A stretch of DNA of 37,828 bases from Deltaproteobacteria bacterium (lineage in GTDB: Bacteria > Desulfobacterota > GWC2-55-46 > JAJCZF01), in assembly GCA_029262475.1 (NCBI GenBank), contig JAJCZG010000024.1, positions 1 to 37,828 of the forward strand, read 5' to 3'. The position numbers and the translations under genes were made by a program. Positions 1-37,828 of the stretch are shown here, in pieces (position 1 is the stretch's first letter; every line of letters starts with the position of its first letter). A model generated the notes under the pieces. That model searched no databases. It saw nothing but the letters and a program-made list of their open reading frames with translations, and was not told the origin of the DNA.

Positions 1-219
1 CCGGTTGAAGAGCTTTTAACTATTCTCCTGGGTTTTTCAGAAAAGAATATCAATGTCCTCGTTGATAAGGAACGCTTCAGACCGGTCGATTCTCCTATCA
101 TCTACGGCGACCCCTCAAGGCTAAAAGCGCTCGGATGGGAGTCGGCGCATACCATTGAAGCCGCCCTCCACGAGGTGCTCGACTACTGGAGAGAGAAGGT
201 AAGAGAGGGAGCCGGTTAA
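1..219 (+). CDS. C-terminal end of a nucleotide-sugar epimerase/dehydratase (GDP-mannose 4,6-dehydratase / Rmd-like), 5' cut by window
   Basis: Only the last 72 codons are inside the window, read in frame 1 and ending with TAA at 217-219. The tail has the pattern RFRPVDSPIIYGD, then SRLKALGWES, then a helix ending in LDYWREK. This is the usual C-terminus of short-chain dehydrogenases that act on GDP-mannose or GDP-6-deoxy sugars (R-P-x-D-x-P-x-x-x-G-D, then L-G-W). Such enzymes supply GDP-deoxy sugars for O-antigen or exopolysaccharide in the cytoplasm, which fits the glycan genes downstream. The catalytic Tyr-Lys and the nucleotide-binding motif lie outside the window, so dehydratase and reductase cannot be told apart. 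Confidence 0.75.
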   Translation, partial: PVEELLTILLGFSEKNINVLVDKERFRPVDSPIIYGDPSRLKALGWESAHTIEAALHEVLDYWREKVREGAG

Positions 220-746
220 AGTCACCGACAGGCCGTCTTGAGTAGGTTTAGGCGAACTTTGAACTTTATATCCACATAATAAAACTCTTAATATCCTGAA
301 TTCCATGAACTCCACGCCCAAAACCCACTTTGTCTTGACATTCGTAGTATTCCGTAATACCTTATTTCTACAGACACTCTTCTCGAGAATGCTTTGAATA
401 TAATCGGTTCAGTTACATTTGTTTTATGATCAGCTACTCGATATCTCATCTAAGACTATCACACCATCTGTCCATCGAATTAAAATGCGAAGACCGAAAT
501 AGGGCATTTTAGAAGTTTCTTATATTTTATCATGTGTTAAAGGTAGATTTTAAAGTCCATCACTCCGACCTTTTATAGATAAATATGGGAACGTAATCCC
601 CAAAATGTTCTTAGAGAGACTGCTACGCTGAAGAGGTGATGCTCCTAAGCTGAAGAGAGTTTGCCCCTCCGAGCTTCAGGATTAGCCTGGATGAGTTCAT
701 TTTGAGGGAGTTCAAGCGCGTTAAAAGTAGATGAAGGTAGAAGGAA
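220..746. other. Gene-free spacer with possible decayed coding sequence
   Basis: About 530 bases separate the dehydratase from the glycosylphosphotransferase. I see no intact gene. A short open frame at 654-734 (26 codons, containing SLDEFILREFKRVK) stops just before the next gene and could be the 3' remnant of a lost gene, but I do not recognise it. A promoter-like pair lies at 335-363. The rest is AT-rich with many stops in every frame. The stretch resembles the other long spacers of this locus, some of which hold identifiable gene wreckage. Confidence 0.5.
335..363 (+). promoter_or_regulatory. Possible sigma-70 promoter with palindrome in the spacer
   Basis: An exact TTGACA at 335-340 is followed after 17 bases by TACCTT (358-363), a weak -10. 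The spacer holds a small palindrome, GTATT-CCGT-AATAC (347-360), which could be an operator. The next gene starts about 385 bases downstream, so a long leader or decayed first gene would be needed. This is a sequence match only. Confidence 0.3.
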
Positions 747-2150
747 GTGCTCAGAAAACACAGCAAACTTTTTGAAATTCTGCTTCTCGCCTCTGATCTT
801 GGGGTTATTGCTACTTCATGGGTGAGTGCCTTCTTCTTAAGCTTCTACTATGGACCAATACCCGTGCCGAATGGCGTGCCTGAATTCCGGTCATCCGCTA
901 TTTATTTACTCCTTATTCTCTTAATCTGGCCCATCGTCTCCAAGGCATTCGGACTTTACAGACCCAAGCGCATAAGCTCTAGGATATCTGAGGTATTCGA
1001 TATCTTCAAGGCCTGCATTATTTCTGCCCTTATTATGACTTCTCTCTCCTTTTTTATCCGCGAGTACGAGTTTTCCCGCCTCATGTTTTTTTATTTTACC
1101 ACCATTAGTATTGTACTTCTGAGTTTCAGTCGGGTACTCTTCCGCGAGACACTGAGGAGCATACGTAAAAGAGGCTACAATCAAAGGTACGCGCTTATAG
1201 TCGGCTCTGGCGGCACGGCACGAGATCTTATAGAAAAGATACACGGATCCCCAGAGATAGGGATAAAGATTGGGGGCTACATCAGCGCTAATGAAGAGTG
1301 TCGCGATAACAAGCTCTCCGGAATCAAAAACATCGGCACATACGCCCAGATTAGAAACATCCTCACTACGAGAGAGATAGATATCGTTTTTATAGCACTC
1401 TCCTGGGATGAACAATCTCTTGCCCAGGAACTCATCATAAGCATCGGAGACGAGATCGTAGACATTAAGGTTATACCCTCCCTCTACGAATTTATCACCA
1501 TAGGTAGCGGTGTTGAAAACTTCAACGGACTTCCGATAATAAACCTTCAAGGTTCCCCGCTTTACGGCTGGAACCTCATATTGAAGAGGGCGACCGATAT
1601 TATTGTAGCCTCTACGACTTTACTTCTTTTATCACCTCTTTTTCTCATCATATCTATTCTCGTAAAACTCTCTTCCCCAGGGCCGGTCTTTTACAGACAG
1701 GAGAGGATGAGCATTGGTGGAGATATTTTTGAGATGCTAAAGTTCCGCTCCATGAAGGTCTCTGCCGAGCAGCAAACCGGAGCGGTATGGGCAAAAAAGG
1801 ACGACCCGAGGAGGACACGTCTGGGGACCATCCTGCGCAAGACGAGCCTCGATGAGTTCCCGCAGCTCTTTAATGTTTTGAAGGGGAACATGAGCCTTGT
1901 AGGCCCGAGACCTGAACGCCCAATCTTCATAACGGAGTTTCGTAAAGATATACCCAACTACATGCTTCGCCACAAAATGAAGGCCGGTATCACGGGCTGG
2001 GCTCAGATAAATGGCTGGAGAGGCAATACCAGTATCAGGAAAAGGATTGAATGCGACCTTTATTACATTGAAAATTGGTCACTAAAATTGGACTTCAATA
2101 TCCTCATTAAAACCCTCTTTAAAGGGTTTATCCATAGGAACGCCTATTGA
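747..2150 (+). CDS. Undecaprenyl-phosphate glycosylphosphotransferase (WcaJ/WbaP-type) initiating enzyme
   Basis: This polyisoprenyl-phosphate hexose-1-phosphate transferase moves a sugar-1-phosphate from a UDP-sugar onto undecaprenyl phosphate at the inner membrane, the first step of building a lipid-linked glycan. The 467 residues have the full two-part layout. The N-terminal half has about four membrane helices followed by a CoA-binding-like Rossmann segment (VGSGGTARDLIEKI). From about residue 275 comes the bacterial sugar-transferase domain, with KRATDII, a membrane re-entrant helix, PVFYRQERM, KFRSM (332-336), LDEFPQLFNVLKGNMSLVGPRPE, GITGWAQINGWRG and DLYYIENWS. The GTG start at 747 is preceded by AAGG at 734-737. 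The O-antigen ligase-like gene starts 6 bases after the stop, so the two are probably co-translated. The GWRG form is common in glucose-1-P transferases, but the sugar is an inference. Confidence 0.92.
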   Translation: MLRKHSKLFEILLLASDLGVIATSWVSAFFLSFYYGPIPVPNGVPEFRSSAIYLLLILLIWPIVSKAFGLYRPKRISSRISEVFDIFKACIISALIMTSLSFFIREYEFSRLMFFYFTTISIVLLSFSRVLFRETLRSIRKRGYNQRYALIVGSGGTARDLIEKIHGSPEIGIKIGGYISANEECRDNKLSGIKNIGTYAQIRNILTTREIDIVFIALSWDEQSLAQELIISIGDEIVDIKVIPSLYEFITIGSGVENFNGLPIINLQGSPLYGWNLILKRATDIIVASTTLLLLSPLFLIISILVKLSSPGPVFYRQERMSIGGDIFEMLKFRSMKVSAEQQTGAVWAKKDDPRRTRLGTILRKTSLDEFPQLFNVLKGNMSLVGPRPERPIFITEFRKDIPNYMLRHKMKAGITGWAQINGWRGNTSIRKRIECDLYYIENWSLKLDFNILIKTLFKGFIHRNAY

Positions 2151-2156
2151 GGGTAA

Positions 2157-3569
2157 GTGAAGCTCTCTCAATCATCACTATACCCGGAATCGCGTTTTAA
2201 AGAATTGAAAAATACAAAATCTAATTATCTCAGAGTAGCCGCAATGTGCCTGGTTGCGTTACTCTTCTTCATATGGCCTATACCTCACACCATTAGCATC
2301 AGGCAAACGGCTATCTTTCTCTCCCTTCCACTCCTGGGATACCTGGCCTATCAAAGCTACCGAGACGGATTAGCTATTAACTCGTTAGTTGATTTAAAGG
2401 TGCCGGTTGGGTTGCTTCTGGCTCTAACGCTATGGATGCTTATAGTTGCCCTATTTATCTCTGAGGAGACCGCATGGTCGCTTGATGAGATAAGAGGGGT
2501 ATGGGGCTTCGCCCTCCTGGCTTTCCTTCTGGGCGGCCTTACCTCCTTTTCATTCGATATGGTAGGAAGGTTCTCAAGAAAAACCGTTCTTATCGTTCTT
2601 TTTATGGCTCTACTTGCACACGTGCTTTATATTGATCTATCATATGTATATAAGCTTTTGACTGGGGGAGATATCAACTGGCGGATGAGGATGGTAGGGT
2701 TTACATACTCCGACAAGGCCACATATCTATCCAATACACTATTTGCCGTCCTCTGTGCGGAGACATTTTTCAGGATAAGATACAGGGTAAGGTTTTTATA
2801 TGTTAATACTCCGGTGCTGATATTCATCTTCATGGCGACTATCTTCAGTCTTTATATAGCGGCATACAGGTTCGGTTCCATAACTATGCTCGTTATCCTT
2901 ACCGTAACCTTCATCCTGTATCTTCGTGAGACACGCACGTTCAGTAAAAAGACCGTGGTGCTTGTTCTCCTCTTTCTTGCGGTAATCTTCTTCGCGGGCT
3001 TCTTTACCATGAAGAACGACCCACGGTGGGGTACCCTGCTTGAGACGATTCCCCTGGCCCTGGATACCGAAAATAACCGTGCATGGCTCGACTCTGACAA
3101 ATATCCCTATCCTGTACTTCAAGACGGAGGGCAGATAAAAGCATCCAACTACGAGAGGGTGGCATGGATTAAGGAAGGGTTACTGCTTGTGCGTGACAAT
3201 CCGCTAGGAATCGGGTTTGGCAGGAATGCTTTTGAGGTTGGTCTTCAGATGAAGTACAATGAGGGTAGGGGGCATAGCCATAGCGGTTTTGTCGACCTCG
3301 CCATTGGGATAGGTGTGCCGGGAATACTGATGTGGGTCTTCCTTCTTGGAAGCCTTCTATTTGTCTCCTTCAAGGCGCATAAAAAGGGCTCAAACTTCGC
3401 AGCATTACTCATGGTTCTTGTTGTATCCAAATTCGGCTTCAGAATGATGGTTGACAGTATAATAAGAGACCATATGCTTCAACAGTTTATGTTCGTCGTA
3501 GGGACACTGAGCGTGATGATGCTACTTGACCAGGTCAGGGGCGATAATGAAGGATGCCGACCGGGATAA
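2157..3569 (+). CDS. O-antigen ligase / polymerase family membrane protein (Wzy_C, WaaL-like)
   Basis: This is a polytopic inner-membrane protein of 470 residues with about 11-12 hydrophobic helices. A large periplasmic loop in the second half (about residues 290-370) carries DNPLGIGFGRNAF and then GHSHSGFVDLAIGIGVPG. The His-containing H-S-x-x-x loop followed by a hydrophobic G-x-P-G helix is the hallmark of the PF04932 family. These proteins either ligate a finished O-antigen from undecaprenyl pyrophosphate to lipid A-core or polymerise repeat units, and sequence alone cannot separate the two roles. The GTG start at 2157 has GAGGG (2149-2153) in front, overlapping the previous stop, which indicates translational coupling. 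With an ABC exporter next door, a ligase role is slightly more likely than Wzy polymerisation. Confidence 0.85.
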   Translation: MKLSQSSLYPESRFKELKNTKSNYLRVAAMCLVALLFFIWPIPHTISIRQTAIFLSLPLLGYLAYQSYRDGLAINSLVDLKVPVGLLLALTLWMLIVALFISEETAWSLDEIRGVWGFALLAFLLGGLTSFSFDMVGRFSRKTVLIVLFMALLAHVLYIDLSYVYKLLTGGDINWRMRMVGFTYSDKATYLSNTLFAVLCAETFFRIRYRVRFLYVNTPVLIFIFMATIFSLYIAAYRFGSITMLVILTVTFILYLRETRTFSKKTVVLVLLFLAVIFFAGFFTMKNDPRWGTLLETIPLALDTENNRAWLDSDKYPYPVLQDGGQIKASNYERVAWIKEGLLLVRDNPLGIGFGRNAFEVGLQMKYNEGRGHSHSGFVDLAIGIGVPGILMWVFLLGSLLFVSFKAHKKGSNFAALLMVLVVSKFGFRMMVDSIIRDHMLQQFMFVVGTLSVMMLLDQVRGDNEGCRPG

Positions 3570-4243
3570 AACATTTATGCATGCAACATAAGATGTTAAT
3601 TCCGTACTTAGAAGAAGCGCCTGTGTAAGATAAAATTGTGGTAAAGGGAGATTTTATCTCCTATTTACCCACTTATGATACCGATGCTCACTGACTTAAG
3701 GGAGTCTAAAAGTGGACTTCGGGTACGCAAATTTCTTGATTTCTTCTATGATCTGATGAATTATGATGTCATGGAGTAGTTATTGGTAAACTTGGCCTAT
3801 AATTTATCAATAATCCCACGTATATGAGAGGAGTCGCTAAAGGACTTCATAAGTAGGCGCTGATATAAGAAAAATCTCTCCAACCTTCAAACGGTGGGTA
3901 GGGGTTGAACTCTTTGAAGACAACCGCCTGTTATATGGCCCCGAGAGAAATCTGAACTTGACATAACCGATTCAGAAAGGGGTATGGAGCTACTCGACTC
4001 TTACAGCCATGATGTGATAATCAACTGAGTGGCCTATAATCCTCTAACCACGGCAGACGTTATGCCATTAACTGCGATAAGATCAAGAGAGAGTAAGATT
4101 GGAGACAGAGGCTTGGTTTTAAAATAGTGCTGAAGCTTATCACCAGTTCGTATATGGAGAACATAGACAGGTTGGAAAACATAAGGAGTGGAGACTACAT
4201 GAAATGGGTAGTGACAATTAGCTCTTCAGAGGAAGTGGTTTGA
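3570..4243. other. Long spacer with degraded coding sequence
   Basis: About 670 bases without an intact gene. A 31-codon open frame at 3684-3779 (beginning MLTDLRESKSGLRVRK) is unrecognised. An RmlD-like remnant occupies about 3889-4070 (listed separately). A further open tail at 4127-4243 (containing YMENIDRLENIRSGDYMKW) ends exactly at the base before the Wzm start codon and may be the 3' end of a broken gene. The stretch looks like the scar of deleted glycan genes. Confidence 0.5.
3889..4070 (+). pseudogene. Remnant of dTDP-4-dehydrorhamnose reductase (RmlD-like)
   Basis: One frame reads VGVELFEDNRLLYGPERNLNLT up to a stop near 3964. A second frame from 3966 continues TDSERGMELLDSYSHDVIIN, a TGA, then VAYNPLTTAD. 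Put together this matches the N-terminal pattern of RmlD (G-x-x-G-x-E-L, D-L-T-D, then P-D-V-I-I-N-A-A-A-Y-T-x-V-D). A frameshift lies between the halves, a stop replaces one residue of the INAAAY motif, and the protein breaks off soon after. The glycine-rich NAD(P) loop and catalytic YxxxK are missing. A living copy would make dTDP-rhamnose. The match is by eye and the segment is short. Confidence 0.5.
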
Positions 4244-5011
4244 ATGGATAGAAGAAACAGACAAAAACTTGATCTTTTAAAGCTTCTTATTAAAAAAGCA
4301 ATTACCCTTAAATATAAAAGGACATATCTAGGGATATTCTGGTCGTTGTTGAACCCCTTAATGACAGCGCTGATTTATTTCTTTGCGTTCAAGGTTATTA
4401 TGCGTTTTCAGATGGAACACTATTCTCTTTATCTGCTTAGCGCCCTTTTCCCCTGGGTCTGGTTTTCATCCTCCATAACACTGTGTACAAATGTGTTGAC
4501 TAGTAATGTTTCGCTAATTCGGAAAGTAATATTTCCGAAACATTATTTGATTATCTCTAGTATCATTGGGCAGCTTATCACCCTTGTTTGTGCTATCCCG
4601 ATATTGCTCGGACTTGCATATTACTATGGGAAAACGCCAGGCATGAGTTGGATTATCGGCATACCTCCACTGATTATTCTGCAATTTTTTATAATCTATG
4701 GGGTGGCCCTTGCTATATCGATTGTGAACGTCTATTTCAGAGACATGCAGCACATAGTCAGTGTTGGGCTTAATCTGCTTTTTTGGATGACGCCAATAAT
4801 TTACCCGCTTGAAATGATTCCGGAAAAATATAAGACCTACCTTCTACTAAACCCTGTTGCTTACTTGATACTTAGCTGGCGTGATGTTTTTCTGCACAAT
4901 ACGCTTAACTGGAAGGGTCTTTTTGTCTCTCTTGTCATTGCCGTCATAGTTCTATCCTTGGGAATTGTAGTTTATAGAAGGCTCGAAAAAGGCCTTGATG
5001 AGGTGCTTTAG
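4244..5011 (+). CDS. wzm: ABC-2 type polysaccharide export permease (Wzm-like)
   Basis: This 255-residue integral membrane protein has six predicted helices and the ABC-2 permease pattern. The N-terminal KRTYLGIFWSLLNPLMTALIY is the standard signature of O-antigen and teichoic-acid exporter permeases. Later segments include FPWVWFSSSI, NVYFRDMQHIV, FWMTPIIYPLEMIP and LNPVAYLILSWRDVF, all typical. It forms the membrane channel that flips a completed polyprenyl-linked glycan across the inner membrane, powered by the ATPase next door. The ATG at 4244 follows directly after a TGA in the degraded spacer and has AGAGGA about 10 bases upstream. Its TAG (5009-5011) abuts the ATG of the ATPase gene, so the two are co-translated. 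Confidence 0.93.
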   Translation: MDRRNRQKLDLLKLLIKKAITLKYKRTYLGIFWSLLNPLMTALIYFFAFKVIMRFQMEHYSLYLLSALFPWVWFSSSITLCTNVLTSNVSLIRKVIFPKHYLIISSIIGQLITLVCAIPILLGLAYYYGKTPGMSWIIGIPPLIILQFFIIYGVALAISIVNVYFRDMQHIVSVGLNLLFWMTPIIYPLEMIPEKYKTYLLLNPVAYLILSWRDVFLHNTLNWKGLFVSLVIAVIVLSLGIVVYRRLEKGLDEVL

Positions 5012-5737
5012 ATGATAGTTGCCGAAAATATTTGGAAGCTCTTTCCTGTACAAAGAGACAGACTTGGTTTTAAGGAGTTTCTGGTAAACTTCCCTCGTTA
5101 TTTCAATGGTAATAAAAGGAACTTTGTAGCCCTTAAAGGGGTCAGCTTTGAAGTAAAAAAGGGCCAATGCCTTGGTGTGATCGGTAGGAACGGGGCTGGA
5201 AAAAGCACACTTCTATCTCTTCTGCTGGGTGTCATGCAGCCCTCGCGTGGGTCAATAGAGGTGAGGGGAAGAAAGGTGCCCCTTCTAGCTCTGGGTGCAG
5301 GATTTCATCCCGACCTCACCGGGAGGGAAAACCTTTTAATGAACGGTATTCTACTTGGGAATACAGAAAAGGAAATGCTTGAAAAAATGGATGCCGTAAT
5401 CGATTTCTCCGAACTGGCTGACTTCATAGACAGACCATTAAGGACTTACTCAAGCGGCATGTGTATGAGACTTGCCTTTTCTGTCGCCATAAATGCCAAC
5501 CCAGGAGTGCTATTGATAGACGAGATATTGGGTGTCGGTGACGCATCCTTTCGGAAAAAATCCTCTGGAACACTTCGTAAGCTCATTAAGGCCGGAGTTG
5601 CTACTGTATATGTTTCACACAGCATGCAGACCGTAAAAGACATATGCGATAGGGTGATATGGCTTGAACACGGCGAGATAAGAGCAGAGGGAGAGCCGAA
5701 TAGTGTCATTGAGGATTATATAAGTACTCAGTGTTGA
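5012..5737 (+). CDS. wzt: ABC transporter ATPase of polysaccharide export (Wzt-like, short form)
   Basis: A 241-residue nucleotide-binding subunit paired with the Wzm-like permease. Walker A is GRNGAGKST (58-66), the ABC signature is YSSGM (146-150), Walker B is VLLIDEIL (166-173) followed by the D-loop GVGD, and the switch His is in YVSHSM. The N-terminal AENIWKLFP...FVALKGVSFEV pattern and the GAGFHPDLTGRENLLMNG segment are specific to the Wzt/TagH group. It lacks the C-terminal carbohydrate-binding domain found in long Wzt proteins that recognise a capped O-antigen. It is therefore expected to work without a terminal modification signal, which is interesting given the many modifying enzymes nearby. 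It starts on the base after the wzm stop. Confidence 0.93.
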   Translation: MIVAENIWKLFPVQRDRLGFKEFLVNFPRYFNGNKRNFVALKGVSFEVKKGQCLGVIGRNGAGKSTLLSLLLGVMQPSRGSIEVRGRKVPLLALGAGFHPDLTGRENLLMNGILLGNTEKEMLEKMDAVIDFSELADFIDRPLRTYSSGMCMRLAFSVAINANPGVLLIDEILGVGDASFRKKSSGTLRKLIKAGVATVYVSHSMQTVKDICDRVIWLEHGEIRAEGEPNSVIEDYISTQC

Positions 5738-5763
5738 AACTTACAAAATGCATTGGAGTCATC

Positions 5764-5907
5764 GTGCTCAATAAATTTAGAAAAGATCCAGGCTTTCTTG
5801 TGAATTTTCTGTTAGCCGGGACACAGAAAGGAGGGACGACTGCGCTATGGAAGTTCCTTTCGCAGGATTCTGGTCTTTGCCTGGCTTCTCAACCGGACGG
5901 ATATTAA
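5764..5907 (+). pseudogene. N-terminal fragment of a sulfotransferase
   Basis: The 47-codon frame from a GTG at 5764 to a TAA at 5905-5907 contains FLLAGTQKGGTTALWKFLSQ. This is the PAPS-binding 5'-phosphosulfate loop (G-x-Q-K-G-G-T-T-x-L) and first helix of the sulfotransferase family. The frame stops right after it, where a full protein needs another 200 or more residues, including the 3'-phosphate-binding RxP segment. No continuation is visible before the methyltransferase gene at 5946. It is best read as the stub left by a deletion or recombination that joined this end to the methyltransferase. Confidence 0.7.
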
Positions 5908-5945
5908 AAAGATTGGTCGTATAAAATATAATTAACGGATAAAAT

Positions 5946-6662
5946 ATGGATAGTGTGAAACTCAAGCCAGGTGATAATCATTACACAGCATATGTTGGAC
6001 CTCCTACCCAATATGACTTTATGGGGGCAACGCAGTTTCGTTTACTCTGTACTTTAGGTATTCGTGCAAATCATTATTTGCTGGATTTTGGCTGTGGCTC
6101 GCTTCGTTCTGGCAGACTATTCATTCCTTATCTTGATGAGGGGCGATATTTTGGTATAGAACCAAATAAATGGTTGATTGAAGATGCTATCAAGCATGAA
6201 GTGGGAAAAGATATCATCCATATAAAAAAACCACAGTTCGATTATAACAGTGATTTTGCAACTGATGTCTTTTCGCAAAATTTTGATTTTATTATTGCTC
6301 AGTCTATTTTTTCTCATGCAGGTGCAGATCTTATTAGGATTGCGTTTGAAAATTTCAAGAAGTCGCTAACCCACGACGGTCTAGTTGCTGTCACTTTTTT
6401 GGAAGGAGAAGACGACTTCAAAGATAGTGGGTGGTTTTATCCAGGTTGTGTTAGTTACTTAAGTTCTACGATAAAAAAATTTGCAGAAGAAGCTGGGTTT
6501 TTCGTGATGCGGATTCCATGGTATCATCCAAGGCAGACTTGGTATCTATTGGCAAATAATAAGAGTCGGCTTCCGAATGACGCAATGTTGCGTTATATGT
6601 CAGGAGCAGTCTTGTTTGATCCTGAGTTTATTCAGAGTTGGGAAAATAATCAGGATATATGA
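5946..6662 (+). CDS. Class I SAM-dependent methyltransferase
   Basis: The protein has 238 residues. Motif I is LLDFGCGSLRSGRLFIPYL (about 38-56), followed by an acidic end of strand 2 in YFGIEPN. The aromatic/hydrophobic strand FDFIIAQSIFSH corresponds to motifs of the Methyltransf_11/25 fold. It is a soluble cytoplasmic enzyme that most likely methylates a sugar or glycan in this pathway, although the acceptor cannot be read from sequence. The gene is clearly AT-rich in third codon positions compared with the genes further right. Its ATG at 5946 has no good Shine-Dalgarno sequence. Both facts, and the sulfotransferase stub just upstream, suggest recent arrival by recombination. Confidence 0.8.
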   Translation: MDSVKLKPGDNHYTAYVGPPTQYDFMGATQFRLLCTLGIRANHYLLDFGCGSLRSGRLFIPYLDEGRYFGIEPNKWLIEDAIKHEVGKDIIHIKKPQFDYNSDFATDVFSQNFDFIIAQSIFSHAGADLIRIAFENFKKSLTHDGLVAVTFLEGEDDFKDSGWFYPGCVSYLSSTIKKFAEEAGFFVMRIPWYHPRQTWYLLANNKSRLPNDAMLRYMSGAVLFDPEFIQSWENNQDI

Positions 6663-6849
6663 ATAAGCCTTCTCGAAAACAAGTAGGTTCTCATGGCAAT
6701 GAAAAGAGAAAAAGTACTTTATTGGCAAAATTGTGCCTACGGGCGGTCTTGAGAAGTGACAGATGAATCTGACGGCGACTTACGTTAGATGAGCAACACG
6801 GAGAGAATGGAATCATGAAGAGGATTTTTAATAAAAAGAGAGTCTCAGT

Positions 6850-9800
6850 ATGAAATCAAGAGCAATCTGCGTTCTCGGAATGCACCGATCAGGAACCTCG
6901 ACTGTTGCGCGAATGATAAATCTTCTAGGGGTCTACCTTGGTGAGGAAATTGATATTGCTTCTCCCACTTCTAAGAATATTAAGGAGTTTCAAAAAAGGC
7001 ATCCTGACAACCCTACCGGTTTCTGGGAGCATCGAGCTATCATAGATTTTCACGATAGACTATTGGACAGGTTGGAATCGAGATGGGATGCTACTGTGCC
7101 TCTTTCCGAAAGTTGGCACCTTTCAGAGGAAGTCATGCCCTTCAGGGCTGAATTGGTTGACCTGGTTAGCAAGCACTTCTCCGGCCATAAGCTGTGGGCC
7201 TGGAAAGACCCTAGGAGCAACATCCTGCTCAAACTCTGGAAAGATGTGCTTGGCGAATTCGGGATAGAGCTCTCATGTGTTTTTGCCGTAAGAAACCCCC
7301 TTGATGTTGCTAGGTCGTTGAACAAAAGAGACGGTTTTCCTCTGGACAAGGGGTATGGCATCTGGATCAACTATCTAATGACGGCGCTGCAAGAGACAGT
7401 GGACATGCCAACGGCTTTTGTCCTATATGACAATGTGCTTGTTGATTGGGAGAAAGAGCTGAGAAAATGTTCAAGAAAATTGCAGATCGGATGGCCTAAG
7501 AGTGACCGGGTACTCAGGGCTAAAATGCATTCTTTTGTCCGTAATGATCTTTGTCACAGCGCCTCCGGGATAAATGACCTTTACGATAATAATGCGCCTT
7601 ATCCTGTAATCGAGCTTTATAAGGAAATATTAAATTCCTTGGACAACCTGTCAATGACTAAGGATGCCGTTATCAAACTTTCCAAGGAGTTTTTGACATA
7701 TTCGAGATTCTTTCATTTTGACATAAAGGCATCCTTCAATTTGCAAAAGACAGTGCCGAATCTTAAAGAGGCCGTAAAGGAAAAGGAAGACCATCTTGTT
7801 GCCCTCAATGCCTCGGTTATGGAAAAGGAAGCCTGTATTGAGGGGCTTGAGTCTTCAATTGACGAGAGGGATTCACAGATAGAAAGTCTTAAAAAGTCCG
7901 CAAGGGAAATGGATGGTCATCTTGTAGCCCTCAATGCCTCGGTTATGGAGAAGGAAGTCTGCATTGAGGGGCTTGAGTCTTCAATTGACGAGAGGGATTC
8001 ACAGATAGAAAGTCTTAAAAAGTCCGCAAGGGAAATGGAAGACCATCTTGTTGCCCTCAATGCCTCGATTATGGAAAAGGAAGCCTGCATTGAGGGGCTT
8101 GAGTCTTCAATTGGCGAGAGGGATTCACAGATAGAAAGTCTTAAAGAGGCCGTAAGGAAAAAGGATGACTATCTTGTTGCCCTCGATGCCTCGGTTATGG
8201 AGAAGAAGGCCTACATTGAGGGGCTTGAGTCTTCAATTGGCGAGAGGGATTCACAGATAGGGAGTCTTAATGAGACCGTAAGGGAAAAGGATATTCTTTT
8301 AGCTCATATATATAATTCACATGGATGGAAAGCTCTACTTCTATATTACAAATCTAGAGACTTAGTTTTGCCCGTGGGAAGCAGATGGAGAAAGACGGTC
8401 AAGTTTTTTTTCTTATTACCGAACATGATAACGGGATTGAATATCAAGAAATCCATATGGTATTTTAAGAAGCATGGTTTGAAAAATTTTATTGGAAAAG
8501 CTAGAGAAAAAGTCAAAAAGAAAATCACAGGAGAAGCAGAGATGCGAGGGCCAGCAATGATGGCGAGATCCCCTTTGACCGTCGATCTTCATGCCACTCA
8601 AGCGGAAGTATCATCATTGATCGAAGCAATTACCAATGTCAAAAGGGAGCAGTATGATATTTTAGTTTTTCCTGTTATCGACTGGTATTTCCGTATTCAG
8701 CGACCGCAGCACCTAGCCAGGGAGATGGGCAAATTGGGATATCGTGTCATCTATCTGAGCACGACCTTTTATGAATCCGATAATCCGACGTTCAGGATTA
8801 TGGAATCCCCGGAGGAAAACGTCTTTATCGTCCAGCTTGGTTTTCCGGGACCGCATCCGAGGATATATATCGACAGGCCAGAAGAACAACATCTGCAATA
8901 TTTAAGCGGTGCACTTCTGGACCTCTACAGTCGCTGTGGAATCAAGGCGGCGATTGGCATCGTCAACCTCCCCTTCTGGAGGGGGGTTGTCGAATCGTTA
9001 CCCGCCACCCTGCTCGTCTACGACTGTATGGACTATCACGCTGGTTTTTCCACCAATTCAGATGCCATGTTGGGGGAAGAGGAGTTATTGCTGAAGTCGG
9101 CTGACCTGGTGATTACCGCTTCAGCTAAGCTGTCGAAGATGGTTGCTAATGAAGCGGACAACGTGTTGATTCGTAATGCAGGGGAAATTGACTTTTTTGC
9201 AAAACAGCCGGAATCGCTCAAGATCGGAACGCACAGGCCTGTGGTCGGTTACTACGGGGCCATTGCAGAATGGTTTGACCTGGATTTGGTCATCAAGGCT
9301 GCGCGCCATTACCCGGAGTGGAATTTTGTGCTCGTAGGAGCAGTTACGGATCAAGATACCGAAGAAGCGGCATCTTTGCCCAATGTAAGATTCACAGGGG
9401 AAGTTCCATACAAAGATCTGCCAGGATACTTATACGCCTTCGATGTGTGCATGATCCCCTTCAAGATATGTGAGCTTACACTTTGTACAAACCCGGTAAA
9501 GGTATATGAGTACTGTGCGGCGGGCAAGCCTGTTGTATCCTCGTCCATGCCCGAACTGATGGAAATTGATGATATTGTCTATGTCGCCGACGGGTGTATC
9601 GAATTTATAGAAAAGTTGGCTCTTGCAATGAAGGAAGTTAGGGAAGAGAAGAATGGGCCGCTGGCAACGCGGCGTGCTCAATGGGCGAGACAAAACGACT
9701 GGCATGAGCGCTCAAGCCTGCTCCATGAGACCATTAAATCGGCTTTCCCAAAAGTAAGTGTAATCGTGTTAACCTATAACAACCTTGGCTTCACACAGGC

Positions 9801-10554
9801 TTGTTTGTCGAGCTTGGAGAGACACACGCATTACCTTAACTGGGAACTTATAATGGTGGACAACGCATCGACAGATGGCACGTCGGCATATCTTAAGGAT
9901 TACGCTGCTCGCCATAACCATGTCAAAATCGTTCTTAACGAGAAGAACCTTGGCTTTTCAGCAGGGAACAACGTCGGCTTGCGTGAGGCAGAGGGGGAGT
10001 ACCTCGTCATACTTAACAATGACACTTATGTTACCGATGGTTGGATGCTGGGCCTTATTCGCCACCTGAGAAAACGCCCTGATATAGGTCTTATCGGACC
10101 GGTCACAAACAACATAGGCAATGAAGCCCGGATAGAAATCCATTACGCTAACATGGAGGAGATGTCCGAGCAGGCCCAGCGCTATACGTCGGCACACCCG
10201 AGAGAATCATTTTATAATAATACATTGGGATTCTTCTGCGTTGCAATGAGCCATAAGGTCTATGAGAAAGTCGGCCCTATGGACGAGGCTTTTGGACTAG
10301 GCTTTTTCGAGGACGATGATTATTGCAGACGAGTGCACGAGGCCGGGTTCAAGGTGGCGGTGTCGGAAGATGTATTCGTTCACCACCATCTCTCCGGGTC
10401 CTTTGACCTGCTGAATGATGGTGAGAGGCAGAGGCTTTTTGAGAAAAACAAAAAGATATACGAGGAAAAATGGGGTACGTGGGTGCCGCATAAATATAGA
10501 GAAGAAGAGTGGTCTCAACGTAATGCTTTATCTCCAAAGACGCCACTGCAATAA
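6850..10554 (+). CDS. Multidomain fusion: sulfotransferase-like + coiled-coil repeats + GT4-like + GT2 glycosyltransferase
   Basis: A 1234-residue protein with four parts. (1) Residues 1-300 are sulfotransferase-like, with the PAPS loop GMHRSGTST (10-18) and the 3'-phosphate segment RNPLDVARSL (148-157). (2) Residues about 300-481 are a charged coiled coil made of four 42-residue repeats. (3) Residues about 598-960 resemble a GT4-type transferase (FPVIDWYFRIQRPQHLARE, VGYYGAIAEWFDLDL, NPVKVYEYCAAGKPVV). (4) Residues 967 to about 1210 are a GT2 domain with VSVIVLTYNN, DNAST (from D1004), NND (1056-1058) and an acidic FFEDDDY (from about 1152). There is no signal peptide, so it probably works at the cytoplasmic face. 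Inference: it couples sugar transfer with sulfation of the same glycan, the coiled coil acting as a ruler or oligomeriser. The ATG at 6850 follows GAGAG. Confidence 0.85.
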   Translation: MKSRAICVLGMHRSGTSTVARMINLLGVYLGEEIDIASPTSKNIKEFQKRHPDNPTGFWEHRAIIDFHDRLLDRLESRWDATVPLSESWHLSEEVMPFRAELVDLVSKHFSGHKLWAWKDPRSNILLKLWKDVLGEFGIELSCVFAVRNPLDVARSLNKRDGFPLDKGYGIWINYLMTALQETVDMPTAFVLYDNVLVDWEKELRKCSRKLQIGWPKSDRVLRAKMHSFVRNDLCHSASGINDLYDNNAPYPVIELYKEILNSLDNLSMTKDAVIKLSKEFLTYSRFFHFDIKASFNLQKTVPNLKEAVKEKEDHLVALNASVMEKEACIEGLESSIDERDSQIESLKKSAREMDGHLVALNASVMEKEVCIEGLESSIDERDSQIESLKKSAREMEDHLVALNASIMEKEACIEGLESSIGERDSQIESLKEAVRKKDDYLVALDASVMEKKAYIEGLESSIGERDSQIGSLNETVREKDILLAHIYNSHGWKALLLYYKSRDLVLPVGSRWRKTVKFFFLLPNMITGLNIKKSIWYFKKHGLKNFIGKAREKVKKKITGEAEMRGPAMMARSPLTVDLHATQAEVSSLIEAITNVKREQYDILVFPVIDWYFRIQRPQHLAREMGKLGYRVIYLSTTFYESDNPTFRIMESPEENVFIVQLGFPGPHPRIYIDRPEEQHLQYLSGALLDLYSRCGIKAAIGIVNLPFWRGVVESLPATLLVYDCMDYHAGFSTNSDAMLGEEELLLKSADLVITASAKLSKMVANEADNVLIRNAGEIDFFAKQPESLKIGTHRPVVGYYGAIAEWFDLDLVIKAARHYPEWNFVLVGAVTDQDTEEAASLPNVRFTGEVPYKDLPGYLYAFDVCMIPFKICELTLCTNPVKVYEYCAAGKPVVSSSMPELMEIDDIVYVADGCIEFIEKLALAMKEVREEKNGPLATRRAQWARQNDWHERSSLLHETIKSAFPKVSVIVLTYNNLGFTQACLSSLERHTHYLNWELIMVDNASTDGTSAYLKDYAARHNHVKIVLNEKNLGFSAGNNVGLREAEGEYLVILNNDTYVTDGWMLGLIRHLRKRPDIGLIGPVTNNIGNEARIEIHYANMEEMSEQAQRYTSAHPRESFYNNTLGFFCVAMSHKVYEKVGPMDEAFGLGFFEDDDYCRRVHEAGFKVAVSEDVFVHHHLSGSFDLLNDGERQRLFEKNKKIYEEKWGTWVPHKYREEEWSQRNALSPKTPLQ
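7792..8295 (+). repeat. Four in-frame 126-bp tandem repeats encoding a coiled coil
   Basis: Units begin at 7792, 7918, 8044 and 8170, each exactly 126 bp (42 codons). The coded unit is HLVALNASVMEKEACIEGLE, then SSIDERDSQIESLKKSAREM plus two residues. Units 1-3 are nearly identical at the DNA level and unit 4 is more diverged. This points to recent duplication from one end. Because the period is a multiple of three, gain or loss of units would change coiled-coil length without breaking the protein. Confidence 0.95.
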
Positions 10555-10807
10555 TGAAGTGTAGCACCTGAGGTAGCGGTAAGTAATCTACCACTCTAAG
10601 TGTCTATGAAGATGTCCATATTGAGCGTTGCATTAACGAGAATGTAAACGGGCTTCCCTGTTTGTATAATTAGCGATGGCGAGATTGCACGCATCGAATA
10701 TTTGATCATAACAGACCTAGAAAGCATCGTGACTTTAGAAAGAACTTGTCGAAGTAGCTGCTTCATTCGTTGCACTTTGAATTTGAATCTAGGAGAGAAA
10801 CTTTAAG

Positions 10808-12589
10808 ATGAAAAAACGTATTGTTATTGTCCATAACCATTTGTTCAAAAATGCAGGTTCGACGATCGATTGGGCTTTGCAAAAGAATTTTGGAAAATGT
10901 TTTATAGATCATCGTGATAACAATAATATGCGTAAGGGAGCGGATTATCTTGGGTTATATCTTATGGAAAATCCTAAGATTAAAGCACTATCAACGCATC
11001 ACTTGACACTTCCTTTGCCAAATTTAGATGATACTATTCTTCCTCAAATTATGATGTTCCGTGATCCGCTTGAACGTGTTACATCTGTATACAACTTTGA
11101 AAAAAAGCAAATAGATGCCGTAACACCAGGAGCAATTCATGCACGAAAATTTAATCTGAAGGAATATGTCGAGTGGCGCATGAAGCCTGATGTAGGAGAG
11201 ACTATCAGAAACTTTTATGCAAATAGATGCCTACCACCTCGTAAACAAAGGAAAGAGCCGTTCTCAGAAAATGAAATATTAGATGCCAAAAAATTTATTT
11301 CCTCCATTGAAATGTTGGGACTAGTAGAGCAGTTTGACGAAAGCATGGTTGTATTTGAAGAGTTTTTAAAAGAGTGTAATCCCTATATTGACTTATCTTA
11401 CGTGCTCCAGAATGTCGGCCAGCATATAGACGAATCCAGAGATGAAAGAATCAAAAAACTCAGAGACGCAGTTGGAGAAGAGACTTTTAAGGTCTTAAAG
11501 GAAAAGAATAAGGAAGATATTGATTTGTATAATTATGTTAAAAAGGAATTCAAGTTAAGAGTTTCTAAAATTTCTAATTTTAATGAAAAACTACAGTCAT
11601 TCCGAAAACGATGTAAAGAACAGCATCCGAAGAGTAGTGGTGTGCTTGATAAAATAAATATCTTAACTGAGAATAAATTTATTCAGAAGGTCAAAGGAAA
11701 ACTCTGGACTAGTGTTGAGGAGCGTAGAAGGATGCAACAACAGGGGGTTAACATCATACCTGCAAATTTCTATTCGAACATTCCTTCAATAGATGATGTT
11801 GAGAATTCTTTCGAGTACGCAAACACTAAGTCCGATGGCGTCTACAACGCATCAGGGATTTTTAATCATGAGAAAATGACAGAATTCATTGAGGAATTCT
11901 CAATTTATTCTTCCGAGTTTTCACCTCCTATTGAAGCTGGTGGCGATTCTCGGAAAAATCAATTTTTCTGGAAAAACCCAGCATTCTCATACTCAGATGC
12001 AATGGCTTATTATTGTATGATCAGACATTTTAAGCCAGATAGGATAATGGAGATTGGCTCCGGTTATTCAACATTGGTAGCAGATGAGGCGCTAAGTCGA
12101 AATGGAAAAGGAAAATTGATGTTAATAGAACCCTTTCCGAAAGAGTTTTTGCACGAAATTAAATCGGTAGAAAATATAATACAGAAATTTGTTCAAGAGA
12201 TAGATCTTGCCGAGATGATTTCTCTAGTTGAGTCGTGTGATATGTGGTTCATTGATTCCACGCATACGGTTAAAATTGGAAGTGACTGTCTGTATATTTA
12301 CCTTAAAATTATGCCAGAAATCAAGAAAGACATCGTAGTTCATGTACATGACATTTTCCTTCCCTTCCCTCCACCTAAGACATGGCCATTGGATCATCAC
12401 ATCTATTGGACAGAACAATATCTCTTGTACGCTTATATGCTCGATAACCCAAAGATTGAGATGCTTTTTGGAAGCGCTTACGCCCATAATTGTTTGCCGG
12501 AAGCGACAGAGAAACTTATGAAGGGAAAGTACCCAAGCGGTGGTGGCTCTGTTTGGTTTAAATTGATGGGAGAAAAATGTGGCCATTAA
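10808..12589 (+). CDS. Fusion of sulfotransferase-like domain and class I methyltransferase
   Basis: A 593-residue protein. The N-terminus (about 1-240) looks like a Sulfotransfer_2-type domain: VHNHLFKNAGSTIDWAL (8-24) corresponds to the PAPS-binding loop, and FRDPLERVTSVYNF (84-97) to the 3'-phosphate-binding R-x-P segment. A polar linker (about 250-330) contains ILTENKFIQKVKGKL. The C-terminal part is a SAM methyltransferase with IMEIGSGYST (motif I, 413-422), LMLIEPFP, MWFIDSTHTV and VVHVHDIFLPFP, the Methyltransf_24 pattern. The likely role is sulfation plus methylation of the glycan, as an inference from domains and neighbours. The ATG at 10808 follows AGGAGA (10791-10796). The gene is AT-rich, unlike the housekeeping part of the window. 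Confidence 0.8.
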   Translation: MKKRIVIVHNHLFKNAGSTIDWALQKNFGKCFIDHRDNNNMRKGADYLGLYLMENPKIKALSTHHLTLPLPNLDDTILPQIMMFRDPLERVTSVYNFEKKQIDAVTPGAIHARKFNLKEYVEWRMKPDVGETIRNFYANRCLPPRKQRKEPFSENEILDAKKFISSIEMLGLVEQFDESMVVFEEFLKECNPYIDLSYVLQNVGQHIDESRDERIKKLRDAVGEETFKVLKEKNKEDIDLYNYVKKEFKLRVSKISNFNEKLQSFRKRCKEQHPKSSGVLDKINILTENKFIQKVKGKLWTSVEERRRMQQQGVNIIPANFYSNIPSIDDVENSFEYANTKSDGVYNASGIFNHEKMTEFIEEFSIYSSEFSPPIEAGGDSRKNQFFWKNPAFSYSDAMAYYCMIRHFKPDRIMEIGSGYSTLVADEALSRNGKGKLMLIEPFPKEFLHEIKSVENIIQKFVQEIDLAEMISLVESCDMWFIDSTHTVKIGSDCLYIYLKIMPEIKKDIVVHVHDIFLPFPPPKTWPLDHHIYWTEQYLLYAYMLDNPKIEMLFGSAYAHNCLPEATEKLMKGKYPSGGGSVWFKLMGEKCGH

Positions 12590-12687
12590 TTGTTAGAGCT
12601 TTGATATGAAAGAATCTCACCCGAAGTTCTTACTACTGCAATGAAAGTAAATGACAACTTCCGGTTAAACCCATAAAGGAAAAGAAA

Positions 12688-14829
12688 ATGGCGAACTTTT
12701 TTTTAGCCTCCTTACCACTGCTGGTCCCCAACGTACGCTACTACCCTGCGTCTTATGTATATTCGATCATTAAGGGGGCAGCATGGCAATGCAAGTATGT
12801 GGACTTCAATCAATTGATATTCGAGTTGACTCCAGCAGAGCTGAAAAAGGACTGGAAGAACCATGCCTTCAACAGGATGATGGAAATCGTCAACGACGAT
12901 GAAAAGTTTGAAGAGCAATTCCAGTTTGCTGACCAATTTATGCGAGAGAAACTTTCGCAAGAGTTCAATAAGGTTAACTACGATTTGATTGGCGTAAGTC
13001 TTTATAATAGCTGTCGCCGTTTCTCCAGTATGTTTTTGCGAACTCTCCGGGAGTTAGACATACAGGCCCCGGTAATCTTTGGCGGTCCTGACTGCTTTCC
13101 TGCATGGCACAATATAAATTACTTAACAGAGCATAAGTATACCCCAGATATTGTGTTCTCAGGAGAGGGCGAGATAGCATTTCCAGAATTTTTAAAGGAA
13201 TATGAGCGAACACGAGATATAAAGACAAGGATTGGGGGGTTTGCGTACAAAGATGATTCGGGCAACGTTGTCAACAATCCTCTAGGAGCCCCTCCGAAAC
13301 TGGAGGAACTGAAAATTATTGCCGACTACGGCGCTTATACCGACCCTGCTATATATCCAAACCAGACCATCAACACCTTTACGAGCCGAGGCTGCGTTAT
13401 CAAATGTAAATTCTGTACTGAGTGGTTGATCACTGCTCCGTATCGCAGACGTAACCAGAATGTAGTCGTTGAAGAACTCATTAACACTAGAAAGTATCTT
13501 CCAGACAGCCACAATCTATGGTTACTAGACTCGAACCTAAATCTTTCTGAAAGGCATGTTGTTAACTTTTCTAAAACTCTCCTAAAAGCAAATATGGATA
13601 TCCAATGGCGTTCCATGGCATCTTTCAGGGCGCAAATGTCTGATGATGCTTTATCGCTCATGAAAAGATCCGGATGCGTTGAATTAATGTTGGGACTTGA
13701 GTCGGCGAGCCAACCGGTTCTAGATTATATGAATAAGCGCTTCGATATCAATCTGGCAGTGGATACGCTTGCTAAGTATCAGAAACATGGCATTAAAATA
13801 AGAATGCCCATTATGAACGGATTCCCTGGTGAATTCACGAACGACTTTCTCACTACCAGTGCTTTCATATTGACTTATGGAAGTAATGACGCTCTGTCCT
13901 TTTCCTACTCTAACAAGTGCATGGTATTCGAGAAGGCAGAGCTTGATCAACACCCAGAAGACTTCTACATTGATATTTCGAGCAGGACGAAATCACCTGA
14001 CGCTTTTCAGCTTTTGGACGGACTTAACACTTCGCCTGTACGTACAATTCGAATGCTGTTAAATATGTTCTGTATAGGGACGTCGGTTAAACGGCGAGGA
14101 AACTACAATTTTGATGAGTTCAAGACATTAAAAACTCTGAATTTCAATAACTTGAGTGTTGCAATGGAGCTGGCTCAGATAATCTATCAATTAGGAAGGT
14201 TGACAAACAGTTCGCAAGAAGCGTTGTTTCTGCTTAATCGAGAAGATGTGCAGACTGAGGATAAGAACATTGTTGCTGTGAATGCAGGGAGAGTCAGTTT
14301 TCTTCAAAATGCCATACCAGGGCTGTGTCTCAAGAATTGGCTAATTTATGAGAAGAATAGCGACGAGCTAAAGGAGAGTACCATGCATTTCATACAGCAG
14401 AAGTACCGCCTCTTGGCTGATAGCTTGGAATTAACCGAGAATCTTGATTTTAAGGATTTCAGAAATAGACTGTTTCAGATCGACGATTACAAACTAGAAA
14501 GGGGCGATATTAGCGAGCTTCACTTAGCTAAGGTTCACTCAACTCTCGGAGATGGGGGGGGATTCCTGATCATCAATGGCTATACAGCAAATTTTGATAA
14601 AAAAATCATGGTCAGCAAGGTTCTGATAAAAACAAAAGATAACATCATAGAATTACATTGCGGTGCTCATAGCCCAGAAGGTGCCAAGACATATCTTTTT
14701 CCAGGTAGTGAGTATTCGGGTTTTTGGGGGAAGGTAAAAAAATCTTACCTCGATAACAATAAGTTAGAGATCATGGTAGTCTACAATGATCAAACAGTAA
14801 AGGTCTATGAGTTAGATGTAGCATTCTAA
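12688..14829 (+). CDS. B12-binding-type radical SAM protein
   Basis: The 713-residue protein has an N-terminal cobalamin-binding-like Rossmann region (about 90-170: YDLIGVSLYNSCRRFSSMF, VIFGGPDCFP, DIVFSGEGEIAFPEFL). The radical SAM core follows, with the Cys triad C236-x3-C240-x2-C243 in TSRGCVIKCKFCTEW and the supporting segment VELMLGLESASQPVLDYMNK. The DxHxxG motif of base-off B12 binding is not present, as in many members. The last about 200 residues are unassigned. Relatives perform methylations and other radical chemistry on unactivated carbons in antibiotics, lipids and glycans. Its place between modifying enzymes and wecB suggests sugar or lipid modification, but the substrate is unknown. 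The ATG is preceded by AAAGGAAAAG. Confidence 0.82.
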   Translation: MANFFLASLPLLVPNVRYYPASYVYSIIKGAAWQCKYVDFNQLIFELTPAELKKDWKNHAFNRMMEIVNDDEKFEEQFQFADQFMREKLSQEFNKVNYDLIGVSLYNSCRRFSSMFLRTLRELDIQAPVIFGGPDCFPAWHNINYLTEHKYTPDIVFSGEGEIAFPEFLKEYERTRDIKTRIGGFAYKDDSGNVVNNPLGAPPKLEELKIIADYGAYTDPAIYPNQTINTFTSRGCVIKCKFCTEWLITAPYRRRNQNVVVEELINTRKYLPDSHNLWLLDSNLNLSERHVVNFSKTLLKANMDIQWRSMASFRAQMSDDALSLMKRSGCVELMLGLESASQPVLDYMNKRFDINLAVDTLAKYQKHGIKIRMPIMNGFPGEFTNDFLTTSAFILTYGSNDALSFSYSNKCMVFEKAELDQHPEDFYIDISSRTKSPDAFQLLDGLNTSPVRTIRMLLNMFCIGTSVKRRGNYNFDEFKTLKTLNFNNLSVAMELAQIIYQLGRLTNSSQEALFLLNREDVQTEDKNIVAVNAGRVSFLQNAIPGLCLKNWLIYEKNSDELKESTMHFIQQKYRLLADSLELTENLDFKDFRNRLFQIDDYKLERGDISELHLAKVHSTLGDGGGFLIINGYTANFDKKIMVSKVLIKTKDNIIELHCGAHSPEGAKTYLFPGSEYSGFWGKVKKSYLDNNKLEIMVVYNDQTVKVYELDVAF

Positions 14830-14870
14830 CTTGATTGATGATCGGAGGGGCTCTCATTCGCAGAAGATAG

Positions 14871-15050
14871 CAGGCCCATTTTATTGCACAGTCTGGCCAC
14901 GTTCAAATAGAGGGCGAAAGGTTGAGGGGTCGAAAATTAGATAAAACTCCTAATTTAACTGACACTGGGTTTATTCAAAAGGTCAAAGAAAAACTACAGA
15001 CTAGGTTCAAGGGGCATCGAAGTAATATGTTATATCCAGAAGGGGTTTAA
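14871..15050 (+). pseudogene. 3' remnant of a gene sharing the linker of the sulfotransferase-methyltransferase protein
   Basis: The open frame from 14871 to a TAA at 15048-15050 ends with KLDKTPNLTDTGFIQKVKEK and then LQTRFKGHR. The fusion protein coded at 10808-12589 contains VLDKINILTENKFIQKVKGK and then LWTSVEERRR in its linker. The two share the frame LDK-x4-LT-x3-FIQKVK-x-KL, and the DNA around 11680-11735 and 14965-15020 is clearly alike. There is no start codon and no recognisable upstream domain, so this is the tail of a lost paralogue. Its TAA overlaps the wecB ATG by one base (TAATG), a junction that still may couple translation if the fragment is translated. Confidence 0.6.
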
Positions 15051-16165
15051 TGAAAATACTATTTATATTCGGCACTCGACCCGAGGCCATAAAGATGGCA
15101 CCTCTGATTAAGACGTTCCAGAAACACCAGGAACTGTTTGACATAAAGGTATGCGTGACTGCACAGCACAGGGAAATGCTCGACCAGGTGCTGGAGTTTT
15201 TCAATATTGTACCCGACTATGATTTTAACCTTATGACACCTGACCAGTCGCTCTTTGATGTAACGTCTGATGGATTGAAGGGACTTGATGTAGTTTTGTC
15301 CGAATTCAAGCCCGATCTGCTTTTTGTCCAGGGCGACACTACAACAGCTTTTATAGGGGCCCTTGCAGGATATTATAAAAAAACAAAAGTAGCCCATTTG
15401 GAGGCTGGATTGAGAAGCGGTGATCGTTGGTCGCCATTTCCGGAAGAAATTAATAGAACATTGGCAGGACATCTTGCGGATTTTCATTTCGCACCTACCA
15501 ATAATGCGGCTATGAATCTGGCCAATGAGGGAATAAAGGAGAACGTATGGGTAGTTGGCAATACGGTGATAGATGCCTTGTTTCTCGGACTCAGCATTGT
15601 AAAAGATCGGTGCGAGAAAACCTTTTTCGATTTTTTCGATTATATAGATTTCTCAAGAAAGATCATACTTGTCACAGGACATAGAAGAGAGAGTTTTGGA
15701 AAGCCTTTCGAAGACATCTGCCACGCCCTGAAGCAAATTGCCAGCCAGTTTGACGTGCAGATAGTTTACCCCGTTCACCTAAATCCTAATATCAGAAAGC
15801 CGGTGAACACCATTCTTCAAGGCCACAAGAATATTCATCTTATAGAACCGCTGGATTATCCCTTTCTTATATGGCTGATGGAAAAGTCTTATCTTGTCCT
15901 GACCGACTCTGGGGGCATACAAGAAGAAGCTCCCTCTCTTGGCAAACCGGTTCTTGTTATGCGGGACGTTACCGAACGCATAGAAGGAATAAAGGCTGGG
16001 ACTACAAGACTTGTTGGGACTGGTAAAGATAAGATCGTAGAAGAGGTAACAACATTATTGAGAGATCGACAGGCATATGATTTGATGGCAAAATTTGTAA
16101 ATCCTTATGGAGACGGTAATTCCTCCAGAAGAATATTAGACATAATAAAGAGAAGTCCGCTTTGA
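15050..16165 (+). CDS. wecB: UDP-N-acetylglucosamine 2-epimerase (non-hydrolysing)
   Basis: It interconverts UDP-GlcNAc and UDP-ManNAc in the cytoplasm, feeding ManNAc-type sugars into surface glycans. All 371 residues align with the usual family length. Clear motifs are FGTRPEAIKMAPL (7-19), VTAQHREMLDQ, FVQGDTTTAF, HLEAGLRSGDRWSPFPEEINR, VTGHRRESFG, YPVHLNPNIRKPV and LTDSGGIQEEAPSLGKPVLV followed by MRDVTERIEG. Asp and Glu residues of the QGD, EAG and PEE motifs, needed for anti-elimination of UDP, are all present. It starts at an ATG overlapping the preceding fragment's stop, and its own stop overlaps the next gene's TTG start by 4 bases (TTGA). It is thus part of a tight wecB-GT4 unit. 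Confidence 0.95.
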   Translation: MKILFIFGTRPEAIKMAPLIKTFQKHQELFDIKVCVTAQHREMLDQVLEFFNIVPDYDFNLMTPDQSLFDVTSDGLKGLDVVLSEFKPDLLFVQGDTTTAFIGALAGYYKKTKVAHLEAGLRSGDRWSPFPEEINRTLAGHLADFHFAPTNNAAMNLANEGIKENVWVVGNTVIDALFLGLSIVKDRCEKTFFDFFDYIDFSRKIILVTGHRRESFGKPFEDICHALKQIASQFDVQIVYPVHLNPNIRKPVNTILQGHKNIHLIEPLDYPFLIWLMEKSYLVLTDSGGIQEEAPSLGKPVLVMRDVTERIEGIKAGTTRLVGTGKDKIVEEVTTLLRDRQAYDLMAKFVNPYGDGNSSRRILDIIKRSPL

Positions 16166-17265
16166 AGATAATTTACTTTGCACCTATTGACTGGGACTTT
16201 ATCTCTCAAAGACCTCAACACATCGCCAAAAGGCTTTCTAAGGATTTATCTGAATTTATCTATATTCAGCCCTTCGGCTTAAGAAACCTGAAGCTATCTG
16301 ACTTTCACAGGATAATAAAAAGACTTGCTGCCCTTTTTAGGCAGAAGTCTACAAAAAAAATTCAGATCAAAAATTGTTTTTTCATTCCAATAATTGACCA
16401 ACGAATTCAAAAAATAAATACAATTCTACTGAAAAGACAAATTAGAAAGCTTGCAGACAATAAAACCATTATTTGGGTGGCATTACCATCTGTAGTTATG
16501 CCAGACCTGTTGAGTGACTTGTCTTACAAGGCATTAGTATATGAAATGATGGATGATTTTCCTGAGATACATTCCTCAAAAGCTGACATGATAAGAAAAA
16601 CGGAGACATGGTTAGTAAATAAGGCCGATATGATTATAACAACATCACATGAATTGCAAAAGAAGGCAATCGATATTAATAGTGAAAAGGATGTCGAGCT
16701 CATAGGTAATGGTGTCGATTATGATTTTTTTTGCAATGCGGTATCACAAAAACCAGCCGAGTTGGAAGGAATGAATCAAACGGTTGGATACATCGGGACC
16801 ATAGAGGATTGGATAGATTTTGATACTATTGCTTATATTGCCAATCAAAGGGAAGATCTGGACTTTGTTTTTGTCGGCCCTATACGAGTGCAGGATGTGC
16901 CCGTCAATAAAAACATTCATTTTCTTGGGCTAAGAAATTATGAAGAGATACCATTTTACTGTAGATCTTTCGATGTCTGCATAATTCCTTTTAAAATCTC
17001 TGCTTTTGCTGATAGTATTAACCCTGTAAAGCTATATGAGTATTTTTCTTTAGGCAAGGCGGTTGTTGCCTATGAGATGAAGGAACTCAAACCTTTTGGG
17101 GACTTACTATATTTGGCCAGTGATAAACATGAATTCCTTCAGCAATTGGATATGGCCTTGCATGAAAACGACGCCTCTATCAAACAGAAGCGAAAGGAGA
17201 TTGCAAAGCAACATGACTGGTCAATAAAGACGAATGAAATAATACATGCTTTCTCAAAATTTTAA
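16162..17265 (+). CDS. GT4-like glycosyltransferase, paralogue of the central domain of the large fusion
   Basis: The protein has 367 residues with a GT-B fold. It shows the N-terminal FAPIDWDFISQRPQHIAKRL and middle VGYIGTIEDWIDFDT segments. At the C-terminus are FLGLRNYEEIPFYCRSFDVC, IIPFKIS and NPVKLYEYFSLGKAVVAYEM, whose E in KLYEY is the family's nucleotide-sugar contact. The same blocks in the same order occur in residues 600-960 of the protein coded at 6850-10554, so the two are paralogous. It most likely transfers a sugar to the lipid-linked glycan on the cytoplasmic side. The TTG start at 16162 overlaps the wecB stop by 4 bases and has AGAGAAG just upstream. Codon usage is AT-rich. 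Confidence 0.85.
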   Translation: MKIIYFAPIDWDFISQRPQHIAKRLSKDLSEFIYIQPFGLRNLKLSDFHRIIKRLAALFRQKSTKKIQIKNCFFIPIIDQRIQKINTILLKRQIRKLADNKTIIWVALPSVVMPDLLSDLSYKALVYEMMDDFPEIHSSKADMIRKTETWLVNKADMIITTSHELQKKAIDINSEKDVELIGNGVDYDFFCNAVSQKPAELEGMNQTVGYIGTIEDWIDFDTIAYIANQREDLDFVFVGPIRVQDVPVNKNIHFLGLRNYEEIPFYCRSFDVCIIPFKISAFADSINPVKLYEYFSLGKAVVAYEMKELKPFGDLLYLASDKHEFLQQLDMALHENDASIKQKRKEIAKQHDWSIKTNEIIHAFSKF

Positions 17266-17286
17266 CCTCAGAATAATCTTTTTGAT

Positions 17287-18219
17287 ATGATTAGCGTAAT
17301 AATCCCAGTCTACAATGGTGCAGAACAAATTGTATACCTTTTTTCAATTTTGAAGAAATCCAAGGCCGTTAATGAGATTGTTGTCATAGATTCCGATTCC
17401 ACGGACGATTCCATTAAAATTGCGGAGTCTTACGGTGCAGTTACGGTCAAGACGGAGAAGCGCTCATTTGACCACGGAAAGAGCAGGACAATAGGTGGAA
17501 AGAAGGCCAGTGGGGATATCGTCGTTTATATGACGCAGGACGCCTTGCCTGCGAATGAAGACTCCATAGAGAAGTTGATAAAGCCTTTATTTGAGAATAA
17601 AAGAACTGGAGCCGCCTACGGAAGACAACTGCCTCACCACGGTGCCACTCCATTTGCCGCTCATCTCCGCACATTCAACTACCCACCCAAGTCGCAGATC
17701 AAATCATTAAATGACAAGAAAATACTGGGGATAAAAACGCCGTTTATCTCCAACTCCTTTGCAGCATACAAAAAGACCGCTCTTGAGAAGGTGGACTGGT
17801 TCAATGAGGGGATTATAATGGCTGAGGATACCTATGCAGGCGCAAAATTGCTTATGAACGGCTATAAGATCGCCTACGCAGCCGATGCGCTTGTCTACCA
17901 TTCCCATAATTATACTGCTTTTGAGGAATTTGAAAGGTATTTCGATATCGGGGTCTTTCACCGGATGGAACACTGGATTCTTGATGAATTCGGAAGGACC
18001 GAGGGAGAGGGGTTAAGATATCTAAAGTCCGAACTGCAATACCTTTCCAGAAGTCGCCGAACCCACCTTATGCCGGCATCCATTTTGCGCATCGGCCTTA
18101 AGTATGCTGGTTATAAGTTGGGAAATAACTATGAGCTTTTCCCTAAATGGTTAATTAAGAAATTGAGTTTGCATGCCGATTTCTGGAACAAACAGGTAGA
18201 AGACGAAAAAGAGGTTTGA
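17287..18219 (+). CDS. GT2 glycosyltransferase, rhamnosyltransferase-like
   Basis: A 310-residue GT-A enzyme. It shows ISVIIPVYNGAEQI at the start, IDSDSTDDS, then KRSFDHGKSRTIGGKKASGDIVVYMTQDALP, where the QDA replaces the classic DxD, and an acidic MAEDTYAGAKLLMNGYKIAY helix with VYHSHNYT. The HGxxRN-like HGKSRT block and the QDA are typical of the rhamnosyltransferase group that adds L-rhamnose to O-antigens. The donor sugar is an inference; an RmlD remnant shows that dTDP-rhamnose genes were once here. The ATG at 17287 is 22 bases after the previous gene and lacks a strong Shine-Dalgarno. It is the last gene of the polysaccharide cluster. Confidence 0.85.
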   Translation: MISVIIPVYNGAEQIVYLFSILKKSKAVNEIVVIDSDSTDDSIKIAESYGAVTVKTEKRSFDHGKSRTIGGKKASGDIVVYMTQDALPANEDSIEKLIKPLFENKRTGAAYGRQLPHHGATPFAAHLRTFNYPPKSQIKSLNDKKILGIKTPFISNSFAAYKKTALEKVDWFNEGIIMAEDTYAGAKLLMNGYKIAYAADALVYHSHNYTAFEEFERYFDIGVFHRMEHWILDEFGRTEGEGLRYLKSELQYLSRSRRTHLMPASILRIGLKYAGYKLGNNYELFPKWLIKKLSLHADFWNKQVEDEKEV

Positions 18220-18423
18220 GATGTGGGAATGATTTCTTGAAACGCCTCTTCTCACATGGATGAAAATTCCTTCGATGAATATGGATAGACATAGAGTCCT
18301 ATGTTGCTGTTATCTATTGAACCGGCACCTTGATGCGACCTTTTTCCGAATTTCCTTTAACTCCCAAAGTCAACTTCTATTGCACATTTGTTCACTTTTA
18401 GAATCGCCGTTCACTGCTTTAAT

Positions 18424-18456
18424 AGAAAAAGGGTTACAGGCCGAAGCCTGTAACCC
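18424..18456 (-). terminator. Rho-independent terminator of the tRNA-Arg gene
   Basis: Read on the minus strand, GGGTTACAGGC, a TTCG loop and GCCTGTAACCC form a perfect 11-bp stem (18431-18456), followed by TTTTT (18426-18430). It sits just downstream of the tRNA 3' end. An A/T-rich flank on the other side could let it work for the incoming polysaccharide transcript too. Confidence 0.9.
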
Positions 18457-18467
18457 TTTATTTTTAT

Positions 18468-18544
18468 TGGTGCCCCCGAGACGACTCGAACGTCCGACAC
18501 ATGGATTAGGAATCCATTGCTCTATCCTGCTGAGCTACGGGGGC
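18468..18544 (-). tRNA. tRNA-Arg (anticodon CCT)
   Basis: On the minus strand the cloverleaf is complete. The acceptor arm is GCCCCCG/CGGGGGC and the D-arm is GCTC...GAGC. The anticodon stem ATGGA/TCCAT encloses loop TTCCTAA (anticodon CCT, reading AGG), and the T-arm carries TTCGAGT. A discriminator A and an encoded CCA (18468-18470) end the gene. It is flanked by its own promoter and terminator. Its 3' end faces the mosaic polysaccharide region. Confidence 0.95.
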
Positions 18545-18579
18545 GTAACTGCTCCGGTAAATAGGGGGAGCAATTAGTT

Positions 18580-18608
18580 TTAATACCACTTCACTGAGGT
18601 ATTGTCAA
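18580..18608 (-). promoter_or_regulatory. Sigma-70 promoter of tRNA-Arg
   Basis: On the minus strand an exact TTGACA (18603-18608) is followed after 17 bases by TATTAA (18580-18585). About 35 bases then lead to the tRNA 5' end. Spacing and position are ideal for a stable-RNA promoter. Confidence 0.7.
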
Positions 18609-18662
18609 TAGCCTCCGCACGGCGGCGGTGAAATTACCGGCAAATTTTCATATTCTAACGCC

Positions 18663-20093
18663 TTAGTATATACCAAGGTCCATATACGCGCGCGCTATCT
18701 TCTGAACGGCTATGACGTAGGCCGCAGTGCGGAAGTCGTGAACCCTGTCGTTAGTGAGCTTTGTTTCGCGTATCTGCTGGTAGGCGGTCCTCATGGAATC
18801 GTCCAGGCCGGAGCGAACGAGATCCAGCTCGTCGGAGCCGCGTGTGAGCTCGTCTTCTATCCACTTAGGTATCTCTTTACCAGTGACCTCTTTAAGGGCG
18901 TGAATGATGTGGTTCCCACGGTCCTCCTCAAGGCGTCTCTCCATGCGTCCGAAGCGCATATGAGATAGGTTTCTGACCCACTCGAAGTACGATACGACGA
19001 CGCCGCCTGCGTTTACAAGGGCGTCCGGGAGAATCACGATACCTTTGTCGCTTAAAACTCTATCAGCATCGAATGTCGTCGGGCCGTTTGCGGCCTCCAC
19101 GATGAGCTTGGCCTTTATATTAAGAGCGTTATCGGAATTTATTACACCTTCGAGGGCCGCCGGGATGAGTATGTCGCACTCAAGCTCCAGCGCCTTTGCG
19201 CCGTCCTCTATATATTTTACGTCACCATTGCCGTAACCCTTTACGCCGCCGTTCTCTGTGACGTAACTCTTGACCTCTTCGACATTAAGGCCACTACTAT
19301 CTATAATCGCCCCGTCGCGCTCGATTATGGCGATTATCTTCCCGCCGTCTTCTTCGCTTACGAATTTGCCTGCATGGTAGCCGACATTTCCGAGCCCCTG
19401 AAGCACAACGGTCTTCCCCTCTATGCCGCCGGTCATATTCGCCGACTTAACGTCGTCCGGATGCCTGAAAAACTCGCGTATCGTGTACTGGATGCCCCTT
19501 CCCGTAGCCTCGACTCGCCCCCGTACGCCGCCCTGCTGGACGGGCTTACCCGTGACGCAGGCTATGTAGTTTATGTCGTTCGGGAAGAGTTGTTTATAGG
19601 TGTCGAGGATCCATGACATCTCGCGCTGTCCGGTGCCCATGTCCGGGGCCGGCACGTTGGTAGAGGGGCTTAAAAACCCTCTTGTAGCGAGCTCACGGGT
19701 AAAACGCCGGGTAATCATCTGGAGCTCATCACGGCTGTATTTGTTCGGGTCAATATACAGACCGCCTTTGGAGCCTCCGAAGGGTACGTCGACTATGGCG
19801 CATTTATATGTCATAAGTGCCGCTAACGCCTCAACCTCGTCCTGGTTGACATTTAATGAGAACCTTATGCCGCCCTTTGAGGGCAGACGGTGTGTACTGT
19901 GCACGGCCCGCCATCCGGTAAACACCTCCAGTTTACCCTTTATTTCTACCGGGAAACGCACCTCAAGAACGGCGTTGCAGCTCTTAATCTGGTTTGCGAC
20001 ACCTTCCTGAAGGTCTATTAGGGCTAAAGCCCTATCCACCATGCAATCCACACTCTGCCTGAAGTTTAAACCGCTCGTGACGAAATCGGCCAT
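18663..20093 (-). CDS. gdhA: Glutamate dehydrogenase (Glu/Leu/Phe/Val dehydrogenase family)
   Basis: The 476-residue enzyme catalyses reversible oxidative deamination of glutamate to 2-oxoglutarate and ammonia with NAD(P). The substrate-binding half shows HRLPSKGGIRF (K73), LMTYKCAIVDVPFGGSKGGL (K97 and the catalytic K109) and VPAPDMGTG (D151). The cofactor half has VVLQGLGNVGYHAGKF, the Rossmann glycine loop. Length and motifs suit the hexameric short-chain class. The ATG (20091-20093) is preceded on the minus strand by GAGGAG with 7-base spacing, and a promoter candidate lies further upstream. It stands alone. Coenzyme preference cannot be read safely, and members acting on leucine share many motifs, though K73 and K97 favour glutamate. 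Confidence 0.93.
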   Translation of the reverse strand: MADFVTSGLNFRQSVDCMVDRALALIDLQEGVANQIKSCNAVLEVRFPVEIKGKLEVFTGWRAVHSTHRLPSKGGIRFSLNVNQDEVEALAALMTYKCAIVDVPFGGSKGGLYIDPNKYSRDELQMITRRFTRELATRGFLSPSTNVPAPDMGTGQREMSWILDTYKQLFPNDINYIACVTGKPVQQGGVRGRVEATGRGIQYTIREFFRHPDDVKSANMTGGIEGKTVVLQGLGNVGYHAGKFVSEEDGGKIIAIIERDGAIIDSSGLNVEEVKSYVTENGGVKGYGNGDVKYIEDGAKALELECDILIPAALEGVINSDNALNIKAKLIVEAANGPTTFDADRVLSDKGIVILPDALVNAGGVVVSYFEWVRNLSHMRFGRMERRLEEDRGNHIIHALKEVTGKEIPKWIEDELTRGSDELDLVRSGLDDSMRTAYQQIRETKLTNDRVHDFRTAAYVIAVQKIARAYMDLGIY

Positions 20094-20186
20094 GATCTAC
20101 TCCTCGTCTATTATCTTATTCCGGGTTTGAAGGAATTAGCGGTCTGGCGGGCACCGTGTCCACCAGGCGCAGGAAAGATTCCTTAA

Positions 20187-20216
20187 TTTATATAACAGTT
20201 TTGGTGTTTCTTACAA
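20187..20216 (-). promoter_or_regulatory. Candidate promoter of the glutamate dehydrogenase gene
   Basis: On the minus strand TTGTAA (20211-20216) and TATAAA (20187-20192) are 18 bases apart, about 95 bases before the start codon. An overlapping TATATA gives a 16-base spacer. It is the best sigma-70 match in the divergent spacer on this strand. Confidence 0.45.
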
Positions 20217-20456
20217 ATAAAAAAGAGGGTAATCTTAAAGGTTTCTTGATACTGCAGTCTCTACAATAAGCATAAAACCCGCTCCTCTCAAACATTATTT
20301 CGGCAAAAGAGAGGCGGGACTTTAGACGAAAATTAGATTTAACCGCTTCTCCCGCCACCCCACTGGATTAAACGCGAGGGATACGGCGCCGTTAATTATC
20401 GTTTCCGCCTCTCTCCGGGAACCGCAGTGGCTGTAAAAGTGTGTTTTTATTAATGC

Positions 20457-20485
20457 TTGACCTTGGTTTTTATAAAAGATAATAT
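20457..20485 (+). promoter_or_regulatory. Candidate sigma-70 promoter of the sensor operon
   Basis: TTGACC (20457-20462) and TAATAT (20480-20485) are separated by 17 bases. The predicted transcript starts near 20492, giving a leader of about 65 bases before the ATG at 20558. Confidence 0.5.
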
Positions 20486-20557
20486 AAAAGAATCTATAAT
20501 AATCTGGACTTGGCCAGCCCCTAAACCCAATAAAAACTCGTAGGGCGCGTTTAACAC

Positions 20558-22318
20558 ATGAAACTTGCCACCAAAGGCCTATCAATAACCCATAAATTCC
20601 TGCTCTTTCTAGCATTTCTTATGCTCCTCGCGGTAACTGATTCGATAATTTTCATAAATGAGTCCCGACAGATAGAGTTCTACGACGACCTTAACTACCG
20701 CATAAACGACACCAAATTCTCCTTAATAAAGCTCGACTATATCCTCGACATATTCGTCGTTGCACACCACTTTGAGCTTGAGCAAGCCAAGCTCAAAAGC
20801 ATCACTGAGGACGACGTAGAGTTTGAGAAAGACAGTCTAACCAATATCACAGATGGCGTCGCTGATGTGGACGAGAATATCCGTAAGCTTGAGACCCTCG
20901 GTTTTACCAAGTTCTTCGACGACAGCCTTATAAACGAAGGCATCAAGTATCTCATTGAGGACTGGCATACGGTTAAGAACGAGTTTTCGCGCCTGGATGG
21001 CGAGATGAGCACAGGCGTGATCTATACAATACATGATAAAGTTGATAAGCATACCATGCTCTTCACCGAAAAGACGGAAAAACTCCTGGGCGATATAAGC
21101 AAGACGAGGAAGGGGGTATTTAGAAACATAAAGGTCATGGTTCTCGTGACCCTCGTCGTATCCGTACTGATCGCCCTTATCGCGACCTTTGTATTCATGA
21201 TTCGAGGGCTTTATCCTATTAAGGAGCTCGCCGGGCAGGCGATGCGCCTCGCCGAAGGCGACGACGACGTCGGCTTTAATGAGGATACTACGGGGGAGGC
21301 GGCCATACTCGCTTCGGCGATGAACAGGGCCGGAGGAACGGCAAGGAAAGCTCTTCGTGAACTTGAACAGCTAAGAGGGTTCCACGAATCAGAGATTGAT
21401 CAGAAGGAGAAGCAGATACTGGTACTTAAAGACCTCTCCGAGACAGCCGGTGAATCACTTTCAAAGAATAATGTCTATAATTCAGCCGTTAACGGAGTGC
21501 TCCTCTCTACCGGAGCGGAGGGGGCGGCAATCTATCTCGCCGGAGAGGACGAAGCCCTTAACCTTGTTGCCTCAAGCGGGGCGGAAGGGGGCTTTCTCGA
21601 CGAGGTCTCCGTCATTCCTCTCGGCGAGCGTCTGATAGATTTCGAGCACTTAGACGTAGAAGTTACGGCAAGGGAGGTTGAAGAGTACCCCGATAGCAAA
21701 CTTAAATCCTTCTTACAGGTAAGGAGATGCGACCTGCTGGTGACCGTACCCATCTCGTATGACAAAAAGCCCACCGGAGTGCTCCTCCTTGACTTTAAGG
21801 AGACGGGCGACTACTCCGAGGAGAAAGAGCCTTTCCTTAAGACGGTCGCCTCTTTCATAGGTGCGATAGTCGGGTATCTCAATACATTCTATAAAGAATA
21901 CGAGATGAAAAGTTTCCTTGAACGAATCGTCGACCAGTCTCCGCTCGGTCTTGCCGTCTTCGATGTGGACGGGGTAGCCGTCATGCTCAACAGTACGCTA
22001 AAAAGGATGCTCGGAGTAGCCGAAGACTCGGATTTTATTGGAAAATACAAGATATTCGATGATAACGTCCTTGACCGCGAGGGTATAACCCCGCTCATCA
22101 GGGAGGCCTACGATGGGCTCGTAAATGAAAGCGAGTTCAACTATAACCCGGCACACCTCACCTGGTACGACTTCTCGGCGCAGCCGATGAGGCTTAATAT
22201 CAAAACCTTCCCCCTCTATGACGCTGGCGGCGGGGTCTCCGGCATTGCGATTCTCTACGACGATTTAAGGGACCACACAACAATATCCTCCTTTAAACGG
22301 AGGGCTACCGACCAGTGA
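20558..22318 (+). CDS. Membrane sensor with HAMP, GAF and PAS domains but no kinase core
   Basis: A 586-residue protein. TM1 lies at about 13-33, a helical periplasmic sensor region at about 35-190 and TM2 at about 193-214. A HAMP linker (213-266) follows, then a short coiled coil with a GAF domain (about 285-440; SKNNVYNSAVNGVLLSTGAE, DLLVTVPISYDKKPTGVLLL) and a PAS domain (about 450-572; LERIVDQSPLGLAVFDVDGV, SGIAILYDDLRD). The chain then ends without an H-box or ATP-binding domain. Its TGA overlaps the GTG of the hybrid kinase gene by 4 bases (GTGA), so the two proteins are made together. The inferred role is a sensor input subunit that works with or on the kinase beside it. No DNA-binding or cyclic-di-GMP output domain is present. 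Confidence 0.8.
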   Translation: MKLATKGLSITHKFLLFLAFLMLLAVTDSIIFINESRQIEFYDDLNYRINDTKFSLIKLDYILDIFVVAHHFELEQAKLKSITEDDVEFEKDSLTNITDGVADVDENIRKLETLGFTKFFDDSLINEGIKYLIEDWHTVKNEFSRLDGEMSTGVIYTIHDKVDKHTMLFTEKTEKLLGDISKTRKGVFRNIKVMVLVTLVVSVLIALIATFVFMIRGLYPIKELAGQAMRLAEGDDDVGFNEDTTGEAAILASAMNRAGGTARKALRELEQLRGFHESEIDQKEKQILVLKDLSETAGESLSKNNVYNSAVNGVLLSTGAEGAAIYLAGEDEALNLVASSGAEGGFLDEVSVIPLGERLIDFEHLDVEVTAREVEEYPDSKLKSFLQVRRCDLLVTVPISYDKKPTGVLLLDFKETGDYSEEKEPFLKTVASFIGAIVGYLNTFYKEYEMKSFLERIVDQSPLGLAVFDVDGVAVMLNSTLKRMLGVAEDSDFIGKYKIFDDNVLDREGITPLIREAYDGLVNESEFNYNPAHLTWYDFSAQPMRLNIKTFPLYDAGGGVSGIAILYDDLRDHTTISSFKRRATDQ

Positions 22319-24399
22319 TTAAAAACACCTTTGACTCTCTAAACATATCCAATAAGCTTGCCGTCGTCTTCCTTATTCTACTCTTCATGATGGGCGCCGG
22401 AGGCTCAGTCGGACTCTATAACGGCACACAAATAGATAAGGTAACCGAGGACCTATACCTCGACGCCTTCAAGAGGTATCAGACGCTTTCAAGTGTTGAA
22501 AAAGACCTTCTAAGCCAGCGCCAGGAGCTCTTTTTACATACCGTCATAAAGGAACACAGCTCAAAGGCGTATGTCGAGGGCTCCCTCGATGCGCACAGAA
22601 AGGATATAAACCGGAAGATAAGCGAGTACGAAGCCTACGGGATAGAGGAGTATAAATACCTTTTAGACGACCTGAAGGTTAAACTCAATAATTACTGGGA
22701 TATCCAGTCAAGGGCCGTCTCCCTCTCGGTCTCCGGCGATGTTGAGAGGGCCATAGCCCTTATAAGAGCAGGAGGGGAAGGGGATATCTCGTTTGTCGCT
22801 ACGATGAATGCCTTTAAGAAACTCATAAACGAGGAGGGCAATACCTCCTATAACGCCTTCAATACGATTAAAACTAAAGCCGGTACGATAATTATCGTAA
22901 CCCTGCTCTTTACAGTGCTTGCGATATTCGCTGCCGTCGGGCTCTGGTTTACCCTTAAGCGCTCAATCGTCGGCCCGGTACGCGCTATGGAGACGAGCGC
23001 CAGGAAGATCAGCCGTGGAGACTTCAAGGAACGCGTGCCGGTCATGAACGACGACGAGATAGGAACGCTGGCCACTGTCTTTAATGAGATGGCTGCGAAT
23101 GTAGAGGAGTACTCCGCGACCCTGGAGAAGAAGGTACAAAAGAGGACCGACGAGCTAAGGCACGCAAACGAAGAGCTTTTGAAGAAGAAGAAGGAGCTTG
23201 AGACTACGAACTTCGAGCTCATAAGCGCCAATCAGATGAAGAGCCAGTTCCTCGCCAATGTCAGCCACGAGTTCAGAACGCCGCTTAATTCCATCATGGG
23301 CTTTTCCGAGCTTTTGCAGGAGAAGGCTTTCGGTGACCTTACCGAGAAGCAGTACCAGTATGTCGGCTATATCCGTTCGAGCGGAGCTAACCTTCTGACT
23401 CTCATCAACAACACGCTGGACCTCTCCAGAATAGAGGTTGGAAAGATAGAGCTTGACCTGGACGACTTCCCTATAAATGAGGTTATGGGGGAGATAATAG
23501 GGCCGATAAGGCCGATGGCCCACGAGATGGATGTTACCATAAATCTAAAAGACGTTCCTGCCTCGCCGGTTATAAGGGCCGACAGGGCCAAATTCAAGCA
23601 GATACTCCATAACGTCATCCTTAATGCAGTGAAATTCAGTAATGAAGAAGGCGGCTATGTTAACGTGGGCTGGGAGATAATCGAAGAGCCCACGGGCATG
23701 ATAATGGAGAAATACATCGTCTTCTCGGTCGAAGATAACGGCATCGGCATAGAGAAAGAGGACCGGGAGCGTATCTTTAAGGAGTTCGAACAGGTCGATA
23801 TCTCAATATCGAGGGAGTACGACGGCTCAGGGCTTGGACTTGCGCTGGCTCAAAGGCTCGTTGAACTCCATAAAGGGAAGATATGGGTAGAGAATAATCC
23901 GGTCAAGGGTTCCACCTTTTATATAAAAATCCCGCAGGGCGCTGAAAAGATCGAGATATCCAAGAAGTCCAGGGTAACGTATGAGCACGGGCCGTCCAGC
24001 TCCAATTCGACGATACTCCTTGCCCTCGAAAGCCCGGATCTGAACCAGCTCCTCTCTATTTATCTGGCCGGGGGCTCATATGACGTGATCACCGCGAGCG
24101 ACGGCATTGAACTCTTAAGTAAAGCTGCAAAGGAGAGGCCGTTCACCATAATACTCGGCGTCACCATCCCCAAGAAAGACGGCTGGGAGGTACTTAAAGA
24201 GATAACCTCAAACCCGGAACTAAAAGATATACCTGTAATAATGATGAGTTCCACCGACGACAGGGAGATGGCCTACTCAATGGGGGCCGTTGCGTACCTG
24301 GAAAAACCCGTCTCGAAATCAAAGGTTCTTGATACGCTCGCAAAGATCGCAGCCGCCGGTGCCTCCACCGAAACACAACAAAGCAGCGGCAATAGTTGA
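22315..24399 (+). CDS. Hybrid histidine kinase with a degenerate receiver domain
   Basis: The 694 residues read TM1 (about 13-33), helical periplasmic region (35-190) and TM2 (190-213). The cytoplasmic part is HAMP (213-266), a coiled coil, HisKA with phospho-acceptor H318 in FLANVSHEFRTPLN, then HATPase_c. The ATPase has the N-box HNVILNAVKFS (432-442), VEDNGIGIE (472-480), FKEFEQVD and GSGLGLALAQRLV. A receiver fold follows (about 565-680), but its acceptor Asp is Gly: IILGVTIPKKDGWEV has G615 where D is expected. The N-terminal acidic pair is reduced to L-E-S. The switch Ser/Thr (MMSSTDD) and Lys (K664) remain. The receiver therefore probably regulates without being phosphorylated. The GTG start has GGAGGG (22299-22304) upstream and is coupled to the sensor gene. 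Confidence 0.9.
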   Translation: MIKNTFDSLNISNKLAVVFLILLFMMGAGGSVGLYNGTQIDKVTEDLYLDAFKRYQTLSSVEKDLLSQRQELFLHTVIKEHSSKAYVEGSLDAHRKDINRKISEYEAYGIEEYKYLLDDLKVKLNNYWDIQSRAVSLSVSGDVERAIALIRAGGEGDISFVATMNAFKKLINEEGNTSYNAFNTIKTKAGTIIIVTLLFTVLAIFAAVGLWFTLKRSIVGPVRAMETSARKISRGDFKERVPVMNDDEIGTLATVFNEMAANVEEYSATLEKKVQKRTDELRHANEELLKKKKELETTNFELISANQMKSQFLANVSHEFRTPLNSIMGFSELLQEKAFGDLTEKQYQYVGYIRSSGANLLTLINNTLDLSRIEVGKIELDLDDFPINEVMGEIIGPIRPMAHEMDVTINLKDVPASPVIRADRAKFKQILHNVILNAVKFSNEEGGYVNVGWEIIEEPTGMIMEKYIVFSVEDNGIGIEKEDRERIFKEFEQVDISISREYDGSGLGLALAQRLVELHKGKIWVENNPVKGSTFYIKIPQGAEKIEISKKSRVTYEHGPSSSNSTILLALESPDLNQLLSIYLAGGSYDVITASDGIELLSKAAKERPFTIILGVTIPKKDGWEVLKEITSNPELKDIPVIMMSSTDDREMAYSMGAVAYLEKPVSKSKVLDTLAKIAAAGASTETQQSSGNS

Positions 24400-24494
24400 C
24401 GGCCCGATTTTACCTCAAGTTTAACGCCTCTCGGTCCGTTATATTAAGTATATTGTTTTTATATTTATAAGCACCCCAACAAGAGGCCCTGAAT

Positions 24495-24878
24495 ATGGAT
24501 ATGCGCAAGCCGAGGATACTGGTCGTAGAGGATAATTTCATGAGCAAGACGCTTGTACGAGAGATACTGGAGATGAACGACTATGAGGTCCTGGAGGCCG
24601 ATAGGGGCACAGACGCCCTGAAGATTGCCACCGTTGAGAAGCCCGACCTCATACTCATGGATATTAACCTTCCGGGTATGGACGGCGTTACGGCCGCCAG
24701 GGTGATAAAGAGCAACGCCGACGGTAAAGATATTCCGATACTTGCCCTGACCGCTTCGGCTATGAAGGGTGACGAGGAGAAGATAATAGCCCAGGGTTTT
24801 GACGGCTATATCGCTAAACCGGTTGATATGAAGGAACTCCTGAAAAAACTTTCCGATAACCTTCCTGCCATGGCATGA
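24495..24878 (+). CDS. Single-domain response regulator (CheY/DivK-like)
   Basis: 127 residues form one intact receiver domain with no output domain. Acidic residues E12 and D13 (VVEDN), phospho-acceptor D56 in LILMDINLPGMDG, switch T86 (ALTASAM) and K108 (YIAKP) are all present. It starts with ATG after AGAGG at 8-base spacing, 95 bases after the hybrid kinase. The most economical reading is that this protein receives the phosphate which the kinase's own degenerate receiver cannot take, then signals by protein contact. A separate AT-rich spacer upstream might carry its own promoter. Confidence 0.93.
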   Translation: MDMRKPRILVVEDNFMSKTLVREILEMNDYEVLEADRGTDALKIATVEKPDLILMDINLPGMDGVTAARVIKSNADGKDIPILALTASAMKGDEEKIIAQGFDGYIAKPVDMKELLKKLSDNLPAMA

Positions 24879-25026
24879 CGGGTACTACCCATCCCGCATT
24901 ATTCCATTAAAATTGTTTTTTCTTGATTTATGGTCGCTATTTTATGTTAAAATAATTGAATCTTTACGGTTTTGGGGAGTCACTTATAGCTCCATTTCTT
25001 TTAGGAAAGGTATTAAGGGTCATAAT

Positions 25027-25728
25027 TTGAAGGTTTCAGTCGTTATCCCGGTCTATAATGAAAAGGTCTATTTACCAGTAACCGTCGGGCGTGTCGTTGA
25101 TACCGGTCTCGTTAAAGAGATAATCATAGTAGACGACTTCTCCACAGACGGCACCAGAGAGAGCCTCGAAGGCGTAAAGAAGAAATTTGCCAGGCGCGGG
25201 CTAAAGATTAATCTCCTCTACCACGAGGTAAATAAAGGGAAGGGCGCGGCCCTTCGTACCGGCTTTGCTGCGGTTACCGGAGATATCATTATCATCCAGG
25301 ACGCGGACCTCGAATATAACCCGAAAGATTTCCCGCGCCTTCTTGAGCCTATCATCGACGGGCGAGCCGACGTTGTCTACGGCTCGCGCTTCCTCGGAGG
25401 CACGCACAGAGTGCTCTTCTTCTGGCATATGATGGGCAACAGGCTCTTAACTCTCTTCTCCAATATGCTCACCAACTTAAACCTCACTGATATGGAGACC
25501 TGCTACAAGGTCTTTCGTACCGATGTCTTAAGAAAGGTCGATCTTAAGTCCGACCGCTTCGGCTTCGAGCCGGAGATTACGGCCAAACTCTCAAAGCTCG
25601 GATGCAGGATCTACGAGACGGACGTCTCCTACGCCGGGCGCACCTACGAAGAGGGGAAGAAGATAAACTGGAAGGACGGAGTGGCCGCCTTCTGGCATAT
25701 CATAAAGTTCAACCTCCTCAAAGGGTAA
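25027..25728 (+). CDS. GT2 glycosyltransferase of the polyprenyl-phosphate mannose synthase type (DPM-like)
   Basis: A 233-residue GT-A enzyme. It begins KVSVVIPVYNEKVYLPVTV, then IIVDDFSTDGT, the metal-binding DADLEYNPKDFPRL, VYGSRFLGG, and TDMETCYKVFRTDVL. This is the pattern of dolichyl/polyprenyl-phosphate sugar synthases, which load a sugar from an NDP-sugar onto a lipid carrier at the inner membrane. There are no C-terminal membrane helices. I chose the TTG at 25027 because AAGGG lies 7 bases upstream and family homology begins there. The frame stays open to 24913, but that stretch is AT-rich and does not look like this family. It stands apart from the main glycan cluster. Confidence 0.82.
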   Translation: MKVSVVIPVYNEKVYLPVTVGRVVDTGLVKEIIIVDDFSTDGTRESLEGVKKKFARRGLKINLLYHEVNKGKGAALRTGFAAVTGDIIIIQDADLEYNPKDFPRLLEPIIDGRADVVYGSRFLGGTHRVLFFWHMMGNRLLTLFSNMLTNLNLTDMETCYKVFRTDVLRKVDLKSDRFGFEPEITAKLSKLGCRIYETDVSYAGRTYEEGKKINWKDGVAAFWHIIKFNLLKG

Positions 25729-25757
25729 AATAGCGTCTATTTAGAGAGTAAAAGTCA

Positions 25758-25763
25758 TATAAT
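25758..25763 (+). promoter_or_regulatory. Candidate -10 box of the cytochrome genes
   Basis: An exact TATAAT lies 45 bases before the first cytochrome start codon. No convincing -35 is seen 16-18 bases upstream, so an activator or another box would be needed. Confidence 0.35.
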
Positions 25764-25808
25764 TTCCAATTAATAACCCCTTAATGAAGTTCCGGTATTA
25801 TTATAACT

Positions 25809-26474
25809 ATGTTTAATAAGAAGATTTTTTCATTCTTTGCGGTATTCTTTCTCTGCTTTCTCTTCACTGGAGCGAATGATCTATATGCTCGCGACGGCGC
25901 GGCATTATTTACGCAAAATAAATGTAATGCGTGTCACCAGGTAGAGGGGCCGGCAACGGATAAGACAATAGAGGACTTACTTCGCAGAAATGGCCCGGAG
26001 CTCTGGTACGCCGGTAGCAAGTTCAGGCCGGGTTTTCTCGGTAAATGGCTCGCCGACCCTCAGCCGATTCGCCCTATGGAATATTACTCGCTAACCGAGC
26101 CGAATAAGAACGATCATCCGCGCCTCCCGTCTGAGGAGGCAAAAGCCGTAGCCGCTTACCTTATGACCCTTACCTCCGGAGACGTCGGCGGGGCGGGTAT
26201 TGTAGCGAGAAAAAACATCAAAGGTAAAAAAGTCTTTGCTAAAGAATTCTCCTGCTACGGCTGTCATCAGATGAGGAGCCGGGGTCATATTATGGGGGGC
26301 TTATCCGGCCCGTCGCTCGCCGGAGCGCGAGAGAGGCTTAACCCCGAGTGGGTATATGCCTACATGGTGAGGCCAAAGGTATTTAAGCCGGTGAAGGATA
26401 TGCCCGTCTACTCGGGGCTCGTAAACGATAAGAAGATGCGTAACCTCTCCGAGTACGTATCGAATCTGGACTAA
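25809..26474 (+). CDS. Di-haem c-type cytochrome, secreted
   Basis: 221 residues with a signal peptide (KK followed by a hydrophobic stretch, cleavage likely after DLYA near residue 27). Two haem c sites are visible: C39-NA-C42-H43 and C149-YG-C152-H153. Candidate axial Met residues follow each site (M90 in IRPMEYY, M198 in KDMPVYSG), so this is a tandem cytochrome c fold. It should carry electrons in the periplasm. The conserved WYAGSKFRPGFLGKWLADPQ segment between the haems occurs in cytochromes of anaerobic respiratory chains, but the redox partner is unknown. The ATG has no clear Shine-Dalgarno. A mono-haem cytochrome gene starts 12 bases after its stop, so the pair is an operon. Confidence 0.88.
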   Translation: MFNKKIFSFFAVFFLCFLFTGANDLYARDGAALFTQNKCNACHQVEGPATDKTIEDLLRRNGPELWYAGSKFRPGFLGKWLADPQPIRPMEYYSLTEPNKNDHPRLPSEEAKAVAAYLMTLTSGDVGGAGIVARKNIKGKKVFAKEFSCYGCHQMRSRGHIMGGLSGPSLAGARERLNPEWVYAYMVRPKVFKPVKDMPVYSGLVNDKKMRNLSEYVSNLD

Positions 26475-26486
26475 TACGGTTAAATC

Positions 26487-26837
26487 ATGAGATCTATCCT
26501 ATATATTTTTCTATTCTCTTCAATACTCCTTACGTCTGTGCCCGCCGCCGACGCGGCCGGAGTTAAGGAGATATACCGCTTCTACTGCGCCCAGTGTCAC
26601 GGCCTGGAGGGAAAGGGAGACGGTATAAATAACCGCGAGGAGATGCCGGTTACGCCGAGGGACCACACCTCCGCTGGCGAGATGGGGAAGCTCACCGACG
26701 AGGATATTATAAGCGTAATAAAGGAGGGCGGGGCCGCCACAAGCAAGTCCACGCTTATGCCACCCTTCATGAAGACGCTTACGGATGACGAGATCATAGG
26801 GCTTAAAGACTACCTTCGCGAGCTCTGCAAGTGTTAG
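26487..26837 (+). CDS. Mono-haem cytochrome c (c551/c553-like), secreted
   Basis: 116 residues with a signal peptide ending near ADAAG (about 25). The single haem site is C34-AQ-C37-H38 in FYCAQCHGLEGKGDG, with Met ligand candidates in STLMPPFMKTL. The G-x-G-D and final DYLREL helix fit a class I cytochrome. It ends in an unusual CKC. It lies 12 bases downstream of the di-haem cytochrome gene and is probably its electron partner in the periplasm. The start has no strong Shine-Dalgarno, and other small class I cytochromes are possible assignments. Confidence 0.88.
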   Translation: MRSILYIFLFSSILLTSVPAADAAGVKEIYRFYCAQCHGLEGKGDGINNREEMPVTPRDHTSAGEMGKLTDEDIISVIKEGGAATSKSTLMPPFMKTLTDDEIIGLKDYLRELCKC

Positions 26838-26894
26838 CGGTTTCCACCTTTCTAAGATTGAGAGAGAACCTTATGGGGACGAATCTTCAAGATA

Positions 26895-26903
26895 TGATAT
26901 AAT
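26895..26903 (+). promoter_or_regulatory. Extended -10 promoter of the small secreted protein gene
   Basis: TG-A-TATAAT (26895-26903) is a perfect extended -10 element, 26 bases before the start codon at 26930. No -35 is required for this promoter class. Confidence 0.5.
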
Positions 26904-26929
26904 TTCATATAGTTGAAAAGGAAGAAACC

Positions 26930-27337
26930 ATGAGAATTTTAATTACAGTAATATTTCTGTTTGCCTTAATGGTATTTTCCCCATCAATCACAAGAGCACA
27001 GGAATCTCCGCCTGATAAGCCATTATCCAAAGAATCCCTTGATAGTCTTGAAGCAAGAGAAGACGTGTCCGTTCTTCTTAATAAAATGTATTTATTGTTA
27101 GATGAAATTCAGAGAAAAAGGAATTATCAATGCCTTAAGGTTTTTGGACATAGCAAGTTTTGCAATTGCATCAATAAAAACATGGCAACTGGTCTTAGTT
27201 TCTGGCATTACGTTCAGGTCTTAGCCTCAACAAAAGAAGAACTTGATTATTCGAACCTCTCTGAGGAAGATCAATTACTTGTTGATAATGCTCTCAAGGT
27301 ACGAGAACAATGTGTGACAGAACTAGGTTTTAACTAA
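26930..27337 (+). CDS. Small secreted protein of unknown function
   Basis: 135 residues starting with a signal peptide (MRILITVIFLFALMVFSPS, cleavage near TRAQ, residue 24). The mature part is helical and polar, with four Cys (68, 78, 80, 128) that could form disulfides or bind a metal. I do not recognise a family. C-x-C at 78-80 is not a haem site. The gene is AT-rich compared with its flanks and has its own promoter candidate, so it may have been acquired separately. AGGAAG lies 6 bases before the ATG. Confidence 0.75.
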   Translation: MRILITVIFLFALMVFSPSITRAQESPPDKPLSKESLDSLEAREDVSVLLNKMYLLLDEIQRKRNYQCLKVFGHSKFCNCINKNMATGLSFWHYVQVLASTKEELDYSNLSEEDQLLVDNALKVREQCVTELGFN

Positions 27338-27454
27338 ATGACCTGACTGGCAACCATTTATGCACCGTAAGTTTTAAATTTCTACGTCCCAATAAGTGAT
27401 AGTAGTACATTCCAGATACATATTATTCTTCTTATCCACCGGACGGTCTTCTTA

Positions 27455-27646
27455 ATGGTATTTATTCTAAGTGTCATAGGTGTTGTGCTTATTATTGAAG
27501 GGCTTCCGTACTTCGCCTCCCCGAAGAAGGCCAAGGAGTGGGCGATGACCGTCTACGAGTTCGAGAACGGTACGCTCAGGAAGCTTGGCCTTGTGGCTAT
27601 GGCAGCGGGGCTCCTTCTTATATTCGCTTCAAAATATTTGCTATAG
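27455..27646 (+). CDS. DUF2065 family small membrane protein (YjeT-like)
   Basis: 63 residues with two membrane helices, FILSVIGVVLIIEGLPYFAS and GLVAMAAGLLLIFAS, joined by a short polar loop (PKKAKEW, ENGTLRKLG). The I-I-E-G-L-P-Y start and the L-R-x-x-G-L pattern before helix 2 are typical of DUF2065. The function is unknown. It is followed after 12 bases by the SpoIID-like gene, so they are probably co-transcribed. Confidence 0.8.
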   Translation: MVFILSVIGVVLIIEGLPYFASPKKAKEWAMTVYEFENGTLRKLGLVAMAAGLLLIFASKYLL

Positions 27647-27658
27647 GTTACGAGCCTT

Positions 27659-28798
27659 ATGGACCGTCTACTAATAAACAGCAGAGAGAAATTCTCTTAC
27701 ATCATCTCTTTCTTCCTCTTGAGTATTTTTTTATCCTCAACCATACTTTGCGGATATGCCGCTTCCGAAGATCAAGCCAACCGTGGCGGTGAAGTCTTTA
27801 TTCGCGTTCAGGTAATACCGCGCTCCACAGAGATAGTCATAACCGGCTCCACCGAGGGGGTGGATCTCGTCTTTACCCGCTCAGGCGCAGGGCCTGCTAC
27901 CTTAAATGGCCGCGAAGAGTACCTCCCGTATAATGTAAAACCGGCGGAAAACCTGCTCCGCGCCAACGGCGACCCCTTTCGTGGCAGCCTCTCCGTAGTG
28001 GAGACGGTCGGGGGGGTCATGCTCATAAATACCATTCCCTTAGAGCACTATATCGCGGGCATCATAAATAACGAGATATCGTCTTCCTGGCACCCTGACG
28101 CAATAAAGGCGCAGGCGGTAATTGCGAGGAGCTACGCCATGTGGAGGATAAAGGAACGTGCGGGAGAGCTTTATCACGTTACCGCCACCAACCTGGACCA
28201 GGTCTATACAGGGGCAGGGGCCGAGGATACCAAAGCCGTAAAAGGCGTTCAGGATACCTACGGAGAGGTGCTCACCTACGACGGTGAGATAGCCCTTACG
28301 CTCTACCACTCAAACGCAGGCGGGAAGACCGAGGCCGCAGGTAATGTATGGGGCGGCGTCTACCACTATCTCAGGTCAGTCTCAAGCGCCGGTGACAAAA
28401 AGGCCCCTCACTACTCCTGGAAGTTCAAGGTAAATGAGAGCACGCTTCGGAGCGCCTTCACCCGGAGCGGCTACGACGTTGGAGAGATAAAGAGGATCTC
28501 CGTTAAGAAGAAGAGTCCCACCGGAAGGGTAAAACTCGCCCTTGTAATAAGCAAGGGAGCACAGACTGTAAAGATCACCGGCGAGGAGCTACGGAAGGTA
28601 GTCGGGTACGGCAATGTCAAGAGCACGCTCTTTAAAGTATCGAAGTCCGGCTCCACATTTATCTTTAAGGGCAGGGGCTCCGGGCACGGCGTTGGGCTCT
28701 CGCAGTGGGGAGCAAAGGCGATGGCAGAGAAGGGCCGCTCCTATAAAAAGATACTGAAGCACTATTACCCCGGTACCAAACTTGACAAAATCTACTAA
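27659..28798 (+). CDS. SpoIID/LytB domain protein (peptidoglycan-associated)
   Basis: 379 residues. An N-terminal membrane segment or signal sequence (about 14-35) is followed by the SpoIID core. This shows PLEHYIAGIINNEISSSWHP, AIKAQAVIARSYAMW, YHSNAGGKTEAAGNVWGG and the C-terminal GRGSGHGVGLSQWGAKAMAEKG with KKILKHYYPGTKL. In sporulating bacteria SpoIID is a lytic transglycosylase that cuts stem-peptide-free glycan. Non-sporulating Gram-negatives carry relatives with presumed cell-wall roles. It acts outside the cytoplasm. The ATG at 27659 has only a weak AGG-type Shine-Dalgarno. Confidence 0.9.
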   Translation: MDRLLINSREKFSYIISFFLLSIFLSSTILCGYAASEDQANRGGEVFIRVQVIPRSTEIVITGSTEGVDLVFTRSGAGPATLNGREEYLPYNVKPAENLLRANGDPFRGSLSVVETVGGVMLINTIPLEHYIAGIINNEISSSWHPDAIKAQAVIARSYAMWRIKERAGELYHVTATNLDQVYTGAGAEDTKAVKGVQDTYGEVLTYDGEIALTLYHSNAGGKTEAAGNVWGGVYHYLRSVSSAGDKKAPHYSWKFKVNESTLRSAFTRSGYDVGEIKRISVKKKSPTGRVKLALVISKGAQTVKITGEELRKVVGYGNVKSTLFKVSKSGSTFIFKGRGSGHGVGLSQWGAKAMAEKGRSYKKILKHYYPGTKLDKIY

Positions 28799-28891
28799 AC
28801 TCCCTTTGATCATAAATGAGGCGAATCTTCTAAAGGAGGTTTCCCGGGCGCCGGACTTGACAAAAGCAATTAAATACCCTTCCTTATAGAG

Positions 28892-29950
28892 ATGCAGATA
28901 AGCGACTTCGACTTCACCCTCCCTCCCGAACTCATTGCGCGTTATCCCCTGGAGGAGAGGTCTGCCTCAAGGCTACTGGCCCTCGACCGACGTACCGGCG
29001 AGACTCAAGACAGGGTCTTCACCGATATAAAGAGCTTCCTTGAGCCGGGCGACATGCTCGTCTTAAACGACACCCGTGTGATACCGGCGCGCCTTACCGG
29101 CAAGAAGGCCACGGGCGGGGTTATTGAACTCCTCCTTACGAGAGAGCTAAGTGAGGAGCCGACAGGCCCCGGACGTACGCGTTGGCTATCTATGGTAAAG
29201 GGCTCCAAAGGGATACGCCAGGGCACGGCCTTCACTCTCGACGGAGGAGGGGAGGCGCGTTTAATCGAATCGGCCGACGACGGCTTCTGGATAGTAGAGA
29301 TAACGCTTACGGGAGCGTACAGTGATATTTACACCTACCTGGATAAGAACGGAGAGTTACCGCTCCCGCCGTATATGAGACGCGGAGCCGAAGAGCTTGA
29401 TAAGGAACGCTACCAGACGGTATTCGCCGACGTACCGGGCGCTGTAGCGGCCCCGACCGCTGGGCTTCACTTTACGGAGACGTTACTCGGTGAGTTATCG
29501 GCGATGGGCGTTCTCGTTAAATATATTACGCTCCACGTCGGGCCGGGGACATTTCTGCCGGTACGCGTAGACGACGTAAGCGAACACCGGATGCACTCCG
29601 AGTGGTATGAGATTGCCCCTGACATCTACGAAGCCGTATTTCAGAGAAGAGAGAGAGGCACGCGCGTTATAGCCGTCGGGACGACGGTAACGCGGGCATT
29701 AGAGGCTGCGGCATGCGGGGGCGAAACTGGCGCCCCGAAGCTCAAGGGCGATACGGATATCTTTATCTACCCGGGTTACGTCTTCAAAGTGGTTGACGCC
29801 CTCATCACTAACTTTCATCTACCTCAGTCAACTCTCCTTATGCTCGTCAGCGCCTTTGCCGGAAGAGAGAATATACTTAATGCCTACACCGAGGCGATAG
29901 AAAAGAAGTACAGGTTCTTTAGCTACGGCGACTCAATGATTATCATCTAA
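28892..29950 (+). CDS. queA: S-adenosylmethionine:tRNA ribosyltransferase-isomerase
   Basis: QueA transfers and isomerises the ribose of SAM onto preQ1 in tRNA, giving epoxyqueuosine. The 352 residues are the normal length. Characteristic blocks are MQISDFDFTLPPELIARYPL, SRLLALDR, GDMLVLNDTRVIPARL, LPLPPYMRR, YQTVFADVPGAVAAPTAGLH, VKYITLHVGPGTFLPVR, HRMHSEWYEI, and DALITNFHLPQSTLLMLVSA. The ATG at 28892 is the only possible start in this frame (TAA at 28871-28873) yet has no adjacent Shine-Dalgarno. The next enzyme of the queuosine pathway, tgt, is 193 bases downstream. Confidence 0.96.
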   Translation: MQISDFDFTLPPELIARYPLEERSASRLLALDRRTGETQDRVFTDIKSFLEPGDMLVLNDTRVIPARLTGKKATGGVIELLLTRELSEEPTGPGRTRWLSMVKGSKGIRQGTAFTLDGGGEARLIESADDGFWIVEITLTGAYSDIYTYLDKNGELPLPPYMRRGAEELDKERYQTVFADVPGAVAAPTAGLHFTETLLGELSAMGVLVKYITLHVGPGTFLPVRVDDVSEHRMHSEWYEIAPDIYEAVFQRRERGTRVIAVGTTVTRALEAAACGGETGAPKLKGDTDIFIYPGYVFKVVDALITNFHLPQSTLLMLVSAFAGRENILNAYTEAIEKKYRFFSYGDSMIII

Positions 29951-29957
29951 TTTTTAA

Positions 29958-31247
<1,290 letters not shown>

Positions 31248-31302
31248 TCGCTTTTTTTATGTTACTAATAGTAAATTAACTTTCTAACTAGGAGGCATTA
31301 TA

Positions 31303-31623
31303 GTGTTTTTATCGTTCCCGGTAGCTGTGGCCTACGCCGCAGATAGCAGTGCTAAGGCTAATCCGCTCTTCAGCATGGCCCCGATGATACTGATCTTTGT
31401 AGTATTTTATTTTCTACTCATTCGTCCTCAGCAAAAGAAGGCCAAGGCCCACAAAGAGCTCCTATCGAGAATCGAAAAGGGCGATACCGCAGTAACGAAC
31501 GGCGGCATCTACGGCAGAGTGACCTCCACCAGCGAGGATACCATAATGATGGAGATAGCCGATAACATAAGGGTCAAGGTAGCCAGGAACGCCATAGCCA
31601 CCAGAAAACCCAAGGACGGCTGA
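31303..31623 (+). CDS. yajC: Sec translocon accessory protein YajC
   Basis: 106 residues with one membrane helix (MAPMILIFVVFYFLLIRPQ) followed by the invariant RPQQKKAKAHKELLSRIEKGD and VTNGGIYGRVTS. YajC joins SecD and SecF in the accessory complex that helps SecYEG-driven export at the inner membrane. The GTG start at 31303 has a perfect AGGAGG (31290-31295) at 7-base spacing. It precedes secD by 90 bases. Confidence 0.95.
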   Translation: MFLSFPVAVAYAADSSAKANPLFSMAPMILIFVVFYFLLIRPQQKKAKAHKELLSRIEKGDTAVTNGGIYGRVTSTSEDTIMMEIADNIRVKVARNAIATRKPKDG

Positions 31624-31713
31624 GCATCCTGAAAACGGCTTCTCGTAGATGAAGTGTCTGTCTTCAGTAACTTTTAATCCTTATCCTCGAATTTTATTCG
31701 GAGCTTAAAATAG

Positions 31714-33309
31714 ATGAAATCGATATTCTGGCGTCTTGTGCTGCTGGCCATATTTACGGTTGGGGCCATTATTCTCTTCTTACCGTCCACCCCGCTTCAA
31801 AAGAGTCTACCCGCCTTCTGGGCAGACTCGGTTCCGAAGATCGCCCTCGGGCTCGACCTCCAGGGGGGCATGCACATAGTCCTTGAAGTGGACCAGGAAA
31901 AAGGGCTTGAGACGCACGTTAAACGCCTCTCTGATAGCGTTAAGGCGATGCTCAAAGAGAATAACGTCCCCTACACATATCTTAAAACCACAGGCATTGA
32001 CTCGATTACCATTTCATATCCGTCCGGGTCTAATATAAAGGTTCCGCAAAATATTGAGCGCCTGATGGGCGACGAGTATCCGGTATTCGATAAGCCCGCC
32101 AAGAGCGGCAATAAGCTCGTCTTCAGGCTCATCGAGGCCGAGATAGAGAGGCTTAATAACTGGTCCACCTCACAGGCCCTCGAAACGATACGGAACAGGA
32201 TAGACAAGTTCGGCGTTACCGAGCCGATAATCCAGCGTCAGGGGCCAAGAGAGATAATCATCCAGCTCCCCGGAATGAAAGACCCGAAGCGCGCCATAGA
32301 CCTTATCGGTAAGACGGCGATGCTTGAGTTCCGCATGCTCGACAGCACCGGAGACCTTACGATGGCGCTAAAGGGCTCGGTCCCCTTCGGCTCCGAGCTT
32401 ATATACCAGAAGAAGACCAACCCTGAGACCGGCGAAGTAGATATGATACCCTACCTCGTTAAAAAAGAGACACTCCTTACCGGAGACCTCATAAGTGACG
32501 CGAAGGTTGCCTTTGACAGCCAGTTCAACGAGCCCTATGTCGGCATAAACTTCGACCGGCAGGGGGGTAAAATTTTCGAGCGCTTAACGGCCCAGAACGT
32601 CAATAAGCGCATGGCGATTATCTTAGATGGCAACCTCTACTCGGCTCCGAATATAAACGAGAAGATAAGCGGCGGCAGGGCGTCGATAACAGGCGGCTTC
32701 ACTTATGACGAGGCCGTTGATTTAGCGATTGTCCTCCGTGCAGGCGCGCTTCCCGCCCCGGTTAATGTAATCCAGAATGTTACCGTCGGCCCCTCTCTCG
32801 GCCACGACTCTATTGAAGCCGGTATAAGGGCGGTAATCTTCGGCGGCGCACTTGTAATCATCTTCATGATCCTTTACTACAGGGCATCCGGCATCATAGC
32901 TATTTGGGCGGTATTTCTAAACATTATTATGCTCATGGGTTCGATGGCTTACTTTAACGCAACGCTTACGCTTCCCGGTATCGCAGGAATACTGCTTACC
33001 ATCGGCATGGGCGTTGACGCGAACGTGCTCATATTCGAACGTATAAAAGAAGAACTCCGCGCCGGAAGGACTCCGAGGAGCGCTGTGGACTCGGGCTACG
33101 ACAGGGCATGGTGGACCATCGTTGACAGTCAGGTGACGACTCTCATAACGGCGGCCGTGCTCTTCCAGTTCGGAAGCGGGCCTATTAAGGGCTTTGCCGT
33201 CGCCTTAAGTCTCGGGATACTTATAAATCTCTTTACCGCACTCGTTGGAACGAAGGTCATCTTCGATATTATTAACACCAGGTCGAAGCTTGGCAAGGTT
33301 AATATCTAA
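31714..33309 (+). CDS. secD: Protein translocase subunit SecD
   Basis: The 531-residue SecD uses the proton gradient to pull proteins out of the Sec channel on the periplasmic side. TM1 is at about 7-25, then the P1 head starts with GLDLQGGMHIVLEVD (46-60). The C-terminal five-helix RND-like domain has LTIGMGVDANVLIFERIKEE, with the functional D, and RSAVDSGYDRAWWTIVDSQ. Length fits the family. It is followed by secF after 59 bases. The ATG at 31714 has GGAG about 12 bases upstream. Confidence 0.96.
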   Translation: MKSIFWRLVLLAIFTVGAIILFLPSTPLQKSLPAFWADSVPKIALGLDLQGGMHIVLEVDQEKGLETHVKRLSDSVKAMLKENNVPYTYLKTTGIDSITISYPSGSNIKVPQNIERLMGDEYPVFDKPAKSGNKLVFRLIEAEIERLNNWSTSQALETIRNRIDKFGVTEPIIQRQGPREIIIQLPGMKDPKRAIDLIGKTAMLEFRMLDSTGDLTMALKGSVPFGSELIYQKKTNPETGEVDMIPYLVKKETLLTGDLISDAKVAFDSQFNEPYVGINFDRQGGKIFERLTAQNVNKRMAIILDGNLYSAPNINEKISGGRASITGGFTYDEAVDLAIVLRAGALPAPVNVIQNVTVGPSLGHDSIEAGIRAVIFGGALVIIFMILYYRASGIIAIWAVFLNIIMLMGSMAYFNATLTLPGIAGILLTIGMGVDANVLIFERIKEELRAGRTPRSAVDSGYDRAWWTIVDSQVTTLITAAVLFQFGSGPIKGFAVALSLGILINLFTALVGTKVIFDIINTRSKLGKVNI

Positions 33310-33368
33310 CCTTACTAAGAGATATTACTTATTATTTTGATTTACCGGTATATGAATTTGGAGGATAG

Positions 33369-34340
33369 ATGAGCAAGGGTGGAGTTACTACATTCGATTT
33401 TCTCGGCAAGCGCAAGATTGCGGCCATTATCTCCATTATTCTCGCCATCGCCGGAATCATGGCCGTCATATCCATACCTCTCGGCAAGGCCAAGCTCGGC
33501 ACGGACTTTACCGGAGGCGTGGCGATTCAATACCGCTTCGAAGCCCCGGTCTCTGTTGAGGACGCCAGGAAGCTGCTCGAAGCAGGAGGCTTCGGAGACG
33601 CTGACCTGCAGGAGATCTCCGGCGCAAACAAGCTCCTCGTAAAGGTAAAGAGGAGCGAGGGCGACCTCAGCGCCATGAGCAGGGCCATCGGAGAGACATT
33701 TACGAGCGCCCTGCCGGGTAATCCCTATACCATTGACAGTACCACCGAAATAGGACCAACCGTCGGCAAAAGGCTCCAGAGGGACGCCTTTTGGGCCGTC
33801 GTTATCTCTCTCTTCGGAATATTTTTTTATATAGCCTGGCGTTTTGAGTTCCGCTTCGGCATAGCTGCGGTCGTGGCGACATTCCACGACGTGCTCGCCG
33901 TACTCGCCGTACTCCTGTTCATAAACAGTGAGATAAACCTTATGGTCATTACCGCTCTGCTTACCATTGCCGGTTACTCGATAAACGACTCGGTCGTCGT
34001 ATTCGACAGGATAAGGGAGAATTTAAAGAAACAGGCTACCACGAGAAGCAAGGAGAAGCAGAAAGAATCGCTCGTGCACCTCATTAACAGGTCCATAAAT
34101 GAGATGCTCAGGCGTACCATCGTAACGTCGGGCACGACTATTCTCGTCCTCCTCGCTCTCTTCTTCATCGGAGGAGAAGTCATTCACGACTTTTCCTTCA
34201 CGCTCATTGTAGGCGTCATCATCGGCACATATTCATCTATATTCGTCGCCAGCCCCTTACTCCTCCTCTGGAAGGGGAAGGATGGGCGTCTCATACATGA
34301 CAGCGCGCCTGAGAGCGCACGCGCCGCCGGAGATGCATAG
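33369..34340 (+). CDS. secF: Protein translocase subunit SecF
   Basis: 323 residues that pair with SecD. One N-terminal helix (about 17-36) is followed by the head with GTDFTGGVAIQYRF (44-57), then five helices with TIAGYSINDSVVVFDRIREN and NEMLRRTIVTSGTTIL. The GGAGG just upstream of ATG 33369 is strong. The charged C-terminal tail is ordinary. Together with yajC and secD this makes a complete SecDF-YajC operon. Confidence 0.96.
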   Translation: MSKGGVTTFDFLGKRKIAAIISIILAIAGIMAVISIPLGKAKLGTDFTGGVAIQYRFEAPVSVEDARKLLEAGGFGDADLQEISGANKLLVKVKRSEGDLSAMSRAIGETFTSALPGNPYTIDSTTEIGPTVGKRLQRDAFWAVVISLFGIFFYIAWRFEFRFGIAAVVATFHDVLAVLAVLLFINSEINLMVITALLTIAGYSINDSVVVFDRIRENLKKQATTRSKEKQKESLVHLINRSINEMLRRTIVTSGTTILVLLALFFIGGEVIHDFSFTLIVGVIIGTYSSIFVASPLLLLWKGKDGRLIHDSAPESARAAGDA

Positions 34341-34412
34341 TTACGACGCAGTGGAGTCAACACATTCACTCTTACACAGTATGTAATGCACTTAGGCGGG
34401 TAAAACTCAATC

Positions 34413-36122
34413 ATGCAAAAAAAATGGAAGATAAAGAGCACTAACGAAGAGCTTCAGGCAAGCCTTGTAAAAGAGCTTAATATTTTACCAATCACAGCCA
34501 AACTCCTTATAAACCGAGGCCTTGTCGATATCGACGAGGCCTTTTCTTTTCTATCTCCGAATATAAAGGAGATACACGACCCAAACCTTATGAAGGATAT
34601 GGATAAGGCCGTTAAAAGAGTCATGACTGCTATAACCAGCGGCGAAAAGATGGCAATATTTGGCGATTACGACGTGGACGGCACCACGGCTACGGCCCTC
34701 CTTAAACTCTTCTTCACCGAGCTTGGCATCGATGTGGAGACCTATATTCCGGAGCGCCTCACAGAGGGCTACGGCCTGAGCACCGGCCCGGTTGATGCCC
34801 TTGCAGAAAGGGGAGTAACACTCATTATAACTACGGACTGCGGCGTATCCAACTTCGATGAGGTTACCTACGCATCAACGCTCGGGATGGATGTAATAAT
34901 CACCGACCACCATATGGTCCCGGATAAAGTGCCTCCGGCCGTCGCCATCCTTAACCCGAGACAAGAGGGGTGTAAATTTCCTTTTAAAGGTCTGGCAGGA
35001 GTGGGCGTAGCCTTTAACTTCGCAATGGCCTTAAGGACTAAACTTCGCGAGGCCGGTCATTTCAAAGCAGAAGCGGATATGCCTAACCTTAAAAACTACC
35101 TGGATCTCGTCTGCATAGGCACGGTCGCCGATATGGTGCCGCTCGTAGGAGAGAACAGGCTCTTTGTGAAGTACGGCATCGAAGTCCTTAAAAAGTCAGC
35201 CAGAGAGGGGCTTAAGGCACTCAAGGCAGCCTCCGGCGTTAGGGACGAGAGCCTTAATACAGAGACGATATCCTATCAGATTGCCCCCAGGATAAACGCC
35301 GCAGGCAGGGTAAAGAGGGCCGATATCGCTCTTGACTTACTCACTACCAGTGACCCCGTGAAGGCCATGAAGCTCGCCTCCGAGCTGGACTCCATAAACT
35401 GTGGCCGCCAGGAGATAGAACGCAAGATATACAGTGAGGCTGAGGCGTTACTGGAGAGTGAACAGGGTAAGAAGGGTTTTGTTATCTTCTCCGAGAAGTG
35501 GCACCCCGGCGTTATCGGCATAGTGGCCTCCAAGCTCGTAAACCGCTACAACCGCCCGACGGTCATGATAGCCATCGACGGAGAGGTAGGAAGGGGCTCC
35601 GGGAGGGGGATAAAGAACTTCGACCTCCTGGAAGGAATAAAATCTTGCGCTCACCTGCTTGAGAGATACGGCGGGCACAAGGCAGCCGCAGGGTTTACTA
35701 TACGGAAAGAAAATATCGATACTTTTAAGAGAGAATTTCTCGAAGCGTTGGAGAAAAATTTAAGCGATGAAGACCTCATCCCGGAGGTGGAGCTCGACGC
35801 AGTGGTGAACCTCGATGATGTAGACGCAAGGCTTATAAGCGAGATAGAACGGCTCTCTCCATTCGGCATATCCAACCGCGAACCCTTATTTTGCGCCGAG
35901 GATACCCATATTGTACACACGCAGATAGTCGGCCAAAAACACCTTCGCTTGAAAGTAAAGCACAAGGGAGACCCTTTAAAGGCGATAGCCTTTGGCATGG
36001 GCGGTCTCCATCCCATGAAAGGCTCAGGCTTCGACCTCCTCTTTCGACCGTACTTCGACGATTGGCAGGGCAGGAGGAGCCTCGCACTGAAGATAAAGGA
36101 CGTTAAGGAAAGCAGCCTCTAA
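34413..36122 (+). CDS. recJ: Single-stranded-DNA-specific exonuclease RecJ
   Basis: The 569 residues form a DHH-family nuclease that degrades single-stranded DNA 5' to 3' in RecFOR recombination and mismatch repair. Metal-binding motifs are GDYDVDGTTAT (D85, D87, D89), TDCGVSN (D142), TDHHMVP (D165-H167) and CIGTVADMVPL. The DHHA1 part shows GRGSGRGIKNFDLLEGI and RYGGHKAAAGFTI, and an OB-fold follows at the C-terminus. It starts 72 bases after secF. No good terminator follows it immediately. Confidence 0.95.
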   Translation: MQKKWKIKSTNEELQASLVKELNILPITAKLLINRGLVDIDEAFSFLSPNIKEIHDPNLMKDMDKAVKRVMTAITSGEKMAIFGDYDVDGTTATALLKLFFTELGIDVETYIPERLTEGYGLSTGPVDALAERGVTLIITTDCGVSNFDEVTYASTLGMDVIITDHHMVPDKVPPAVAILNPRQEGCKFPFKGLAGVGVAFNFAMALRTKLREAGHFKAEADMPNLKNYLDLVCIGTVADMVPLVGENRLFVKYGIEVLKKSAREGLKALKAASGVRDESLNTETISYQIAPRINAAGRVKRADIALDLLTTSDPVKAMKLASELDSINCGRQEIERKIYSEAEALLESEQGKKGFVIFSEKWHPGVIGIVASKLVNRYNRPTVMIAIDGEVGRGSGRGIKNFDLLEGIKSCAHLLERYGGHKAAAGFTIRKENIDTFKREFLEALEKNLSDEDLIPEVELDAVVNLDDVDARLISEIERLSPFGISNREPLFCAEDTHIVHTQIVGQKHLRLKVKHKGDPLKAIAFGMGGLHPMKGSGFDLLFRPYFDDWQGRRSLALKIKDVKESSL

Positions 36123-36189
36123 AGACCACCCTCCTGCCTTAGACCTACTTTCTCTAATTATTCAATACCAACTTGACTTGCCGTACCTC

Positions 36190-36260
36190 ACCCTGTTCTT
36201 TTGAAAGAAAAAAAAATAATATCCCCTCCCTTGATTGGAGGGGATTTAGGGGAGGGTGAG
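36190..36260 (+). repeat. Interspersed hairpin element, copy 1
   Basis: ACCCTGTTCTTTTGAAAGA, an A-tract, a perfect 9-bp stem ATCCCCTCC/GGAGGGGAT with a 7-base loop (36221-36245), then GGGGAGGGTGAG. Copy 2 begins exactly 300 bases downstream. The G/C-rich palindrome resembles REP-like elements dispersed in many bacterial genomes. On the minus strand the stem is followed by a long T-run and could also end transcription. Confidence 0.75.
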
Positions 36261-36265
36261 AAAAG

Positions 36266-36300
36266 CTGTCTTTGCGAGGAGAGAGGCGACGAAGCAATCT
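36266..36300. repeat. Dispersed short repeat (TTGCGAGGAG...CGACGAAGCAATCT type)
   Basis: The segment CTTTGCGAGGAGAGAGGCGA followed by CGAAGCAATCT closely matches a short repeat I recall as widespread in proteobacterial intergenic DNA (TTGCGAGGAGCGAAGCGACGAAGCAATCT). Recognition is from memory; copy number in this genome is unknown. Confidence 0.6.
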
Positions 36301-36362
36301 AGTCCTTTATGTGAATCTATGGGCCGCTCTGACGAGCGTAAGAACTCCATTTCTCTTACGAA

Positions 36363-36727
36363 GCGAACCTTGCGCTTCTGGCGCTTTGGGTGCGAAGTGC
36401 AGCTCCCTTCTCCCCAACTACCTCGATTTAGTCGCGCGGTAATGCGCCGCTCCGTAAATCGAACCCATCTTATGGTCGCTTGACTCCGCACCCTGTTATT
36501 TTGAAAGACAAAAAAACCTTCCTTGACGGGAGGAGCTACTGGGTAGGGTGAGTTTTTATCTTTGTTTTGCATTTGTCTTTTAAAACCCCTCGGGGGACAG
36601 GGCTTAGCTGACATAAGCAGGTGGGAGGTTTATGGAGTGGAGCAGCGCGACACGATTAAACCGACGCTTTTAGGGCGGTAAAGGAAGCGGCGCCCTGTCC
36701 CCCACGCGCCATAAGCGCAAGGTTCGT
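36363..36727. repeat. Nested inverted repeats (decayed mobile element or cruciform)
   Basis: The outer arms 36363-36390 and 36700-36727 are inverted copies, about 24 of 28 bases matching, centred on CGAACCTTGCGCTT. The inner arms GGGGGACAGGGC (36592-36603) and GCCCTGTCCCCC (36692-36703) match perfectly. A third pair, CGATTTA (36424-36430) and TAAATCG (36455-36461), flanks a GC-rich loop. No transposase fragment is visible. Confidence 0.65.
36490..36552 (+). repeat. Interspersed hairpin element, copy 2
   Basis: ACCCTGTTATTTTGAAAGAC, an A-tract, then a degraded stem (CCTTCCTTGACGGGAGG) and GGGTAGGGTGAG. It has the same orientation as copy 1 and is less well preserved. Confidence 0.65.
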
Positions 36728-36775
36728 CTCAATTCAGCACTGCAAAATTCCGTCCGTCAGGACGGCCCCAGGCAT

Positions 36776-36809
36776 AAAAATCTAGCACCGTCCTAGGGGG
36801 CTGGTGCTA
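36776..36809 (-). terminator. Rho-independent terminator of the RES-domain gene
   Basis: On the minus strand, 11 bases past the stop codon, TAGCACC/GGTGCTA (36783-36809) forms a 7-bp stem with a 13-base loop, followed by GATTTTTAT. A second hairpin, CCGTCC-GTCA-GGACGG (36750-36765), follows it. Confidence 0.55.
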
Positions 36810-36820
36810 AAAAGGGAGGC

Positions 36821-37579
36821 TTACAAATTCACGTCCAATTCTGGCTGGCAACAGGGGATAATAAGTTCTTCATTTTCAAACATGACGAGATTATAAGGAT
36901 CTGTATTCCTATCGATTGGGCGTCTTACAGATTGATAAACTAAGCCATCAAAACCTTTGCTGTGCACCATCTTCGCCAAAGCCTGTGTCGCCATATATAC
37001 TGATTCTTTTTTGTTTTTTTCTTTATTAAGAATAATTGAATCAATGAATGTCTGCTTGTCTTTCCATAGCTCCCTACCTCTTTTGACGATTTCATCAAAT
37101 AGGCAATCCCTTTGTCTATTCTCAATGTCCAGAATACAGGCATCATCAGAGATTTTATAGGTCAACGGAAAACCACGCTCATTTCGTATTTCATTATCTT
37201 TAAGATAATCCTGTATATCACAGAATTTAAGTTTTGGATTATATCTAAGTTCCGGTACGGTTTCACACAAAACAGTGTGAAAGTCTCTGCAAAAATATGC
37301 AACAGGGTTTACATCGGCAAGGCTAAATCTCCCATCACAAGGATAAAAGAGTTTTCGCTTGTAAGGAGATTCTACCTTTCGCCCTGTGCTTGCGGCATAA
37401 TTAATACATATAATCTGATCGTTATAGCCATCATTAGGGGGATTTGGCAAATAATGCTTATTATTCCACCACTCAATCTCGTAAATCTTCCTCTCACTGT
37501 TCTCTTTTAAAGCGTCATCTTTCAGGGCTTCCCAAAAAGAATCTGGTATTGCATTAAGCACATCAGCAAGTGTTGTCAA
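36821..37579 (-). CDS. RES domain protein (NAD-degrading toxin family)
   Basis: 252 residues. The RES pattern is visible as GRFSLADVNPVAYFCRDFHTVLCE (R, Y and E of the active cleft; about residues 83-106), and later TQALAKMVHSKGFDGLVYQSVR with NLVMFENEELI. RES proteins are NAD+ phosphorylases/glycohydrolases that act as toxins. The TTG start (37577-37579) follows AAAGGAGGAAG on the minus strand at good spacing. The gene is AT-rich and begins 26 bases after the stop of the membrane-protein gene upstream. The usual partner antitoxin (Xre/MbcA-like) is not beside it on either side in this window. The N-terminal about 80 residues are longer than in minimal RES toxins. Confidence 0.82.
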   Translation of the reverse strand: MTTLADVLNAIPDSFWEALKDDALKENSERKIYEIEWWNNKHYLPNPPNDGYNDQIICINYAASTGRKVESPYKRKLFYPCDGRFSLADVNPVAYFCRDFHTVLCETVPELRYNPKLKFCDIQDYLKDNEIRNERGFPLTYKISDDACILDIENRQRDCLFDEIVKRGRELWKDKQTFIDSIILNKEKNKKESVYMATQALAKMVHSKGFDGLVYQSVRRPIDRNTDPYNLVMFENEELIIPCCQPELDVNL

Positions 37580-37605
37580 CTACTTCCTCCTTTCAGTTCC
37601 TCCCC

Positions 37606-37828
37606 CTAAAACACCAGCGACACAGCTATAAGCACCCCTGTAAGTAAGTGCGTTATGATTACTCCTTTAATGGGGGCGATGAGCTTTACCCCTCCGGCGT
37701 AGTCGCGCATGAGCCCTTTTGACGACGCGTAGGCCGGGACTGCGGGCAAGAGCGCCACGAGAGAGAGCGTGGGTAGATAATTCAGGATTACACCTATAAT
37801 GACGCTTACGAATGCCGCCGCGAGTATA
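37606..37828 (-). CDS. C-terminal end of a membrane protein, probably UbiA/MenA-type prenyltransferase (5' cut by window)
   Basis: 74 codons on the minus strand up to a TAG (37606-37608). Two hydrophobic helices (AAAFVSVIIGVILNYLPTLS and GVIITHLLTGVLIAVSLVF) flank a polar loop AYASSKGLMRDYAGGVKLIAP. The tail pattern, with Pro-rich helix, short basic loop, then a last helix starting with I-x-x-H-L-L-T-G, is like the C-terminus of 1,4-dihydroxy-2-naphthoate or related polyprenyltransferases. The catalytic Asp motifs lie outside the window, so the assignment is tentative. GC-rich codon use matches the core genes, unlike the RES gene downstream. Confidence 0.5.
   Translation of the reverse strand, partial: ILAAAFVSVIIGVILNYLPTLSLVALLPAVPAYASSKGLMRDYAGGVKLIAPIKGVIITHLLTGVLIAVSLVF

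Follow-up and report, generated by a model that had tools for sequence, protein, structure and literature searches.

Which task could call for a sulfotransferase (ST), a coiled coil and two glycosyltransferases (GTs) on one polypeptide chain? This question is raised by a gene in the window, which here denotes the whole 37,828-nucleotide stretch of DNA that was analysed, namely contig C24 of a draft genome of 2.4 Mb that comprises 145 contigs. According to the window's open reading frame list and the translation, the gene is a single uninterrupted frame of 1234 codons on the forward strand, and the ST, coiled coil, GT4 and GT2 modules follow one another from the N to the C terminus (Table 1). 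The original prediction had placed these modules on one chain, and every one of them turned out to be as named. In a draft of this many contigs, such a frame could in principle represent two genes joined by assembly. An architecture search, however, retrieved exactly the same order (ST-coiled coil-GT4-GT2) from loci L048 and L115, which stem from independent assemblies of other lineages; a further locus, L082, displayed the order ST-GT4-GT2. We therefore rejected the assembly join, which had been named as a possible flaw of the original prediction and which is now scarcely conceivable.

Table 1. Features of the fusion gene and its surrounding locus in the window
Feature	Positions	Strand	Basis
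Wzm, ABC-2 type polysaccharide export permease	4244..5011	+	PF01061 4e-14; NF050109 galactan export permease 1e-15
Wzt, ABC export ATPase, 241 aa	5012..5737	+	PF00005 3e-22; NF050108 4e-61
SAM methyltransferase	5946..6662	+	PF08242 2e-8
ST-coiled coil-GT4-GT2 fusion, 1234 aa	6850..10554	+	ORF call and Pfam
Sulfotransferase domain, residues 1-297	6850..7740	+	AlphaFold pLDDT 93.5; TPST1 Z 14.7; motifs in 58 sequences
Coiled-coil linker, residues 297-487	7738..8310	+	heptad test
126-bp tandem DNA repeat, 4.2 copies	7761..8292	+	TRF, 90% matches
Basic and hydrophobic segment between coiled coil and GT4, residues 488-601	8311..8652	+	read by eye from sequence
GT4 (GT-B, TuaH-like) module, residues 602-955	8653..9714	+	Pfam, NCBIfam, family comparison
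GT2 (GT-A) module, residues 967-1208	9748..10473	+	PF00535
Second sulfotransferase-like domain fused to Methyltransf_24	10808..12589	+	PF13578; model matches HS 2-O-ST
WecB, UDP-GlcNAc 2-epimerase	15050..16165	+	TIGR00236 481 bits
Stand-alone TuaH-like GT4	16162..17265	+	Pfam/NCBIfam
Stand-alone GT2	17287..18219	+	PF00535 3e-21
Strong bidirectional terminator-like hairpin at locus end	18428..18459	.	14-pair stem

The modules of the fusion protein

Sequence profiles alone were insufficient to identify the N-terminal domain, because Sulfotransfer_3 (PF13469) scored 15.2 bits, below its cut-off of 27, and a phmmer search of the domain against PDB sequences gave no match. The missed cut-off marks a limit of sensitivity rather than a defining biochemical feature of sulfotransferases, and the relatives in L115 (38.6 bits) and L082 (32.4 bits) passed it. 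A search of the genome with PF00685 returned no match. We therefore turned to structure: the AlphaFold model built from an alignment of 58 relatives was confident, and all 50 of the best VIA-align rows for it were sulfotransferases, with Z scores from 14.7 to 9.4. The top row, TPST1, aligned over 212 residues with an rmsd of 4.2. Tyrosylprotein sulfotransferases, the sulfotransferase domains of curacin and olefin synthases, STF9/STF1 and heparan 3-O-sulfotransferases made up the Foldseek and VIA-align neighbours, and kinases appeared only lower in the Foldseek list. In the 58 sequences, G10 and H12-S17 of the loop GMHRSGTS (residues 10-17) were invariant or nearly so, and the same was true of R148 and S156, which lie eight residues apart. 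We take the loop to be the 5′-phosphosulfate loop and the R148/S156 spacing to mark the 3′-phosphate site, that is, the PAPS-binding motifs. The kinase reading of the P-loop, the other objection raised with the original prediction, was thus rejected, and as modelled the N-terminal fold is that of a PAPS sulfotransferase. The domain might still be devoid of sulfotransferase activity and now serve as a scaffold or lectin-like part, as the sub-threshold Pfam score and an 11-residue insert after residue 40 relative to its nearest relatives would allow. However, every motif residue that is invariant among the 58 relatives is retained in a confidently modelled structure, and we regard an inactive domain as very improbable.

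Both GT modules scored over their Pfam cut-offs. For GT4, PF13692 matched residues 796-905 (1.7e-12, 48 bits) and the NCBIfam TuaH model matched residues 741-953 (6e-26), and for GT2, PF00535 matched residues 970-1139 (2.6e-27, 96 bits).

The linker between the ST and the GTs contains one proline and carries hydrophobic residues at 80% of its core heptad positions, a core hydrophobicity that was reached by none of 5000 shuffles. Most of it is encoded by the tandem repeat, whose 126-bp unit corresponds to 42 residues or six heptads. The 4.2 near-identical copies differ at 8-17 of their 126 bases, and in a draft genome of 145 contigs the number of units could be misassembled. Across the family, 26 ST ORFs contained tandem repeats whose period is divisible by 21 bp, versus 7 with other periods. 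Any coiled coil should favour units of this kind; therefore, these counts show a coiled coil that changes its length by whole heptads, and such expansions do not by themselves establish a ruler. In terminators of the WbdD/WbbB/O7 ORF6 type, an amphipathic helix that associates with the membrane adjoins the coiled coil. In the window protein, the segment that follows the coiled coil is, from its composition, a candidate membrane-proximal region. At the corresponding place, 28 of 97 ST proteins, versus 10 of 1624 control ORFs, carry the motif [ST]xSW[RK]xTxPLR, a candidate membrane or docking element. The window protein displays just a degenerate version, NSHGWKALLLYYK, in which the sister motif is not recognisable.

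Relatives of the sulfotransferase and a variable N-terminal position

A scan of 84,980 species, from which 80 ST loci in many phyla were kept, and an added search of the phylum gave about 97 comparable ST proteins. About a third of these were detectably fused to GT2 or GT4, mostly behind a coiled coil, and such fusions recur in many phyla; many other ST relatives had no GT. No relatives were found in the viral contigs that were searched. In the ST tree, well-supported branches force four changes to the ST-GT4-GT2 architecture. The GT4-GT2 half of the window protein pairs with that of L115 (48% identity, support 100/99), whereas the ST halves of the same two proteins fall into different supported clades. 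Since the two trees disagree, the two halves of the protein have separate histories.

Relatives of the GT4-GT2 half were also compared in three loci of the same phylum. The GT4-GT2 homologues in L182 and L181 are 40-43% identical over about 616 aa; in L182 a methyltransferase (PF08241, 4e-20) precedes the coiled coil and GT4-GT2 follows it, and in L181 a GT4 takes the place of the ST before the coiled coil. In L183, GT4 and GT2 are encoded by separate genes with two STs nearby. Furthermore, among the 57 ST loci with enough flanking sequence, a Wzt gene was located within about 10 kb of the ST in 35, and the ST gene lay directly 3′ of Wzt in 15. Stand-alone ST proteins encoded directly downstream of Wzt, for instance those of L050, L052, L070, L109 and L118, correspond to WbdD in their arrangement. 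In the window protein, the ST fills the slot in which the known chain terminators WbdD, WbbB and Klebsiella O7 ORF6 sit.

Our preferred reading, which we hold with moderate confidence, is that of a polymerase for an ABC-exported surface polysaccharide that carries its own sulfate-capping terminator, with the coiled coil serving as a ruler. GT4 and GT2, near the membrane, would extend a lipid-linked chain, and the coiled coil would hold the ST away from them. Once long enough to reach the distal ST, the growing end would receive sulfate from PAPS; this sulfate would block further growth, and Wzm/Wzt would then export the capped chain. The sulfotransferase fold, the coiled coil, the two GTs, the export locus and PAPS synthesis in the genome are well supported; what we infer is that sulfate is accepted by the non-reducing end of this very chain and stops its growth, and that chain length is measured by the coiled coil.

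The export locus and the supply of sulfate

Judged from gene content, the fusion gene sits in an ABC-transporter (Wzm/Wzt) polysaccharide locus. The methyltransferase encoded upstream has a close relative in ST locus L087 (ORF 3848-4663, E 7e-116). The sulfotransferase-like part of the protein encoded downstream is heparan 2-O-sulfotransferase-like; its L115 homologue passes Sulfotransfer_2 with 33.5 bits, and homologues of this neighbouring gene adjoin ST genes in L034 and L115.

PAPS can be made in this organism, since a bifunctional ATP sulfurylase-APS kinase (Sat-APS kinase, 941 bits) is encoded elsewhere in its genome; there is no APS kinase gene in the window's own locus. When the genome contigs were scanned, 14 of the 80 ST loci were found to contain an APS kinase gene, versus none of 20 control Wzt loci and about 0.3 expected from base counts. 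Nine of the 14 belong to Paenibacillaceae, so that the sample amounts to about five lineages once this family is collapsed, and every APS kinase tested passed the TIGR00455 cut-off. The gene orders include Wzm-Wzt-APSK-ST-CC-GT2-GT2 (L074), APSK-Wzm-Wzt-ST fusion (L099) and Wzm-Wzt-APSK-MT-ST (L186), and in one case (L021) the APS kinase is fused to the ST itself. This gene neighbourhood supports the view that members of the ST family are PAPS users in polysaccharide loci.

The transporter fits the capping reading less well. The carbohydrate-binding domain Wzt_C (PF14524) was found neither in the window's Wzt nor in the whole genome, and it was present in 8 of 10 Wzt proteins scanned from sister loci. 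Short Wzt proteins without Wzt_C also occur in L115 and L110, and L048 and L104 likewise have short Wzt frames. Capped Klebsiella systems require the carbohydrate-binding domain of Wzt for export, and in O1/O2a-type transporters, which do without this domain, a cap is not required (PMC11231755). With its short Wzt and this precedent, the window system may therefore cap chains without gating their export, or place the sulfate elsewhere. Judged by protein length, Wzt proteins bearing a carbohydrate-binding module (CBM) were found in 40 of 45 ST loci versus 127 of 155 in the phylum background; at a p of 0.19 this association is no proof of termination, and we rejected it as such.

The main rival explanation takes up these features. 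It holds that the ST sulfates internal residues, in every repeat unit, during growth, as in sulfated capsules, and that the coiled coil is an oligomerisation tether only. A Wzt without an end-recognition domain agrees with this, the additional ST of the locus points to sulfation at more than one position, and ABC-transporter loci with PAPS genes are on record for sulfated capsules, as in Cobetia marina (PMC11766843). On the other hand, the distal position of the ST and its replacement by a methyltransferase or GT at the same slot fit terminators, and a long rod between the ST and the GTs would make it harder to sulfate every unit as it is added. We consider internal sulfation unlikely. Even less probable, in our view, is action of the ST on the adaptor or primer region, or capping that has no bearing on length; chain length would then be set by transporter stoichiometry as in Klebsiella O2a. 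Wzt and Wzm do best match galactan-export models, and in the O2a type, without the CBM, export is coupled to synthesis (PMC11231755). Yet no terminator on a long coiled coil has been described for galactan systems, and the linker repeat expansions recur across the ST family.

In weighing sulfate capping by the fusion protein, we counted in its favour the ST fold and motifs, Sat-APS kinase, and the occurrence of APS kinase and Wzt in ST loci, as well as the slot swap, the distal placement of terminators in known systems, a conflict between the ST and GT trees as expected for swappable modules, and the heptad-multiple expansions. Counted against it were the missing Wzt carbohydrate-binding domain, the ST relatives without GT, the unrecognisable SWRxTxPLR motif, the lack of significant enrichment of CBM-bearing Wzt in ST loci, and the second sulfotransferase and the methyltransferases of the locus, which could do the capping themselves. 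In addition, we know of no sulfated glycan from this organism. The original prediction had gone beyond the modules to suggest that one machine elongates and sulfates the same glycan end, perhaps with the coiled coil setting spacing or chain length. This coupling gained support from the ABC-transporter locus, the APS kinases of sister loci and the methyltransferase or GT found in the ST slot, but the absent CBM of Wzt sets the system apart from the characterised capped ones.

Known terminators and what a sulfate cap would mean

Characterised terminators are placed at the distal end of coiled coils, and in Klebsiella O12 WbbB and O7 ORF6 the polymerase GTs are C-terminal (PMC11231755). Among the nearest known systems is O7 ORF6 of Klebsiella pneumoniae, which belongs to an ABC-transporter locus and also joins an N-terminal end-modifying enzyme, a coiled coil and two polymerase GTs in a single polypeptide (PMC11231755); its order, however, is methyltransferase-kinase, coiled coil, GT2, GT2, its terminator is not a sulfotransferase, and in capped Klebsiella systems Wzt bears a CBM. 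WbbB likewise polymerises and terminates within a single polypeptide and has a coiled coil as its ruler, a role that is inferred for the coiled coil of the window protein, but its cap is β-Kdo added by a GT, and its GT modules founded GT99, GT102 and GT103. In WbdD of Escherichia coli O9a/O8, the end-modifying enzyme is borne by a coiled coil, which determines chain length, and the stand-alone ST-coiled-coil relatives match this arrangement; WbdD differs in its phosphate/methyl chemistry and in working with a separate polymerase protein, WbdA. WsaE of Geobacillus stearothermophilus, again in a Wzm/Wzt locus, has an N-terminal modifying module before two GT domains, but this is a methyltransferase that adds a methyl cap, and methylation was independent of chain length in vitro (PMC2943079).

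As regards sulfation, the capsule locus of Cobetia marina KMM 1449 resembles the window in combining an ABC transporter and polysaccharide genes with sulfotransferases, and it also holds PAPS genes; in contrast, its export is of the KpsTMED type, and a term search of the text found no mention of a coiled coil (PMC11766843). In Aeromonas salmonicida, a separate sulfotransferase gene lies beside wbbB, and the O-antigen is, according to the authors, seemingly without sulfate (PMC4483657). This case is a caution and not support for sulfate capping. In the accessible literature we found no description of a sulfotransferase terminator or of an ST-coiled coil-GT4-GT2 fusion, and an earlier one may exist in subscription journals. 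By comparison with WbdD, WbbB and O7 ORF6, the window protein would work like these machines, but with another capping chemistry and with a Wzt that lacks their CBM, and we regard it as a variant rather than a proven member.

How long surface polysaccharides such as O-antigens and S-layer glycans become, and often whether they are exported, is decided by chain termination. In the literature compared here, terminators of the ruler type add methyl, methyl-phosphate or Kdo, and sulfate, if borne out, would be an added charged cap that links surface-glycan length to sulfur metabolism. The broader proposal, in our judgement evenly poised between right and wrong, is that sulfation is a widespread and so far undescribed mode of chain termination for ABC-exported bacterial glycans, in which the terminator slot of coiled-coil rulers is occupied, across many phyla, by PAPS sulfotransferases; APS kinase would be encoded in the same operon, and the ruler would change in length by duplication of whole-heptad DNA units. 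If so, the gene signature of Wzm, Wzt, APS kinase and ST-coiled coil could be used to find sulfate-capped polysaccharides, including those of culturable bacteria such as Paenibacillus, and the 42-residue units of the window protein would provide a natural ladder for the ruler idea.

Coiled-coil repeats and a common tail

In the linkers of six ST (PAPS sulfotransferase) loci, namely L044, L034, L067, L073, L075 and L068, near-identical, heptad-multiple DNA repeats were found 3′ of the ST domain, with units of 21–84 bp and matches of up to 97%. These repeats suggest that the copy number of the coiled coil has changed recently. A coiled-coil C-terminal tail, ISRYVDE[IL]EKTCIGEGG, was common to a GT4 protein (L008) and an ST protein (L010), where it could possibly act as a docking tag.

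A second sulfotransferase-like domain

The gene following the window's fusion encodes a second sulfotransferase-like domain, which is not related to the ST family and has a heparan 2-O/6-O-sulfotransferase-like fold. Such a domain was present in 2 of 297 phylum genomes, adjoining an ST-family protein in both; the same adjacency was observed in locus L115. The window's polysaccharide locus also includes a radical SAM gene.

APS kinase genes and longer chains

In L021, a single 483-residue ORF joins an APS kinase directly to an ST domain. The Sat-APS kinase gene of the window's genome adjoins an ORF that, by eye, resembles a CpsB-type tyrosine phosphatase, a protein of capsule loci. The ST chains of L048 and L099 comprise as many as five modules, with a glycosyltransferase-like domain and a methyltransferase N-terminal to ST.

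Coordinates of the features described
Feature	Locus	Position	Strand
Sulfotransferase-like–Methyltransf_24 fusion	window	10808-12589	
B12-type radical SAM protein, PhpK/BchE-like	window	12688-14829	
Sat-APS kinase gene and CpsB-type-phosphatase-like neighbour	L122	516-1451 and 1426-3138	-
GT4 protein with tail	L008	29-1432	-
ST protein with tail	L010	1495-2526	+
APS kinase–ST ORF	L021	925-2373	+
Multi-module ST chain	L048	8402-13123	
Multi-module ST chain	L099	3487-6936
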